A stretch of 50,023 nucleotides of DNA from an uncultured Blautia sp. (GTDB lineage Bacteria; Bacillota; Clostridia; Lachnospirales; Lachnospiraceae): NCBI GenBank assembly GCA_944380235.1, contig CALWHD010000137.1, forward strand, positions 1 through 50,023, in the 5' to 3' direction. How positions within the stretch are numbered: the first letter of the stretch is position 1; each line of letters begins with the position of its first letter. The translations under genes were made by a program, and so were the position numbers. The notes under the pieces were generated by a model. That model did not search any database and was not told the DNA's origin. It worked only from the letters and a program-made list of their open reading frames with translations. Of the stretch, positions 1 to 50,023 are shown one piece after another.

Positions 1-275
1 CGGTTCTTATAAGGGAAGGCAAAGAAGAAAAAAAGATGACCTTTCATGAGAAAACGGAAGTGGTCTTTTATCCTATGAGCCGGGAGGAGATCAGAAGCTA
101 TGTTGCCACGAAAGAACCATGCGATAAGGCTGGTGCATATGGGATTCAGGGAAAGGCAGTAGTCTTTATAAAGGAGATCCAGGGAGATTACAGCAACATG
201 GTAGGACTTCCTCTGGCAAGGCTTTATCAGGAACTGAAAAATACAGGGATCGATATCAGGGAGTGGCAGGTATGA
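1..275 (+). CDS. maf: Maf-like nucleoside triphosphate pyrophosphatase, C-terminal part
   Basis: The reading frame is open from the window edge, so the gene begins upstream and only the last 90 or so codons are seen. The visible part carries the Maf-family C-terminal signature: an EPCDKAGAYGIQG block followed by FIKEIQGDYSNMVGLPL. Maf proteins hydrolyse non-canonical or modified nucleoside triphosphates and have been linked to septum formation. The ATG at 36 is internal to the family alignment and is unlikely to be the true start. The stop codon overlaps the ATG of the next gene (ATGA), which suggests translational coupling. Confidence 0.88.
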   Translation, partial: VLIREGKEEKKMTFHEKTEVVFYPMSREEIRSYVATKEPCDKAGAYGIQGKAVVFIKEIQGDYSNMVGLPLARLYQELKNTGIDIREWQV

Positions 276-952
276 GATACAAAGCATGTATATTTGATCT
301 GGACGGGACCATCGCAGATACGGTGGAGTCTATCGCTTATGTGGGAAATAAGACTCTGGAACATTTTGGGCTGCCGCCTATTCCGGTGAAAGATTATAAT
401 TTCTATGCAGGAGATGGAGCGGATGAGCTGGTAAGGCGTATGCTGGCAGCAGTTCCCGGAGGAGAAAATGCAGATTACGAAGAGGTGAGAGTTCTTTATA
501 GAAAGTGGTTTGAGGAAAATCCCTTTTACCATGTGAAACCTTTTGACGGAATCCTGGACCTGCTGGAGGGACTGAAAAAAGAAGGGCTGAAGATTGCCGT
601 ATTTTCCAATAAACCACATGCTGCGGCAGTGGAGGTGGTGGAGACGATTTTCGGTGCGGATCTGTTTCACAAAGTGCAGGGACAGACAGAAAAAATCCCA
701 AGAAAACCTTCACCAGCAGGGGCTCTTGCAATTGCAGAGGAATTTGGGATAAAGCGGGAAGAATGTCTGTATGTGGGAGATACCAATACAGATATGGATA
801 CAGGAAAGGCAGCAGACATGTTTACCATAGGAGTCACCTGGGGATTCCGTCCCCGAAAGGAACTGGAAGAGCACCATGCATCGAAAATCGTGGACAAACC
901 GGAAGAGATTCTGGAGTTTGTGAAAGAATGCAATGGGGAGAACGGCAGATGA
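272..952 (+). CDS. HAD-superfamily phosphatase, phosphoglycolate phosphatase-like
   Basis: A 226-residue haloacid dehalogenase hydrolase of the Gph/PgmB type. Motif I is FDLDGT at residues 8-13, with D9 the likely nucleophile and D11 the acid/base. Motif II is seen in AVFSNKP, and the acidic motif IV in YVGDTNTDMD. The helical cap between motifs I and II is of the usual size. The start is set at ATG 272, which overlaps the maf stop as ATGA; a GTG nine bases upstream is possible but less natural. The substrate cannot be read from sequence; phosphoglycolate or a sugar phosphate is typical of the family. The 3' end again overlaps the next gene by four bases. Confidence 0.87.
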   Translation: MRYKACIFDLDGTIADTVESIAYVGNKTLEHFGLPPIPVKDYNFYAGDGADELVRRMLAAVPGGENADYEEVRVLYRKWFEENPFYHVKPFDGILDLLEGLKKEGLKIAVFSNKPHAAAVEVVETIFGADLFHKVQGQTEKIPRKPSPAGALAIAEEFGIKREECLYVGDTNTDMDTGKAADMFTIGVTWGFRPRKELEEHHASKIVDKPEEILEFVKECNGENGR

Positions 953-1740
953 TAAAACTCATAGCAAGTGATCTGGACGGAACCCTGCTTCAGGGAACAA
1001 GAGAACTTTCAGAGCAGGTCATCCGCCAGATCAGACAGTTAAAAGAAATGGGCATTCTTTTCGCAGCTGCCAGCGGCAGACAGTATCCCAATCTAAGAAG
1101 GCTTTTTGATCCGGTAAAAGATGACATTGCCTATGTCTGCGAAAACGGAGCGCTGGTGATCTATAAGGGAAAGGTTCTTCATAAGGATGTGTTTGAGCGG
1201 CCTCTGGCAGAAGAGATTCTTCACAGTATCCTGGAAAAAGACGGTGCGGAACTGATGGTATCCGGTGAGAGGACCTCTTATCTCCAGCCGAAGGATCCGT
1301 CTTTCTATGACCATATGGTACATTTTGTGAAAAATAATGTGACGCTGATGAAGGATATTTTCGATGTAAAAGAAGACATTATGAAAATTTCCGTCTATGA
1401 GAAAAACGGGGTGGAAGAAATCGCACCTTATTGGAAGAAGCTGTTCGGCCACAGGGCCACTGTGGTCACATCAGGATATGCCTGGCTGGATATGATGCCC
1501 ATGAGCGCAGACAAAGGCAACGGGCTTCGGGTACTTCAGAGACATTTCATGATCCCGGAGAATGAATGCGCAGCTTTCGGGGATAATTACAATGATTTGG
1601 AGATGCTGCAGCAGGCAGAATACAGTTTTGCCGCAGGAGAGGCAAAGGAAGCGGTCATACGCACAGCAATGAGAAAAACAGGCAGGGTAGAACCTGTCCT
1701 GGAAAAAATAATCACACAGGGAGGAAACTGGTATGAATGA
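949..1740 (+). CDS. Cof-type HAD phosphatase (HAD subfamily IIB)
   Basis: A 263-residue hydrolase. Motif I is SDLDGTLL close to the N-terminus, AAASGR is the Cof-family motif II region, and FGDNYNDLEML is motif IV. The large insert between motifs II and III is the C2 cap of sugar-phosphate phosphatases of the Cof/YidA group. The ATG at 949 overlaps the preceding TGA; longer in-frame forms reach into the previous HAD gene and are not credible. Two HAD genes in a row with four-base overlaps suggest one transcript. The physiological substrate is unknown. Confidence 0.88.
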   Translation: MIKLIASDLDGTLLQGTRELSEQVIRQIRQLKEMGILFAAASGRQYPNLRRLFDPVKDDIAYVCENGALVIYKGKVLHKDVFERPLAEEILHSILEKDGAELMVSGERTSYLQPKDPSFYDHMVHFVKNNVTLMKDIFDVKEDIMKISVYEKNGVEEIAPYWKKLFGHRATVVTSGYAWLDMMPMSADKGNGLRVLQRHFMIPENECAAFGDNYNDLEMLQQAEYSFAAGEAKEAVIRTAMRKTGRVEPVLEKIITQGGNWYE

Positions 1741-1996
1741 ATACAGTGAAGAGTGCATCTTAACATTTTTAAAGGAGCAGGGAAAATTATTTTCAGAGCC
1801 GGTAGCAGAGACCGTGGAAGAGGCGGAAGCTTTTCTGGAAGACTGCATGGCGGCAGTAGTAGATTCCCTGGAAGAAGTACGGGATTATTTTGAAGAAAAC
1901 GGTATGGACGTGGACGGCATGAGCCTGGAGGAAATAGGAGATGCAAGCGAGGTTTTTGCTCTTCCAAACGGGCAGTATCTGATTGTAGAAGGATAA
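1733..1996 (+). CDS. Small acidic protein of unknown function
   Basis: An 87-residue protein rich in Glu and Asp, beginning eight bases before the end of the preceding HAD gene with a good upstream GGAGG. It has no cysteine pair, membrane segment or signal peptide. The predicted structure is mostly helical, with a C-terminal VFALPNGQYLIVEG strand-like tail. I do not recognise the family. Its tight overlap with the HAD gene argues that it is real and co-translated. Confidence 0.7.
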   Translation: MNEYSEECILTFLKEQGKLFSEPVAETVEEAEAFLEDCMAAVVDSLEEVRDYFEENGMDVDGMSLEEIGDASEVFALPNGQYLIVEG

Positions 1997-2062
1997 GCAG
2001 TACGGATGTATCCGGTACGGGGAGCAAAAGAGCAGAATATGGTCCGGCAGGAGGGCGATATC

Positions 2063-2200
2063 ATGGAGAGCGCAGACATTGAAAAGCTGGTAAAGATCCA
2101 GAGGGAAAGAATGGCTGCTGAGGCAGCTGCTCCGGTAGAATCATGTGCTTGGAAGAGCAAGAAATGTTTGGGAAAAGGAAGGGAAGAATATGGAAAATAA
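2063..2200 (+). CDS. Possible small protein, 45 residues
   Basis: An ATG at 2063 is preceded by AGGAGGG with about seven bases of spacing, better than most sites around it. The product would be 45 residues, starting MESADIEKLVKIQRERMAAE and ending in a Lys/Arg-rich tail with two cysteines. It overlaps the methyltransferase start by 11 bases, so it could be a real small protein or a coupling ORF for translation of the next gene. No family is recognised. Confidence 0.35.
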   Translation: MESADIEKLVKIQRERMAAEAAAPVESCAWKSKKCLGKGREEYGK

Positions 2201-2840
2201 AGAAAAACAACTTTCCTGTTTCTGGGACAAGAGAGCAGAAGTTTTTGATGATCAGGTACAAAAGATCTATAAAAACGCTTATAAAAAAACCATAAAAAGA
2301 TCCCGGCAGTTTCTCCGGAAAGAGGACAGAATTCTGGAAATCGGCTGTGGGACAGGGATTGTTACCTTGCCGCTGGCTTCCTGTGTAAAGGAAGTCACAG
2401 CGATTGATGCTTCTGCCCAGATGCTTGCCGCTGCCTGGGAAAAGGCGGAGACAGAGGAAAAAAACAATATTGAATTCCAGCAGGTTTCTTTTAAGAAATT
2501 TCAGGCAGAGAAAGAGAGTTTTGATGCTGTGACAGCGTTCAATGTGCTGCACTATATGAAAGACCGGGAGAAAGCGCTGGACAGGATCTATGATATGCTG
2601 AAACCAGGCGGTATATTTCTTTCTGCCACCGACTGTCTGGGACGAAATCTCTCCCGGATGTCTGTGGAGAAATTCGTAAAAAGCAGTTTGGGTCTGATGC
2701 CGTATGTAGGATTTGAGACTCCGGTAGGACTGATGAGAAAGATTCAGAGACATGGATTTTTAGTGCTGGAGATCGTAAATCTCCACAGAAATCCTCCGAA
2801 TATTTTTATTGCGGCACAGAAAATAGAGAGAAAACGGTGA
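2190..2840 (+). CDS. Class I SAM-dependent methyltransferase
   Basis: A 216-residue Rossmann-fold methyltransferase. Motif I is ILEIGCGTGIVTLPLA near residues 49-64, followed by AIDASAQML (acidic loop that binds the ribose of SAM) and AFNVLHYMKD with KPGGIFL (motifs IV and V). The ATG at 2190 has GGAAGGG about seven bases upstream and fits the usual N-terminal length; an ATG at 2145 lacks this. The substrate is not predictable; ubiquinone/menaquinone-type and small-molecule methyltransferases share these motifs. It is the last gene of the maf-HAD-HAD cluster. Confidence 0.85.
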   Translation: MENKEKQLSCFWDKRAEVFDDQVQKIYKNAYKKTIKRSRQFLRKEDRILEIGCGTGIVTLPLASCVKEVTAIDASAQMLAAAWEKAETEEKNNIEFQQVSFKKFQAEKESFDAVTAFNVLHYMKDREKALDRIYDMLKPGGIFLSATDCLGRNLSRMSVEKFVKSSLGLMPYVGFETPVGLMRKIQRHGFLVLEIVNLHRNPPNIFIAAQKIERKR

Positions 2841-2878
2841 AAGAAATTTAGAAAAATTTTATAGGATTTATAATTTTA

Positions 2879-2905
2879 TTAGCACTCATTTCAAATGAGT
2901 GCTAA
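2879..2905. promoter_or_regulatory. CIRCE operator (HrcA binding site)
   Basis: The arms TTAGCACTC and GAGTGCTAA are separated by exactly nine bases and match the published CIRCE consensus without a mismatch. CIRCE is bound by the heat-shock repressor HrcA. It lies 94 bp upstream of the htpG start and directly before a good promoter, so htpG is very likely HrcA-controlled here. Confidence 0.93.
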
Positions 2906-2912
2906 TTTTTTC

Positions 2913-2941
2913 TTGACTTTTAGGAAAACGGGTATTATTAT
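2913..2941 (+). promoter_or_regulatory. Candidate sigma-A promoter of htpG
   Basis: TTGACT at 2913-2918 and TATTAT at 2936-2941 are separated by 17 bp. The CIRCE palindrome ends seven bases before the -35. A second possible -10 (TATAAT, 2869-2874) lies just upstream of CIRCE and would put the transcript start inside the operator, but it has no good -35. Confidence 0.7.
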
Positions 2942-2998
2942 GTCTTTTAGACAGGGAAATGAATTCCCACTGAGATAGAAAAGGAGATGTATTTTATC

Positions 2999-5083
2999 AT
3001 GGCTAACAAGCGTGGTACTTTATCAATTAACAGTGACAATATTTTTCCGATTATTAAAAAATGGCTGTATTCCGATCATGACATTTTCTTCCGTGAACTG
3101 ATCTCTAATGGCTGCGATGCCATCACCAAGCTGAAAAAGCTGGAAGTAATGGGAGAATACACCTTTCCGGAAGGACATAAGAATAAGATTCAGATTATTG
3201 TAAATCCGGAAGAAAAGACTCTGAAATTCATTGATACCGGTCTTGGTATGACAGAAGATGAGGTGGAAGAATACATTACACAGATTGCTTTTTCCGGTGC
3301 GACTCAATTCCTGGAAAAGTACAAAGATAAGACAAATGAGGACCAGATTATCGGCCATTTCGGACTGGGATTTTATTCTGCTTTTATGGTAGCAGACGAG
3401 GTGCAGATTGACACACTGTCCTACAAAGAAGGTGCAAAACCAGTACATTGGGCCTGCGACGGCGGTACGGAATATGAGATTGGCGAAGGAAATCGTACAG
3501 AAGTAGGAACAGAGATCACTCTGTTTTTAAACGAGGAAAGTCTGGAGTTTGCCAATGAATACCGCGCAAGGGAAGTAATCGAAAAATATTGTTCCTTTAT
3601 GCCGGTGGAAATTTTCCTTTCCAAAGCAAATGCGCCTCAGGAATATGAGACCATTGAGGAATCCGAACTGAAAGACGATGACGTAGTGGTAGAGCATATC
3701 CATGAAGAAGCAAAGACAGAAGAAAGGGAAAATGAAAAGGGTGAGAAAGAAACTGTAGAAGTTTCTCCGGCAAGAGAAATGGTCAAGATCAACAAGCGTC
3801 CGGTTTCTTTAAGTGATACCCATCCTCTGTGGACAAAGCATCCCAACGAATGTACAGATGAGGACTATAAGGAATTTTACCGCAAGGTATTTTTAGATTA
3901 CAAAGAGCCGCTGTTCTGGATACACCTGAATATGGATTATCCCTTTAATTTAAAAGGTATTCTGTATTTCCCGAAAATCAATATGGAGTATGAATCTATT
4001 GAGGGAACTATTAAGTTGTACAATAACCAGGTATTTATTGCAGATAATATCAAAGAGGTGATTCCGGAATTCCTGATGCTGCTGAAGGGTGTCATTGACT
4101 GCCCGGATCTGCCGCTGAATGTTTCCAGAAGTGCGCTGCAGAATGACGGCTTTGTGAAGAAAATTTCCGATTATATCAGCAAAAAGGTTGCAGATAAGCT
4201 TACCGGAATGTGCAAGACTGACAGAGAAAATTATGAAAAATACTGGGATGATATCAGCCCGTTCATCAAATTCGGATGCTTAAAAGACAGCAAATTCTCT
4301 GAAAGAATGATGGATTATATCCTGTACAAAAATCTGGACGGCAAATATCTGACTCTGGAGGACTGCATCAAAGAGAACACTCCTGAGAAAACAGAGGAAG
4401 AAGTAAAAGAAGAGCAGGAGCAGGTAACAGAAGAAAATAAAGAGCAGGTAATTGAGGAAGCTAAGGAAGAAGCAAAGAAAGAGCCCGAAAAGATCAATAT
4501 CTACTATGTTACAGACGAAGTACAGCAGAGCCAGTATATCAATATGTTCAAAGAACAGGGACAGGATGCGGTGATCCTGAAGCACAACATTGATTCTGCT
4601 TTTATCTCCCATGTGGAACAGGTAAAGGAAACTGTAAAATTCCTTCGCATTGACGCGGATGTGACAGAAGCGGTAAAAGAAGAGGGACAGGATCTGGAAG
4701 AAGAGACAAAGACACTGTCAGAAGTATTCAAGAAAGCACTGAAGAAAGACAATCTGACTGTAAAAGTGGAAAGCCTGAAAAATGAAAACGTATCTTCCAT
4801 GATGACTATCTCAGAAGAGAGCCGCCGTATGCAGGAAATGATGAAGATGTACAATATGTATGGTATGGATCCATCCATGTTCGGCGGGCAGGAGACTCTG
4901 GTATTAAATGCCAACAACAAACTGGTGCAGTATGTTCTGGATCATAAGGATGGCGAAAATACTCAGATTCTTTGTGAACAGCTCTATGATCTGGCTTTGA
5001 TCAGCCACAGACAGCTGACACCGGAAGAAATGACAAAATTTGTAACAAGAAGCAATGAAATTATGATGATGCTCACAAAATAA
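2999..5083 (+). CDS. htpG: Molecular chaperone HtpG (Hsp90 family)
   Basis: A 694-residue cytosolic ATP-dependent chaperone. The GHKL ATPase domain shows ELISNGCDA, DTGLGMT and GHFGLGFYSAFM. The middle domain includes NVSRSALQ, and the dimerisation domain ends with the MMKMYNMYG region. I chose ATG 2999 because the protein then begins MANKRGTLSINSDNIFPIIK; GGAG lies 12 bases upstream, a little far. The protein is longer than typical bacterial HtpG (about 625-640) because of two charged insertions, near residues 230-260 and, more strikingly, a Glu/Lys-rich stretch near 461-500 before the C-terminal domain. A bidirectional terminator follows. Confidence 0.97.
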   Translation: MANKRGTLSINSDNIFPIIKKWLYSDHDIFFRELISNGCDAITKLKKLEVMGEYTFPEGHKNKIQIIVNPEEKTLKFIDTGLGMTEDEVEEYITQIAFSGATQFLEKYKDKTNEDQIIGHFGLGFYSAFMVADEVQIDTLSYKEGAKPVHWACDGGTEYEIGEGNRTEVGTEITLFLNEESLEFANEYRAREVIEKYCSFMPVEIFLSKANAPQEYETIEESELKDDDVVVEHIHEEAKTEERENEKGEKETVEVSPAREMVKINKRPVSLSDTHPLWTKHPNECTDEDYKEFYRKVFLDYKEPLFWIHLNMDYPFNLKGILYFPKINMEYESIEGTIKLYNNQVFIADNIKEVIPEFLMLLKGVIDCPDLPLNVSRSALQNDGFVKKISDYISKKVADKLTGMCKTDRENYEKYWDDISPFIKFGCLKDSKFSERMMDYILYKNLDGKYLTLEDCIKENTPEKTEEEVKEEQEQVTEENKEQVIEEAKEEAKKEPEKINIYYVTDEVQQSQYINMFKEQGQDAVILKHNIDSAFISHVEQVKETVKFLRIDADVTEAVKEEGQDLEEETKTLSEVFKKALKKDNLTVKVESLKNENVSSMMTISEESRRMQEMMKMYNMYGMDPSMFGGQETLVLNANNKLVQYVLDHKDGENTQILCEQLYDLALISHRQLTPEEMTKFVTRSNEIMMMLTK

Positions 5084-5106
5084 ACGGCTGTTGATGAAGT
5101 ATTGAA

Positions 5107-5157
5107 ATGCCGCTCAGTCCAAGATCATCTTTTGATGATGGGCTGAGCGGCATATTT
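5107..5157. terminator. Bidirectional terminator between htpG and the convergent nudC
   Basis: A long hairpin: ATGCCGCTCAGTCC at 5107-5120 pairs with GGGCTGAGCGGCAT at 5140-5153, with an inner ATCATC/GATGAT stem, followed by ATTTTAT. It sits between convergent genes and can serve both. Confidence 0.85.
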
Positions 5158-5993
5158 TATGAAAGTCCTTTTTTAAAGTTTATCATCATCTCCCTGGTAA
5201 GACTGACATCATACTCGTCATATGGGATTTCTTCCCTTTCAAACCATTCCGCCACAGATAATTCGTCTTCGTCCAGTGTGATGGAATCGCTTCCGTCCAG
5301 GTCACAGTAGAAGCCCATAAGAAGGCTGCTGGTAAGGGACCAGGGCTGGCTTTTGTAATACTGGATATTTTTTACTTTCAGCCCCACTTCTTCCATGACT
5401 TCCCTTTTTACAGTTTCCTCCAGAGTTTCTCCGATTTCGGCAAAACCTGCGATCAGGGCATAGCGTCTGGCGGTTCCTCCGGCATACTTTGAAAGCAGAA
5501 GCCTATTGCCGTTGCGTACGCCAACAATCACGGCAGGAGAGATCTTGGGATACTCTGTGTTTTTGCAGTTGGGGCAATACATCATCCGTTCATTGGTGTC
5601 AGGGACCATGGGATGACCGCATCTGCCGCAGTACTTCCGGATGCTGTACCACTGGGAAAGCTGATATCCGGTGATCAGGGCAAAACAGTTTTTCTGCGGT
5701 TCCAGATTCCGGAAAATAATAATGTCTTCCATAGTACATCCTTCTGCCAGATCAGGATGAAATGCGGAAGCAAAATAATAGCAGGTGTTATCAATGGAAA
5801 ATAAATAGGTATAAGAGTCATAAATTTCAGGACAGTTTTTTTCTGCTTCTGCGAAAGTGGGAAAAGAGAAGCTGCCGCCGGAAAGCCGGACCAGAACATG
5901 GCGGTCCTCAAAATAAAGAATACAGTCGTTTCCCTTTGGGGGAACGGGCTGGTATTCATTGCGGTAGCAATGGTTTTCAAGATCCTGTATCAT
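5157..5993 (-). CDS. nudC: NAD+ diphosphatase (NADH pyrophosphatase), Nudix family
   Basis: A 278-residue Nudix hydrolase that splits NAD(H) into NMN(H) and AMP; NudC enzymes can also remove NAD caps from RNA. A zinc ribbon is formed by C122, C125, C140 and C143 (CGRCG and CPNC). The Nudix box spans residues 183-205, with the REVMEEVGL catalytic end. SQPW at 215-218, just after the box, is the motif that distinguishes NADH pyrophosphatases. The N-terminal 110 residues match the NudC-like N-terminal domain in size. GGAGG lies upstream of the ATG on the minus strand. Confidence 0.93.
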   Translation of the reverse strand: MIQDLENHCYRNEYQPVPPKGNDCILYFEDRHVLVRLSGGSFSFPTFAEAEKNCPEIYDSYTYLFSIDNTCYYFASAFHPDLAEGCTMEDIIIFRNLEPQKNCFALITGYQLSQWYSIRKYCGRCGHPMVPDTNERMMYCPNCKNTEYPKISPAVIVGVRNGNRLLLSKYAGGTARRYALIAGFAEIGETLEETVKREVMEEVGLKVKNIQYYKSQPWSLTSSLLMGFYCDLDGSDSITLDEDELSVAEWFEREEIPYDEYDVSLTREMMINFKKGLS

Positions 5994-6104
5994 AATCGTA
6001 TAACCTCCGTCAGTTGATAATAGTGCAAAATATACAGCAGTAAATGTATTTTATATTGTGCGCCAGCCATAATAATAGGCAGCACCCGGATTTTTTCATG
6101 AAGA

Positions 6105-6137
6105 AAGATACCAGAAGTGATTTTGTTCCGGTATCTT
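6105..6137 (-). terminator. Weak terminator or hairpin after the DUF5721 gene
   Basis: AAGATACC at 6105-6112 and GGTATCTT at 6130-6137 form an eight-base-pair stem, extended inward by GAA/TTC. On the minus strand it is followed by a T-rich TTTCTTC stretch, seven bases after the DUF5721 stop. Confidence 0.5.
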
Positions 6138-6143
6138 ATGAAG

Positions 6144-6647
6144 TCAGACAGGCTCACAGGCAATCTGCTGCTGTCTGAAGAATTTCTGGATCATTTCATC
6201 CCAGACACGGTCCAGGGATTTGTCCAGGGTAAAGGTTTTCAGAGAAGAACCTGTGGTGCAGGTAAGGTTTTTTCCATCGTATTGAAAATTTACAAATAAA
6301 CCGAATACGTCATCGCAGCTATAAGGGAGACGGCTGCCAAGAAGAAGTTTTTCGGTATTTTTTCTGGAAAGCAGGAATACAATCTTAAAATGAAGAGGTG
6401 TTTTTTTCCCTTTCATAACGGCAAAGCAGAAGGGCTTCATGTCCCGCCAGAGTGCGTAGTTTCTGTGTTCACCTGCAAGAATTTCATTTTCCGCAGTATC
6501 AAAGAATTCGGGATGCAGGCTGCCGTCTATGGTGTAGGTCACGGAAGTAGTCACAGACGCTTCCGAAAGCCAGAAGGTGTCAAAGGATGTTCCGATCAAA
6601 AGCTTTGACATAAAATCTTTAATATCCTGAATCTTCAGTGCGATCAT
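6144..6647 (-). CDS. DUF5721-family protein of unknown function
   Basis: A 167-residue cytosolic-looking protein with no signal peptide or membrane segment. The opening MIALKIQDIKDFMSKLLIG and the following TFWLSEASVTTSVTYTIDG match what I recall of the DUF5721 family, found mainly in Lachnospiraceae and without known function. Start ATG 6647 is chosen over ATG 6662 because GAGG lies nine bases before it on the minus strand, while the upstream ATG has none. The protein is transcribed toward nudC, about 150 bp apart. Confidence 0.75.
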   Translation of the reverse strand: MIALKIQDIKDFMSKLLIGTSFDTFWLSEASVTTSVTYTIDGSLHPEFFDTAENEILAGEHRNYALWRDMKPFCFAVMKGKKTPLHFKIVFLLSRKNTEKLLLGSRLPYSCDDVFGLFVNFQYDGKNLTCTTGSSLKTFTLDKSLDRVWDEMIQKFFRQQQIACEPV

Positions 6648-6736
6648 AAAAGAAGACCTCATTTCTATAAATTTTGATGTCTTTATCAGTATAAACGAAA
6701 TCAGAAAAAAATCCTAGAGTTTTCCGGGAAAAAACC

Positions 6737-6765
6737 TTTTCAAATATAAGGTTATGTGTTATGAT
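6737..6765 (+). promoter_or_regulatory. Candidate promoter of the degV gene
   Basis: TTTTCA at 6737-6742 and TATGAT at 6760-6765 are 17 bp apart, ending 40 bp before the chosen start codon. It lies between divergently transcribed genes, so a promoter is expected here. Confidence 0.55.
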
Positions 6766-6805
6766 AAGACATGGTATTAAAAACTACATAAAGAGGTTGT
6801 TGAAA

Positions 6806-7645
6806 ATGAGTTATAAAATTGTAATAGACAGCTGCGGCGAATTATTGGAAAGATGGAAAACAGATGAGAGAATAGAGAGAGCCTCCCTGATACTGACGAT
6901 TGATGAAGAAGATATTGTAGATGATGAGACTTTTGACCAGGCAGACTTTCTAAGAAAGGTAGCGGCAAGTCCAAACTGCCCCAAGTCCTCCTGCCCCTCT
7001 CCGGAGCGGTACATGCAGGCATATGACTGCGGGGCAGAGCATGTGTATGCAGTAACCTTATCCTCCAATTTGAGCGGGTCCTACAACAGTGCCGTGCTGG
7101 GCAGGAATCTGCTTTTAGAGAAAGATCCAGGCAAAAAGATCCATGTCTTTGACTCCTGCTCTGCTTCCGTGGGAGAAACATTGATCGCTCTGAAGATTGA
7201 AGAGTGCGAAAACCAGGGAATGGAATTTGATCAGGTAGTGGAGACAGTAGATGCCTATATCCAGTCTCAGAATACTTATTTTGTTCTGGAGAGCCTGGAG
7301 ACTTTGAGAAAAAACGGAAGACTCAGCAATTTAAAAGCCTTTGTGGCAACAGCCCTGAAGATCAAACCGGTGATGGGATCAACTCCGGAAGGCACGATTA
7401 TCCAGCTGGATCAGGCAAGGGGAATCAACAAAGCCCTGGTAAAAATGGTGGATTATGTGGCAAAAGGGGCAAAGAACAGCAAAGACAAGATTCTTGGAAT
7501 CACCCACTGCAATTGTCCGGAAAGGGCGCAGATCGTAAAAGAAGCCATACTCGAAAGAATTCCGGTAAAGGATGTAGTGGTTTTAGATACAGGAGGCGTC
7601 AGCAGTATGTATGCTAATGACGGCGGTGTGATCGTAGTTATTTAA
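6806..7645 (+). CDS. DegV-family fatty-acid binding protein
   Basis: A 279-residue DegV/EDD-fold protein. The N-terminal MSYKIVIDSCGEL replaces the usual V-T/D-S start; TLSSNLSGSYNSA is the conserved family loop that lines the lipid pocket; SLETLRKNGRLS and LKIKPVM are the C-terminal domain signatures. Family members bind fatty acids, and homologues (FakB) present fatty acids to the kinase FakA; no FakA gene is in this window. ATG 6806 has GAGG nine bases upstream. The gene stands alone between a promoter and a terminator. Confidence 0.9.
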   Translation: MSYKIVIDSCGELLERWKTDERIERASLILTIDEEDIVDDETFDQADFLRKVAASPNCPKSSCPSPERYMQAYDCGAEHVYAVTLSSNLSGSYNSAVLGRNLLLEKDPGKKIHVFDSCSASVGETLIALKIEECENQGMEFDQVVETVDAYIQSQNTYFVLESLETLRKNGRLSNLKAFVATALKIKPVMGSTPEGTIIQLDQARGINKALVKMVDYVAKGAKNSKDKILGITHCNCPERAQIVKEAILERIPVKDVVVLDTGGVSSMYANDGGVIVVI

Positions 7646-7662
7646 AAGGGAAAGAAAAGGTA

Positions 7663-7701
7663 AGACAGGCGGAAAAATATAGGATCCGCCTGTCTTTTTT
7701 T
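7663..7701 (+). terminator. Rho-independent terminator of the degV gene
   Basis: AGACAGGCGGA at 7663-7673 pairs perfectly with TCCGCCTGTCT at 7685-7695, followed by seven T. It begins 18 bases after the stop. Confidence 0.93.
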
Positions 7702-7712
7702 CAGGAAAGGAA

Positions 7713-7741
7713 TTGACAAAACCGGAAAAATCAATTATAGT
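7713..7741 (+). promoter_or_regulatory. Strong sigma-A promoter of a non-coding RNA or leader
   Basis: TTGACA at 7713-7718, 17 bp, then TATAGT at 7736-7741. This is the best promoter match in the window. No ORF of useful size follows for 400 bp, so the transcript starting near 7748 is RNA-only or a long leader of speD. Confidence 0.85.
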
Positions 7742-7747
7742 GGAGTT

Positions 7748-7950
7748 GCTATGGGATACAAAGTTCGACAGAGGTTCCATGCAAATATTTTTGACCACCC
7801 TTTTGGGTTAAGGCCATACGGACAGCCGGGTCAACTGCCGACGCAACGTAGTTGCTTTATTGATTGAGTAAGAGATTTAAATTTTATAAGTTGGTAACTT
7901 TACAACCAGTGCCAGAGGTGCACATCAACTTGTGAAACGGTCAATAAGAG
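7748..7950 (+). ncRNA. Structured non-coding RNA, family unassigned
   Basis: From the predicted start at 7748, about 200 nt fold into consecutive helices readable by eye. GC plus ATGGGA (7748-7756) pair with TTCCAT plus GC (7775-7782). TTGACC (7791-7796) pairs with GGTCAA (7829-7834), enclosing an ACCC-TTTT-GGGT hairpin and a GGC/GCC stem. GCAAC (7843-7847) pairs with GTTGC (7851-7855). TTATTGA (7857-7863) pairs with TCAATAA (7941-7947), enclosing GTTG/CAAC (7890/7903) and GTGC/GCAC (7909/7920) stems. There is no ORF. Two multi-helix domains, the length and an own strong promoter are reminiscent of the raiA-motif RNA class, but I cannot verify this; 6S RNA is an alternative. A weak hairpin with a T7 run at about 7990-8008 may be its 3' end. 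Confidence 0.6.
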
Positions 7951-8069
7951 TAGTAAAAGTAAGATATTTGCTATATAGACTCTGAACTTATGGAATTCCG
8001 TATTTTTTTGCCTTTTCTGTGGCATTTATATAGATTTGAATAAGAAATCAACGAGAGGACTGCCACGTT

Positions 8070-8120
8070 ATGGAAATAAAAGATAGTATGGAAGAAAAAC
8101 ACAAGGCATGTGACGCTTAA
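8070..8120 (+). CDS. Possible leader peptide upstream of speD
   Basis: ATG 8070 opens a 16-codon frame, [16 protein letters not shown], ending at TAA 8118-8120. Its last codons run through the 5' arm and loop of the terminator hairpin that precedes speD, a placement typical of attenuation leaders. A GAGAGGA stretch lies upstream at an 11-base spacing, longer than ideal. The codon content shows no obvious enrichment for one amino acid. The call rests on position only. Confidence 0.25.
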
Positions 8121-8139
8121 CATTCCTTGTGTTTTTTTT
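8096..8139 (+). terminator. Terminator or attenuator directly before speD
   Basis: AAAACACAAGG at 8096-8106 pairs with CCTTGTGTTTT at 8125-8135 and runs into a T tract ending at 8139. The speD ribosome binding site begins only 13 bases later, so transcription entering from 7748 must pass it to reach the polyamine genes. I see no second good promoter between it and speD. Confidence 0.85.
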
Positions 8140-8164
8140 ATCATTCTTTTTAGGAGCTTGGGAT

Positions 8165-8923
8165 ATGAGTGAAAAATTAAAATTATATGGTTTTAATAAT
8201 CTGACAAAAGCGCTGAGCTTTAATATTTATGATGTCTGTTATGCAAAGACTGCAAGGGAGCAGAGGGATTATATCGCATATATTGACGAGCAGTATAATT
8301 CTGACCGTCTGAGAAAAATCATGACAACACTGACTGATATGATAGGCGCTCATGTCCTGAATATTTCTCAGCAGGATTATGATCCTCAGGGAGCGTCTGT
8401 GACACTGCTGATCGCGGAGGGCTCCATGGTTCCGGCAGGAGAGACACAGGTTGCACATCTTGATAAAAGCCATGTGACAGTACATACCTATCCGGAGTAT
8501 CATCCGGAAACATGCCTTGCTACTTTCCGTGTGGATCTGGATGTGGCCACCTGCGGGGAGATCACACCCTTGTCCACCCTGGATTATCTCATCGGTTCCT
8601 TTGAATCAGATATTATTACCATGGACTACCGGGTACGCGGATTTACCAGAAATATAGATGGAAAAAAGGTATTTCTGGATCATAAGATCACTTCCATACA
8701 AGATTATATTGCGGCAGAAACGCTGGAACGGTATGACGCGGTGGATATCAATGTTTATGAAGCAAATCTTTTCCATACAAAGATGATGTTAAAGGAAGTG
8801 GATCTGCAGAATTATCTGTTTAATACAGACATTTATGAACTGCCGCCCAAGAGGAGGCTGGATATTATGAACAGCATCCGAAGGGAAATGATTGAAATTT
8901 TCAGTGAAAGAAATGTATTTTAA
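8165..8923 (+). CDS. speD: S-adenosylmethionine decarboxylase proenzyme, E. coli-like class
   Basis: A 252-residue proenzyme that makes decarboxylated SAM, the aminopropyl donor for spermidine. K101-S102 in [12 protein letters not shown] is the expected self-cleavage site, where the serine becomes the pyruvoyl cofactor of the alpha chain; this matches the larger E. coli-type enzyme rather than the short Bacillus type. ATG 8165 follows AGGAG at 8152-8156 with an eight-base spacer; a longer frame from 8129 starts inside the terminator and is rejected. It is the first gene of the polyamine operon. Confidence 0.94.
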
Positions 8924-8958
8924 GATTGAGTTGAGAAATGTGTTTAGGAGGTGAGGGC

Positions 8959-10419
8959 ATGGAAATGGAAGGAGTTACTCAGAAAAATGCCCCGATTTAT
9001 GAAGCCCTGGAGCGGCTGAAAAAGAACCGGGTGGTACCCTTTGATGTGCCGGGACATAAAAGAGGCAGGGGAAATCCGGAACTGGCAAAGCTTCTGGGAG
9101 AACAGTGTATGAGTCTGGATGTGAATTCCATGAAGCCTTTGGATAATCTGTGTCATCCGGTCTCTGTGATCCGGCAGGCGGAGGAGCTGGCGGCAGAGGC
9201 ATTTGGCGCCGCCCATGCTTTTCTTATGGTAGGAGGAACCACCTCCGCAGTACAGAGCATGGTGCTTTCTGTGGTGAAAAGAGGTGAGAAGATCATCCTT
9301 CCCAGAAACGTCCACAGGAGCGTGATCTGTGCTATGGTGCTTTGCGGCGCTGTTCCGGTGTATGTCAATCCCCAGTGCAGCGAAGAATTGGGAATTCCCC
9401 TGGGGATGAAGGTTTGTGATGTAGAGCAGGCAATCCGGGAGAATCCGGATGCAAAAGCAGTTCTGGTAAATAACCCTACTTATTACGGCGTCTGTTCAAA
9501 TCTAAAGGAAATTGTAAGGCTGGCACATGAGCACGGTATGTATTGTCTTGCGGACGAAGCCCACGGGACGCATTTTTATTTTTCAGATAAACTTCCTGCT
9601 TCTGCTATGGAGGCTGGTGCTGATATGGCGGCGGTTTCCATGCATAAGTCAGGAGGAAGTCTGACACAGAGTTCCCTTCTCCTTTTGGGAGAGAGAATGT
9701 CGGAGGGATATGTGCGCCAGATCATTAACCTTACCCAGACCACCAGCGGTTCTTACCTTCTGCTTTCCAGCCTGGACATTTCCAGGAGGAATCTTGCACT
9801 CAGGGGAAAGGAGACCTTTGAGAAGGTCATAGAGCTGGCAGAGTATGCCAGAAGTGAGATCAATGCGCTGGATGGCTACTATGCATTCTCAAAAGAGCTG
9901 ATCAACCATGACAGTGTATATGACTTTGACGTGACTAAGCTTGTAGTGCATACACTGGACAGCGGGCTTGCGGGAATCGAGGTCTATGATCTGTTAAGAG
10001 ATGAATACGATATCCAGATTGAATTCGGAGATCTGGCGAATTTCCTTGCTTATCTGTCTATCGGAGACCGGAAGCAGGACATTGAAAGGCTCGTATCTTC
10101 ACTTTCTGAGATCCACAGAAGGTTTGGAAAGAAAAAAGTAAATCTGATGTCACAGGAGTATATCGAGCCGCAGGTGGCTGTTTCCCCTCAGGACGCTTTT
10201 TATGCGGAAAAAGAAGCTGTGCCCCTTTTACAGGCAGCGGGAAGAATCAGCGGAGAGTTTGTGATGTGTTATCCTCCGGGAATTCCGGTGGCTGCGCCGG
10301 GGGAACGGATTACAGAGGAAATTGTGAATTACATTATATATGCAAAGGAAAAGGGGTGCAGCCTGACCGGACCGGAAGATAAAGAAATCCGGACACTTCA
10401 GGTGCTGAAAGGAGAGTAA
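8959..10419 (+). CDS. speA: PLP-dependent arginine decarboxylase (Orn/Lys/Arg decarboxylase family)
   Basis: A 486-residue fold-type I decarboxylase of the short SpeA/YaaO group. VPGHKRG near residues 30-36 is the family N-terminal signature, DEAHG (199-203) holds the aspartate that contacts the PLP ring nitrogen, and K230 in SMHKSGG is the PLP lysine. The C-terminal domain has the usual EFVMCYPPGIPV block. Family members act on arginine, lysine or ornithine; the downstream agmatinase makes arginine to agmatine the best reading. ATG 8959 follows AGGAGGTGA closely; an upstream ATG at 8938 lacks a site. Confidence 0.88.
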   Translation: MEMEGVTQKNAPIYEALERLKKNRVVPFDVPGHKRGRGNPELAKLLGEQCMSLDVNSMKPLDNLCHPVSVIRQAEELAAEAFGAAHAFLMVGGTTSAVQSMVLSVVKRGEKIILPRNVHRSVICAMVLCGAVPVYVNPQCSEELGIPLGMKVCDVEQAIRENPDAKAVLVNNPTYYGVCSNLKEIVRLAHEHGMYCLADEAHGTHFYFSDKLPASAMEAGADMAAVSMHKSGGSLTQSSLLLLGERMSEGYVRQIINLTQTTSGSYLLLSSLDISRRNLALRGKETFEKVIELAEYARSEINALDGYYAFSKELINHDSVYDFDVTKLVVHTLDSGLAGIEVYDLLRDEYDIQIEFGDLANFLAYLSIGDRKQDIERLVSSLSEIHRRFGKKKVNLMSQEYIEPQVAVSPQDAFYAEKEAVPLLQAAGRISGEFVMCYPPGIPVAAPGERITEEIVNYIIYAKEKGCSLTGPEDKEIRTLQVLKGE

Positions 10420-10420
10420 A

Positions 10421-11275
10421 ATGGAATTTTGGTTTTCTGAGAAACAGACAAAAGACGTGAAATTTTCAATCCGGGTAGACCGGCAGCTTTACAGCGGATA
10501 CAGTGATTTTCAGAGAATTGATGTGTTTGAGTCTCCCGAATTCGGCAGGTTTCTCACACTGGACGGTTATATGATGCTGACGGAGAAAGATGAGTTTATT
10601 TACCATGAGATGATTACTCATATTCCCATGGCAGTGCACCCGGATCCGAAAAAAATCCTGGTCATAGGAGCCGGAGACGGCGGTGTGGTGCGGGAACTGG
10701 TAAGATATCCGGAGGTGGAACGTATTGATCTGGTAGAGATTGATGAGATGGTGGTAGAGATTTCCAAGAAATATCTGCCCACTACAGCCGGCCAGATGGA
10801 GAATGAAAGAGTCCATATTTACTACGAGGACGGGCTGAAATTTATCCGCAGATGCAGGGACGAATACGATCTGATCATTGTAGATTCCACAGATCCCTTC
10901 GGTCCCGGGGAAGGGCTGTTTACCCGGGAATTTTACGGGAACTGTTATAAGGCATTAAAGGAAGATGGTATCATGGTGAACCAGCACGAAAGTCCTTTCT
11001 ATGAAGCAGATGCCGCAGCGTGTCAGAGAGCCCACAGGAATATCACAGAATCGTTTCCCATCAGCCGGGTATATCAGGCACATATACCAACTTATCCTTC
11101 GGGACACTGGCTTTTCGGGTTTGCTTCCAAGAAGTATCACCCTCTGAGAAATTTAAGGGAGCAGGAGTGGAATGCAAGAGGCCTGAAGACACGTTACTAT
11201 ACCACCATGCTTCATAAAGGGGCGTTTTATCTGCCCGCATATGTGGAGGAAATGTTAAAAGATGTTGAAAAATAA
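10421..11275 (+). CDS. speE: Spermidine synthase-like aminopropyltransferase
   Basis: A 284-residue aminopropyltransferase. GAGDGG (83-88) binds decarboxylated SAM, and DSTDP (155-159) carries the aspartate expected to activate the amine acceptor. The short N-terminal beta domain and C-terminal Rossmann domain are of normal length. It starts one base after the speA stop and overlaps speB by 14 bases. Putrescine is the usual acceptor. Because the operon order is decarboxylase, aminopropyltransferase, ureohydrolase, it could also act on agmatine, giving aminopropylagmatine; the sequence alone does not decide. Confidence 0.93.
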   Translation: MEFWFSEKQTKDVKFSIRVDRQLYSGYSDFQRIDVFESPEFGRFLTLDGYMMLTEKDEFIYHEMITHIPMAVHPDPKKILVIGAGDGGVVRELVRYPEVERIDLVEIDEMVVEISKKYLPTTAGQMENERVHIYYEDGLKFIRRCRDEYDLIIVDSTDPFGPGEGLFTREFYGNCYKALKEDGIMVNQHESPFYEADAAACQRAHRNITESFPISRVYQAHIPTYPSGHWLFGFASKKYHPLRNLREQEWNARGLKTRYYTTMLHKGAFYLPAYVEEMLKDVEK

Positions 11276-12140
11276 TATAGAGACTTTTTTAGAATGTGAC
11301 AGGGATTATAAGGAGGCGGAGGTGGTGCTCTTCGGTGCGCCTTTTGACTCCACCACTTCTTTCCGTCCGGGTACCAGGTTCGGGAGCAGTGCCATCCGTC
11401 ATGAATCCTTTGGGCTGGAAAGCTACAGTCCTTATCAGGACAGAGATTTAAGAGACTGTAAGATCATGGATTCCGGGGATCTGGAACTGGTATTCGGAAA
11501 TACAGAGGAAGCTCTTCGGCAGATACAGGACAGGACGCAGGAAATCTTAGAGGACGGAAAGATTCCTTTTATGACAGGAGGAGAACATCTGGTGACTTTA
11601 GGAGCGTTTCGGGCTGTGGCAGAGAAATATCCCCAGGTGCATATCATTCATTTTGATGCCCATGCGGATCTGCGGGAGGATTATCTGGGAGCGAAACTTT
11701 CCCACGCCTGTGTCCTTCGCCGGTGCTGGGAAATTGTGGGAGACGGAAGAATCCATCAGTTTGGAATCCGTTCCGGAGACAGGGAGGAATTTATCTGGGG
11801 AAAAGACCATGTGATCACACAGAAATTTAATTTTGACGGGCTTTTGGAGACACTGGAAACATTAAAAGGCGTACCGGTGTATTTCACACTGGATCTGGAT
11901 GTGATGGATCCGTCTGTATTTCCGGGAACAGGTACACCGGAGCCGGGCGGGGTCAGTTTTGACCAGCTGCGCAGGGCAGCCGCCCTGGTATGTGAAAAGG
12001 CGGAAATCGTAGGATGTGACGTGAATGAATTAAGCCCTCATTATGACCAGAGCGGGGCTTCCACTGCCGCAGCCTGCAAGATCATCCGGGAAATGCTTCT
12101 GGCAGTCTCTCCCTGTATGAAGGAACAGCAGGATTTTTAG
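11262..12140 (+). CDS. speB: Agmatinase-like ureohydrolase
   Basis: A 292-residue arginase/agmatinase-fold enzyme. The binuclear manganese site is visible in GGEH (106-109), DAHAD (132-136) and the later DLDVMDP. The likely reaction is agmatine to putrescine plus urea; aminopropylagmatine to spermidine is the alternative in organisms that aminopropylate first. ATG 11262 lies within the end of speE, consistent with translational coupling. Confidence 0.9.
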   Translation: MLKNNIETFLECDRDYKEAEVVLFGAPFDSTTSFRPGTRFGSSAIRHESFGLESYSPYQDRDLRDCKIMDSGDLELVFGNTEEALRQIQDRTQEILEDGKIPFMTGGEHLVTLGAFRAVAEKYPQVHIIHFDAHADLREDYLGAKLSHACVLRRCWEIVGDGRIHQFGIRSGDREEFIWGKDHVITQKFNFDGLLETLETLKGVPVYFTLDLDVMDPSVFPGTGTPEPGGVSFDQLRRAAALVCEKAEIVGCDVNELSPHYDQSGASTAAACKIIREMLLAVSPCMKEQQDF

Positions 12141-12223
12141 GATGAAACAGAAACTATGACAGGCAGAAGACACCAGATACGTTTTTTGACTGTCTTTGAG
12201 TAAAGAAACAGGAGGAATAGATT

Positions 12224-13426
12224 ATGGGAAAAGTATTGATTATCGGCTGCGGAGGAGTGGCCTCCGTGGCAATTCACAAGTGCTGTCAGAACAGCAGTGT
12301 TTTTGAAGAAATCTGTATCGCAAGCCGTACAGTATCAAAATGTGACGCATTAAAGGAAAAGCTTCAGGGGACTACCAGTGCCAAGATTACTACAGCGCAG
12401 GTCAATGCGGACCATGTAGATGAGCTGGTTGCTCTGATCAGGAAAGAGAAACCGGATGTGGTATTGAACCTTGCACTTCCATATCAGGATCTGACTATTA
12501 TGGATGCCTGTCTGGAGACAAAGACTCACTATGTGGATACTGCCAATTATGAACCGGAGGATACAGCTAAATTCGAATACAGCTGGCAGTGGGCATACAG
12601 AGAAAAATTTGAAAAAGCAGGGATCACAGCTCTTCTGGGAAGCGGTTTTGACCCAGGTGTGACAGGAGTATTTTCTGCCTATGCGTTAAAACATGAATTT
12701 GACGAAATTAATTACATTGATATCCTGGACTGCAACGGCGGCGATCACGGTTATCCTTTTGCAACTAATTTTAATCCTGAGATCAACATCCGGGAGGTTT
12801 CCGCAAAAGGCTCTTACTGGGAGGATGGCCACTGGGTAGAAACAGAACCCATGGAGATCAAGAGAGAATATGATTTTGCGGAAGTGGGAATGAAAGACAT
12901 GTACCTGCTCCATCACGAGGAAATTGAAAGTCTTGCCCTGAATATTCCGGGAATCAAGAGAATCCGTTTCTTCATGACTTTCGGTCAGAGTTATCTGACT
13001 CATTTAAAATGTCTGGAAAACGTAGGGATGACTTCCATTGAGCCTATCATGTTCGAAGGCAAAGAAATCGTGCCCCTGCAGTTCCTGAAAGCAGTGCTGC
13101 CGGATCCGGCTTCCCTGGGACCGAGGACGAAAGGAAAGACCAACATCGGCTGTATCTTCAGAGGAAAGAAGGACGGAAAAGAAAAAACCTATTATCTGTA
13201 TAATGTCTGCGACCATGAGGAGTGCTACAAAGAAGTGGGATCCCAGGCAGTTGCTTATACTACAGGTGTACCTGCCATGATCGGAGCCATGATGATCATG
13301 ACCGGAAAGTGGAACAAGCCGGGCGTGCACAATATCGAAGAGTTCGATCCGGATCCTTTCATGGACGCACTGAACAAATGGGGACTTCCGTGGAGAGAAG
13401 ACCATGACCCCGTTCTGGTGGACTGA
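12224..13426 (+). CDS. Carboxynorspermidine/carboxyspermidine dehydrogenase (saccharopine dehydrogenase family)
   Basis: A 400-residue NAD(P)-dependent reductase. The N-terminal VLIIGCGGVASVA is the dinucleotide-binding loop; LALPYQDLTIMDACLE and YVDTANYEPED are the saccharopine-dehydrogenase-like blocks, followed by GFDPGVTGVF. In the alternative spermidine pathway it condenses aspartate semialdehyde with putrescine (or diaminopropane) and reduces the imine to carboxyspermidine (or carboxynorspermidine). A good AGGAGG site precedes ATG 12224, 83 bp after speB. The identification is strengthened by the adjoining decarboxylase. Confidence 0.9.
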   Translation: MGKVLIIGCGGVASVAIHKCCQNSSVFEEICIASRTVSKCDALKEKLQGTTSAKITTAQVNADHVDELVALIRKEKPDVVLNLALPYQDLTIMDACLETKTHYVDTANYEPEDTAKFEYSWQWAYREKFEKAGITALLGSGFDPGVTGVFSAYALKHEFDEINYIDILDCNGGDHGYPFATNFNPEINIREVSAKGSYWEDGHWVETEPMEIKREYDFAEVGMKDMYLLHHEEIESLALNIPGIKRIRFFMTFGQSYLTHLKCLENVGMTSIEPIMFEGKEIVPLQFLKAVLPDPASLGPRTKGKTNIGCIFRGKKDGKEKTYYLYNVCDHEECYKEVGSQAVAYTTGVPAMIGAMMIMTGKWNKPGVHNIEEFDPDPFMDALNKWGLPWREDHDPVLVD

Positions 13427-14568
13427 TGAGCAGGAGAAAGGAAGCTTCCTTTTCCACACCGTATTTTCTGGTGGACGAAGAGAGGCTTATAGGCAACCTG
13501 AATATTTTAAAAAAGGTGCAGGAGCAGGCAGACTGTAAGATCCTTCTGGCACAGAAAGCGTTTTCTATGTTTTCGGTATATCCGCTGCTGAGGCAGTATC
13601 TGGCAGGAAGTGCGGCAAGCGGCCTGTATGAGGCCCGGCTTGGAAAAGAAGAGTTCGGCGGTGAGACTCATGTATTTTCTCCTGCCTACAAAGAAACAGA
13701 ATTTGATGAGATCCTCTGCTATGCGGATCATATAGTATTTAATTCACCGGCTCAGGTGAAAAAGTATGGAAAGAAAGCGAAGGAAGCAGGAAAGTCTGTG
13801 GGGCTCCGCATTAATCCTCAGTGTTCCACTCAGGAAGGCAGCGGTATCTACGATCCCTGTGCTCCCGGTTCCCGTCTGGGGACTACCCTGGAAAACCTGG
13901 AGAAAGAGAAGGAGATCCTGCTTCTTCTGGACGGCCTGCATTTCCATACGCTGTGTGAGCAGGGGGCGGACGCCCTGGAAACCACCCTGGCGGCGGTGGA
14001 GGAGAAGTTCGGAAAGTATCTTCACCAGATGAAATGGCTGAATATGGGCGGCGGACATCACATTACCAGAGAGGGATATGATGTGGAGCTGCTGATCCGG
14101 CTGGTTCGTCATATAAAAGAAACCTATCAGACAGAGGTGTATCTGGAGCCGGGAGAGGCTGTGGTTTTAAATGCAGGTTTTCTGGTCTGCGAAGTGCTGG
14201 AATTGGTGGAGAACGGCATGAAGATCGCCATTCTGGATACTTCAGCGGCGTGCCATATGCCGGATGTGCTGGAGATGCCTTACACTCCGCCTTTAAGAGG
14301 CGCTGGGAAACCGGGAGAAAAAGCTTATACTTATCGCCTGGGAGGACCCACCTGCCTGGCAGGAGATGTGATCGGCGATTATTCTTTTGATCACGAGCTG
14401 AAACCGGGAGATCAGCTGATGTTTGAAGATATGGCGCTTTACACCATGGTAAAGACCAATACCTTTAACGGAATGCCTCTGCCGGATATTGTCTGCAAGG
14501 ACAGAACAGGGGAGATGCGGCTGGTGAAAAAATTTGGGTATGAGGATTTTAAGGGAAGACTGTCATAA
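13426..14568 (+). CDS. nspC: Carboxynorspermidine/carboxyspermidine decarboxylase
   Basis: A 380-residue fold-type III PLP decarboxylase related to diaminopimelate decarboxylase. K44 in LLAQKAFSMF is the PLP lysine, LNMGGGHH the phosphate-binding glycine stretch, and EPGEAVVLNAG and GPTCLAGD are NspC-type C-terminal motifs. It removes the carboxyl group from carboxyspermidine to give spermidine, or from carboxynorspermidine to give norspermidine. Its ATG overlaps the TGA of the dehydrogenase by one base (TGATG). It is the last gene of the operon. Confidence 0.93.
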   Translation: MSRRKEASFSTPYFLVDEERLIGNLNILKKVQEQADCKILLAQKAFSMFSVYPLLRQYLAGSAASGLYEARLGKEEFGGETHVFSPAYKETEFDEILCYADHIVFNSPAQVKKYGKKAKEAGKSVGLRINPQCSTQEGSGIYDPCAPGSRLGTTLENLEKEKEILLLLDGLHFHTLCEQGADALETTLAAVEEKFGKYLHQMKWLNMGGGHHITREGYDVELLIRLVRHIKETYQTEVYLEPGEAVVLNAGFLVCEVLELVENGMKIAILDTSAACHMPDVLEMPYTPPLRGAGKPGEKAYTYRLGGPTCLAGDVIGDYSFDHELKPGDQLMFEDMALYTMVKTNTFNGMPLPDIVCKDRTGEMRLVKKFGYEDFKGRLS

Positions 14569-14615
14569 GACGTGAGAAAGTTTTCCTTTGTTAGTGAAAA
14601 CAAAAGAATTGAGAA

Positions 14616-14659
14616 ATAACGGACAGAACTATACAAGATAGCCTGTCCGTTATGTTTTT
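14616..14659 (+). terminator. Terminator of the polyamine operon
   Basis: ATAACGGACAG at 14616-14626 pairs perfectly with CTGTCCGTTAT at 14643-14653, followed by GTTTTTC. It separates the operon from the convergent kinase gene. Confidence 0.92.
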
Positions 14660-14685
14660 CTATGGCAATATGGGCCGAATTCCTG

Positions 14686-16056
14686 TCAGGAAATATTTTC
14701 GCCTCCGCTTTTTCTTGTTTTGTTCCTGGTCACAGGGATAGCAAGAAGGAAGGTACAGCCTCCGCCGGGGGTGTCTTTCAGATACAGATCTCCTTTGTGA
14801 AGTTTTGCCAGTTCTCTGGCAATCGAGAGCCCCAGCCCGAAATGTTCTTTCTGATCCCGTGCCCGGCTGTTTTGATAGAACCGGTCGAAGATAAAAGGCT
14901 TTTCCGAGTCAGCTATACCTTTTCCGTGGTCTGCAACAGAATAATATACATACCGGGAATGGGAGAAAACGGACAGATCAATGATTCCTCCCTCTTCTGT
15001 GTAGGAAAGGGCATTGTCAAGAAGTACTGTGAGGATCTGGATCACCCGGTTTTTGTCACAAAAAATCCGCGGCAGTTCTGCATCTGGAAGTTCCAGGTGC
15101 AGGACTGTTTTTTTCTGTCTGCACAGAGGCTCAAAAGTCTCATAGACATCGAGAAGAAGGGTATCCCCGTCGCAGAGTTCCTTTGAAAAGTTCCAGCGCC
15201 GGGAATCCGCAGCGGCCAGAAGCAGCATATCGTGGATCAGGGTGCCCATACGCCTGCATTCTTTTTCTATATTGCTAAGCATAGGAGCAGCATTTTTCGG
15301 TGAGGTGCGTGCCGCAGATGCGCTTGCCTGGATCACTGCCAGGGGAGAGCGCAGTTCGTGGGAGGCTGCTGCAATAAATTCTGCCTGCTTTTTCTGATTT
15401 TCTTTCAGCGGCAGCAAGGTTTTTCCTACGATATTCCAGCTTGCCAGAAAGAGGAGGAAAATTCCGGTGATGTCTGCCAGCAGGAAGAAAAGCCCCTGAA
15501 AGAGCAGCTGACTTTTCAAACCTGTGACTTCTTTCAGAACCAGGAGAGATTTAAAACCCTGATCCGTAAATTCCACAAGATACATGCCTGTATAAGAGTC
15601 TTTAGCCTCCCCGGAAATCGAGAACACAGAGCTTTGCTGGATCTGGGAGGTACCGGGAGTGGTGTCAGGGACACCGGACTTGGCAGCTGCCTGTTTTCCC
15701 AGTGTGATCAGGGTATCCCGGTCCGTGTCCGGTTCCCAGGAGCCGCGAAAGTGAAGGGGAGTTCCATTGTCCTCTATGGAGATGATCAGGCTGTTATCTG
15801 CTTCCATCTTCGCCAGCCAGGAATCTGAGAAGAAAGATTCCGACTGGAGACGGCTGGAAATGTTCAGAAACAGGCTGGAAAAGAGGGCATTGTTTTTTGA
15901 CTCTACGGCTCTTTGCATGTAAAAAAAGCAGATCAGAAGAATTACAGATAAAATTAATCCTGTGGTCAGGGTATAGAAAAAAGCAAGCCGTTTCTGCACT
16001 GCGGGAAACTGGCGGGCATCGTCAGAACCGGCAAATATTTTTCCAAAAGGTTTCAT
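14686..16056 (-). CDS. Two-component sensor histidine kinase
   Basis: A 456-residue membrane kinase. A first membrane segment lies near residues 24-47, a presumed extracellular sensor domain covers about 48-185, and a second segment lies near 187-210. H233 in ASHELRSPLAVIQ is the phosphorylated histidine of a HisKA domain, and the HATPase domain shows DNALSYTEEGG (N box), ADHGKGIAD (G1) and HFGLGLSIA (G2). It starts just after the response regulator on the same strand. The stimulus is unknown; the divergent lipoprotein/permease operon is the likely target. Confidence 0.93.
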   Translation of the reverse strand: MKPFGKIFAGSDDARQFPAVQKRLAFFYTLTTGLILSVILLICFFYMQRAVESKNNALFSSLFLNISSRLQSESFFSDSWLAKMEADNSLIISIEDNGTPLHFRGSWEPDTDRDTLITLGKQAAAKSGVPDTTPGTSQIQQSSVFSISGEAKDSYTGMYLVEFTDQGFKSLLVLKEVTGLKSQLLFQGLFFLLADITGIFLLFLASWNIVGKTLLPLKENQKKQAEFIAAASHELRSPLAVIQASASAARTSPKNAAPMLSNIEKECRRMGTLIHDMLLLAAADSRRWNFSKELCDGDTLLLDVYETFEPLCRQKKTVLHLELPDAELPRIFCDKNRVIQILTVLLDNALSYTEEGGIIDLSVFSHSRYVYYSVADHGKGIADSEKPFIFDRFYQNSRARDQKEHFGLGLSIARELAKLHKGDLYLKDTPGGGCTFLLAIPVTRNKTRKSGGENIS

Positions 16057-16067
16057 AAGCGGCCTCC

Positions 16068-16751
16068 CTATGCTTCCGGCTGGTCTGCGAGACAGTAGCC
16101 TACGCCGTGAATGGTCCGGATCTGCACCCGGCTCTTTAAAGAGCGCAGACGGCGTCTTAAGAAATAGATGTAATTGTCCAGATTGCCTTCCTCTACCTCT
16201 GCGTCAGATCCCCACACATAGGAGAGGAGCAGGGGGCGCTTGACGGGATTGCCTTTGTTTTTCATCAGATATTCCAAAAGGGCAGATTCCTTTTTGGAGA
16301 GAGAAACGGTCTTGCCTCTGGAGGAAAGTTCCTGTTTTTCAGGATCAAATTCCAGATCGCCGAAAGAGATCAAAGCCTCCTGAAAAAAGTTCCCGGGACG
16401 GCGGGCAAGGGCGCGGATCCTTGCCAGGAGTTCTTCCGGGGCAAAGGGCTTGGTGATATAATCATCAGCTCCGCAGTCCAGTCCGTTTATCTTATCATTT
16501 AAGGAATCCATGGCAGTGGCAAGGATTACAGGAGTCTGGATCCCTTTCCTGCGCAGAGTGGAAAGAAGTGTCAGACCGTCCAGTTCCGGCAGCATCCGGT
16601 CCAGGATCATCAGGTCATATACATTCTGAAGGGCATAGAAAAGCCCGTCCGTGCCGCTGTGGCACACATCTGTCTCATAACCCTGGTTCTGAAAGTGGAT
16701 CAGCAGAGCTGTGCACAGTTCTTTGTCATCTTCAATCAATAAAAGTCTCAT
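16068..16751 (-). CDS. OmpR-family response regulator
   Basis: A 227-residue regulator with an N-terminal receiver domain (acidic pair D8-D9, phospho-acceptor D51 in LMILDRMLPE, switch residues ILATA, KPFAPEE) and a C-terminal winged helix with FDPEKQELSSRG and RTIHGVGYCL. It precedes the kinase in the same operon by 11 bp. The divergent intergenic region upstream carries 11-bp direct repeats suited to an OmpR-type dimer. Confidence 0.95.
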   Translation of the reverse strand: MRLLLIEDDKELCTALLIHFQNQGYETDVCHSGTDGLFYALQNVYDLMILDRMLPELDGLTLLSTLRRKGIQTPVILATAMDSLNDKINGLDCGADDYITKPFAPEELLARIRALARRPGNFFQEALISFGDLEFDPEKQELSSRGKTVSLSKKESALLEYLMKNKGNPVKRPLLLSYVWGSDAEVEEGNLDNYIYFLRRRLRSLKSRVQIRTIHGVGYCLADQPEA

Positions 16752-16828
16752 AGTTTTCTATTCACCTGTTTTCCTTTATTTATTTGCATCAGATATGCGC
16801 TTTTGGTACAGAGATATTCTACCACAGA

Positions 16829-16896
16829 AATCTCTAAAAAATCTCCAAAAAGAATCCTTCCTTTTTCAAGATTTTTAGAGATTTCCCTGTTATGAT
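16829..16896 (+). promoter_or_regulatory. Repeat boxes and -35-less promoter of the lipoprotein operon
   Basis: Two contiguous 11-bp direct repeats, AATCTCTAAAA (16829-16839) and AATCTCCAAAA (16840-16850), are followed by an exact inverted copy, TTTTAGAGATT (16873-16883). A -10 hexamer TATGAT at 16891-16896 has no acceptable -35 at 16-18 bp; the inverted box lies there instead. Direct repeats at 11-bp period are typical of OmpR-family sites, and the layout fits activation from the -35 position. Confidence 0.6.
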
Positions 16897-16930
16897 TAGG
16901 TTCAGAAACAAACAGAAGGGAGTTTGACAG

Positions 16931-19249
16931 ATGAAGATGAGTAAAATCCTTTCTTTTCTTTTGGCAGGCACACTGACAGCAGGTATGCTGGCCGGATGTG
17001 CAGGAAAAGGAGAAGAGAAAGAAACAGAGAAAAAAGAAGCCAAAGGAAGCTATGTGGAGGAAGATATGGAGATTCCCTGGGAGGAAGACAGCGAAGCTTA
17101 TCTTGGCAGCTTTTTAAACGATGAGAATCAGATAGAGATCTATACGGCGAATACTGAGAGCGTCCAGGCGCAGGTGTTTTCTTATAGAAACACTGGGGGA
17201 GACCAGTGGGAGAGACAGGAAGAGACCTGGGCAGAGGAAGTTCTGGGAACAGACAGCTCCAGCAGGCATCTGATCCGCGGACAGGATAAGAAGATTTATC
17301 TGCTCACAAGTGAGGACAGGACAGAAGAATACCAGCAGGCGCTGGAAGCTCTGGAGGATGACCCGGAAGCGCTTCCGCCTTTGACACCGATGCATTTATA
17401 TTGCTATACCCCGGAGGACGGGACCAGCGAGATCCCTATTGAAAGTCTGACGGTGGAAGGACAGCAAAAAGAAGGTGATTTTTTCTATACGTATTATCTG
17501 GGAGTGACTAAAAGCGGTGATGTGGCGCTCACAGCAGGGCTTGACAATGGAGTAAGGATCTATGATAGAGAGACAGGGAAGGAAAAATACAGTCTGGATG
17601 CCCATGAGATCGTGTCTTCTCAGGAGGACGGTATGTCTCTTGCAGATGGAGACAATCTGGTCACTCTGGGAGCAAATGGAAAAGAACTGCTGCTTTATGA
17701 TACTAAGTCAGGGGAACAGACAGGCGTCATAGAACTGAAAGGACAGGATTCTGTGAGGATAGGAAGGCTTTGCAGTACAGGAGACGGCACCTATTATCTG
17801 CTCAGCAACCAGGGGATTACCGTATACCGGGAAAACGGAAATATCAGCGAACAGATTTTTGACGGAAATAAGGGAAGAATGGTAGAAATTGACACCAAGC
17901 TGACGCTTTTCAATTTCTTTGCCGGGGCGGATGATGATTTTTATGGCATTTATTGGGATTACAATACTGGTGAAATCTATCTGTGCCACTATTATTACAA
18001 CGGCGCAGTGAACACCGAGACAGAAGAAGAACTGACAGTTTATGGTCTCTATGAGAGCAAGACCATAGAAGACGGCGTGAGAGCTTTTGAAAAAGCACAT
18101 CCGGAAGTTTCCGTAGATTATCAGTACGCATTGAAAGAAGAGGAGGAAGGAAATCCGGAGGACTACATTGATACGCTCAACACCCAGCTTCTGAACAAAG
18201 AAGGTGCCGACGTACTGATCTTAGACGACTTGCCTGTGGATTCCTATATTGAGAAAGGGATTCTGGAAGATTTGTCTGATTATAGAGATAAACTGGTAAG
18301 CGACGGCACGGTCCTGGAAAATGTGGCAGAAGCAATGAAAACAGACGGCAAGACTTATCAGATCCCGGCGAATGTGACACTTCCTGTATTCTACGGAACC
18401 GAAGACGCTGTAAATCGTCTGGAAAGCCTGGAGTCTGTGGAAAGCTATCTTGAGGAACATCCGGACGGAAAAGTGGTGGGAGCAGCCGCAAAAGAGCAGC
18501 TGGCATACCTGCTGTTTGCTGTCAATTATACCCAGCTGTGGCAGGAGGACGGAAGTATTTCTCAGGAGAAAATTGCCCGTATCCTGGATACCGCAGAGAA
18601 ATTATATGAAAATAATCCTTCAGAAGATCTGGAGGAAGCCTGGAATCAATATTACAGACAACTGTACTCTTCCGGAAATACAGTTACACCCTTTGACGGT
18701 GTGGGCATGGATGAACTGTATACGCAGAACGATATTGCCGGTGTCAATGCAGTGACAGGTATCTCCAGTCTTGGCATGATGTGCGATATCGTCAAGCAGC
18801 AGGAGGGTATGGCTGTACAGGATGTGAATGGATATTTCATTCCGAAAAACAGTATGGGAATCAACGCCTCTTCTGAGAAGAAAGATCTGGCACAGGAATT
18901 TATCAGTACAGTTTTAGGCAGTGAAGTACAGGAGTCTGATTATGGAGAAGGAATGCCGGTGCGGACAGAAAGTCTGGAGAAACAGGGAGAGCTCTCAGAA
19001 CAGGCGGACGGCATCACCCAGGCGGTATCCTATGCAGACGGAACCGTGCACAGTTTTGGAAATCCTTCGGCACAGGAAGTGGACAGCATTGTGGAGCTGG
19101 TCAAGAAGGCAGATACACCTCTGATCCTGGATCTGAATGTAAGAAAAGCATTTCTTGACTGTACCCAGCAGTATTTTGGAGGCGGTGTCAGTGCAGAAGA
19201 AGCAGCTAAGAGTATGGGAGAAAAAATGGATCTCTATCTGTCAGAATAA
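16931..19249 (+). CDS. Large solute-binding lipoprotein with an extra N-terminal domain
   Basis: A 772-residue lipoprotein. The signal peptide ends in the lipobox LAGC, with C23 the lipidated residue. Residues of about 400-770 look like an extracellular solute-binding protein of ABC importers (LTVYGLYESKTIEDGVRAFE near the start of that part; DVLILDDLPVDSYI). The first 380 residues form a separate repetitive region with beta-propeller-like segments such as GVRIYDRETGKEKY and ELLLYDTKSGEQTG, which is not part of ordinary binding proteins (about 420-450 residues). ATG 16931 has GGGAG eight bases upstream. The next two genes encode matching permeases; no ATPase gene is present. Confidence 0.85.
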   Translation: MKMSKILSFLLAGTLTAGMLAGCAGKGEEKETEKKEAKGSYVEEDMEIPWEEDSEAYLGSFLNDENQIEIYTANTESVQAQVFSYRNTGGDQWERQEETWAEEVLGTDSSSRHLIRGQDKKIYLLTSEDRTEEYQQALEALEDDPEALPPLTPMHLYCYTPEDGTSEIPIESLTVEGQQKEGDFFYTYYLGVTKSGDVALTAGLDNGVRIYDRETGKEKYSLDAHEIVSSQEDGMSLADGDNLVTLGANGKELLLYDTKSGEQTGVIELKGQDSVRIGRLCSTGDGTYYLLSNQGITVYRENGNISEQIFDGNKGRMVEIDTKLTLFNFFAGADDDFYGIYWDYNTGEIYLCHYYYNGAVNTETEEELTVYGLYESKTIEDGVRAFEKAHPEVSVDYQYALKEEEEGNPEDYIDTLNTQLLNKEGADVLILDDLPVDSYIEKGILEDLSDYRDKLVSDGTVLENVAEAMKTDGKTYQIPANVTLPVFYGTEDAVNRLESLESVESYLEEHPDGKVVGAAAKEQLAYLLFAVNYTQLWQEDGSISQEKIARILDTAEKLYENNPSEDLEEAWNQYYRQLYSSGNTVTPFDGVGMDELYTQNDIAGVNAVTGISSLGMMCDIVKQQEGMAVQDVNGYFIPKNSMGINASSEKKDLAQEFISTVLGSEVQESDYGEGMPVRTESLEKQGELSEQADGITQAVSYADGTVHSFGNPSAQEVDSIVELVKKADTPLILDLNVRKAFLDCTQQYFGGGVSAEEAAKSMGEKMDLYLSE

Positions 19250-20117
19250 GAAAAAGCCGGAAAAGAAAGGGCGGGGAAGATTTCTTCCCTGGCTCCTTCT
19301 GTCCCCCAGCCTTTTCGGCATCAGCATCTTTGTGCTGTTTCCCTTTGCAGATGTGGTGCGCCGTTCTTTCCAAAAAGCAGTGGGCAATGGATTTGTAGGA
19401 TTGTCCAATTACGTCCAGGTGGTGGAAAATCAGGCATTTCAGCTGGCGGCAAAGAACACCTGCCGTTTTCTGGCAGTCTGTCTGCCCCTGCTTTTGGGGA
19501 TATCCCTGTTCTTTGCGGTTTTTTTGACAGAGACGTTTGGGGAGAGTAAACGCGGAGGAATCTTAAAAGCGGGATTTCTCCTTCCCATGGCAGTGCCTGC
19601 CGCCTCTGTGGTGATATTCTGGAAACTGATGTTTGACCGAGAAGGGATTCTCAACCAGGTTTTGGGATTTTTCGGGATCCGGGGACCGGATTACATGAAT
19701 ACTTCCTGTGCATTCGGTGTCCTGGTGGCAGTCTATCTTTGGAAAAATATAGGATATGACATGATCCTGTGGATGGCAGGACTTCTGGCAGTGCCGGAGA
19801 GCCTGTACGAAGCTGCCAGGATAGACGGGGCAGGGCGGAGGCAGTGCTTCTGGTACATCACCTGTCCGCTCCTGGTTCCCACAGGATTTCTCATCGGGAT
19901 CTTATCTCTGGTAAATGCGTTCAAGGTATTTCGGGAGGCATGGCAGATTGGGGGTAATTATCCTCATGACAGCATTTATCTGCTTCAGAATTTATTTAAC
20001 AATTGGTTTTTAAAGCTGGACATGCAGAAGATGACTGCGGCGGCAGTGATGCTTGCCCTGGTCCTGGCGCTGATTCTTTTGTTCAGCCAGAAGATAGAAC
20101 AAAAATGGAGGCAGTAA
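19191..20117 (+). CDS. ABC importer permease, MalF/UgpA-like
   Basis: A 308-residue inner-membrane permease with about six hydrophobic segments and the EAA loop EAARIDGAGRRQCFWYITCP near residues 212-231. The reading frame has no ATG close to the expected N-terminus. I place the start at GTG 19191, which follows GGAGG at 19178-19182 by eight bases, inside the end of the lipoprotein gene (59-base overlap). An ATG at 19155 is the alternative. This family imports sugars or other small solutes. Confidence 0.82.
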   Translation: MQKKQLRVWEKKWISICQNKKKPEKKGRGRFLPWLLLSPSLFGISIFVLFPFADVVRRSFQKAVGNGFVGLSNYVQVVENQAFQLAAKNTCRFLAVCLPLLLGISLFFAVFLTETFGESKRGGILKAGFLLPMAVPAASVVIFWKLMFDREGILNQVLGFFGIRGPDYMNTSCAFGVLVAVYLWKNIGYDMILWMAGLLAVPESLYEAARIDGAGRRQCFWYITCPLLVPTGFLIGILSLVNAFKVFREAWQIGGNYPHDSIYLLQNLFNNWFLKLDMQKMTAAAVMLALVLALILLFSQKIEQKWRQ

Positions 20118-20118
20118 A

Positions 20119-20964
20119 ATGGGAAAAAAGAAAATAGCAGCAGAGGCGGTCCTTTTTGCAGCTGTGCTGATCCTGGTGTTTCCTGTCCTGCTTCTGGCGG
20201 CAGGCTCTTTCCTTGGAAAAGAGGAGCTGATGGAGAGTTACGGAAGTGTGCTGTACAGCACGGACGGGACGCTTACATGGAAGCTGATTCCTATGTATCC
20301 TACCCTCAGCGCCTATGTAAGACTGCTGCTTGACAGTCCGGATTTTTTTGTGATGTTCTGGAATTCCTGCATCCAGGTGTTTTCCATCCTGGCAGGTCAG
20401 CTGCTGACAGGACTGCCGGCAGCATGGGCATTTGCCAGATTTTCTTTTCCTGGAAGGAAAATTTTATTTTCTCTTTATATGCTGCTGATGATCCTGCCTT
20501 TCCAGGTAACCATGGTCTCCAGCTATACGGTACTGTCGGCTTTCAGGCTGCTGGATACCCATTTGTCCATAATCCTCCCGGGAATTTTTGCGGCCTTTCC
20601 GGTGTTTCTTCTGACAAAATTTTTTGAGGGGATTCCGAATTCTCTTTTGGAGGCAGCAAAGGTAGACGGGGCGGGGGAGATGAAAGCATTCTTTTATATT
20701 GGACTGCCTGTGGGGATGCCGGGGATCTTTTCCTGTGTGATCCTGAATTTTCTGGAATACTGGAATGCCATAGAAGCCCCTATGACTTTTCTGAAAACCA
20801 GGAGCATGTTTCCGGTCTCTTTGTATCTGTCCAGCATCACAGCAGATAATGCCGGGATCTCTTTTGCCGCTTCCATGGTAATCATGGCACCCTCTGTCCT
20901 GCTGTTTGTCTGGGGGCAGAGCTACCTGGAAAAGGGAATCGCAGCATCGGGATTAAAGGAGTAG
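20119..20964 (+). CDS. ABC importer permease, MalG/UgpE-like
   Basis: A 281-residue permease, the partner of the preceding one, from which it is separated by a single base. It has a long periplasmic loop after the first membrane segment, as in MalG, five or six hydrophobic segments, and the EAA loop EAAKVDGAGEMKAFFYIGLP. No ATP-binding subunit is encoded nearby, so a shared MsmK/UgpC-type ATPase elsewhere in the genome is the likely motor. Confidence 0.88.
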   Translation: MGKKKIAAEAVLFAAVLILVFPVLLLAAGSFLGKEELMESYGSVLYSTDGTLTWKLIPMYPTLSAYVRLLLDSPDFFVMFWNSCIQVFSILAGQLLTGLPAAWAFARFSFPGRKILFSLYMLLMILPFQVTMVSSYTVLSAFRLLDTHLSIILPGIFAAFPVFLLTKFFEGIPNSLLEAAKVDGAGEMKAFFYIGLPVGMPGIFSCVILNFLEYWNAIEAPMTFLKTRSMFPVSLYLSSITADNAGISFAASMVIMAPSVLLFVWGQSYLEKGIAASGLKE

Positions 20965-20970
20965 AGAACT

Positions 20971-22497
20971 ATGAAAATGAAACAAAAAAAACAGATTGCG
21001 GCAGGTATTCTGGCAGGCTTCTTCCTGGTAATGGTACTGTGTACTGTTATTTCCAGAGCGGCAGCTTCTCTGACGGTACCTCTGGCGGATACGCAGAACT
21101 TAAAACAAGGAAAGCTGAGTATGGTCTTTTCAGGAAACGGGGTCGTGGAGGCGAAAGAAGAGAAGATTATTTCACCGGAAGCAGGCCTTCGGGTAGCAAA
21201 AGTGCTTCAAGAGGGCAGCCAGGTGAAAAAAGGAGCTACACTTCTGGAATACGATGCAGATTACCTTCAGGAAGAAATAGAAGAAAAAAATGCAGAAATC
21301 CGGAAACTGGAATTGTCTCTTTCCCAGGCCAGGATACAGGGAGAGGCAGAAATATCTGTGCCGGCAGCGGAAAGCGCAGGAAAAGATCTGGATCTGGCAG
21401 ATGCGGAACTTTCCCAGGCCCAGGCAGAATATGACCAGGCATACAGTGAGGGAGAAGACCAGAAAAGCCAGGCCCAGGCAGATCTGGATGCTGCATATGC
21501 CCAGGCTCAGGAGGCGTTGGATACGGCATATGCCCAGGCAACGGCACTGGAGGCGGAAGAAAAATGGGAGGAGGCAGAAGCACTGTGGCAGAATGCCCAG
21601 GCAGAATATGACACTGCTATCCAGAATGCCCAGGCAGAATACGACGGTGTCGTAAGCCAGGCGGACGCTTCCATTTCCCAGGCCAGGGAAAATCTGTCCT
21701 CACGGGAATCGGCAAGAACTCAGGCCCAGAACGCATATGATACCGCTGCAGCTCAGGATGCCGCTGCGGCAGAGAATCAAAAGCGAGATCAGGAAGAAAA
21801 CAGCTATCAGCAGCAATCTATACAGGTGGATATTGACCTGGCGAAAAAAGAACTGGAAAGACTGCAGCAGGTCAGCAAAGCAGGCGGAAAGATCCTGGCG
21901 GAAGAAGACGGGGTGGTAAAAAGCACTGTTGCGGCTGGAGGGATTACAGACGAATCCAGCAGTATTGTTCTTGGCACAGGCGGCTATCAGGTAAAAGGGA
22001 TCCTCACAGCAGAGGATCTGTCCAGAGCAGAACAGGGAGATACGGTGAAGATTACCCTGCCGGGACAGGGAAGTGCTAAAGAGAAAACTGTGACCAGGAT
22101 CCTGGCGGGACAGAGCGGATCCGGAGAGGAGAGCACTTCCCAGAGTCAGGAAACAAGTAATGCAGCAGGTGTCTTTTATGCGGATCTGGAAGAAAGCACG
22201 GCAGTTCCGGGAACCCAGGTTACTTATGAAATTGAAAAGCAGAGCGACGGATCCTATGAACAGATTCTGCCGTTAAGCGCAGTGAGAGAAGAAAATGGAC
22301 AGACATTCTGCCTCATTGCGGAGCCGGTGGAAACTGTTCTGGGAACAGAATATGAGGCAAAGAAAGTATCTGTAACTGTGTTGGAGAAAGACAGCAGCAG
22401 CGCGGCGGTGAAATCTAATTTGTCAGAAGATGATCTGGTCATCACCGGAAGCAGCAAGGAAGTCAGTGAAGGAGATAAGGTGAGGCTGAGCCAATGA
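20971..22497 (+). CDS. HlyD/MacA-like membrane fusion protein
   Basis: A 508-residue single-pass protein. A membrane anchor lies at about residues 9-30; a half-lipoyl/barrel segment follows (SGNGVVEAKEEKIISPEAG); a long Ala/Gln/Glu-rich coiled coil at about 95-305 contains repeated AQAEYD units; then come the second half-lipoyl (ILAEEDGVVKSTV) and beta-barrel domains. Such proteins work with export permeases of the MacB type. AGGAG lies nine bases before ATG 20971, six bases after the importer permease stop, so it is in the same operon as importer parts, which is unusual. Confidence 0.82.
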   Translation: MKMKQKKQIAAGILAGFFLVMVLCTVISRAAASLTVPLADTQNLKQGKLSMVFSGNGVVEAKEEKIISPEAGLRVAKVLQEGSQVKKGATLLEYDADYLQEEIEEKNAEIRKLELSLSQARIQGEAEISVPAAESAGKDLDLADAELSQAQAEYDQAYSEGEDQKSQAQADLDAAYAQAQEALDTAYAQATALEAEEKWEEAEALWQNAQAEYDTAIQNAQAEYDGVVSQADASISQARENLSSRESARTQAQNAYDTAAAQDAAAAENQKRDQEENSYQQQSIQVDIDLAKKELERLQQVSKAGGKILAEEDGVVKSTVAAGGITDESSSIVLGTGGYQVKGILTAEDLSRAEQGDTVKITLPGQGSAKEKTVTRILAGQSGSGEESTSQSQETSNAAGVFYADLEESTAVPGTQVTYEIEKQSDGSYEQILPLSAVREENGQTFCLIAEPVETVLGTEYEAKKVSVTVLEKDSSSAAVKSNLSEDDLVITGSSKEVSEGDKVRLSQ

Positions 22498-23552
22498 GGA
22501 AGGACATTTGGAGAGAAGCAGGGAGCAGGATAAAAAGAACAGGTTTTCTCTTTTTATGCTTTCTGACAGCAGCAGGATTTTTTGCAGCAGGTTTTTCTGC
22601 GTACAGGAAGACAGCAGCAGGAAGTTTTTATATAAGCGGTTATTATAAAGAAGCTCAGATAAGTGCAGGGGATATGAAAAAGTTTCTGGAAAACCAGAGC
22701 CATGAAAAAAGTAAAGGAAGAAATCTGGATATTCTCCAGACTGCGGGATGGGCGAGGACAGATGATATATCTTTTGAAAGAGCGGACGGCACAGAGGAAG
22801 AGGGAATACTGTTTCAGGTCTGCGGCAGTATGGAAGTACTTTTCTCAGATGGGCTCTGCGGGGGAAATCTGCCGTGGAGAGAAGATAAAAGCGGATGTGT
22901 GATCAGCACAGCTCTTGCCTGGGAACTATATGGCGGAAAAGAGGCGGTTGGAAATCAGATTTTCGTACAGGGCAGAGAATATTTTATACGGGGGATCCTG
23001 GAAGAAGATAAAAGTTTTCTTGCTGTGCCGGCACAGGAAAGTGACCAGATGGAGAACTTCCGCATGAAATATAAAAGTGCCAAAGAACCTGTTTCTGCGG
23101 CAGAATCCTTTCTTTACCAAATGACAGGAAAACAGCCCGATGCTGTATTTGAGGGAGTTTTTTTTGCCGGTCTATCACGGATAATTCTATTTGTAACGAT
23201 TTTGATACTGGAGGTATTTTGCCTGGCAGTACTGTGGAGACGGATCAGAAAAATAGAAACAGGGAGGGTGCGGATCCCTCTGAAAATAATCCTGTCTCTT
23301 CTGTTTTTCATGCTTTTCTTTCTGGAAGGCTTCCGGGCGTTTTCTTTTTCCTGGGATTATCTGCCTTCTATGTGGTCTGATTTATCCTTTTATCCCCAGC
23401 TTTTTAAGGAAAAGGCGGAAATGGTAAAAAAACTGCTGGAAACACAGCTGTGTCCGGCAGATGAAATGACACTTGCCTGCCTGTGGAAAACAGGAGTATG
23501 CTCCGCGGCAGGAACAGCAGCAGGATGTCTGTTACACTTCCTGCGTAAATAA
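22494..23552 (+). CDS. Membrane protein with a MacB-like periplasmic domain
   Basis: A 352-residue protein that overlaps the fusion-protein gene by four bases. It has one N-terminal membrane segment (about 14-35), an extracytoplasmic domain whose ALAWELYGGKEAVGNQIFVQ block resembles the MacB/FtsX core domain, two clear hydrophobic segments near 220-245 and 262-285, and a last one at the C-terminus. This resembles an ABC exporter permease, but the conserved FtsX membrane region is poorly recognisable and no ATPase domain or gene accompanies it. I propose it is the partner of the preceding fusion protein; the function is unknown. Confidence 0.6.
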   Translation: MRKDIWREAGSRIKRTGFLFLCFLTAAGFFAAGFSAYRKTAAGSFYISGYYKEAQISAGDMKKFLENQSHEKSKGRNLDILQTAGWARTDDISFERADGTEEEGILFQVCGSMEVLFSDGLCGGNLPWREDKSGCVISTALAWELYGGKEAVGNQIFVQGREYFIRGILEEDKSFLAVPAQESDQMENFRMKYKSAKEPVSAAESFLYQMTGKQPDAVFEGVFFAGLSRIILFVTILILEVFCLAVLWRRIRKIETGRVRIPLKIILSLLFFMLFFLEGFRAFSFSWDYLPSMWSDLSFYPQLFKEKAEMVKKLLETQLCPADEMTLACLWKTGVCSAAGTAAGCLLHFLRK

Positions 23553-23864
23553 TAAGGGGTGATGTATTTGTAATACTCTGTTTCAAGTGTCATTACCGGA
23601 TTTGTTTATCTTGGCATGTCTTTGATTTGTGTAAAGGAAGTATTAAAGTAGAAAGTACGCCCGGCAGGTGGAGTGTATTTACTGTCTGTCTGCCGAAGGA
23701 ATCGTAGAGGGGAAAGCGAAATTGGAACGATAGACGGTACAATTTGCGAACTGTCATTGTCATAAATAAAGTCATAAATAAAGTCCGGTATAAAACCTTT
23801 TCCGGATGAAAAAAGTGTAGTATAATATCCACAAACGACCATAATTTAGCAGGGAGGAGACAAT
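23553..23864 (+). promoter_or_regulatory. Intergenic region with tandem repeat and candidate promoter of the GNAT gene
   Basis: No gene is seen here. A 12-bp unit, GTCATAAATAAA, is tandemly repeated at 23759-23782. A -10 hexamer TATAAT lies at 23821-23826 with a weak TTTTCC 17 bp upstream, about 40 bp before the next start codon. A loose GGCAG/CTGCC hairpin lies around 23660-23695. I see no clear terminator for the upstream operon. Confidence 0.5.
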
Positions 23865-24146
23865 ATGGGATTTGTGAGAGAAAAAAACAGAATTTTGTAT
23901 GTGGATGAGCAGGGAGAGAAGAAGGCGGAAGTGACTTTTCCAGAAGTGGATGAGAATACAGTGAATATTGACCATACCTTTGTAGATCCTTCCATGAGAG
24001 GCACCGGGCTTGCAGGAAAGCTGATGAAGGAAGCAGCAGAGCAGATTCAGGAAGAAGGGAAAAAAGCAGTGCTGACCTGTTCCTATGCAGTGCAGTGGTT
24101 TGAACGGCACACCGAGTACAGCAGCATTGTGAAAAAACTCGTATGA
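23865..24146 (+). CDS. Small GNAT-like N-acetyltransferase (YjdJ/NATD1 type)
   Basis: A 93-residue protein of the minimal GNAT group. NIDHTFVDPSMRGTGLAGKLM carries the acetyl-CoA-binding RGTGLAGKL loop, and the C-terminal CSYAVQWFERH matches the family ending. It is roughly half the length of normal acetyltransferases, as expected for this subgroup. A strong GGGAGGAGA site precedes the ATG. The substrate is unknown. The stop overlaps the next gene by four bases. Confidence 0.85.
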   Translation: MGFVREKNRILYVDEQGEKKAEVTFPEVDENTVNIDHTFVDPSMRGTGLAGKLMKEAAEQIQEEGKKAVLTCSYAVQWFERHTEYSSIVKKLV

Positions 24147-24775
24147 ACACAAAATTTTTAGATCAGATTACAGAATTTATATTTCCGGAGCAGGAACCGG
24201 AGAAAGCAGATATCATTTTTATACCTGGAAGTGGTTTCCCTCAGCTTGCAGAGTACGGAGCAGAGCTTTATCATCATGGGTTTGCGCCTTGGATCCTGCC
24301 TTCGGGAAGATACAGCAAAGTACTGGGAAGATTCGGCGGCGTGCAGGAAAAACAGGAGATTTATGCCGGTGATTATGAAACAGAGTGGGAATTTTTAAAA
24401 GAAGTGCTGGTTCGTCATGAAGTTCCCGAATCTGTCATCTTAAAAGAAGACAGGGCAACTTATACCTATGAGAACGCAATTTTTTCCAGGCAGGTAACTG
24501 ACCGACTGAATATGAAGATTCAGAAGGCAATCCTCTGCTGTAAGCCTTATCATGCCAGAAGAAGTTTGTTATATTACCAGCTTTTATATCCGGATACGGA
24601 ATTTTGTGTGTGTCCTGTAAAAGACAGCGGGATTACGCGAGAAAACTGGTATCAGACAAAAAAGGGTACGGATATGGTGTTTGGAGAGGCAGAACGGATA
24701 GGGATACAGTTTCATGAGATCATGAGGCAGATGAGAGAAGAAGAAGGCTGGGAAACAGAAAAGCTGGGGCTGTAA
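24143..24775 (+). CDS. YdcF-family (DUF218) protein
   Basis: A 210-residue DUF218 protein with the family's DIIFIPGSGFPQLAEYGAEL opening, an ILPSGRYSK block, EDRATYTYENAIFS and the ILCCKPYHARRSLLYY segment. Some YdcF relatives bind SAM and some are membrane-linked, but this one lacks membrane segments. It is coupled to the GNAT gene by an ATGA overlap. The function is unknown. Confidence 0.8.
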   Translation: MNTKFLDQITEFIFPEQEPEKADIIFIPGSGFPQLAEYGAELYHHGFAPWILPSGRYSKVLGRFGGVQEKQEIYAGDYETEWEFLKEVLVRHEVPESVILKEDRATYTYENAIFSRQVTDRLNMKIQKAILCCKPYHARRSLLYYQLLYPDTEFCVCPVKDSGITRENWYQTKKGTDMVFGEAERIGIQFHEIMRQMREEEGWETEKLGL

Positions 24776-24827
24776 AGCCACGGCCTTTTTCCTGTGTGGG
24801 GAGGGATTATTAAAAACAGAGTCTTAA

Positions 24828-24895
24828 TAGTTACCTTTTGGTAACTACGGCACAATAAAGTGCTTACTTTACGTTTCTTTCTGAAGATATATAAT
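24828..24895 (+). promoter_or_regulatory. Palindromic operator and promoter of the macrodomain/sirtuin pair
   Basis: TAGTTACC (24828-24835) and GGTAACTA (24840-24847) form a perfect 8-bp inverted repeat around TTTT. Downstream, TTTACG (24868-24873) and TATAAT (24890-24895), 16 bp apart, form a plausible promoter, about 100 bp before the macrodomain start. The palindrome has no U-tract, so it reads as a protein-binding site rather than a terminator. HxlR- or MarR-type winged-helix repressors bind sites of this kind; no such gene is in the window. Confidence 0.6.
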
Positions 24896-24995
24896 AATTT
24901 TATAACCTGCAGATATACGGGTTTATGTATGTATGCAGGCGACATGGAATTATATGCTTATGTCTGTCCTGGCAGACAGGAGAAAGGAGCAGCCT

Positions 24996-25772
24996 ATGAC
25001 ATTGCAGACAGAACGCCGTATTTTTTTGATCCAGTATTTAAAAGAGGAGGATCGTGAATTAAAAAAATTAAAGATTCCTGCGCAGGAGGATGCACAGAAG
25101 AGCCTGCTGCGCTCTCTGATGAATATACGTCCTGCCCGGCCTGTATCAGAAGAATTTCTTGCTGTTCAGGACCAGTATTTACAGGAGGAGCGAGAGAGAA
25201 AAGGAATTGTAGAACCGGAAAAATTGTCCCCGGAACAGCCGGGAATCTATCTTTGGAAGGGGGACATTACCCGCCTGGCAGCAGACGCTGTAGTGAATGC
25301 TGCGAACAGTGGTATGCTTGGATGTTTTGTACCCTGCCACGGATGTATTGACAACGCTATTCATTCCGCTGCCGGGGTGCAGCTTCGGCTGGAATGTGCC
25401 CGTATCATGGAACAGCAGAAAAGGGAAGAACCTGCAGGCAGCGCAAAGATTACAAAAGCCTATAATCTTCCCAGCAGGTATGTGCTTCACACAGTGGGTC
25501 CCATTATCTGTGGGACGGTAACGAAAAAAGACTGCAGTCTGCTGGAAGACTGTTATCGTTCCTGCCTGGAACTTGCAGCGCAGTATCATTTGAAAAATAT
25601 TGCTTTCTGCTGTATTTCCACAGGAGAATTTCATTTTCCAAATGAGCTGGCGGCAGAAATCGCAGTCAAGACAGTGAAAAATTATCAGCAGGAAAATTCT
25701 AAGAGTCCGGAGGTGATTTTTAATGTTTTTAAGGACAAAGACTATAGAATCTACCAGCGATTATTACAGTAA
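24996..25772 (+). CDS. Zinc-containing macrodomain protein-ADP-ribose hydrolase
   Basis: A 258-residue protein whose C-terminal two thirds is a macrodomain: GDITRLAADAVVNAANSGM (NAAN at 101-104) and GCFVPCHGCIDNAIH (109-123). The Cys/His cluster in the second block is characteristic of the Zn-dependent macrodomains linked to class M sirtuins. The N-terminal 80 residues are helical and also typical of this group. It is expected to remove ADP-ribose from target proteins. ATG 24996 follows AGGAG by six bases; a longer frame from 24933 lacks a site. It overlaps the sirtuin gene by 50 bases. Confidence 0.9.
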   Translation: MTLQTERRIFLIQYLKEEDRELKKLKIPAQEDAQKSLLRSLMNIRPARPVSEEFLAVQDQYLQEERERKGIVEPEKLSPEQPGIYLWKGDITRLAADAVVNAANSGMLGCFVPCHGCIDNAIHSAAGVQLRLECARIMEQQKREEPAGSAKITKAYNLPSRYVLHTVGPIICGTVTKKDCSLLEDCYRSCLELAAQYHLKNIAFCCISTGEFHFPNELAAEIAVKTVKNYQQENSKSPEVIFNVFKDKDYRIYQRLLQ

Positions 25773-26640
25773 AACAGAATTGCTGAAGCAGAAACTGGCT
25801 GAGGCGGACGCAATTCTTATAGGAGCGGGAGCGGGACTTTCAGCCTCCGCCGGATTCAGTTATACAGGCAGACGCTTTCAGCAGTATTTTCAGGATTTTA
25901 TAGAAAAATATGGTTTTCAGGATATGTATTCAGCCGGATTTTATTCCTATGATTCGTTGGAAGAACATTGGGCGTATTGGAGCAGATATATTTATATCAA
26001 CCGGTATATGGACGCACCAGAGCCGGTTTATGATAAATTATATGAGCTGGTCAGGGAAAAGGACTATTTTGTTTTGACCACCAACGTGGATCATTGTTTC
26101 CAGAAAGCTGGTTTTGAGAAGAACAGGCTGTTTTATACTCAGGGGGATTATGGTCTGTGGCAGTGTTCCAGACCCTGCCATTACAAGACTTATGAGAATG
26201 AGGACAGTATCCGCAGGATGATGGAGAGTCAGGGATACAGGATCAGTGAGGATGGTGTGCCTTTTCTGCAGGATGATGCAGTGCTGAAAATGAAAGTGAC
26301 GGCAGAATTGGTGCCCCGCTGTCCAGTCTGCGGAGCCCCGATGTCTATGAATCTGCGTGCGGACCAGACCTTTGTGGAGGATGAAGGATGGCATAGGGCA
26401 GCAGAAAGATATCAGCAGTTTATACAGCAGCACGAAGGAAAACAGGTGTTATATCTGGAGCTTGGAGTAGGGGGCAACACCCCGGTGATCATCAAATATC
26501 CTTTCTGGCAGATGACCATGAAGAATCCTGAAGCGGTTTACGCCTGTATCAACTATGGAGAGGCGTTTTGTCCAAAGGAAATTATAGGACAGTCTATTTG
26601 TGTGGACGGTGATATCGGAGAAGTATTGGAGAAATTATAA
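25723..26640 (+). CDS. Class M sirtuin (SirTM-like protein ADP-ribosyltransferase)
   Basis: A 305-residue SIR2-fold protein. The NAD-binding loop GAGAGLSASAG is at 34-44, TTNVD at 119-123 gives N121 and D123, and a zinc ribbon uses C148, C152 and a later CPVC. At the position of the usual catalytic histidine (HG motif) the sequence reads TQGDYG, with Q140, as I recall for SirTM enzymes, which ADP-ribosylate lipoyl-carrier proteins. GGAGGTGA precedes ATG 25723 by six bases within the macrodomain gene. The lipoate ligase and GcvH-like carrier that accompany SirTM in staphylococci and streptococci are not here. Confidence 0.9.
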   Translation: MFLRTKTIESTSDYYSKTELLKQKLAEADAILIGAGAGLSASAGFSYTGRRFQQYFQDFIEKYGFQDMYSAGFYSYDSLEEHWAYWSRYIYINRYMDAPEPVYDKLYELVREKDYFVLTTNVDHCFQKAGFEKNRLFYTQGDYGLWQCSRPCHYKTYENEDSIRRMMESQGYRISEDGVPFLQDDAVLKMKVTAELVPRCPVCGAPMSMNLRADQTFVEDEGWHRAAERYQQFIQQHEGKQVLYLELGVGGNTPVIIKYPFWQMTMKNPEAVYACINYGEAFCPKEIIGQSICVDGDIGEVLEKL

Positions 26641-26709
26641 TCATTTCAGGAAAGACTCATATAAAGCACACAGGCGTCTGCGGGCAGTAAGAAGGGTTCA
26701 GAGCAAAAA

Positions 26710-26765
26710 CCAGAAGGTTTCCCCGTTTTTCTATGACAGAAAAGCAGGGAAACCTTCTGGCTTTC
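26710..26765. terminator. Bidirectional terminator between the sirtuin and pflA genes
   Basis: CCAGAAGGTTTCCC (26710-26723) pairs perfectly with GGGAAACCTTCTGG (26747-26760), with an inner TTTTTCT/AGAAAA extension. The minus-strand exit has five T; the plus-strand exit is CTTTCTAT. It lies between convergent genes. Confidence 0.85.
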
Positions 26766-26793
26766 TATAATATACATGTTTACCCGCAGTGAA

Positions 26794-27579
26794 TCACATC
26801 TTACTGTGATGCCGGTATTTTTTTACACTCTGCAGAATAATTTTTCTTGCTTGCGCAGCTTTTTCTTTTGGAAGATCGTGCATGCCTTTTAAGGGATAGT
26901 CTATCCCAAGCTCTTCATACTTTTTCTCCCCCATCCCATGGTAGGGAAGTACCTCCAGTCCCCGGATATTAGGATGGGCGGCAATGATCTTTCCGATGCC
27001 CTCCAGCTCCTGGGAGCTGTCAGTATACCCTTCTGTAATTACATGGCGGATGATTACAGGAATGCTGCATTTTTCAGCAAAATCCAGAAAATCCAGCACA
27101 TGGTCCTGACTCTGTCCGGTAAGGATTTTGTGTCCGTCAGGACTGCTGTGTTTCAGATCCAGAAGAATCAGAGAGGTAGATGCGAAAAGACTCTTATACA
27201 TCTCTTCCTGCTCCCTGCGAAACGCGATCCCGGAAGTGTCCAGGCAAGTATGGATGCCCTTTCCATGTGCTTTTTCAAACAGCTCTGTGAGAAAAGAAAG
27301 CTGCATCAGAGGTTCTCCCCCTGTGGCAGTAATGCCGCCGTTTTTATAGAAATTTCTATTTTTTTCGTAGACAGAAAGAATCTCATCCACTGTCATAAGA
27401 GTTCCCTTTTTAAATTCCCAGGTATCAGGATTATGGCAATACAGGCACCGCATGGGACAGCCCTGGAAAAACACTACCAGACGTATTCCGGGACCGTCCA
27501 CAGTGCCGAAACTCTCTATAGAGTGGATATAGCCGGACCGATTACATTCCGTCATGGAAGGTTCTGGAGATGACTTCAT
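26794..27579 (-). CDS. pflA: Pyruvate formate-lyase activating enzyme (radical SAM)
   Basis: A 261-residue radical SAM activase. C41, C45 and C48 in [15 protein letters not shown] bind the 4Fe-4S cluster, [13 protein letters not shown] is the SAM-binding GGE block, and the [10 protein letters not shown] opening is typical of PflA. It places the glycyl radical on pyruvate formate-lyase; in this genome the target glycine sits on the separate small protein encoded just upstream. ATG 27579 has AGGA eight bases before it and overlaps that gene by 38 bases; ATG 27555 is an alternative. Confidence 0.94.
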
Positions 27580-27784
27580 CCTGCTGTTCCTTTGTCAGTT
27601 TATGGAAATTTACGGCATATCCTGATACACGTACGGTCAGCTGGGGATATTTTTCAGGGTGTTTCTGAGCGTCTAAAAGAGTTTCTTTTGTAAAAACATT
27701 GACATTTAAGTGATGACCGCCTTTTTCAGCGTATCCGTCTAATAAACCTACCAGGTTGTCGATCTGTGCGTCACTGATTTTCAT
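27542..27784 (-). CDS. grcA: Stand-alone glycyl-radical domain of pyruvate formate-lyase (GrcA-like)
   Basis: An 80-residue protein equal to the C-terminal end of a normal pyruvate formate-lyase. [19 protein letters not shown] and RVSGYAV are conserved, with G55 the radical-bearing glycine, and the protein ends in [11 protein letters not shown] as intact enzymes do. It has its own perfect AGGAGGT site before ATG 27784, 114 bp after the stop of the large gene, so it is a true separate gene and not a frameshifted tail. It resembles E. coli GrcA/YfiD, but there the main enzyme also keeps its own radical domain. Confidence 0.88.
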
Positions 27785-27807
27785 GATAAATTACCTCCTG
27801 TTATTTG

Positions 27808-27830
27808 GGCGCATCCTGATTCGGTGCGCC
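27808..27830 (-). other. Hairpin between the two pyruvate formate-lyase genes
   Basis: GGCGCA (27808-27813) and TGCGCC (27825-27830) form a six-base-pair GC stem without a U-tract, 24 bases before the start of the small gene. It may be an mRNA processing or stability element that raises the small product relative to the large one. Only the stem is seen; the role is inference. Confidence 0.4.
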
Positions 27831-27898
27831 GTGTGTATTTTATTATGTTTCCTGCAAGCCTCCGCTGTCTTCTTTACTGCGTCGGATTCCCTGCTGTG

Positions 27899-29983
27899 TT
27901 ACTCATTTCCCAGTTCTGCGTTTGGCTCGCAGCAGGCACAGTCGGGATCCAGTTCAAAACTGATGTCGTCAAAGAATACTGCGTCGTCTTTTCCAAGAGC
28001 TCCCGGAATGATGGAAAAAGTATTGGAGATACCGTCCTGTGCATCCTTAAAGGGCAGCTTGGAGACAGAAGCCAGGGAAGCTACAGCCCCGTGGCTGTCT
28101 CTGTGGTGCATGGGGTTGGCACCGGGAGCAAATGCCTGTCCTGCCTTTCTTCCGTCCGGTGTGGAACCGGTTGCTTTTCCATACACCACGTTGGAGGTGA
28201 TGGTGAGGATGGAAGTGGTGGGGATTCCGCCGCGGTAGGTGTGGTTTCCCTTTACATACTGCATAAACTCGTGGACAATGTCATAGGCAATGTCATCCAC
28301 ACGGTCATCATCGTTTCCATATTTGGGGAACTCACCCTCTACTTCATAGTCTACAGCGATACCGTTTTCATCCCGGACAGCTTTTACTTTTGCGTATTTG
28401 ATCGCTGACAGAGAGTCTGCCACAACAGAAAGTCCGGCGATGCCTGTGGCAAACCACCTGGTCACTTTTTTATCATGGAGTGCCATCTGAAGTCTTTCAT
28501 AGCAGTATTTGTCATGCATATAGTGGATGATGTTCAAAGTATTTACATACACCTGAGCCAGCCATTTCATCATATCACGGAACCGTTCCATAACCTCATC
28601 ATAATCCAGATATTCGGAAGTGACAGGGCGGAATTTTGGTCCTACCTGTTTTTTGGAGATTTCGTCTACACCGCCGTTGATGGCATAGAGCAGACATTTT
28701 GCCAGGTTTGCCCTTGCTCCGAAAAACTGCATCTCTTTTCCGATACGCATAGAAGATACGCAGCATGCAATGGCGTAATCATCTCCATGTGTCACTCTCA
28801 TCAGGTCATCATTCTCATACTGGATAGAAGAAGACGCGATAGAAGTTTTTGCGCAGAAACGTTTAAAGTTTCCGGGCAGTCTTGTGGACCACAGGACTGT
28901 CAGGTTGGGCTCCGGTGCGGTTCCCAGATTTTCCAGAGTGTGCAGGTAACGGTAGGACATCTTGGTCACCATGTGCCGTCCGTCGATTCCCATGCCGCCG
29001 ATGGATTCTGTTACCCAGGTAGGATCTCCGGAGAACAGGGCGTTGTATTCCGGCGTTCTTGCGAATTTTACCAGGCGCAGCTTCATGATAAAGTGGTCGA
29101 TAAATTCCTGAATCTGCTCCTCTGTGAAGGTGCCATTGCGTAAATCTCTTTCTGCGTAGATGTCAAGGAAAGTGGAAGTACGTCCGAGGGACATTGCAGC
29201 GCCGTTCTGTTCTTTGATAGCTGCAAGGTATCCGAAGTACAGCCACTGAATGGCCTCCTGAACATTAGCGGCCGGGCGTGAGATGTCAAAACCGTAAATG
29301 TTTCCAAGTTCTTTTAATTCTTTTAAGGCCTTGATCTGTTCGGAAAGCTCTTCTCTTTCGCGTGTAACATCAGAATACATGATAGTTCTTGTGGAATCCT
29401 TCTGATTCTGTTTGTCCGCAATCAGCCTGTCTACGCCGTAGAGTGCGACGCGGCGGTAGTCGCCGATGATCCGTCCTCTGCCGTATGCATCAGGAAGTCC
29501 TGTGATAATGTGGCTGGAGCGGCAGGCGCGCATTTCCGGAGTGTATGCGTCAAAAACACCATCATTGTGTGTTTTGCGGTGTTTGGTAAAAAATTCAACC
29601 ACCTGGGGGTCAACCTTGTAGCCATTGTCTTCACACGCCTTCATTGCCATGCGGATACCGCCGTAGGGCTGAAGAGAACGTTTGAAAGGCTTGTCTGTCT
29701 GGAAGCCTACGATGGTTTCCTTCTCTTTGTCCAGATAACCCGGACCGTGAGAGGTAATCGTGGATATGATCTTTGTATCCATATCCAGAACACCGCCTTT
29801 TTCTCTTTCCTGCTGGGATAAATCCATTACCTGTGCCCATAAGTCTTTGGTTGCCTGAGTAGGTCCCTGAAGAAAAGATTCATCGCCGTCATAAGGAGTA
29901 TAGTTTTTCTGAATAAAGTCTCTGACATTGATCTCTTTTTCCCAGATTCCTTCCCGGAAAGATTCCCATTCTTTGAAATTCAT
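27899..29983 (-). CDS. pflB: Pyruvate formate-lyase, catalytic part lacking the glycyl-radical domain
   Basis: A 694-residue enzyme that would convert pyruvate and CoA to acetyl-CoA and formate. C407-C408 in [12 protein letters not shown] are the catalytic cysteine pair; [18 protein letters not shown] and [15 protein letters not shown] are strongly conserved. After [16 protein letters not shown] the protein continues for about 30 residues rich in Asp and Cys ([16 protein letters not shown]) and stops, exactly where complete enzymes enter the radical domain. That domain is encoded by the next gene. AGGAGGT precedes the ATG. Operon order is pflB, radical domain, pflA. Confidence 0.93.
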
Positions 29984-30038
29984 AATTGACCTCCTATATT
30001 TTGTAGTTAGTTACAAATAACATTCTCTGTATGTGGAG

Positions 30039-30067
30039 ATTCTATAATATTGGACTGGAAAAGTCAA
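30039..30067 (-). promoter_or_regulatory. Candidate promoter of the pfl operon
   Basis: On the minus strand, TTGACT (30067-30062) and TAGAAT (30044-30039) are separated by 17 bp, about 55 bp upstream of the pflB start. Confidence 0.65.
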
Positions 30068-30093
30068 GGATCTGCCGTGTTTATATTTCAGTA

Positions 30094-30134
30094 CAAAAAA
30101 AGAATGCCGGGAAATGGCTGGTTCCGGGCTTTTT
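30094..30134. other. Hairpin between the divergent pfl and pgi promoters
   Basis: CCGGGAA (30107-30113) pairs with TTCCGG (30122-30127) with one bulge. It has T5 on the plus side and T7 on the minus side, so it looks like a small bidirectional terminator, but it lies upstream of both promoters. It may insulate the two units. The rest of the 313-bp intergenic region shows only the two promoters. Confidence 0.4.
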
Positions 30135-30191
30135 GTGTGGAAAAAAATACAGAAAATTCGTGGAGGAAGCCAGGACCGGGAAAGCTTAGTC

Positions 30192-30220
30192 TTGAAATTC
30201 CGGGGATTTGATATTATAAT
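30192..30220 (+). promoter_or_regulatory. Candidate promoter of pgi
   Basis: TTGAAA (30192-30197) and TATAAT (30215-30220) are 17 bp apart, about 75 bp before the pgi start codon. Confidence 0.75.
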
Positions 30221-30296
30221 CAATTTAGTAAAATAAGAGTCTGAAAATATATATAAAATATATAAGTACAGATTCAAATGAAGGAGGAATCTAATC

Positions 30297-31877
30297 ATGA
30301 TCACCTGGAACAATTTAGACACCCTTGCTTCCTATCAGGAACTTTTCAAAACAGAAAAAGTAAACCTTGCAGAAGTTATGAGCGGAGAGAATGGAGCGGA
30401 ACGCGTAAAGAATTACAGTGTTCCTATGGCACAAGGGCTTTCCTACAATTTTGCCGCAAAGCAGGTGGATGACAATATATTGGAAGTTCTGAAGAAGCTG
30501 GCAGAAGAAGCGCAGCTGGCAGAAAAATTTGAGGCACTTTATAACGGCGAAGTGATCAATACGGGAGAGAAGCGTCTGGTTCTTCATCATCTGACCAGAG
30601 GACAGCTTGGAAATGCTGTTGAGGCTGACGGTGTGGACAAACGTACTTTCTATACAGAGCAGCAGAGCAAAATTGCTGCATTCGCGGAAAAAGTACATAG
30701 CGGAGAGATCACCAATGCAGCAGGTGAGAAATTCACCACTGTGGTTCAGATCGGCATCGGCGGCAGTGACCTTGGTCCCCGCGCTATGTACCTGGCACTG
30801 GAGAACTGGGCAAAGAAGCATGACGCATTTAAGATGGAAGCGAAATTCATCAGCAATGTAGACCCGGATGACGCTGCCGGTGTTCTCAATACTATTGATG
30901 TTGCCCATTCCATTTTTATCCTGGTCTCCAAATCAGGCACAACACTTGAAACACTGACAAATGAGTCTTTTGTAAAGGATGCTCTGACAAATGCCGGGCT
31001 GGATCCTTCCAAGCATATGATTGCAGTTACAAGCGAGACTTCTCCGCTGGCTAAGAGCGATGATTATCTTGCGGCATTCTTTATGGATGATTATATCGGA
31101 GGGCGTTATTCTTCCACGTCTGCGGTAGGCGGTGCAGTGCTGTCTCTGGCATTCGGACCTGAAGTGTTCGCCCAGTTCCTGGAAGGAGCAGCAGCAGAAG
31201 ACAAGCTTTCCGCAGAAAAAGAGGTGTTAAAAAATGCAGCTATGCTGGATGCGCTGATCGGGGTTTACGAACGCAACGTATTGGGATATCCAAGCACAGC
31301 AGTTCTTCCATATTCCCAGGCGCTCAGCCGTTTTCCGGCGCATCTGCAGCAGCTGGATATGGAATCCAACGGTAAATCTGTGAATCGTTTCGGCGAGCCG
31401 GTGGACTATGTGACCGGACCGCTGATCTTCGGCGAACCGGGAACCAATGGACAGCACTCCTTCTATCAGCTGCTCCATCAGGGAACCGATATCGTGCCAT
31501 TACAGTTTGTAGGATTTAAAAACAACCAGATGGACACTGACGTAGTGATCCAGGGCAGCACAAGCCAGCAGAAACTCTGCGCCAACGTGGCGGCTCAGAT
31601 CATGGCGTTTGCCTGCGGCAAGGCGGATGAGAACCGTAATAAAAACTTTGAAGGCGGACGTCCTTCCAGCATCATAATCGGTGATCAGGTAAATCCAAAG
31701 ACTTTAGGAGCACTTCTTGCACACTTTGAGAATAAGGTTATGTTCCAGGGATTCCTGTGGAATGTAAACAGTTTTGACCAGGAAGGCGTTCAGCTTGGAA
31801 AAGTTCTGGCAAAACGTGTGCTTGCCCATGAGACAGACGGCGCACTGAAAGTATTCAGTGATCTGCTGAACATCTGA
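30297..31877 (+). CDS. pgi: Glucose-6-phosphate isomerase
   Basis: A 526-residue SIS-fold isomerase that interconverts glucose-6-phosphate and fructose-6-phosphate. IGIGGSDLGPRAMYLALENW is the first phosphosugar-binding block, VSKSGTTLETLTN the second, GEPGTNGQHSFYQLLHQG carries the catalytic region, and the C-terminal WNVNSFDQEGVQLGK is the family signature. It is longer than the roughly 450-residue form usual in Bacillus. AAGGAGG lies eight bases or so before the ATG. It is a single-gene unit with its own promoter and terminator. Confidence 0.96.
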   Translation: MITWNNLDTLASYQELFKTEKVNLAEVMSGENGAERVKNYSVPMAQGLSYNFAAKQVDDNILEVLKKLAEEAQLAEKFEALYNGEVINTGEKRLVLHHLTRGQLGNAVEADGVDKRTFYTEQQSKIAAFAEKVHSGEITNAAGEKFTTVVQIGIGGSDLGPRAMYLALENWAKKHDAFKMEAKFISNVDPDDAAGVLNTIDVAHSIFILVSKSGTTLETLTNESFVKDALTNAGLDPSKHMIAVTSETSPLAKSDDYLAAFFMDDYIGGRYSSTSAVGGAVLSLAFGPEVFAQFLEGAAAEDKLSAEKEVLKNAAMLDALIGVYERNVLGYPSTAVLPYSQALSRFPAHLQQLDMESNGKSVNRFGEPVDYVTGPLIFGEPGTNGQHSFYQLLHQGTDIVPLQFVGFKNNQMDTDVVIQGSTSQQKLCANVAAQIMAFACGKADENRNKNFEGGRPSSIIIGDQVNPKTLGALLAHFENKVMFQGFLWNVNSFDQEGVQLGKVLAKRVLAHETDGALKVFSDLLNI

Positions 31878-31917
31878 TAAAAGAAAGAGATTCAAGAGAG
31901 GAAAGAATCAGATAGAA

Positions 31918-31975
31918 AATCCCCCTTCCTGTAAGGAATGAAAGTTCCGGTGCAGGAAGGGGGATTGAGTTTTTT
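31918..31975. terminator. Terminator of pgi, shared with the convergent DUF624 gene
   Basis: AATCCCCCTTCCTG (31918-31931) pairs perfectly with CAGGAAGGGGGATT (31953-31966), then GAGTTTTTTG on the plus strand and a short T4 on the minus strand. Confidence 0.9.
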
Positions 31976-32007
31976 GTTGTATGCGGAGATAAAAATTTCC
32001 GTGATTC

Positions 32008-32706
32008 CTAATTTTTCTTTTCCTCTGTTTCAGGAAGTTCTTCCGGTACAACGTAGGCATCCGGATTTTCGGGAGTTTCTGCGGAAGGTTCATATTTTGC
32101 AAAAACTTTGCGGAACATCATAGACTGGACATATGCCACACAGGAAAAGCCCAGCAGGATCCACAGCATGCTTCCGTATACCAGAGTGGTGGCTGTCAGT
32201 AAAGTAATGATCACCAGTGCAACAGGAAGCAGGATGATAAGGAGAGTGTAGGGCAGATTTAAAATACTGATAAGCATGGCATTCTTAAAAGTATTTTTTA
32301 AATTGTTCTCGAATCTTGCGATATAAGCAAAGATGTAGCTGAGAATCATGACATAAAATACTGACACTGCTCCGATGAGTACTTTAAAAATATTCGACAT
32401 ATTTCCAGGAAGAATCTTTGCGGCCTGGAAATCAATATAAAAGAAGATTCCGACCACCAGCATGATCAGCCATACAATGGTGGAAATCTTAAAATTCTCT
32501 TTAAATGCTTTCAGGAAACCTTTAAAAATATAGGCTTCCTCTCCTCTTACCATTTTCAGAGTGATGGTGTAAAGTGCTGTCAGTGAAGCTCCTGCCGTTA
32601 CAATGGGGATACAACAGACAATGGTCATCAGGTTTAAGATCATCAGGTCACATACACGGGAAAGAAACCGCATAATGGGACTGTCCAAACTAAAAAAACT
32701 GCTCAT
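32008..32706 (-). CDS. DUF624 (YesL-like) integral membrane protein
   Basis: A 232-residue protein with about five or six hydrophobic segments (near residues 18-45, 75-100, 105-130, 140-165, 168-200). The opening SPIMRFLSRVCDLMILNLM and the following CCIPIVTAGASLTALY are the DUF624/YesL signature. A charged Glu/Pro-rich tail is cytoplasmic. YesL proteins often accompany carbohydrate transport genes, but here it follows a CNNM transporter gene by 24 bp. The function is unknown. Confidence 0.85.
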   Translation of the reverse strand: MSSFFSLDSPIMRFLSRVCDLMILNLMTIVCCIPIVTAGASLTALYTITLKMVRGEEAYIFKGFLKAFKENFKISTIVWLIMLVVGIFFYIDFQAAKILPGNMSNIFKVLIGAVSVFYVMILSYIFAYIARFENNLKNTFKNAMLISILNLPYTLLIILLPVALVIITLLTATTLVYGSMLWILLGFSCVAYVQSMMFRKVFAKYEPSAETPENPDAYVVPEELPETEEKKN

Positions 32707-32730
32707 AAAATCAAGTCCTTTCCATAATCG

Positions 32731-34014
32731 TTAGTCAGTTTCCTTTTCCATATTGGTAAAGGATTCAGGCAGATAGATGTGAACCGTTTCGATTCGGTTC
32801 CTGTCTGTCTTGTCTACCACAAGGCGGACTCCGGAATCTGTGGTGACAGATTCGCCTGCCTGTGGGAAGCGGTCAAGCTGTTCGATAATATATCCTCCGA
32901 TGGAGTCATAGTCATCAGACTCAATATTCAGATGGATCTGGTCGTCCAGATCATCAAGTCTTGCGGAACCAAGAGCCAGATATTCTTTGCCGGGAATAAT
33001 TTCTGTCAGATCTTCTTCTTCGCTGTCATCATATTCATCATGGATATCTCCAACGATTTCTTCCACTAAATCTTCCAGTGTGATGATGCCGGATGTAGCA
33101 CCGTATTCATCTAAAACAACTGCAAAGTTCACAGAATTTTTCTTCATTTCCATGAGGAGTTCAGAAGTCTTTTTGTATTCATAAGTAAAGTATGCTTCCC
33201 GGAGGAGCTTTTTCATGGAGAAGTCCTCTCTGTCGGTAAGAAGCAGGTCTTTTACATTTACAATTCCAATAATATTGTCTGTGGTCTCTTCATATACTGG
33301 GAAGCGGGTATGCTTTTCTTCCCGGAACATGGCGATCAGATCATCGTAGCTGCTGTTTACATCTACAAAAGAAACATCAATACGGGGTACCATAATATCT
33401 TGTGCCTGAGAATCACTGAAATCGAATACGTTATAGATCATTTCCCGTTCTCCGGTCTCAATCACACCTTCCTCATGTCCCACATTGACAAGCGTGCGAA
33501 GCTCATGCTCTGTAATGGTCTGGGTTTTGACGCTGGAATCTACCCGGAGCAGTGTGACCACGCCCTGTGCCAGCTTGTTTACCACGAAGATTACTGGAGT
33601 AAGGATGATCATGAGCAGACGAATCGTCTTTGCATAACTGAGTGCCAGCTTTTCCGCATGGGCAGCGGCAAGGGTTTTTGGGGTGATTTCTCCGAAAAGA
33701 AGTACCAGAAGAGTAATGATACCAGTACTGATACCTACCGCCGCGCTTCCGAAGAGCCGCATGGTAATGGTGGTCGCAAGAGAGGATGCGCTGATATTGA
33801 CGATGTTGTTTCCAATCAAAATTGTACTGAGAAGCTTGCCTGGGTTTTCTATTACTTTTAAAAGTGTTTTGGCTTTTGAATCACCCTGATCGGCAAGTGT
33901 CTGGATACGAATTTTGTTTGCTGTTGTCATAGAAGTTTCTGCCGAAGAAAAAAATGCAGAAAGGCAAATGAGAATTATCAGGGCAAGAAACTGTATGGCG
34001 TCACCTGAATCCAA
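32731..34014 (-). CDS. CNNM/CorC-family divalent cation transporter (hemolysin-like)
   Basis: A 427-residue membrane protein. The N-terminal DUF21/CNNM domain has four hydrophobic segments with SAFFSSAETSM and LLFGEITPKTLAA. Two CBS repeats follow (MVPRIDVSFVDV; DEYGATSGIITLEDLVEEIVG), then a CorC/HlyC domain. Members move Mg2+ or other divalent cations. I choose TTG 34014, since AAAGGAG lies nine bases upstream on the minus strand and the protein then begins with the typical short DSGDAIQFLAL; a longer form from ATG 34074 has no site. It is followed by the DUF624 gene. Confidence 0.88.
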   Translation of the reverse strand: MDSGDAIQFLALIILICLSAFFSSAETSMTTANKIRIQTLADQGDSKAKTLLKVIENPGKLLSTILIGNNIVNISASSLATTITMRLFGSAAVGISTGIITLLVLLFGEITPKTLAAAHAEKLALSYAKTIRLLMIILTPVIFVVNKLAQGVVTLLRVDSSVKTQTITEHELRTLVNVGHEEGVIETGEREMIYNVFDFSDSQAQDIMVPRIDVSFVDVNSSYDDLIAMFREEKHTRFPVYEETTDNIIGIVNVKDLLLTDREDFSMKKLLREAYFTYEYKKTSELLMEMKKNSVNFAVVLDEYGATSGIITLEDLVEEIVGDIHDEYDDSEEEDLTEIIPGKEYLALGSARLDDLDDQIHLNIESDDYDSIGGYIIEQLDRFPQAGESVTTDSGVRLVVDKTDRNRIETVHIYLPESFTNMEKETD

Positions 34015-34206
34015 GTTTTTCAACTCCTTTGTATGTAAGATATTTATCTGGCATGACTGTACACTATACATCAATGCCGCTGTTAGGAAATAATATACAT
34101 GATTTTAGTAAGGAATGCAAGTAAAATCCGGGGAAAGAAGGTTGTCACGAAAGGAAAAAATTGAACGGAAAAAGTCATTTTTGGGGTGTCGAAAAACGCA
34201 AAAGTG

Positions 34207-34215
34207 TGTTATACT
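34207..34215 (+). promoter_or_regulatory. Extended -10 promoter of the surface-protein gene
   Basis: TG followed by one base and TATACT (34207-34215) forms an extended -10 element. No strong -35 is seen at 17 bp. Initiation near 34222 would exclude the upstream GTG at 34186 as a start codon. Confidence 0.45.
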
Positions 34216-34290
34216 TACCCCGAATGGGTAACCATATCCATGACGAAGACTGTAAAGCATGTTTGTTTAGAAGGGAATGTCTTAATAGAA

Positions 34291-36753
34291 ATGAATAGAA
34301 ATAAAAAATTATTACATAAAGTAACTGCAAATGTTCTGGGAATCACTCTGGCTTCGGCTATGGCGGCAGGAGGTGTTCAAATAGCGGCTCCTGTCTCTGT
34401 GTATGCGGCGCAGGAGACAGTTTCTCTGACCAATATATATCTGGACGGCACAGCTGCAAAAGGAGACGGAAGCAGTAAGGAGAGTCCGGTAAACTCCTTT
34501 GGAAGTGCGGTAAGTCTTGCAGGTCAGAACAGTATCATTTATGTATGCGGTACTGTGACTATTAGTTCTGAACAGATTCTGAGCCTGCCTTCCGGAGTTC
34601 AGCTGAAGAGGGCGGATGGATTTCAGGGCGCTATTTTTAAAGTAACAGGTGACGGAAAACTGACAGTTAGCGGAAACTGGATCAGCGCTTCGGATATAGA
34701 TACTTCTTCAGCAAAGCTTGGCAGCGGCGCCTTTGTCTCAGGCACCCAGGAAAAGACAGACGAGGACAAGGAAACAGAAGATAAGAAAGACCAGCCAGGC
34801 AGCTCGCAGGAAGAAAGCAAATCAGAAGAGACACAGACAGCAGGTACGGAGGAGAAGACAGAAGAACAGACGGAACAGCAGCCGGAAAAAACAGAGGAAC
34901 CTGCACCGTCTGAGGGTGAAAAGCCTGCAGATGAGGATGACATCCAGGAGACAGAGAAAGATTCTGAGGGTCAGGAAGAAACCGTACCGGCAGAAGGCAC
35001 GGGACAGGCAGAATCTGAAGGGGAGTCCGGGACAGAAAATGGAGAGCAAAATACCGGGGAGCAGACAGATTCCGGCAATGATGGGAACAAGCAGGAAAAT
35101 ACAGATACGAAAACGGATACCGAAGAGGAGAATCCGGATAATACAGAAACAGATACGAAATCTGAAGAAGAAGCAGGAGATGCCGCAGGAGAAGAGGATA
35201 CAATAACATCTGGGGAAGATCAGAAGAAAGAGGATCCAACAGGTTCCTCCGATGAGAAGGAAGAAAGTACAGAAGACAAAGCATCTCAGGAGACCGGAGA
35301 CAAGGAAGTAACGAAGCCGGAAGGAGGCAGCAAGGAGGATACCGAGGCAGAGAACGGATCAGAAACAGAGAAGGATAATGCACAGACAGATAAAGAGGAT
35401 ACAGAATCCGTCAAAGATGACAGTGAAGCAGATAAGGAAACCGACGGCACAGAGAATGAAGAAAACAAAGAAACAGCAGAGGATGCCGAAAATACAGCGG
35501 GCGCTGAAGATACAGAAAAATCTGATGAGCAAGGAGCGGAAACGGAGGAAAGCAGCAATGCGGATTCTGATGGCGCAGCAGATGAAGATAAGGACAGCGT
35601 AGCAGAAGAGAAAGACCAGGAAAAAGAGAACAGTGCTGCTTCTGCAGAGACTGAAAAGGAAGCAAGCTCAGAAGAGAAGCCTTCTCAGGAAACCGGCAGC
35701 CAGGAAGAGGCAGAATCCAAAGAGGAACAGGAGGAAGATGCCGAAGCGGAAACTGGTACCAAAACAGATCAAGAGAATGAAGAAGCCGGAAAAGAAGACA
35801 CAAAGACAGACGCAGAAGAAGATCAGACTTCAGAAGGTGATGATGCGGCCGATCAGGAGAAAACCAGTGAAAATGCAGAGGAGGAGCTTCCGGAAGCAAC
35901 TCCGGGCAAGACAGGTGATGTGGCAGAGGAAGTACCGGAAGCTATTCCTGTGGGAAGCCTGTTCGATGAGGCAAGTCAGGTGCAGGTTTACGGGGATTTC
36001 CTTCCGTTCTATGTTGATTTGCAGGTGACATGGAATGAAGCGGTGAATGAGCTTCCCGATGCAGGAATCGGCGAGATTCTTTCTGCGTATGAGTTAAAAC
36101 TGTGGGATTTAAAGGAGGATAAAGAATACCAGATTCCAGAGGGAAAGAAAGTAACTGTAATGATTCCTCTGCCGGAAAATGCAGGAGAATTTTCCGATCT
36201 GGCAGTTGCCCACTATCTCGGGAATAACAGCTATGAATATTTTTCCTTTTCCCATGATGGCAAAACAGGGAACATGACTGTGGAGGAAAGGAACGGAAGA
36301 GAATATCTGGTATTTGAAACAGCTTCTTTCAGTCCTTTTAATGTAGGAGGTCTTCAGCTTGTCGGACCGGGAGCTTCACTGACGGACAATACACAGACAG
36401 ATAATGCCCAGCAGGGCACAGCGCCTCAGCAGAGCGAAACATCAGGAACGAATTCCAACAGCACAGCAGGAACCGTCAATTCTGCTGTTCCTCCGAAGAA
36501 TACCGGAACTACAGGAGCCGGCAGTACAAGTAACACAACTGCAGGAAGTACCAGCGTCAGTTCAGCTGTATCCGCCAAAGGAGGAACTTCCGCCCAAAGG
36601 AATGTGACAGTAACCCGTGCTGTAAAGACAGGAGATGAGATGCATGTTCTTCCTTATCTTGCAGCTGCCGCAGCCGCAGCTGCGGTCGGAGCCGGTGCGG
36701 TTTTGACGGGAAAGAAAAGAAGGCAGACAGCAGACAATCCAGAGCAGGAATAA
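34291..36753 (+). CDS. Large acidic secreted/surface protein with low-complexity stalk
   Basis: An 820-residue exported protein. A signal peptide covers about residues 1-40 (MNRNKKLLHKVTANVLGIT, then AAPVSVYA). A short domain (about 41-150) with TNIYLDGTAAKGDGSS and IIYVCGTVTI looks like a parallel beta-helix start. Residues of about 157-547 are almost only Glu, Asp, Thr, Lys, Ser and Gly. A folded domain follows (about 567-690, YELKLWDLKEDKEYQIP to SFSPFNVGG), then a Thr/Ser/Asn linker. The end reads VKTGDEMH, an Ala-rich membrane helix and KKRR, a sortase-like anchor without canonical LPxTG. ATG 34291 is chosen because it directly heads the signal peptide; its ribosome site is weak. Confidence 0.78.
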   Translation: MNRNKKLLHKVTANVLGITLASAMAAGGVQIAAPVSVYAAQETVSLTNIYLDGTAAKGDGSSKESPVNSFGSAVSLAGQNSIIYVCGTVTISSEQILSLPSGVQLKRADGFQGAIFKVTGDGKLTVSGNWISASDIDTSSAKLGSGAFVSGTQEKTDEDKETEDKKDQPGSSQEESKSEETQTAGTEEKTEEQTEQQPEKTEEPAPSEGEKPADEDDIQETEKDSEGQEETVPAEGTGQAESEGESGTENGEQNTGEQTDSGNDGNKQENTDTKTDTEEENPDNTETDTKSEEEAGDAAGEEDTITSGEDQKKEDPTGSSDEKEESTEDKASQETGDKEVTKPEGGSKEDTEAENGSETEKDNAQTDKEDTESVKDDSEADKETDGTENEENKETAEDAENTAGAEDTEKSDEQGAETEESSNADSDGAADEDKDSVAEEKDQEKENSAASAETEKEASSEEKPSQETGSQEEAESKEEQEEDAEAETGTKTDQENEEAGKEDTKTDAEEDQTSEGDDAADQEKTSENAEEELPEATPGKTGDVAEEVPEAIPVGSLFDEASQVQVYGDFLPFYVDLQVTWNEAVNELPDAGIGEILSAYELKLWDLKEDKEYQIPEGKKVTVMIPLPENAGEFSDLAVAHYLGNNSYEYFSFSHDGKTGNMTVEERNGREYLVFETASFSPFNVGGLQLVGPGASLTDNTQTDNAQQGTAPQQSETSGTNSNSTAGTVNSAVPPKNTGTTGAGSTSNTTAGSTSVSSAVSAKGGTSAQRNVTVTRAVKTGDEMHVLPYLAAAAAAAAVGAGAVLTGKKRRQTADNPEQE

Positions 36754-36759
36754 TGAGAG

Positions 36760-36797
36760 AGACTCTTTCATATGATACATATGGGAGGGTCTTTTTT
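36760..36797 (+). terminator. Terminator of the surface-protein gene, overlapping the next ribosome binding site
   Basis: A 15-bp stem (36760-36774 with 36778-36792, several G-U pairs, loop ATA) is followed directly by a six-T tract that ends at the ATG of the next gene. The GGGAGGG ribosome binding site of that gene is in the 3' arm of the stem. Confidence 0.8.
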
Positions 36798-37172
36798 ATG
36801 GAACAGACAATATCCAGAGGAACAAAACCTTTACAGATGATAAAAGCTCTTTTTCTTGCTTATGCAGTGACGGCAGTACTGCTTCTGATGCTTGCTTTTC
36901 TTCTCTATAAAATGGAACTGGGAGAGAGCCAGGTGAACCTGGGAATTATGGTGATCTACATAGTATCCTGCCTTGCAGGGGGGTTTTACATGGGAAGGAA
37001 AGGAAAAATGCGCCGTTTTCTCTGGGGCATGGGAATTGGCGCAGGATATGCTGTTTTTCTGCAGGCGGTTACAATGCTGACGGAGAGACAGGGGACAATG
37101 GATATAAAAGAAGCGGCAATGACCTTCTTTCTCTGTATTCTTGGCGGTGGTCTTGGCGGAATGCTTTCCTGA
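36798..37172 (+). CDS. TIGR04086-like small membrane protein
   Basis: A 124-residue protein with four hydrophobic segments (about 14-36, 45-63, 71-93, 105-124) and the glycine-rich end CILGGGLGGMLS. Size, topology and position just before a SCIFF gene match the clostridial TIGR04086 membrane family as I recall it. ATG 36798 has GGGAGGG eight bases upstream. The function is unknown; the conserved position suggests a role near secretion or SCIFF. Confidence 0.75.
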   Translation: MEQTISRGTKPLQMIKALFLAYAVTAVLLLMLAFLLYKMELGESQVNLGIMVIYIVSCLAGGFYMGRKGKMRRFLWGMGIGAGYAVFLQAVTMLTERQGTMDIKEAAMTFFLCILGGGLGGMLS

Positions 37173-37191
37173 AGGAAAACAAAAGAAATGC

Positions 37192-37220
37192 TTGCCTGGC
37201 GGTTGCACCTATGCTATAAT
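37192..37220 (+). promoter_or_regulatory. Candidate promoter of the SCIFF gene
   Basis: TTGCCT (37192-37197) and a perfect TATAAT (37215-37220) are 17 bp apart, about 40 bp upstream of the SCIFF ATG. Confidence 0.7.
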
Positions 37221-37261
37221 ACCGCTAGATGTCAAAGAATTATATACAGGAGGATTATGTG

Positions 37262-37401
37262 ATGGAACATATCAAAACATTAAATACAAAAAGCTTACAG
37301 AACACAGTGAAAAAGGCGGCTGCGGCGAATGTCAGACATCCTGCCAGTCCGCATGCAAGACTTCCTGCACAGTAGGAAATCAGAGCTGTGAACACAAATA
37401 A
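37262..37401 (+). pseudogene. scfA: SCIFF ranthipeptide precursor gene, interrupted by a -1 base frameshift
   Basis: AGGAGG precedes ATG 37262 by eight bases, and the frame begins MEHIKTLNTKSLQNTVKK, the normal SCIFF leader. At the A5 run 37310-37314 the frame is lost: the ATG frame goes on as a cysteine-free tail to TAG 37373-37375. The frame one base off encodes GGCGECQTSCQSACKTSC and the rest of the six-cysteine core, to TAA at 37399-37401. One more A (A6) would give a normal 46-residue SCIFF. Possible causes: an assembly error in a homopolymer, a real mutation, or recoding (-1 slip on AAA AAG). The core frame itself has no nearby start codon. The maturase gene next door is intact. Confidence 0.85.
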
Positions 37402-37492
37402 TCATAAGTTTTATAAGGAAACGTTTTGAATCATGACAGGGGGAGTCAGATGCATCTGCTTTTCCCGAGATTAAGGTGAAACGTTGGTGAAA

Positions 37493-37521
37493 GCAGCGGT
37501 ATCAAAGCCGCTGCTTCTTTT
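37493..37521 (+). terminator. Partial terminator between the SCIFF peptide and its maturase
   Basis: GCAGCGG (37493-37499) pairs with CCGCTGC (37508-37514), followed by TTCTTTT. It would limit read-through and keep the peptide in excess of the enzyme. Confidence 0.7.
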
Positions 37522-37566
37522 CGCGAGAGCACAGGACAAAGGATAATTTGAGAAAGGGGAAATACG

Positions 37567-38928
37567 GTGATTCATCGTTATAAAAATAATGGATACAACA
37601 TCGTACTGGACGTGAACAGCGGTTCCGTACATGTTGTGGATGAGCTGGTATATGATGCCATCGGACTTCTGGACGAGGGCAAGGATAATACCCAGATCGC
37701 AGAAGAACTGAAAGGTACCTATAAAGAAGAAGATATCCAGACAGCGCTTCAGGAGATCCAGGAATTAAAGGACCAGGATATGCTTTTTACAGAGGATATC
37801 TACCGCAATGCCATAGAACACTTTAAGGAAAGGCAGACTGTAGTGAAAGCACTCTGCCTGCATATTGCCCATGACTGTAACCTTGCCTGCCGTTACTGCT
37901 TTGCAGAAGAGGGAGAGTATCACGGCCGCAGGGCACTGATGACCTATGAAGTAGGGAAACAGGCACTGGATTTTCTGATCGCCAATTCCGGGAACAGAAA
38001 AAATCTGGAAGTGGACTTTTTCGGAGGGGAACCTCTGATGAATTGGAAGGTAATAAAAGATCTGGTGGCTTACGGAAGGGAACAGGAAAAACTTCATCAG
38101 AAGAAGTTCCGGTTTACTCTGACTACCAATGGTGTTCTCCTGGATGATGAGGTGATGGAGTTTGCCAACAGAGAAATGGATAATGTGGTTTTGAGTATTG
38201 ACGGAAGAAAAGAAGTTCATGATTTTATGCGTCCTTTCAGAAAAGGTGCGGGAAGTTATGATCTGGTGGTTCCGAAATTCCTGAAATTTGCTGAGAGCAG
38301 GGGAGAAAAGAGTTACTATGCAAGAGGAACATTTACCCGCCATAATCTTGATTTCTCCAAAGACGTACTTCACCTTGCAGATTTGGGATTTGACCAGATT
38401 TCCGTGGAACCTGTAGTGGCGGACGAAAAAGAAGAGTACGCACTGCGCTGGGAAGATGTGCCCAAGATCTGTGAAGAATATGATACACTGGCAAAAGAAA
38501 TGATCAAAAGGAGAAAAGAAGGAAAAGGCTTTAATTTCTTCCATTTCATGATCGATCTCACAGGCGGTCCCTGTGTATATAAGAGGCTTTCCGGCTGCGG
38601 TTCCGGAACTGAGTATCTTGCAGTGACGCCCTGGGGAGACCTGTATCCCTGCCATCAGTTTGTAGGAGAAGAAAAATTCCTCATGGGAAATGTATGGGAC
38701 GGGGTGAAACGCACAGATATCTGCGAAAATTTCAAGGAATGCAATGTCTACGCAAAAGAAAAATGCCAGAATTGCTTTGCTAAATTTTACTGCAGCGGCG
38801 GATGCGCGGCTAACTCTTACAATTTCCACGGCTCTATCAATGATGTTTATGATCTGGGCTGTGAACTTCAGAGAAAGCGGGTAGAATGTGCGATCATGCT
38901 GAAAGCGGCGGAAGCAGCAGAAGCATAA
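37567..38928 (+). CDS. scfB: SCIFF radical SAM/SPASM thioether maturase
   Basis: A 453-residue enzyme that installs sulfur-to-carbon thioether crosslinks in the SCIFF peptide. Residues 1-80 look like the PqqD-like peptide recognition domain. C104, C108 and C111 (CNLACRYC) bind the radical SAM cluster, and FFGGEPLMNW is the SAM block. The C-terminal SPASM region has many cysteines (GCGSGTEYLAV, LYPCHQF, EKCQNCFAKFYCSGGC) for two auxiliary clusters. The start is GTG 37567 with GGGGAA upstream. All key cysteines are present, so the enzyme appears functional although its substrate gene is out of frame. Confidence 0.93.
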   Translation: MIHRYKNNGYNIVLDVNSGSVHVVDELVYDAIGLLDEGKDNTQIAEELKGTYKEEDIQTALQEIQELKDQDMLFTEDIYRNAIEHFKERQTVVKALCLHIAHDCNLACRYCFAEEGEYHGRRALMTYEVGKQALDFLIANSGNRKNLEVDFFGGEPLMNWKVIKDLVAYGREQEKLHQKKFRFTLTTNGVLLDDEVMEFANREMDNVVLSIDGRKEVHDFMRPFRKGAGSYDLVVPKFLKFAESRGEKSYYARGTFTRHNLDFSKDVLHLADLGFDQISVEPVVADEKEEYALRWEDVPKICEEYDTLAKEMIKRRKEGKGFNFFHFMIDLTGGPCVYKRLSGCGSGTEYLAVTPWGDLYPCHQFVGEEKFLMGNVWDGVKRTDICENFKECNVYAKEKCQNCFAKFYCSGGCAANSYNFHGSINDVYDLGCELQRKRVECAIMLKAAEAAEA

Positions 38929-38957
38929 GAAACAAAAAAGTAAAGAAGGGAAAAACA

Positions 38958-41192
38958 ATGAAGAAAAACAGAGGTATTCTTGTTTTAGTACTGACCGTAC
39001 TGATTACAGGATTTCTGATTTTCACTTCAGCGGTGGGAATCGGACCTACAGGCACAGGCGCTGCAAAACATATTCACACGGGGCTTGACCTGTCAGGCGG
39101 TGTCAGCATTACTTTTGAGGCTTCAAAAGAGTCTCCTACTGCTGATGAGATGTCAGATACTATTTATAAACTGCAGAGACGTGTGGAACAGTACAGTACA
39201 GAAGCACAGGTTTATCAGGAAGGTGAAAACAGGATCAACGTGGAAATACCAGGTGTGACAGATGCAAATGCGATTCTGGAAGAGCTTGGAAAACCGGGTT
39301 CTCTGTACTTTATTGCACATAAGGATGCAGACGGAAATGAAAACTATTCTCTGAATACGCAGACAGGGGAATACGAACTGACAAAGAGTATTGAAGAGAT
39401 AGAAGAAAGCGGCGGAATTGTCCTCACCGGAACAGAGGTGAAAGATGCTCAGGCTGCTGTGGGACAGGACAGTCTCGGCAATAATCAGAACGTAGTCAGT
39501 CTGACACTTACCGATGAGGGAAAAGAAAAGTTTGCAGAAGCCACGAAAGCGGCTGTGGAAGCCGGCAACGACAGCATTGGTATTTACTACGACGATGGGT
39601 TTGTCAGCGTTCCTGAGGTACAGAATGAGATTACAGACGGAAATGCTCAGATTACTGGTATGTCAGATGCTCAGGAAGCAGAAAATCTGGCATCCACTAT
39701 TCGTATCGGCGGGCTTAAGCTGGAACTTAATGAGATCCGGTCCAATGTGGTTGCGGCACAGCTGGGAGAAGAAGCCATTTCCACCAGTTTGTATGCAGCT
39801 GCAGTAGGTCTGGTTCTGATTATTCTGTTTATGATTTTTGTGTACAGAATTCCGGGACTGGTGTCGGGTGTTGCCCTGATTATTTATGTATGTCTGGATC
39901 TGATCGCATTAAATGCATTTGATCTGACACTGACACTGCCGGGTATTGCTGGTATTATCCTTTCTATCGGTATGGCGGTGGATGCGAATGTTATCATCTA
40001 TGCCCGCATTCAGGAGGAAATTGCGGCAGGGAAAACCGTAAGAACTGCTTTTCAGAATGGATTTAAGAAAGCATTTTCTGCTATTTTCGACGGAAATATA
40101 ACTACATTGATTGCCGCTTTTGTGCTGAACTGGATGGGTTCCGGTACAGTTAAGGGATTTGCCCAGACTTTGGCTCTTGGTATTGTACTGTCTATGTTCA
40201 CAGCTCTGGTGATCTCCAGGTTCCTGATCCAGGCGATCTATGCTGTAGGTGTGAGGGACGAAAAGTTCTATGGGAAGAGAAAGGAAAGAGAACCTATTAA
40301 ATTCCTGCAGAAGAGGAAAATCTTCTTTGCACTGTCCATTATCCTGGTTCTCACCGGCCCGGTAGTTATGGCTGTTTACAGCAAAACAACAGGACAGGCT
40401 CTTTCCTACAGCCTTGAGTTTATGGGCGGTACTTCCACCAGTGTTGCATTCAAGGAAGATCTCTCCATTGACGAGATTGATTCTCAGGTGACACCTCTGG
40501 TAGAAGAAGTGACAGGAGACAAAAATGTACAGGCCACAAAAGTGGTAGGAAGCAATCAGGTCATTATCAAGACAGTTACTTTGGATTCAGATACCAGAGA
40601 AAAATTAGATCAGGCACTGATGGATGAGTTCGGACTGGAACAGACAGATATTACCGCGGAAAGTATTTCATCCACTGTCAGCAGCGAGATGCGCATGGAT
40701 GCAGTGAAGGCAGTTCTGCTCTCTACAGTTCTGATGCTGCTGTATATCTGGTTCCGGTTTAAAGATCTGCGGTTTGCAAGCAGCGCGGTTATTGCACTGC
40801 TCCATGACGTACTGGTGGTGCTGGCGTTCTATGCTGTTTCAAGAATTTCCGTGGGCAGCAATTTTATTGCATGTATGCTGACGATTGTAGGTTATTCTAT
40901 TAATGCTACCATTGTCATTTTCGACCGTATCCGCGAAAATATGGCCATGAAGACAAAGGATGACCTGGAGACATTGGTGAACCGAAGCATTACACAGACG
41001 CTGACAAGAAGTATTTATACATCCCTGACGACATTTATTATGGTATTCCTGCTGTTTGTCATGGGAGTATCTTCCATACGTGAATTTGCCATGCCTCTGA
41101 TGGTAGGTATTGTATGCGGCGCATATTCATCTGTATGTATTACGGGAGCGCTGTGGTATGTAATGAAGACAAAAATCAAAAAAGCAAAATAG
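38958..41192 (+). CDS. secDF: Protein translocase subunits SecD and SecF fused in one chain
   Basis: A 744-residue inner-membrane protein with about twelve membrane segments. The SecD half starts HTGLDLSGGVSITFEA and includes GIAGIILSIGMAVDANVIIYAR, the SecD4 segment. The SecF half starts near YSLEFMGGTSTSVAFK and includes the VGYSINATIVIFDRIRENM block. It uses the proton gradient to assist late steps of Sec export. ATG 38958 has GGGA upstream; it follows scfB by 29 bp. The single-chain form is common in Firmicutes. Confidence 0.94.
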   Translation: MKKNRGILVLVLTVLITGFLIFTSAVGIGPTGTGAAKHIHTGLDLSGGVSITFEASKESPTADEMSDTIYKLQRRVEQYSTEAQVYQEGENRINVEIPGVTDANAILEELGKPGSLYFIAHKDADGNENYSLNTQTGEYELTKSIEEIEESGGIVLTGTEVKDAQAAVGQDSLGNNQNVVSLTLTDEGKEKFAEATKAAVEAGNDSIGIYYDDGFVSVPEVQNEITDGNAQITGMSDAQEAENLASTIRIGGLKLELNEIRSNVVAAQLGEEAISTSLYAAAVGLVLIILFMIFVYRIPGLVSGVALIIYVCLDLIALNAFDLTLTLPGIAGIILSIGMAVDANVIIYARIQEEIAAGKTVRTAFQNGFKKAFSAIFDGNITTLIAAFVLNWMGSGTVKGFAQTLALGIVLSMFTALVISRFLIQAIYAVGVRDEKFYGKRKEREPIKFLQKRKIFFALSIILVLTGPVVMAVYSKTTGQALSYSLEFMGGTSTSVAFKEDLSIDEIDSQVTPLVEEVTGDKNVQATKVVGSNQVIIKTVTLDSDTREKLDQALMDEFGLEQTDITAESISSTVSSEMRMDAVKAVLLSTVLMLLYIWFRFKDLRFASSAVIALLHDVLVVLAFYAVSRISVGSNFIACMLTIVGYSINATIVIFDRIRENMAMKTKDDLETLVNRSITQTLTRSIYTSLTTFIMVFLLFVMGVSSIREFAMPLMVGIVCGAYSSVCITGALWYVMKTKIKKAK

Positions 41193-41197
41193 GAACA

Positions 41198-41229
41198 GGG
41201 GGCTGCTGCTGTGTGCGGCAGCCCTTTTT
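41198..41229 (+). terminator. Terminator between secDF and recJ
   Basis: GGGCTGC (41200-41206) pairs with GCAGCCC (41218-41224), followed by five T. It lies six bases after the secDF stop. Confidence 0.8.
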
Positions 41230-41256
41230 CCAGTTACATAGAAAGCGGAGGATGAG

Positions 41257-42972
41257 ATGGAAAAATGGGTAGTAGCTGCCAAGAGTGCAGATTTTCAGGG
41301 AATCGGGAAAAAATTCGGTATCGATCCGGTGATCGCCAGACTGATACGAAACCGTGATTTGATCACAGAGGAGGAGATCGACAGGTATCTTCACGGCAAA
41401 CTTTCTTCCCTGCACCACTGGAGCCTTTTAAAAGGCATGGACAGACTTTTGGAGATTTTAGAAGATAAGATTCTTAATAAGAAAAAAATCAGGATCATCG
41501 GGGATTATGATATTGATGGAATATGCTCTACCTATATTTTGCTGCAGGGACTGAAAAGGGCAGGAGCTGTGGCAGATGTAGATATTCCGGACAGGATGAA
41601 AGACGGGTATGGGATCAGTGAAGAACTGATCCGGCTGGCAGATGAAGCGGGAGTAGATACGATTCTTACCTGCGATAATGGCATCAGCGCGATAGAACAG
41701 GTTGCCTATGCGAAATCTCTGGGAATGACTGTATTGATCACAGACCATCATGAGATTCCTTATGAAGAGCAGGCGGACGGCAGTATCCGGACATTTATGC
41801 CTGCGGCGGACGGAGTCGTGAATCCAAAACAGGAGGGGTGTTCTTATCCCTTTAAGGGGATCTGCGGAGGAATGGTTGCTTTTAAAGTCATCTGCGGCTT
41901 ATATGAGAAGATGGGAATTCCCCAAAAGGAGACGGAAGAATTCATCCAGTTTGCGGCCATTGCCACAGTAGGAGATGTGATGGATCTGAAAGATGAAAAC
42001 AGGATTTTGGTAAAGGAAGGACTGGTACGTATCCGGGACACAGAAAATGAAGGTTTAAAAGCTCTGCTTCGTGTCAATAATCTGGAAGACAGGGAGATCA
42101 GTGCCTATCATATCGGCTTTATCATAGGACCCTGCATGAACGCCAGCGGAAGGCTGAGTACAGCAAAGAGAGCATTGAACCTGCTGCTCACAAAGGATCC
42201 CAAAGAGGCATCTGTCCTTGCGGAGGACCTGAAGGCGTTAAATGACAGCAGAAAAGACATGACGGCAAAGGGTGTGGAACAGGCTGTCCGGCTGGTGGAG
42301 AATACGAGACTGAAAAATGACCGGGTGCTGGTGATCTACCTGCCGGATTGTCATGAAAGTCTGGCAGGTATCATTGCCGGAAGAATACGCGAACGCTATA
42401 CCAGGCCTACTTTTGTCCTGACTAAGGCAGAGGAGGGCGTGAAAGGCTCCGGACGCTCCATAGAGAGCTATCACATGTTTCAGGAGCTGGTAAAGTGCAG
42501 GGAGCTTTTAAGCAAATTTGGAGGGCACCCCATGGCGGCAGGTCTCTCTCTTCCGGAAGAAAACATAGAAGCATTTCGGAAAAAGCTGAACGAGAATTGT
42601 GTTCTGACACAGGAGGATATGGTGGAAAAGATCGTCATTGATGTGCCTATGCCCATGTCTTATGTGACAATTCCTCTCATCCGTCAGATCTCTCAGCTGG
42701 AGCCTTTCGGAAAAGGGAATACAAAGCCTGTTTTTGCCCAGAAAAACATGAAGATCACTGGCTGCCGGATCTTTGGTAAAAACAGAAATGTAGTGAAAAT
42801 GCTCCTTACAGATGAATTTGGTTTTTCGGCAGAGGGAATCTGGTTCGGCGATGGAGATGAATTTCTGCATAAAATCAGGAAAAAAGAACATTGGGATATC
42901 ATCTATTACCCCGCGGTCAACGCCTTTCGGGGACGGGAAAGCATTGAAATGACAGTCCAGAGCCTGAGATAA
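41257..42972 (+). CDS. recJ: Single-stranded-DNA-specific exonuclease RecJ
   Basis: A 571-residue DHH-family 5'-3' exonuclease acting in recombination and repair. GDYDIDG at about 82-88 and DHHEIP (D163, H164, H165) are metal-binding motifs; a further GPCMNASGRL and the DHHA1 motif GSGRSIESYHMF with GGHPMAAGLS follow, then an OB-fold C-terminal domain. GGAG lies upstream of ATG 41257. The length is normal for Firmicutes. Confidence 0.93.
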   Translation: MEKWVVAAKSADFQGIGKKFGIDPVIARLIRNRDLITEEEIDRYLHGKLSSLHHWSLLKGMDRLLEILEDKILNKKKIRIIGDYDIDGICSTYILLQGLKRAGAVADVDIPDRMKDGYGISEELIRLADEAGVDTILTCDNGISAIEQVAYAKSLGMTVLITDHHEIPYEEQADGSIRTFMPAADGVVNPKQEGCSYPFKGICGGMVAFKVICGLYEKMGIPQKETEEFIQFAAIATVGDVMDLKDENRILVKEGLVRIRDTENEGLKALLRVNNLEDREISAYHIGFIIGPCMNASGRLSTAKRALNLLLTKDPKEASVLAEDLKALNDSRKDMTAKGVEQAVRLVENTRLKNDRVLVIYLPDCHESLAGIIAGRIRERYTRPTFVLTKAEEGVKGSGRSIESYHMFQELVKCRELLSKFGGHPMAAGLSLPEENIEAFRKKLNENCVLTQEDMVEKIVIDVPMPMSYVTIPLIRQISQLEPFGKGNTKPVFAQKNMKITGCRIFGKNRNVVKMLLTDEFGFSAEGIWFGDGDEFLHKIRKKEHWDIIYYPAVNAFRGRESIEMTVQSLR

Positions 42973-43013
42973 GCCTGCAGAGGTACGGGAGAACAGGAGC
43001 CGGCAAAATATAT

Positions 43014-43042
43014 TTGCGTCATTCCTGAAAAGATGATATACT
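43014..43042 (+). promoter_or_regulatory. Candidate promoter of apt-rel
   Basis: TTGCGT (43014-43019) and TATACT (43037-43042), 17 bp apart, lie 56 bp upstream of the apt start in a 126-bp gap. Confidence 0.6.
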
Positions 43043-43098
43043 AAAAATCACACGAAAATCAGATTTGCGACAAATTTCGATGGAGGATAGAAGAGAGT

Positions 43099-43638
43099 AT
43101 GGGAAGTTGTGAAAAGAAAGAGCTGGAAGATTATATAAGAAGTATTCCTGATTTTCCAGAAGAGGGGATTATTTTCCGTGATGTGACAAGTGTCCTGGAG
43201 GATGCAGACGGCTTTGCCCTTGCTGTGGATTCCATGCAGAAGCTTCTGGAAGATATAGAGGCAGATGTAATCGTAGGAGCAGAGTCCAGAGGCTTCGTTT
43301 TCGGCGCACCCATTGCATATAATTTACATAAGCCTTTTGTCCTGGTGCGGAAGAAAGGGAAACTTCCCTGCGAGACCATTGAAGAGAGTTATGACCTGGA
43401 GTATGGAAGCGCAACAGTAGAGATGCATAAAGATTCTATAAAGCCGGGACAGAAAGTGGTAATTGTAGACGACCTGATTGCTACAGGCGGAACCATAGAA
43501 GCCATCGCCAGAATGGTGGAAAGGCTTGGCGGGACAGTGGTTAAGATCGTGTTCCTTATGGAGCTCGCCGGACTGAAGGGAAGAGAACGGCTGGAAAAAT
43601 ATGATGTGGCGTCAGTTATTCGATATGAGGGAAAATAG
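43099..43638 (+). CDS. apt: Adenine phosphoribosyltransferase
   Basis: A 179-residue purine salvage enzyme converting adenine and PRPP to AMP. The type I phosphoribosyltransferase motif is VVIVDDLIATGGTIEA, DFPEEGIIFRDVT is the Apt N-terminal signature, and GAESRGFVFGAPIA the flexible-loop region. GGAGG lies 12 bases before the ATG, slightly far. It is followed by rel after 15 bp; apt next to rel is common in Firmicutes and links salvage with GTP control. Confidence 0.96.
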   Translation: MGSCEKKELEDYIRSIPDFPEEGIIFRDVTSVLEDADGFALAVDSMQKLLEDIEADVIVGAESRGFVFGAPIAYNLHKPFVLVRKKGKLPCETIEESYDLEYGSATVEMHKDSIKPGQKVVIVDDLIATGGTIEAIARMVERLGGTVVKIVFLMELAGLKGRERLEKYDVASVIRYEGK

Positions 43639-43653
43639 AAATCAGGTGAGAGA

Positions 43654-45966
43654 ATGGAAGTAAAAAAAGAAACAACCCTGCGGCCGGAAGAGGTGGAAAA
43701 GATCCGCAAGGCAGACGCCAGCGTCAAGTCTATGGAAGATTTCACCAGCCCGTCGGTATTATATAAGGAATTGATCGCCAGTGTAAAAAAGTATCATCCT
43801 TCCACAGATATTTCCATGATAGAAAAGGCATTTCATATTGCCGACACTGCCCATAAAGGACAGGTGAGAAAATCCGGGGAACCATATATTATCCATCCCT
43901 TGTGTGTGGCGATCATCCTGGCAGATCTGGAACTGGATAAAGAAACTATTGTAGCCGGTCTTCTCCATGATGTAGTGGAGGACACGGTGATGACCACAGA
44001 AGAGATCGCCAGGGAATTCGGTGATGAAGTTGCCCTGCTGGTAGACGGAGTCACGAAACTGGGACAATTAAATTATTCTGCCGATAAGGTGGAGGTCCAG
44101 GCGGAAAACCTGAGAAAGATGTTTCTTGCCATGGCGAAGGACATCCGGGTAATCCTGATCAAACTTGCGGACCGGCTGCATAATATGAGAACACTGAAAT
44201 ATATGCCGCCTCATAAGCAGAAGGAAAAGGCGCGGGAGACCATGGATATCTACGCTCCCATTGCCCAGAGGCTGGGTATTTCCAAGGTGAAGATAGAACT
44301 GGACGATCTTTCCTTAAAATATCTGGAACCGGATGTCTATTACGATCTGGTAGAGAAGATCAATTTAAAGAAAAGTGAGAGAGAAGCATTTATCGCTGCA
44401 ATCGTAAGCGATGTGAGAAAGCACATAGAAAATGCCGGGATACACGCTCAGATAGACGGAAGGATCAAACATTTCTTCAGTATTTATAAAAAGATGGTCA
44501 ACCAGGATAAGACCCTGGATCAGATCTATGATCTGTTTGCAGTGAGGATCATCGTAGATACAGTGAAAGACTGTTACGCCAGCCTGGGTATCATCCATGA
44601 GATGTATAAGCCCATTCCCGGGCGGTTCAAAGACTATATTGCAATGCCAAAACCAAATATGTACCAGTCACTGCATACTACGCTGATCGGGCCGAACGGG
44701 CAGCCTTTTGAGATTCAGATCCGTACCTTTGAGATGCACAGGACAGCGGAATACGGTATTGCGGCACACTGGAAGTATAAAGAAGTCTCCAATAACGGAG
44801 GCAAGAGCAATGTCACTCAGTCAGAAGAGGAGAAGATGAGCTGGCTGCGTCAGATTCTGGAGTGGCAGAGAGAAATGTCAGACAACAAAGAGTTTTTAAG
44901 TCTCTTAAAAAGCGATCTGGATCTGTTTTCAGAGAGCGTTTACTGTTTTACTCCTGCGGGAGATGTGAAAACACTTCCCAACGGCTCCACGCCTATTGAC
45001 TTTGCCTACAGCGTACACAGCGCGGTGGGAAATAAGATGGTAGGCGCCAGGGTCAATGGTAAGCTGGTTCCCATAGAATATGTGATCAAGACAGGGGATC
45101 AGGTGGAAATCATTACTTCCCAGAACTCCAGAGGTCCCAGCAGGGACTGGCTGAAGGTGGTAAAGAGCACTCAGGCAAAGAATAAGATCAATCAGTGGTT
45201 CAAACAGGAGTTAAAGGAAGACAATATTTTAAAGGGCAGGGAGATGCTTGCCCAATATGCAAAAATCAAGTCTATTACACTAAGCAATCTTTTAAAGCCG
45301 AAGTATCAGGAAGGGCTGATGAAGAAGTACGGATTCCGGGATTGGGATTCTGTTATGGCAGCGCTGGGGCACGGCGGCTTAAAAGAAGGACAGATCATAA
45401 ATAAGCTTCTTGAACTTTACAATAAGGACCATAAGGCGGAATTAACGGATGAGAAGGTTCTGGAAGCTACCGGAGACCACAAGGAAAAGCTTCATGTGGC
45501 AAAATCCAAAGGAGGCATTGTGGTAAAGGGAATTCACGATGTTGCGGTAAGGTTCTCAAAGTGCTGCAACCCTATTCCCGGAGATGAAATCGTAGGTTAC
45601 GTTACCAGAGGCAGAGGTGTTACCATCCATAGGACAGACTGCATTAATGTTATCAACATGCCACTGGAAGACAGAAACCGCCTGATCGACGCGGAATGGC
45701 AGGCGCCGGAGAATGAAGCCGGGGAGCGTTATATTGCAGAGCTGAACGTTTATGCGTATAACAGGACAGGATTGATCGTGGATATATCCAAAATTTTCAC
45801 AGAGCGCAAGATTGATATTTCTTCGCTGAATACAAGAACGAGCAAACAGGGGATGGCTACCATCAACATTGCTTTTGAAGTAGGAAGTAAGGAAGAACTG
45901 AATAGTCTGATCGAGAAGATCCGGCAGATCGAGAGCGTCAAGGACATTGAACGTACTGTGGGATAA
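43654..45966 (+). CDS. rel: Bifunctional (p)ppGpp synthetase/hydrolase, RelA/SpoT family
   Basis: A 770-residue enzyme. The HD hydrolase domain shows GLLHDVVEDT and KLADRLHNMRT. The synthetase domain shows GRFKDYIAMPKPNMYQSLHT; the RFKD (RXKD) motif is that of bifunctional enzymes. A TGS domain follows (YCFTPAGDVKTLPNGSTPID), then the conserved CCNPIPGDEIVGYVTRGRGV zinc-finger-type region and a C-terminal ACT domain. It binds ribosomes and controls the stringent response. All catalytic parts are present. Confidence 0.96.
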   Translation: MEVKKETTLRPEEVEKIRKADASVKSMEDFTSPSVLYKELIASVKKYHPSTDISMIEKAFHIADTAHKGQVRKSGEPYIIHPLCVAIILADLELDKETIVAGLLHDVVEDTVMTTEEIAREFGDEVALLVDGVTKLGQLNYSADKVEVQAENLRKMFLAMAKDIRVILIKLADRLHNMRTLKYMPPHKQKEKARETMDIYAPIAQRLGISKVKIELDDLSLKYLEPDVYYDLVEKINLKKSEREAFIAAIVSDVRKHIENAGIHAQIDGRIKHFFSIYKKMVNQDKTLDQIYDLFAVRIIVDTVKDCYASLGIIHEMYKPIPGRFKDYIAMPKPNMYQSLHTTLIGPNGQPFEIQIRTFEMHRTAEYGIAAHWKYKEVSNNGGKSNVTQSEEEKMSWLRQILEWQREMSDNKEFLSLLKSDLDLFSESVYCFTPAGDVKTLPNGSTPIDFAYSVHSAVGNKMVGARVNGKLVPIEYVIKTGDQVEIITSQNSRGPSRDWLKVVKSTQAKNKINQWFKQELKEDNILKGREMLAQYAKIKSITLSNLLKPKYQEGLMKKYGFRDWDSVMAALGHGGLKEGQIINKLLELYNKDHKAELTDEKVLEATGDHKEKLHVAKSKGGIVVKGIHDVAVRFSKCCNPIPGDEIVGYVTRGRGVTIHRTDCINVINMPLEDRNRLIDAEWQAPENEAGERYIAELNVYAYNRTGLIVDISKIFTERKIDISSLNTRTSKQGMATINIAFEVGSKEELNSLIEKIRQIESVKDIERTVG

Positions 45967-45975
45967 GGAGAAAAT

Positions 45976-46608
45976 ATGAAGAATCTGATACTGAGAGGAG
46001 TGGTGGTTGGTCCTGTGCAGACCAACTGCTATTTCCTGAAAAATAAAGAATCCCAGGAAATCCTCATCGTGGATCCGGGAGCAGAGCCGGACAGAATTAT
46101 ACAGGCTCTTTTAACCCTGGGCGGAAAACCGGCAGGAATCCTTCTGACCCACGGACATTTTGATCATATTGAGGCAGCAGGGGAACTGAGAGAGCATTAT
46201 CATATCCCTGTGTATGCTGCAGCAGAAGAGGAGAAACTCCTGCTCGACACCACACTGAACCTTTCCGCGGGGTGGAGCGGCATGCCCTGCAGTGTCAAGG
46301 CGGACCATTACCTTACAGACGGGGAAGTGTTTACCCTGGCAGGTTTTGAGATCCATATGCTCTTAAGTCCGGGGCATACAGCAGGTTCCTGCTGTTACTG
46401 GCTTCCGGAGGAAAATGTGTGTCTCAGCGGAGACACTATTTTCTGCCAAAGCTGCGGAAGGACGGATCTGCCTACCGGCAGCATGAGCGAGATCAGAAGA
46501 AGTCTGCATAAAGTGCTGGATATCCTGCCGAAAGATGCGGATATTTTCCCGGGACATGGGGAGCAGACCGATGCGGGATTTGAAAAACAGCACAATCCAT
46601 ATTTATAA
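45976..46608 (+). CDS. MBL-fold hydrolase, glyoxalase II-like
   Basis: A 210-residue metallo-beta-lactamase-fold protein. THGHFDHIEA gives the HxHxDH metal motif, SPGHTAGS and LSGDTIF provide further ligands, and FPGHGEQT the last histidine. It resembles short glyoxalase II-like hydrolases common beside rel in Firmicutes. The substrate is unknown; thioester hydrolysis is typical. It starts nine bases after rel. Confidence 0.9.
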   Translation: MKNLILRGVVVGPVQTNCYFLKNKESQEILIVDPGAEPDRIIQALLTLGGKPAGILLTHGHFDHIEAAGELREHYHIPVYAAAEEEKLLLDTTLNLSAGWSGMPCSVKADHYLTDGEVFTLAGFEIHMLLSPGHTAGSCCYWLPEENVCLSGDTIFCQSCGRTDLPTGSMSEIRRSLHKVLDILPKDADIFPGHGEQTDAGFEKQHNPYL

Positions 46609-46626
46609 AGAAAGAGATAAAGTCTC

Positions 46627-48087
46627 ATGATTGGAATCTCATTTAACAAACGTGAATTTGAATACGATGCATATACTCTGCTGAAAGCTTTTTATCCTAA
46701 GGCAGAGATTGAAATGTTCTGTACAGAAGAGGAACATGAGGAAAAAGAATATGAGATGCTGGTATCCATTGTTTATGGAGAACAGGTGTCCATCCGGCTT
46801 TTGACCGGAGAGCATTCCCTGCAGGAATGTGCGCCCTTCCATGAACAAGAGGACAGGAAGCTGAGGAAAAATAAATTAAAACAAGTTTTATACCGGCTGC
46901 TGGTGCAGGAGACAGGGAGAACTCTTCCCTGGGGGAATCTGACAGGGATACGTCCTACCAAGATTGCTATGGGGCTTATTGAATCCGGCATGAGTAATGC
47001 CCAGGCGGCGGATTATATGCGGAAGACTTACTTTACCAGCAATGAAAAGACAGCCCTTTCCATAACCATTGCCAACAGGGAGAGGGATTTATTAAAGAAT
47101 ATTGATTACCAGAACGGGTACAGCCTGTATGTGGGCATTCCGTTCTGCCCCAGTATCTGTCTGTACTGTTCCTTTAGTTCTTCTCCTTTAGAACGGTGGA
47201 GAGACAGGGTGGATGAGTATCTGGACGCTCTGCTGAAAGAGCTGGATTTTATTTCTGAAGCGATGAAAAACAAGACGCTGGATACCATTTATATAGGAGG
47301 AGGAACACCCACCACTCTGGAGCCGGAACAGCTTCGCAGGCTTCTGAAGCATATTCAGGAAAAATTCCCTGTAGACCAGACAAAAGAATACACCATCGAG
47401 GCAGGGCGCCCGGACAGCATTACAAGAGAGAAGCTGCTGGCAATCCGGGAATTTCCTGTTACCAGGATTTCCGTAAATCCTCAGACTATGAACCAGTCCA
47501 CGCTGGATCTTATCGGAAGAAAGCATACAGTGGAGGATACACGACACGCCTTCGCTTTGGCGAGGGAATGTGGATTTAATAATATCAATATGGATTTGAT
47601 CGTTGGTCTTCCGGGAGAGCATATAGAAGATGTGCGTCATACTCTTTCAGAAGTCAAAAAACTGGATCCGGACAGCCTGACTGTTCACTCTCTTGCGGTG
47701 AAGCGTGCAGCGAGACTGAACATATTCCGGGACCAGTATAAGGAAATGGAGTTTGAGAATAATCAGGAAATCATGGACTTGGCAATGAAATATGCTTATG
47801 AGTGCCAGATGGGTCCCTATTATCTGTACCGCCAGAAAAATATGTGCGGAAACCTGGAAAATATCGGCTATGCGAAAGTTGACAAAGCCGGAATTTACAA
47901 TATACTTATTATGGAGGAGAAACAATCCATTATCGCTGCAGGGGCGGGAGCCTCCACAAAGTATGTTTTCCAGAACGGAGAACGCATTGAGAGGACAGAA
48001 AATGTAAAAGATGTGGCCAGCTATATTGCCCGCATCGATGAAATGATTGAGAGAAAAAGAGTTGGGATTGAAACATGGCTGAAGTAA
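46627..48087 (+). CDS. hemZ: HemZ-like coproporphyrinogen dehydrogenase family radical SAM protein
   Basis: A 486-residue radical SAM protein of the HemN/HemZ group. The N-terminal 160 residues are HemZ-specific (WGNLTGIRPTKIAMGLIE). PFCPSICLYCSFSS holds the CxxxCxxC cluster cysteines, IYIGGGTPTTLEPEQL is the SAM block, and NMDLIVGLPGE and YYLYRQKNMCGNLENIGY are HemZ family motifs. The heme pathway role is by family name only; many anaerobes with HemZ lack heme synthesis. It overlaps the HD-GYP gene by 13 bases. Confidence 0.88.
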   Translation: MIGISFNKREFEYDAYTLLKAFYPKAEIEMFCTEEEHEEKEYEMLVSIVYGEQVSIRLLTGEHSLQECAPFHEQEDRKLRKNKLKQVLYRLLVQETGRTLPWGNLTGIRPTKIAMGLIESGMSNAQAADYMRKTYFTSNEKTALSITIANRERDLLKNIDYQNGYSLYVGIPFCPSICLYCSFSSSPLERWRDRVDEYLDALLKELDFISEAMKNKTLDTIYIGGGTPTTLEPEQLRRLLKHIQEKFPVDQTKEYTIEAGRPDSITREKLLAIREFPVTRISVNPQTMNQSTLDLIGRKHTVEDTRHAFALARECGFNNINMDLIVGLPGEHIEDVRHTLSEVKKLDPDSLTVHSLAVKRAARLNIFRDQYKEMEFENNQEIMDLAMKYAYECQMGPYYLYRQKNMCGNLENIGYAKVDKAGIYNILIMEEKQSIIAAGAGASTKYVFQNGERIERTENVKDVASYIARIDEMIERKRVGIETWLK

Positions 48088-48617
48088 AAACGAAAGTGAT
48101 CAGTTATGACCTGGAAACAGAGATCATGCACGGCATCCAGGTGAGCAATCTGGCTTATGCTGTGGCAAAGCAGCTGAAGCTGCCGGAAGAACAGTGCTAC
48201 GAGTTGGCTGTTGCAGGCGTTCTTCATGATATCGGAAAGCTGCGTCTGTCCGGGTACGTCTCAGGAAATGAAAACCCTTTGGTAGTGGAAGAAATAAAAT
48301 ATGTCCGCAGACATCCCCAGCTTGGCTGTGAGGTGCTGAAAGACCGGGGGTATTCAAAGTTTATTCTGGAGACGATTTACTACCACCACGAAAATTATGA
48401 CGGCAGCGGCTATCCGGAAAATCTGAGAGGAGAACATATTCCTCTGGGAAGCAGGATACTGAGAGTGTGCGATACCTATGCCGCCCTGACCGAAAAGAGG
48501 CCTTACCGGGATGCATTTCAAAGTGAGGCCGCTGTGGGCATGATGATCGATGAAGTGAAAAATTTTGATATGAAGGTGTTTCTTGCCTTTTTAAGCGCAG
48601 TCCATGAAGAAGAGTGA
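48075..48617 (+). CDS. HD-GYP-domain phosphohydrolase
   Basis: A 180-residue single-domain protein. AVAGVLHDIGKL has the HD pair, and HHENYDGSGYPENLRGEHIPL contains the GYP motif with the surrounding residues of c-di-GMP phosphodiesterases. RILRVCDTYAALTEKRPYR is the conserved end of the domain. There is no sensor or receiver domain, so the activity may be constitutive or partner-controlled. It sits between hemZ and hisS with overlaps at both ends of its reading frame. Confidence 0.88.
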   Translation: MAEVKTKVISYDLETEIMHGIQVSNLAYAVAKQLKLPEEQCYELAVAGVLHDIGKLRLSGYVSGNENPLVVEEIKYVRRHPQLGCEVLKDRGYSKFILETIYYHHENYDGSGYPENLRGEHIPLGSRILRVCDTYAALTEKRPYRDAFQSEAAVGMMIDEVKNFDMKVFLAFLSAVHEEE

Positions 48618-48634
48618 TGAGAGGAGAAAAAGAG

Positions 48635-49894
48635 ATGCAGTTGAAGAAAAAACCAGTAACAGGTATGAAAGATATTTTACCTCAGGAGATGGAAATCCGA
48701 GACTATGTTATCGGACTGATCAAGGAAACCTACAAACAGTTTGGTTTTACATCCATGGAAGCTCCCTGTGTGGAACACATCGAAAATCTTACCAGCAAAC
48801 AGGGCGGAGACAATGAAAAACTGATTTTCCGTATTTTAAAAAGAGGAGAAAAATTAAAAATCAGCGAGGCAAAGGAAGAAAATGACCTGGTAGACAGCGG
48901 TCTGCGCTATGACCTGACCGTGCCTTTATGCCGTTTTTACTCCAATAATGCCAACGAACTTCCGCAGCCGTTCAAGGCGCTGCACATCGGGAATGTATTC
49001 CGTGCTGACCGTCCCCAGAGAGGACGTTTTCGTCAGTTTATGCAGTGTGATATCGATATTTTAGGCGATCCTACTTTCCTTGCGGAGATCGATGTGATCC
49101 TGGCTACTTCCACTCTGGTAGGAAAACTGGATTTTGACAGCTTTACCATTCGCATCAATGACAGAAGAATCTTAAAAGCAATGGCAGCCTACAGCGGATT
49201 CCCGGAAGAATCTTTTACCCAGGTATTTATCATTCTGGATAAAATGGATAAGATCGGAACAGAAGGTGTCGCAGCCGAACTGATTGAAGCCGGTTTTGAT
49301 AAAGAAGGCGTGGAGAAATACATGGAACTGTTTAAGACGATGGGTTCCGGTGTGGACGGAGTAAAATACTGCAGGGAAAAACTGGAAGGATATCTGGATC
49401 CTAAGGTTGCGGATGATCTTACTACAATTATTGAAAGCGTTATGCAGGCAAAGACAGCAAACTTCACACTGGAGTTTGACCCCACCCTGGTAAGAGGAAT
49501 GTCCTATTATACAGGACCTATCTTTGAGATTTCCATTGATGGATTTGCAGGAAGCGTAGGCGGCGGCGGACGCTACGACGAGATGATCGGAAAATTTACA
49601 GGTACACCTACACCGGCAACCGGATTTTCCATCGGATTTGAGCGTATTGTTATGCTGTTGATGGAAAAAGGATTTAAGGTTCCCGGCGCAAAAGAGAAAA
49701 AAGCCTATCTTTTGGATAAAAAGCTGTCCTCTGAAAAGATTCTGGAGGTTATGAAGAAAGCGGGCGAAGAGAGAAGTGCAGGACAGAGCATTAATATTGT
49801 ATATGCTAAGAAGAACAAGAAATTCCAGAAGGAACAGCTCGCCAATGAAGGCTACAGCGTGATCGAAGAAGTATACAACGACACAGAGCTGTAA
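48635..49894 (+). CDS. hisS: Histidyl-tRNA synthetase
   Basis: A 419-residue class II synthetase. GMKDILPQE is the N-terminal signature, FRADRPQRGRFRQFMQCDID is motif 2, LVRGMSYYTGPIFE is the histidine-specific block, and GGGGRYDEMI with GFSIGFERI motif 3. The C-terminal anticodon domain is short but recognisable. ATG 48635 has AGGAG eight bases upstream and gives the usual MQLKKKPVTG start. I see no T-box leader before it. Confidence 0.94.
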   Translation: MQLKKKPVTGMKDILPQEMEIRDYVIGLIKETYKQFGFTSMEAPCVEHIENLTSKQGGDNEKLIFRILKRGEKLKISEAKEENDLVDSGLRYDLTVPLCRFYSNNANELPQPFKALHIGNVFRADRPQRGRFRQFMQCDIDILGDPTFLAEIDVILATSTLVGKLDFDSFTIRINDRRILKAMAAYSGFPEESFTQVFIILDKMDKIGTEGVAAELIEAGFDKEGVEKYMELFKTMGSGVDGVKYCREKLEGYLDPKVADDLTTIIESVMQAKTANFTLEFDPTLVRGMSYYTGPIFEISIDGFAGSVGGGGRYDEMIGKFTGTPTPATGFSIGFERIVMLLMEKGFKVPGAKEKKAYLLDKKLSSEKILEVMKKAGEERSAGQSINIVYAKKNKKFQKEQLANEGYSVIEEVYNDTEL

Positions 49895-49933
49895 GGAAGA
49901 CTGGAAAGAATAGATTGAAGGAGAATGCAGACA

Positions 49934-50023
49934 ATGGCAGAATCAATGAAGGGGCTGAAGAGAAGCCACAGATGTACAGAAGTGACAAAGGCGGACATCG
50001 GCAGTACAGTGACCTTAATGGGC
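49934..50023 (+). CDS. aspS: Aspartyl-tRNA synthetase, N-terminal fragment
   Basis: The first 30 codons of a gene cut by the window end. The product begins MAESMKGLKRSHRCTEVTKA and continues with DIGSTVTLMG, matching the start of bacterial AspS before the OB-fold anticodon domain. The hisS-aspS order is common in Firmicutes. GGAG precedes the ATG. Confidence 0.85.
   Translation, partial: MAESMKGLKRSHRCTEVTKADIGSTVTLMG

Follow-up and report, generated by a model that had tools for sequence, protein, structure and literature searches.

The short peptide gene at positions 37262 to 37401 of the DNA analysed here is a known SCIFF (ranthipeptide) gene that carries a one-base break, and a new way of reading genes is not supported. 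As assembled it is a broken SCIFF gene; the break is absent from the relatives examined, and the gene shows no decay. We regard it as very probable that a single base was lost, either by an assembly error or by a very recent mutation. An ordinary SCIFF gene next to its maturase gene scfB would have lost one base within a short A run, and this loss would be both lone and very young, being either an error in the consensus or a null mutation that arose recently in the strain sampled. Should the cell really lack the base, a cysteine-free peptide of 37 residues would be made and ScfB would be left without its SCIFF substrate; it appears that no programmed mechanism rescues the break.

The window, by which we mean the whole stretch of 50,023 nucleotides, is an entire contig from an assembly of 2.72 Mb in 205 contigs that is 82.7% complete. 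The assembly looks fragmentary and MAG-like, and the host is taken to be a Blautia-like gut Lachnospiraceae. Below, G000 denotes this genome itself and G016 the genome that is nearest to it by the SCIFF region. According to profile matches, the locus comprises a TIGR04086 membrane protein (36753–37172), the SCIFF gene, scfB, SecDF and RecJ, with the following elements:

37192 to 37220, plus strand: promoter-like site TTGCCT-17-TATAAT with TG ahead of the -10 box, from a promoter scan and the genus alignment
37262 to 37375, plus strand: SCIFF leader frame, consisting of 18 normal leader residues, 19 out-of-frame residues and a stop
37310 to 37314, plus strand: run of five A, the frame break point, with a one-base alignment gap against 19 of 19 same-genus genomes
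37315 to 37401, plus strand: six-cysteine SCIFF core, one base back in frame, identical in amino acids to G016
37321 to 37353, plus strand: weak hairpin of TGCGG (37321–37325) and CCGCA (37349–37353), −9.4 kcal/mol for 33 nt, identical in the intact G016
37491 to 37516, plus strand: hairpin of 10 pairs with a loop of 6 and CTTTTC after it, lying between SCIFF gene and scfB and resembling a terminator by eye
37567 to 38928, plus strand: scfB, intact gene for the SCIFF radical SAM/SPASM maturase, with a GTG start (TIGR03974)

The frame that opens with the ATG at 37262 encodes the leader MEHIKTLNTKSLQNTVKK and continues as AAAANVRHPASPHARLPAQ up to the stop at 37373–37375, while the core GGCGECQTSCQSACKTSCTVGNQSCEHK lies one base back relative to the leader frame and ends at the stop at 37399–37401. 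Leader and core thus occupy two different reading frames in the assembly, and translation places the break at AAAAA 37310–37314, which confirms both the frame conflict and the run of five A that the original prediction had described. The SCIFF profile TIGR03973 matches the core frame only, over profile positions 5–43 and with 70–71 bits against a cut-off of 50, and no NCBIfam model matched the 37-residue product of the leader frame at an E-value of 0.001. An alternative upstream start for the core frame was considered as well, and none of those present provides a leader; this frame contains no stop between a TTG at 37141 and the core, and the open stretch from there encodes no SCIFF leader. 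No second SCIFF match was found in G000, an assembly that is only 82.7% complete. The maturase gene beside the peptide gene is indeed intact, as had been claimed, scoring 813 bits on TIGR03974 against a cut-off of 425. Compared with known SCIFF/ScfB systems, the locus is alike in core sequence, gene order, maturase and the neighbouring TIGR04086 and SecDF genes, and both core and adjacent maturase score above their cut-offs; the difference is that leader and core lie in separate frames instead of a single one, which is the case in none of the relatives examined.

A profile search with TIGR03973 gave matches in 103 of 116 genomes, the own genome included, and none in the other 13. In all 102 other matching genomes SCIFF is encoded in a single open frame, with the match starting at profile position 1–3; one of them (G018) has in addition a second, incomplete match where a contig ends. 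The gene is intact in 19 of 19 genomes of the same genus, including the nearest one, G016, and in the alignment each of these is one base longer at this site. In a separate collection, an in-frame SCIFF gene was present at 77 of 80 scfB loci; the remaining three (L034, L036 and L069), in which regular expressions detected no such gene, extend less than 170 bases upstream of the scfB match. These locus sets (116-genome search, separate collection, same genus) overlap, and some genomes are counted more than once. A survey of the family gave SCIFF matches in 365 of 397 genomes, again including the own genome, part of the matches being judged by their best E-values alone. Eleven weak scorers, six from the family survey and five from the 116-genome search, were rechecked individually and all had one open frame. 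Two of the six family genomes, G381 and G393, score below the broken gene of the window, and in G393 the gene is cut at a contig end. The break thus recurred neither in the 116-genome search nor in the family survey, where individual rechecking covered the 11 weak scorers, and the site had no match in the viral contigs scanned. The two codons preceding the core read AAAAAA in 68 of 120 distinct intact genes, AAGAAG, AAAAAG or AAGAAA in 39, and something else in 13; the count omits 12 of 140 loci that the search expression missed, namely L034, L036, L069 and nine of the 11 rechecked loci, in which the core wording differs from the expression and the profile matches show one open frame. According to the original prediction, a longer run in close relatives would point to a simple error, and the longer run is what these relatives carry, those sampled being sister species. 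In a few genomes of the family (G033, with C11 and C27, and G125, G177 and G191) two or three SCIFF matches occur, and in G033 both exceed the family cut-off.

One of the options offered originally, that of a peptide gene that decayed while its enzyme was preserved, is contradicted by the state of the gene. Compared with G016, the SCIFF gene has four silent changes and one gap but not a single amino-acid change, and therefore it is not decayed; leader and core are otherwise unchanged, and both the -10 box and the GGAGG ribosome-binding region have been retained. The TATAAT box is common to 20 of 20 aligned genus sequences, although the promoter scan is weak on its own, with 2 sites per 500 bases against a shuffle mean of 1.0. 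The maturase gene is under strong purifying selection, to judge from a dN/dS of 0.029 versus G016 (which is only roughly known because dS is 1.17) and from its codon changes, 39 silent and 3 affecting amino acids on the branch of the window as compared to 26 and 5 on that of G016. An old pseudogene, with scfB retained for another substrate, would agree with this intact and selected maturase gene, but not with a peptide gene that apart from the gap has kept every amino acid. Furthermore, none of the 32 family genomes that lack a SCIFF match (20 named directly, 12 inferred by their absence from the match list; 26 of them with at least 90% completeness and no more than 5% contamination, six not) has an scfB above the TIGR03974 cut-off, so a long-lived state in which scfB persists without SCIFF was not seen in the family sample; among SCIFF-bearing genomes this profile test covered G000 only. 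The enzyme of the window itself passes TIGR03974 and scores below the cut-off of the 'not_ScfB' orphan family (594 versus 855). Old decay is thus the least probable of the readings considered here.

The most far-reaching option was recoding, in which the ribosome would slip by -1 on the AAG codon, with the stem downstream, and so produce full-length SCIFF, either as a programmed event or as a rescue. The arithmetic behind this proposal is correct, since a -1 step on AAG 37313–37315 leads to GGC GGC TGC and rejoins leader and core, which would preserve the leader-core sequence in the product. However, this exact product is no evidence for recoding, because any one-base loss in the Lys-Lys A run yields it. 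The site, G_AAA_AAG, contains the tetramer A_AAG, so the Z_ZZN pattern is present as a tetramer only and the X_XXZ_ZZN heptamer is absent. In the available part of a study with E. coli (PMC4066793), A_AA.G ranked first among the six best tetramers, which gave 0.26–5.6% frameshifting when combined with the IS3 pseudoknot, but without a stimulator Z_ZZN tetramers averaged 0.147% against a background of 0.112%, which is near background. The stem starts 5 nt past the motif, or 6 nt when counted to its first G-C pair, and lies within the distance of 4–10 nt used in the accessible text of the same work (PMC4066793). The stem and its spacing, as put forward in the original prediction, are therefore real, but its significance as a signal is not borne out: folding of three stretches against shuffles gave z values of −0.73, −1.03 and −1.25, which is near chance, and the stem is base for base the same in the intact G016, which needs no slip. 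If G-U pairs are allowed, 7 of the 19 intact genomes of the genus are able to form all five pairs of the stem. The structure is thus not specific for the broken site, and it looks like a by-product of the coding sequence and not like a signal that arrived with the break.

A Shine-Dalgarno-like stimulator was not seen by eye 6–17 nt upstream of the site, and the frame transition is conserved in none of the 102 other matching genomes and in none of the 19 of the genus. With dnaX and IS3-type -1 frameshifting at A_AAG, the site shares an AAG codon after A and a hairpin 5–6 nt downstream, and it differs by its G_AAA_AAG context, the missing Shine-Dalgarno-like sequence, the weak hairpin shared with intact relatives and the lack of conservation of the break. 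Rescue of frameshifted genes is known from insect endosymbionts, where, as stated in the available text of PMC5009743, slippage corrects 12–50% of the transcripts of such genes; that rescue uses long poly(A) runs, whereas the run here is five. Literature searches gave no paper on a SCIFF frameshift, as judged by titles and the beginnings of abstracts, and for programmed frameshifting in RiPP precursors only a fungal review turned up on the same basis. We consider a -1 slip, programmed or rescuing, very improbable. Still less probable is the special case that the species carries a true five-base run and makes SCIFF only via an adventitious -1 slip at A_AAG, aided by the pre-existing hairpin, as a rescue of a RiPP precursor.

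Assembly error, the remaining option of the original prediction, fits the data best together with very recent mutation, considering the lone break, the absence of decay and the intact relatives; the choice between these two is a matter of judgement. A frameshift screen of the own assembly, with reference ORFs of at least 120 residues, found no frameshifts in 90,025 testable of 477,145 bases (19%); as a control, it recovered 11 of the 17 deletions that had been planted. No frameshift was found either when the window was compared to six relatives (reference ORFs of at least 100 residues; no planted control). By these length thresholds the SCIFF gene itself falls outside both screens. The assembly is not error-ridden, and a high error rate was not seen with the limited power that 19% testable bases and 11 of 17 recovered deletions provide; an assembly error therefore draws no support from the error rate. 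Nevertheless, one base per 50 kb requires no high error rate, and this site was chosen because it looked odd. The gene resembles, with no difference seen, the singleton frameshifted genes of Antonov et al. 2013, which are evident from intact homologues and occur in one genome only, and in the available text of that paper such singletons, when validated by BLASTp, are expected to be sequencing errors and not genuine indels (PMC3711429). In our judgement, it is somewhat likely that the consensus of this fragmentary, MAG-like assembly has dropped the base.

A real, recent null mutation, in which the strain carries the five-base run and lacks SCIFF while ScfB is still made, is a serious possibility that we would nonetheless not expect to be borne out. 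Short A runs are ordinary indel sites, and the testable genes of the assembly contain no other frameshift. Of the 319 family genomes with a completeness of at least 90% and a contamination of no more than 5%, 26 gave no SCIFF match, which indicates that bacteria of this family tolerate losing the system. Evidence against a null mutation comes from the leader, core, -10 box and scfB, which show no decay, and from the fact that an scfB above the cut-off was kept by none of the 32 family genomes that lack SCIFF.

As it stands, the break matters little, pointing as it does to a probable base error in a single assembly or else to a null mutation private to it. If the shorter run is real in a thriving population, this would be a SCIFF-null strain of natural origin that still has an intact scfB, and it could help to test the function of SCIFF, for which a review table, in the part available, lists quorum sensing (PMC8326336).

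Some further features of the locus may be mentioned. In some pairs of close relatives, silent-site divergence of the SCIFF gene, calculated from only 26–27 silent sites, is far below that of scfB, with 0.17 versus 1.17 between the window and G016 and 0.12 versus 0.62 between G008 and G013, which suggests a constraint on codons or RNA, or local recombination. The hairpin at 37491–37516 was not reported by a terminator scan; it may lower the expression of scfB relative to that of the peptide. An ORF of 855 residues (34186–36753) encodes a long acidic stretch rich in Glu, Ser, Thr and Asp, a hydrophobic C-terminal part and then basic residues, and its product is probably a surface protein.
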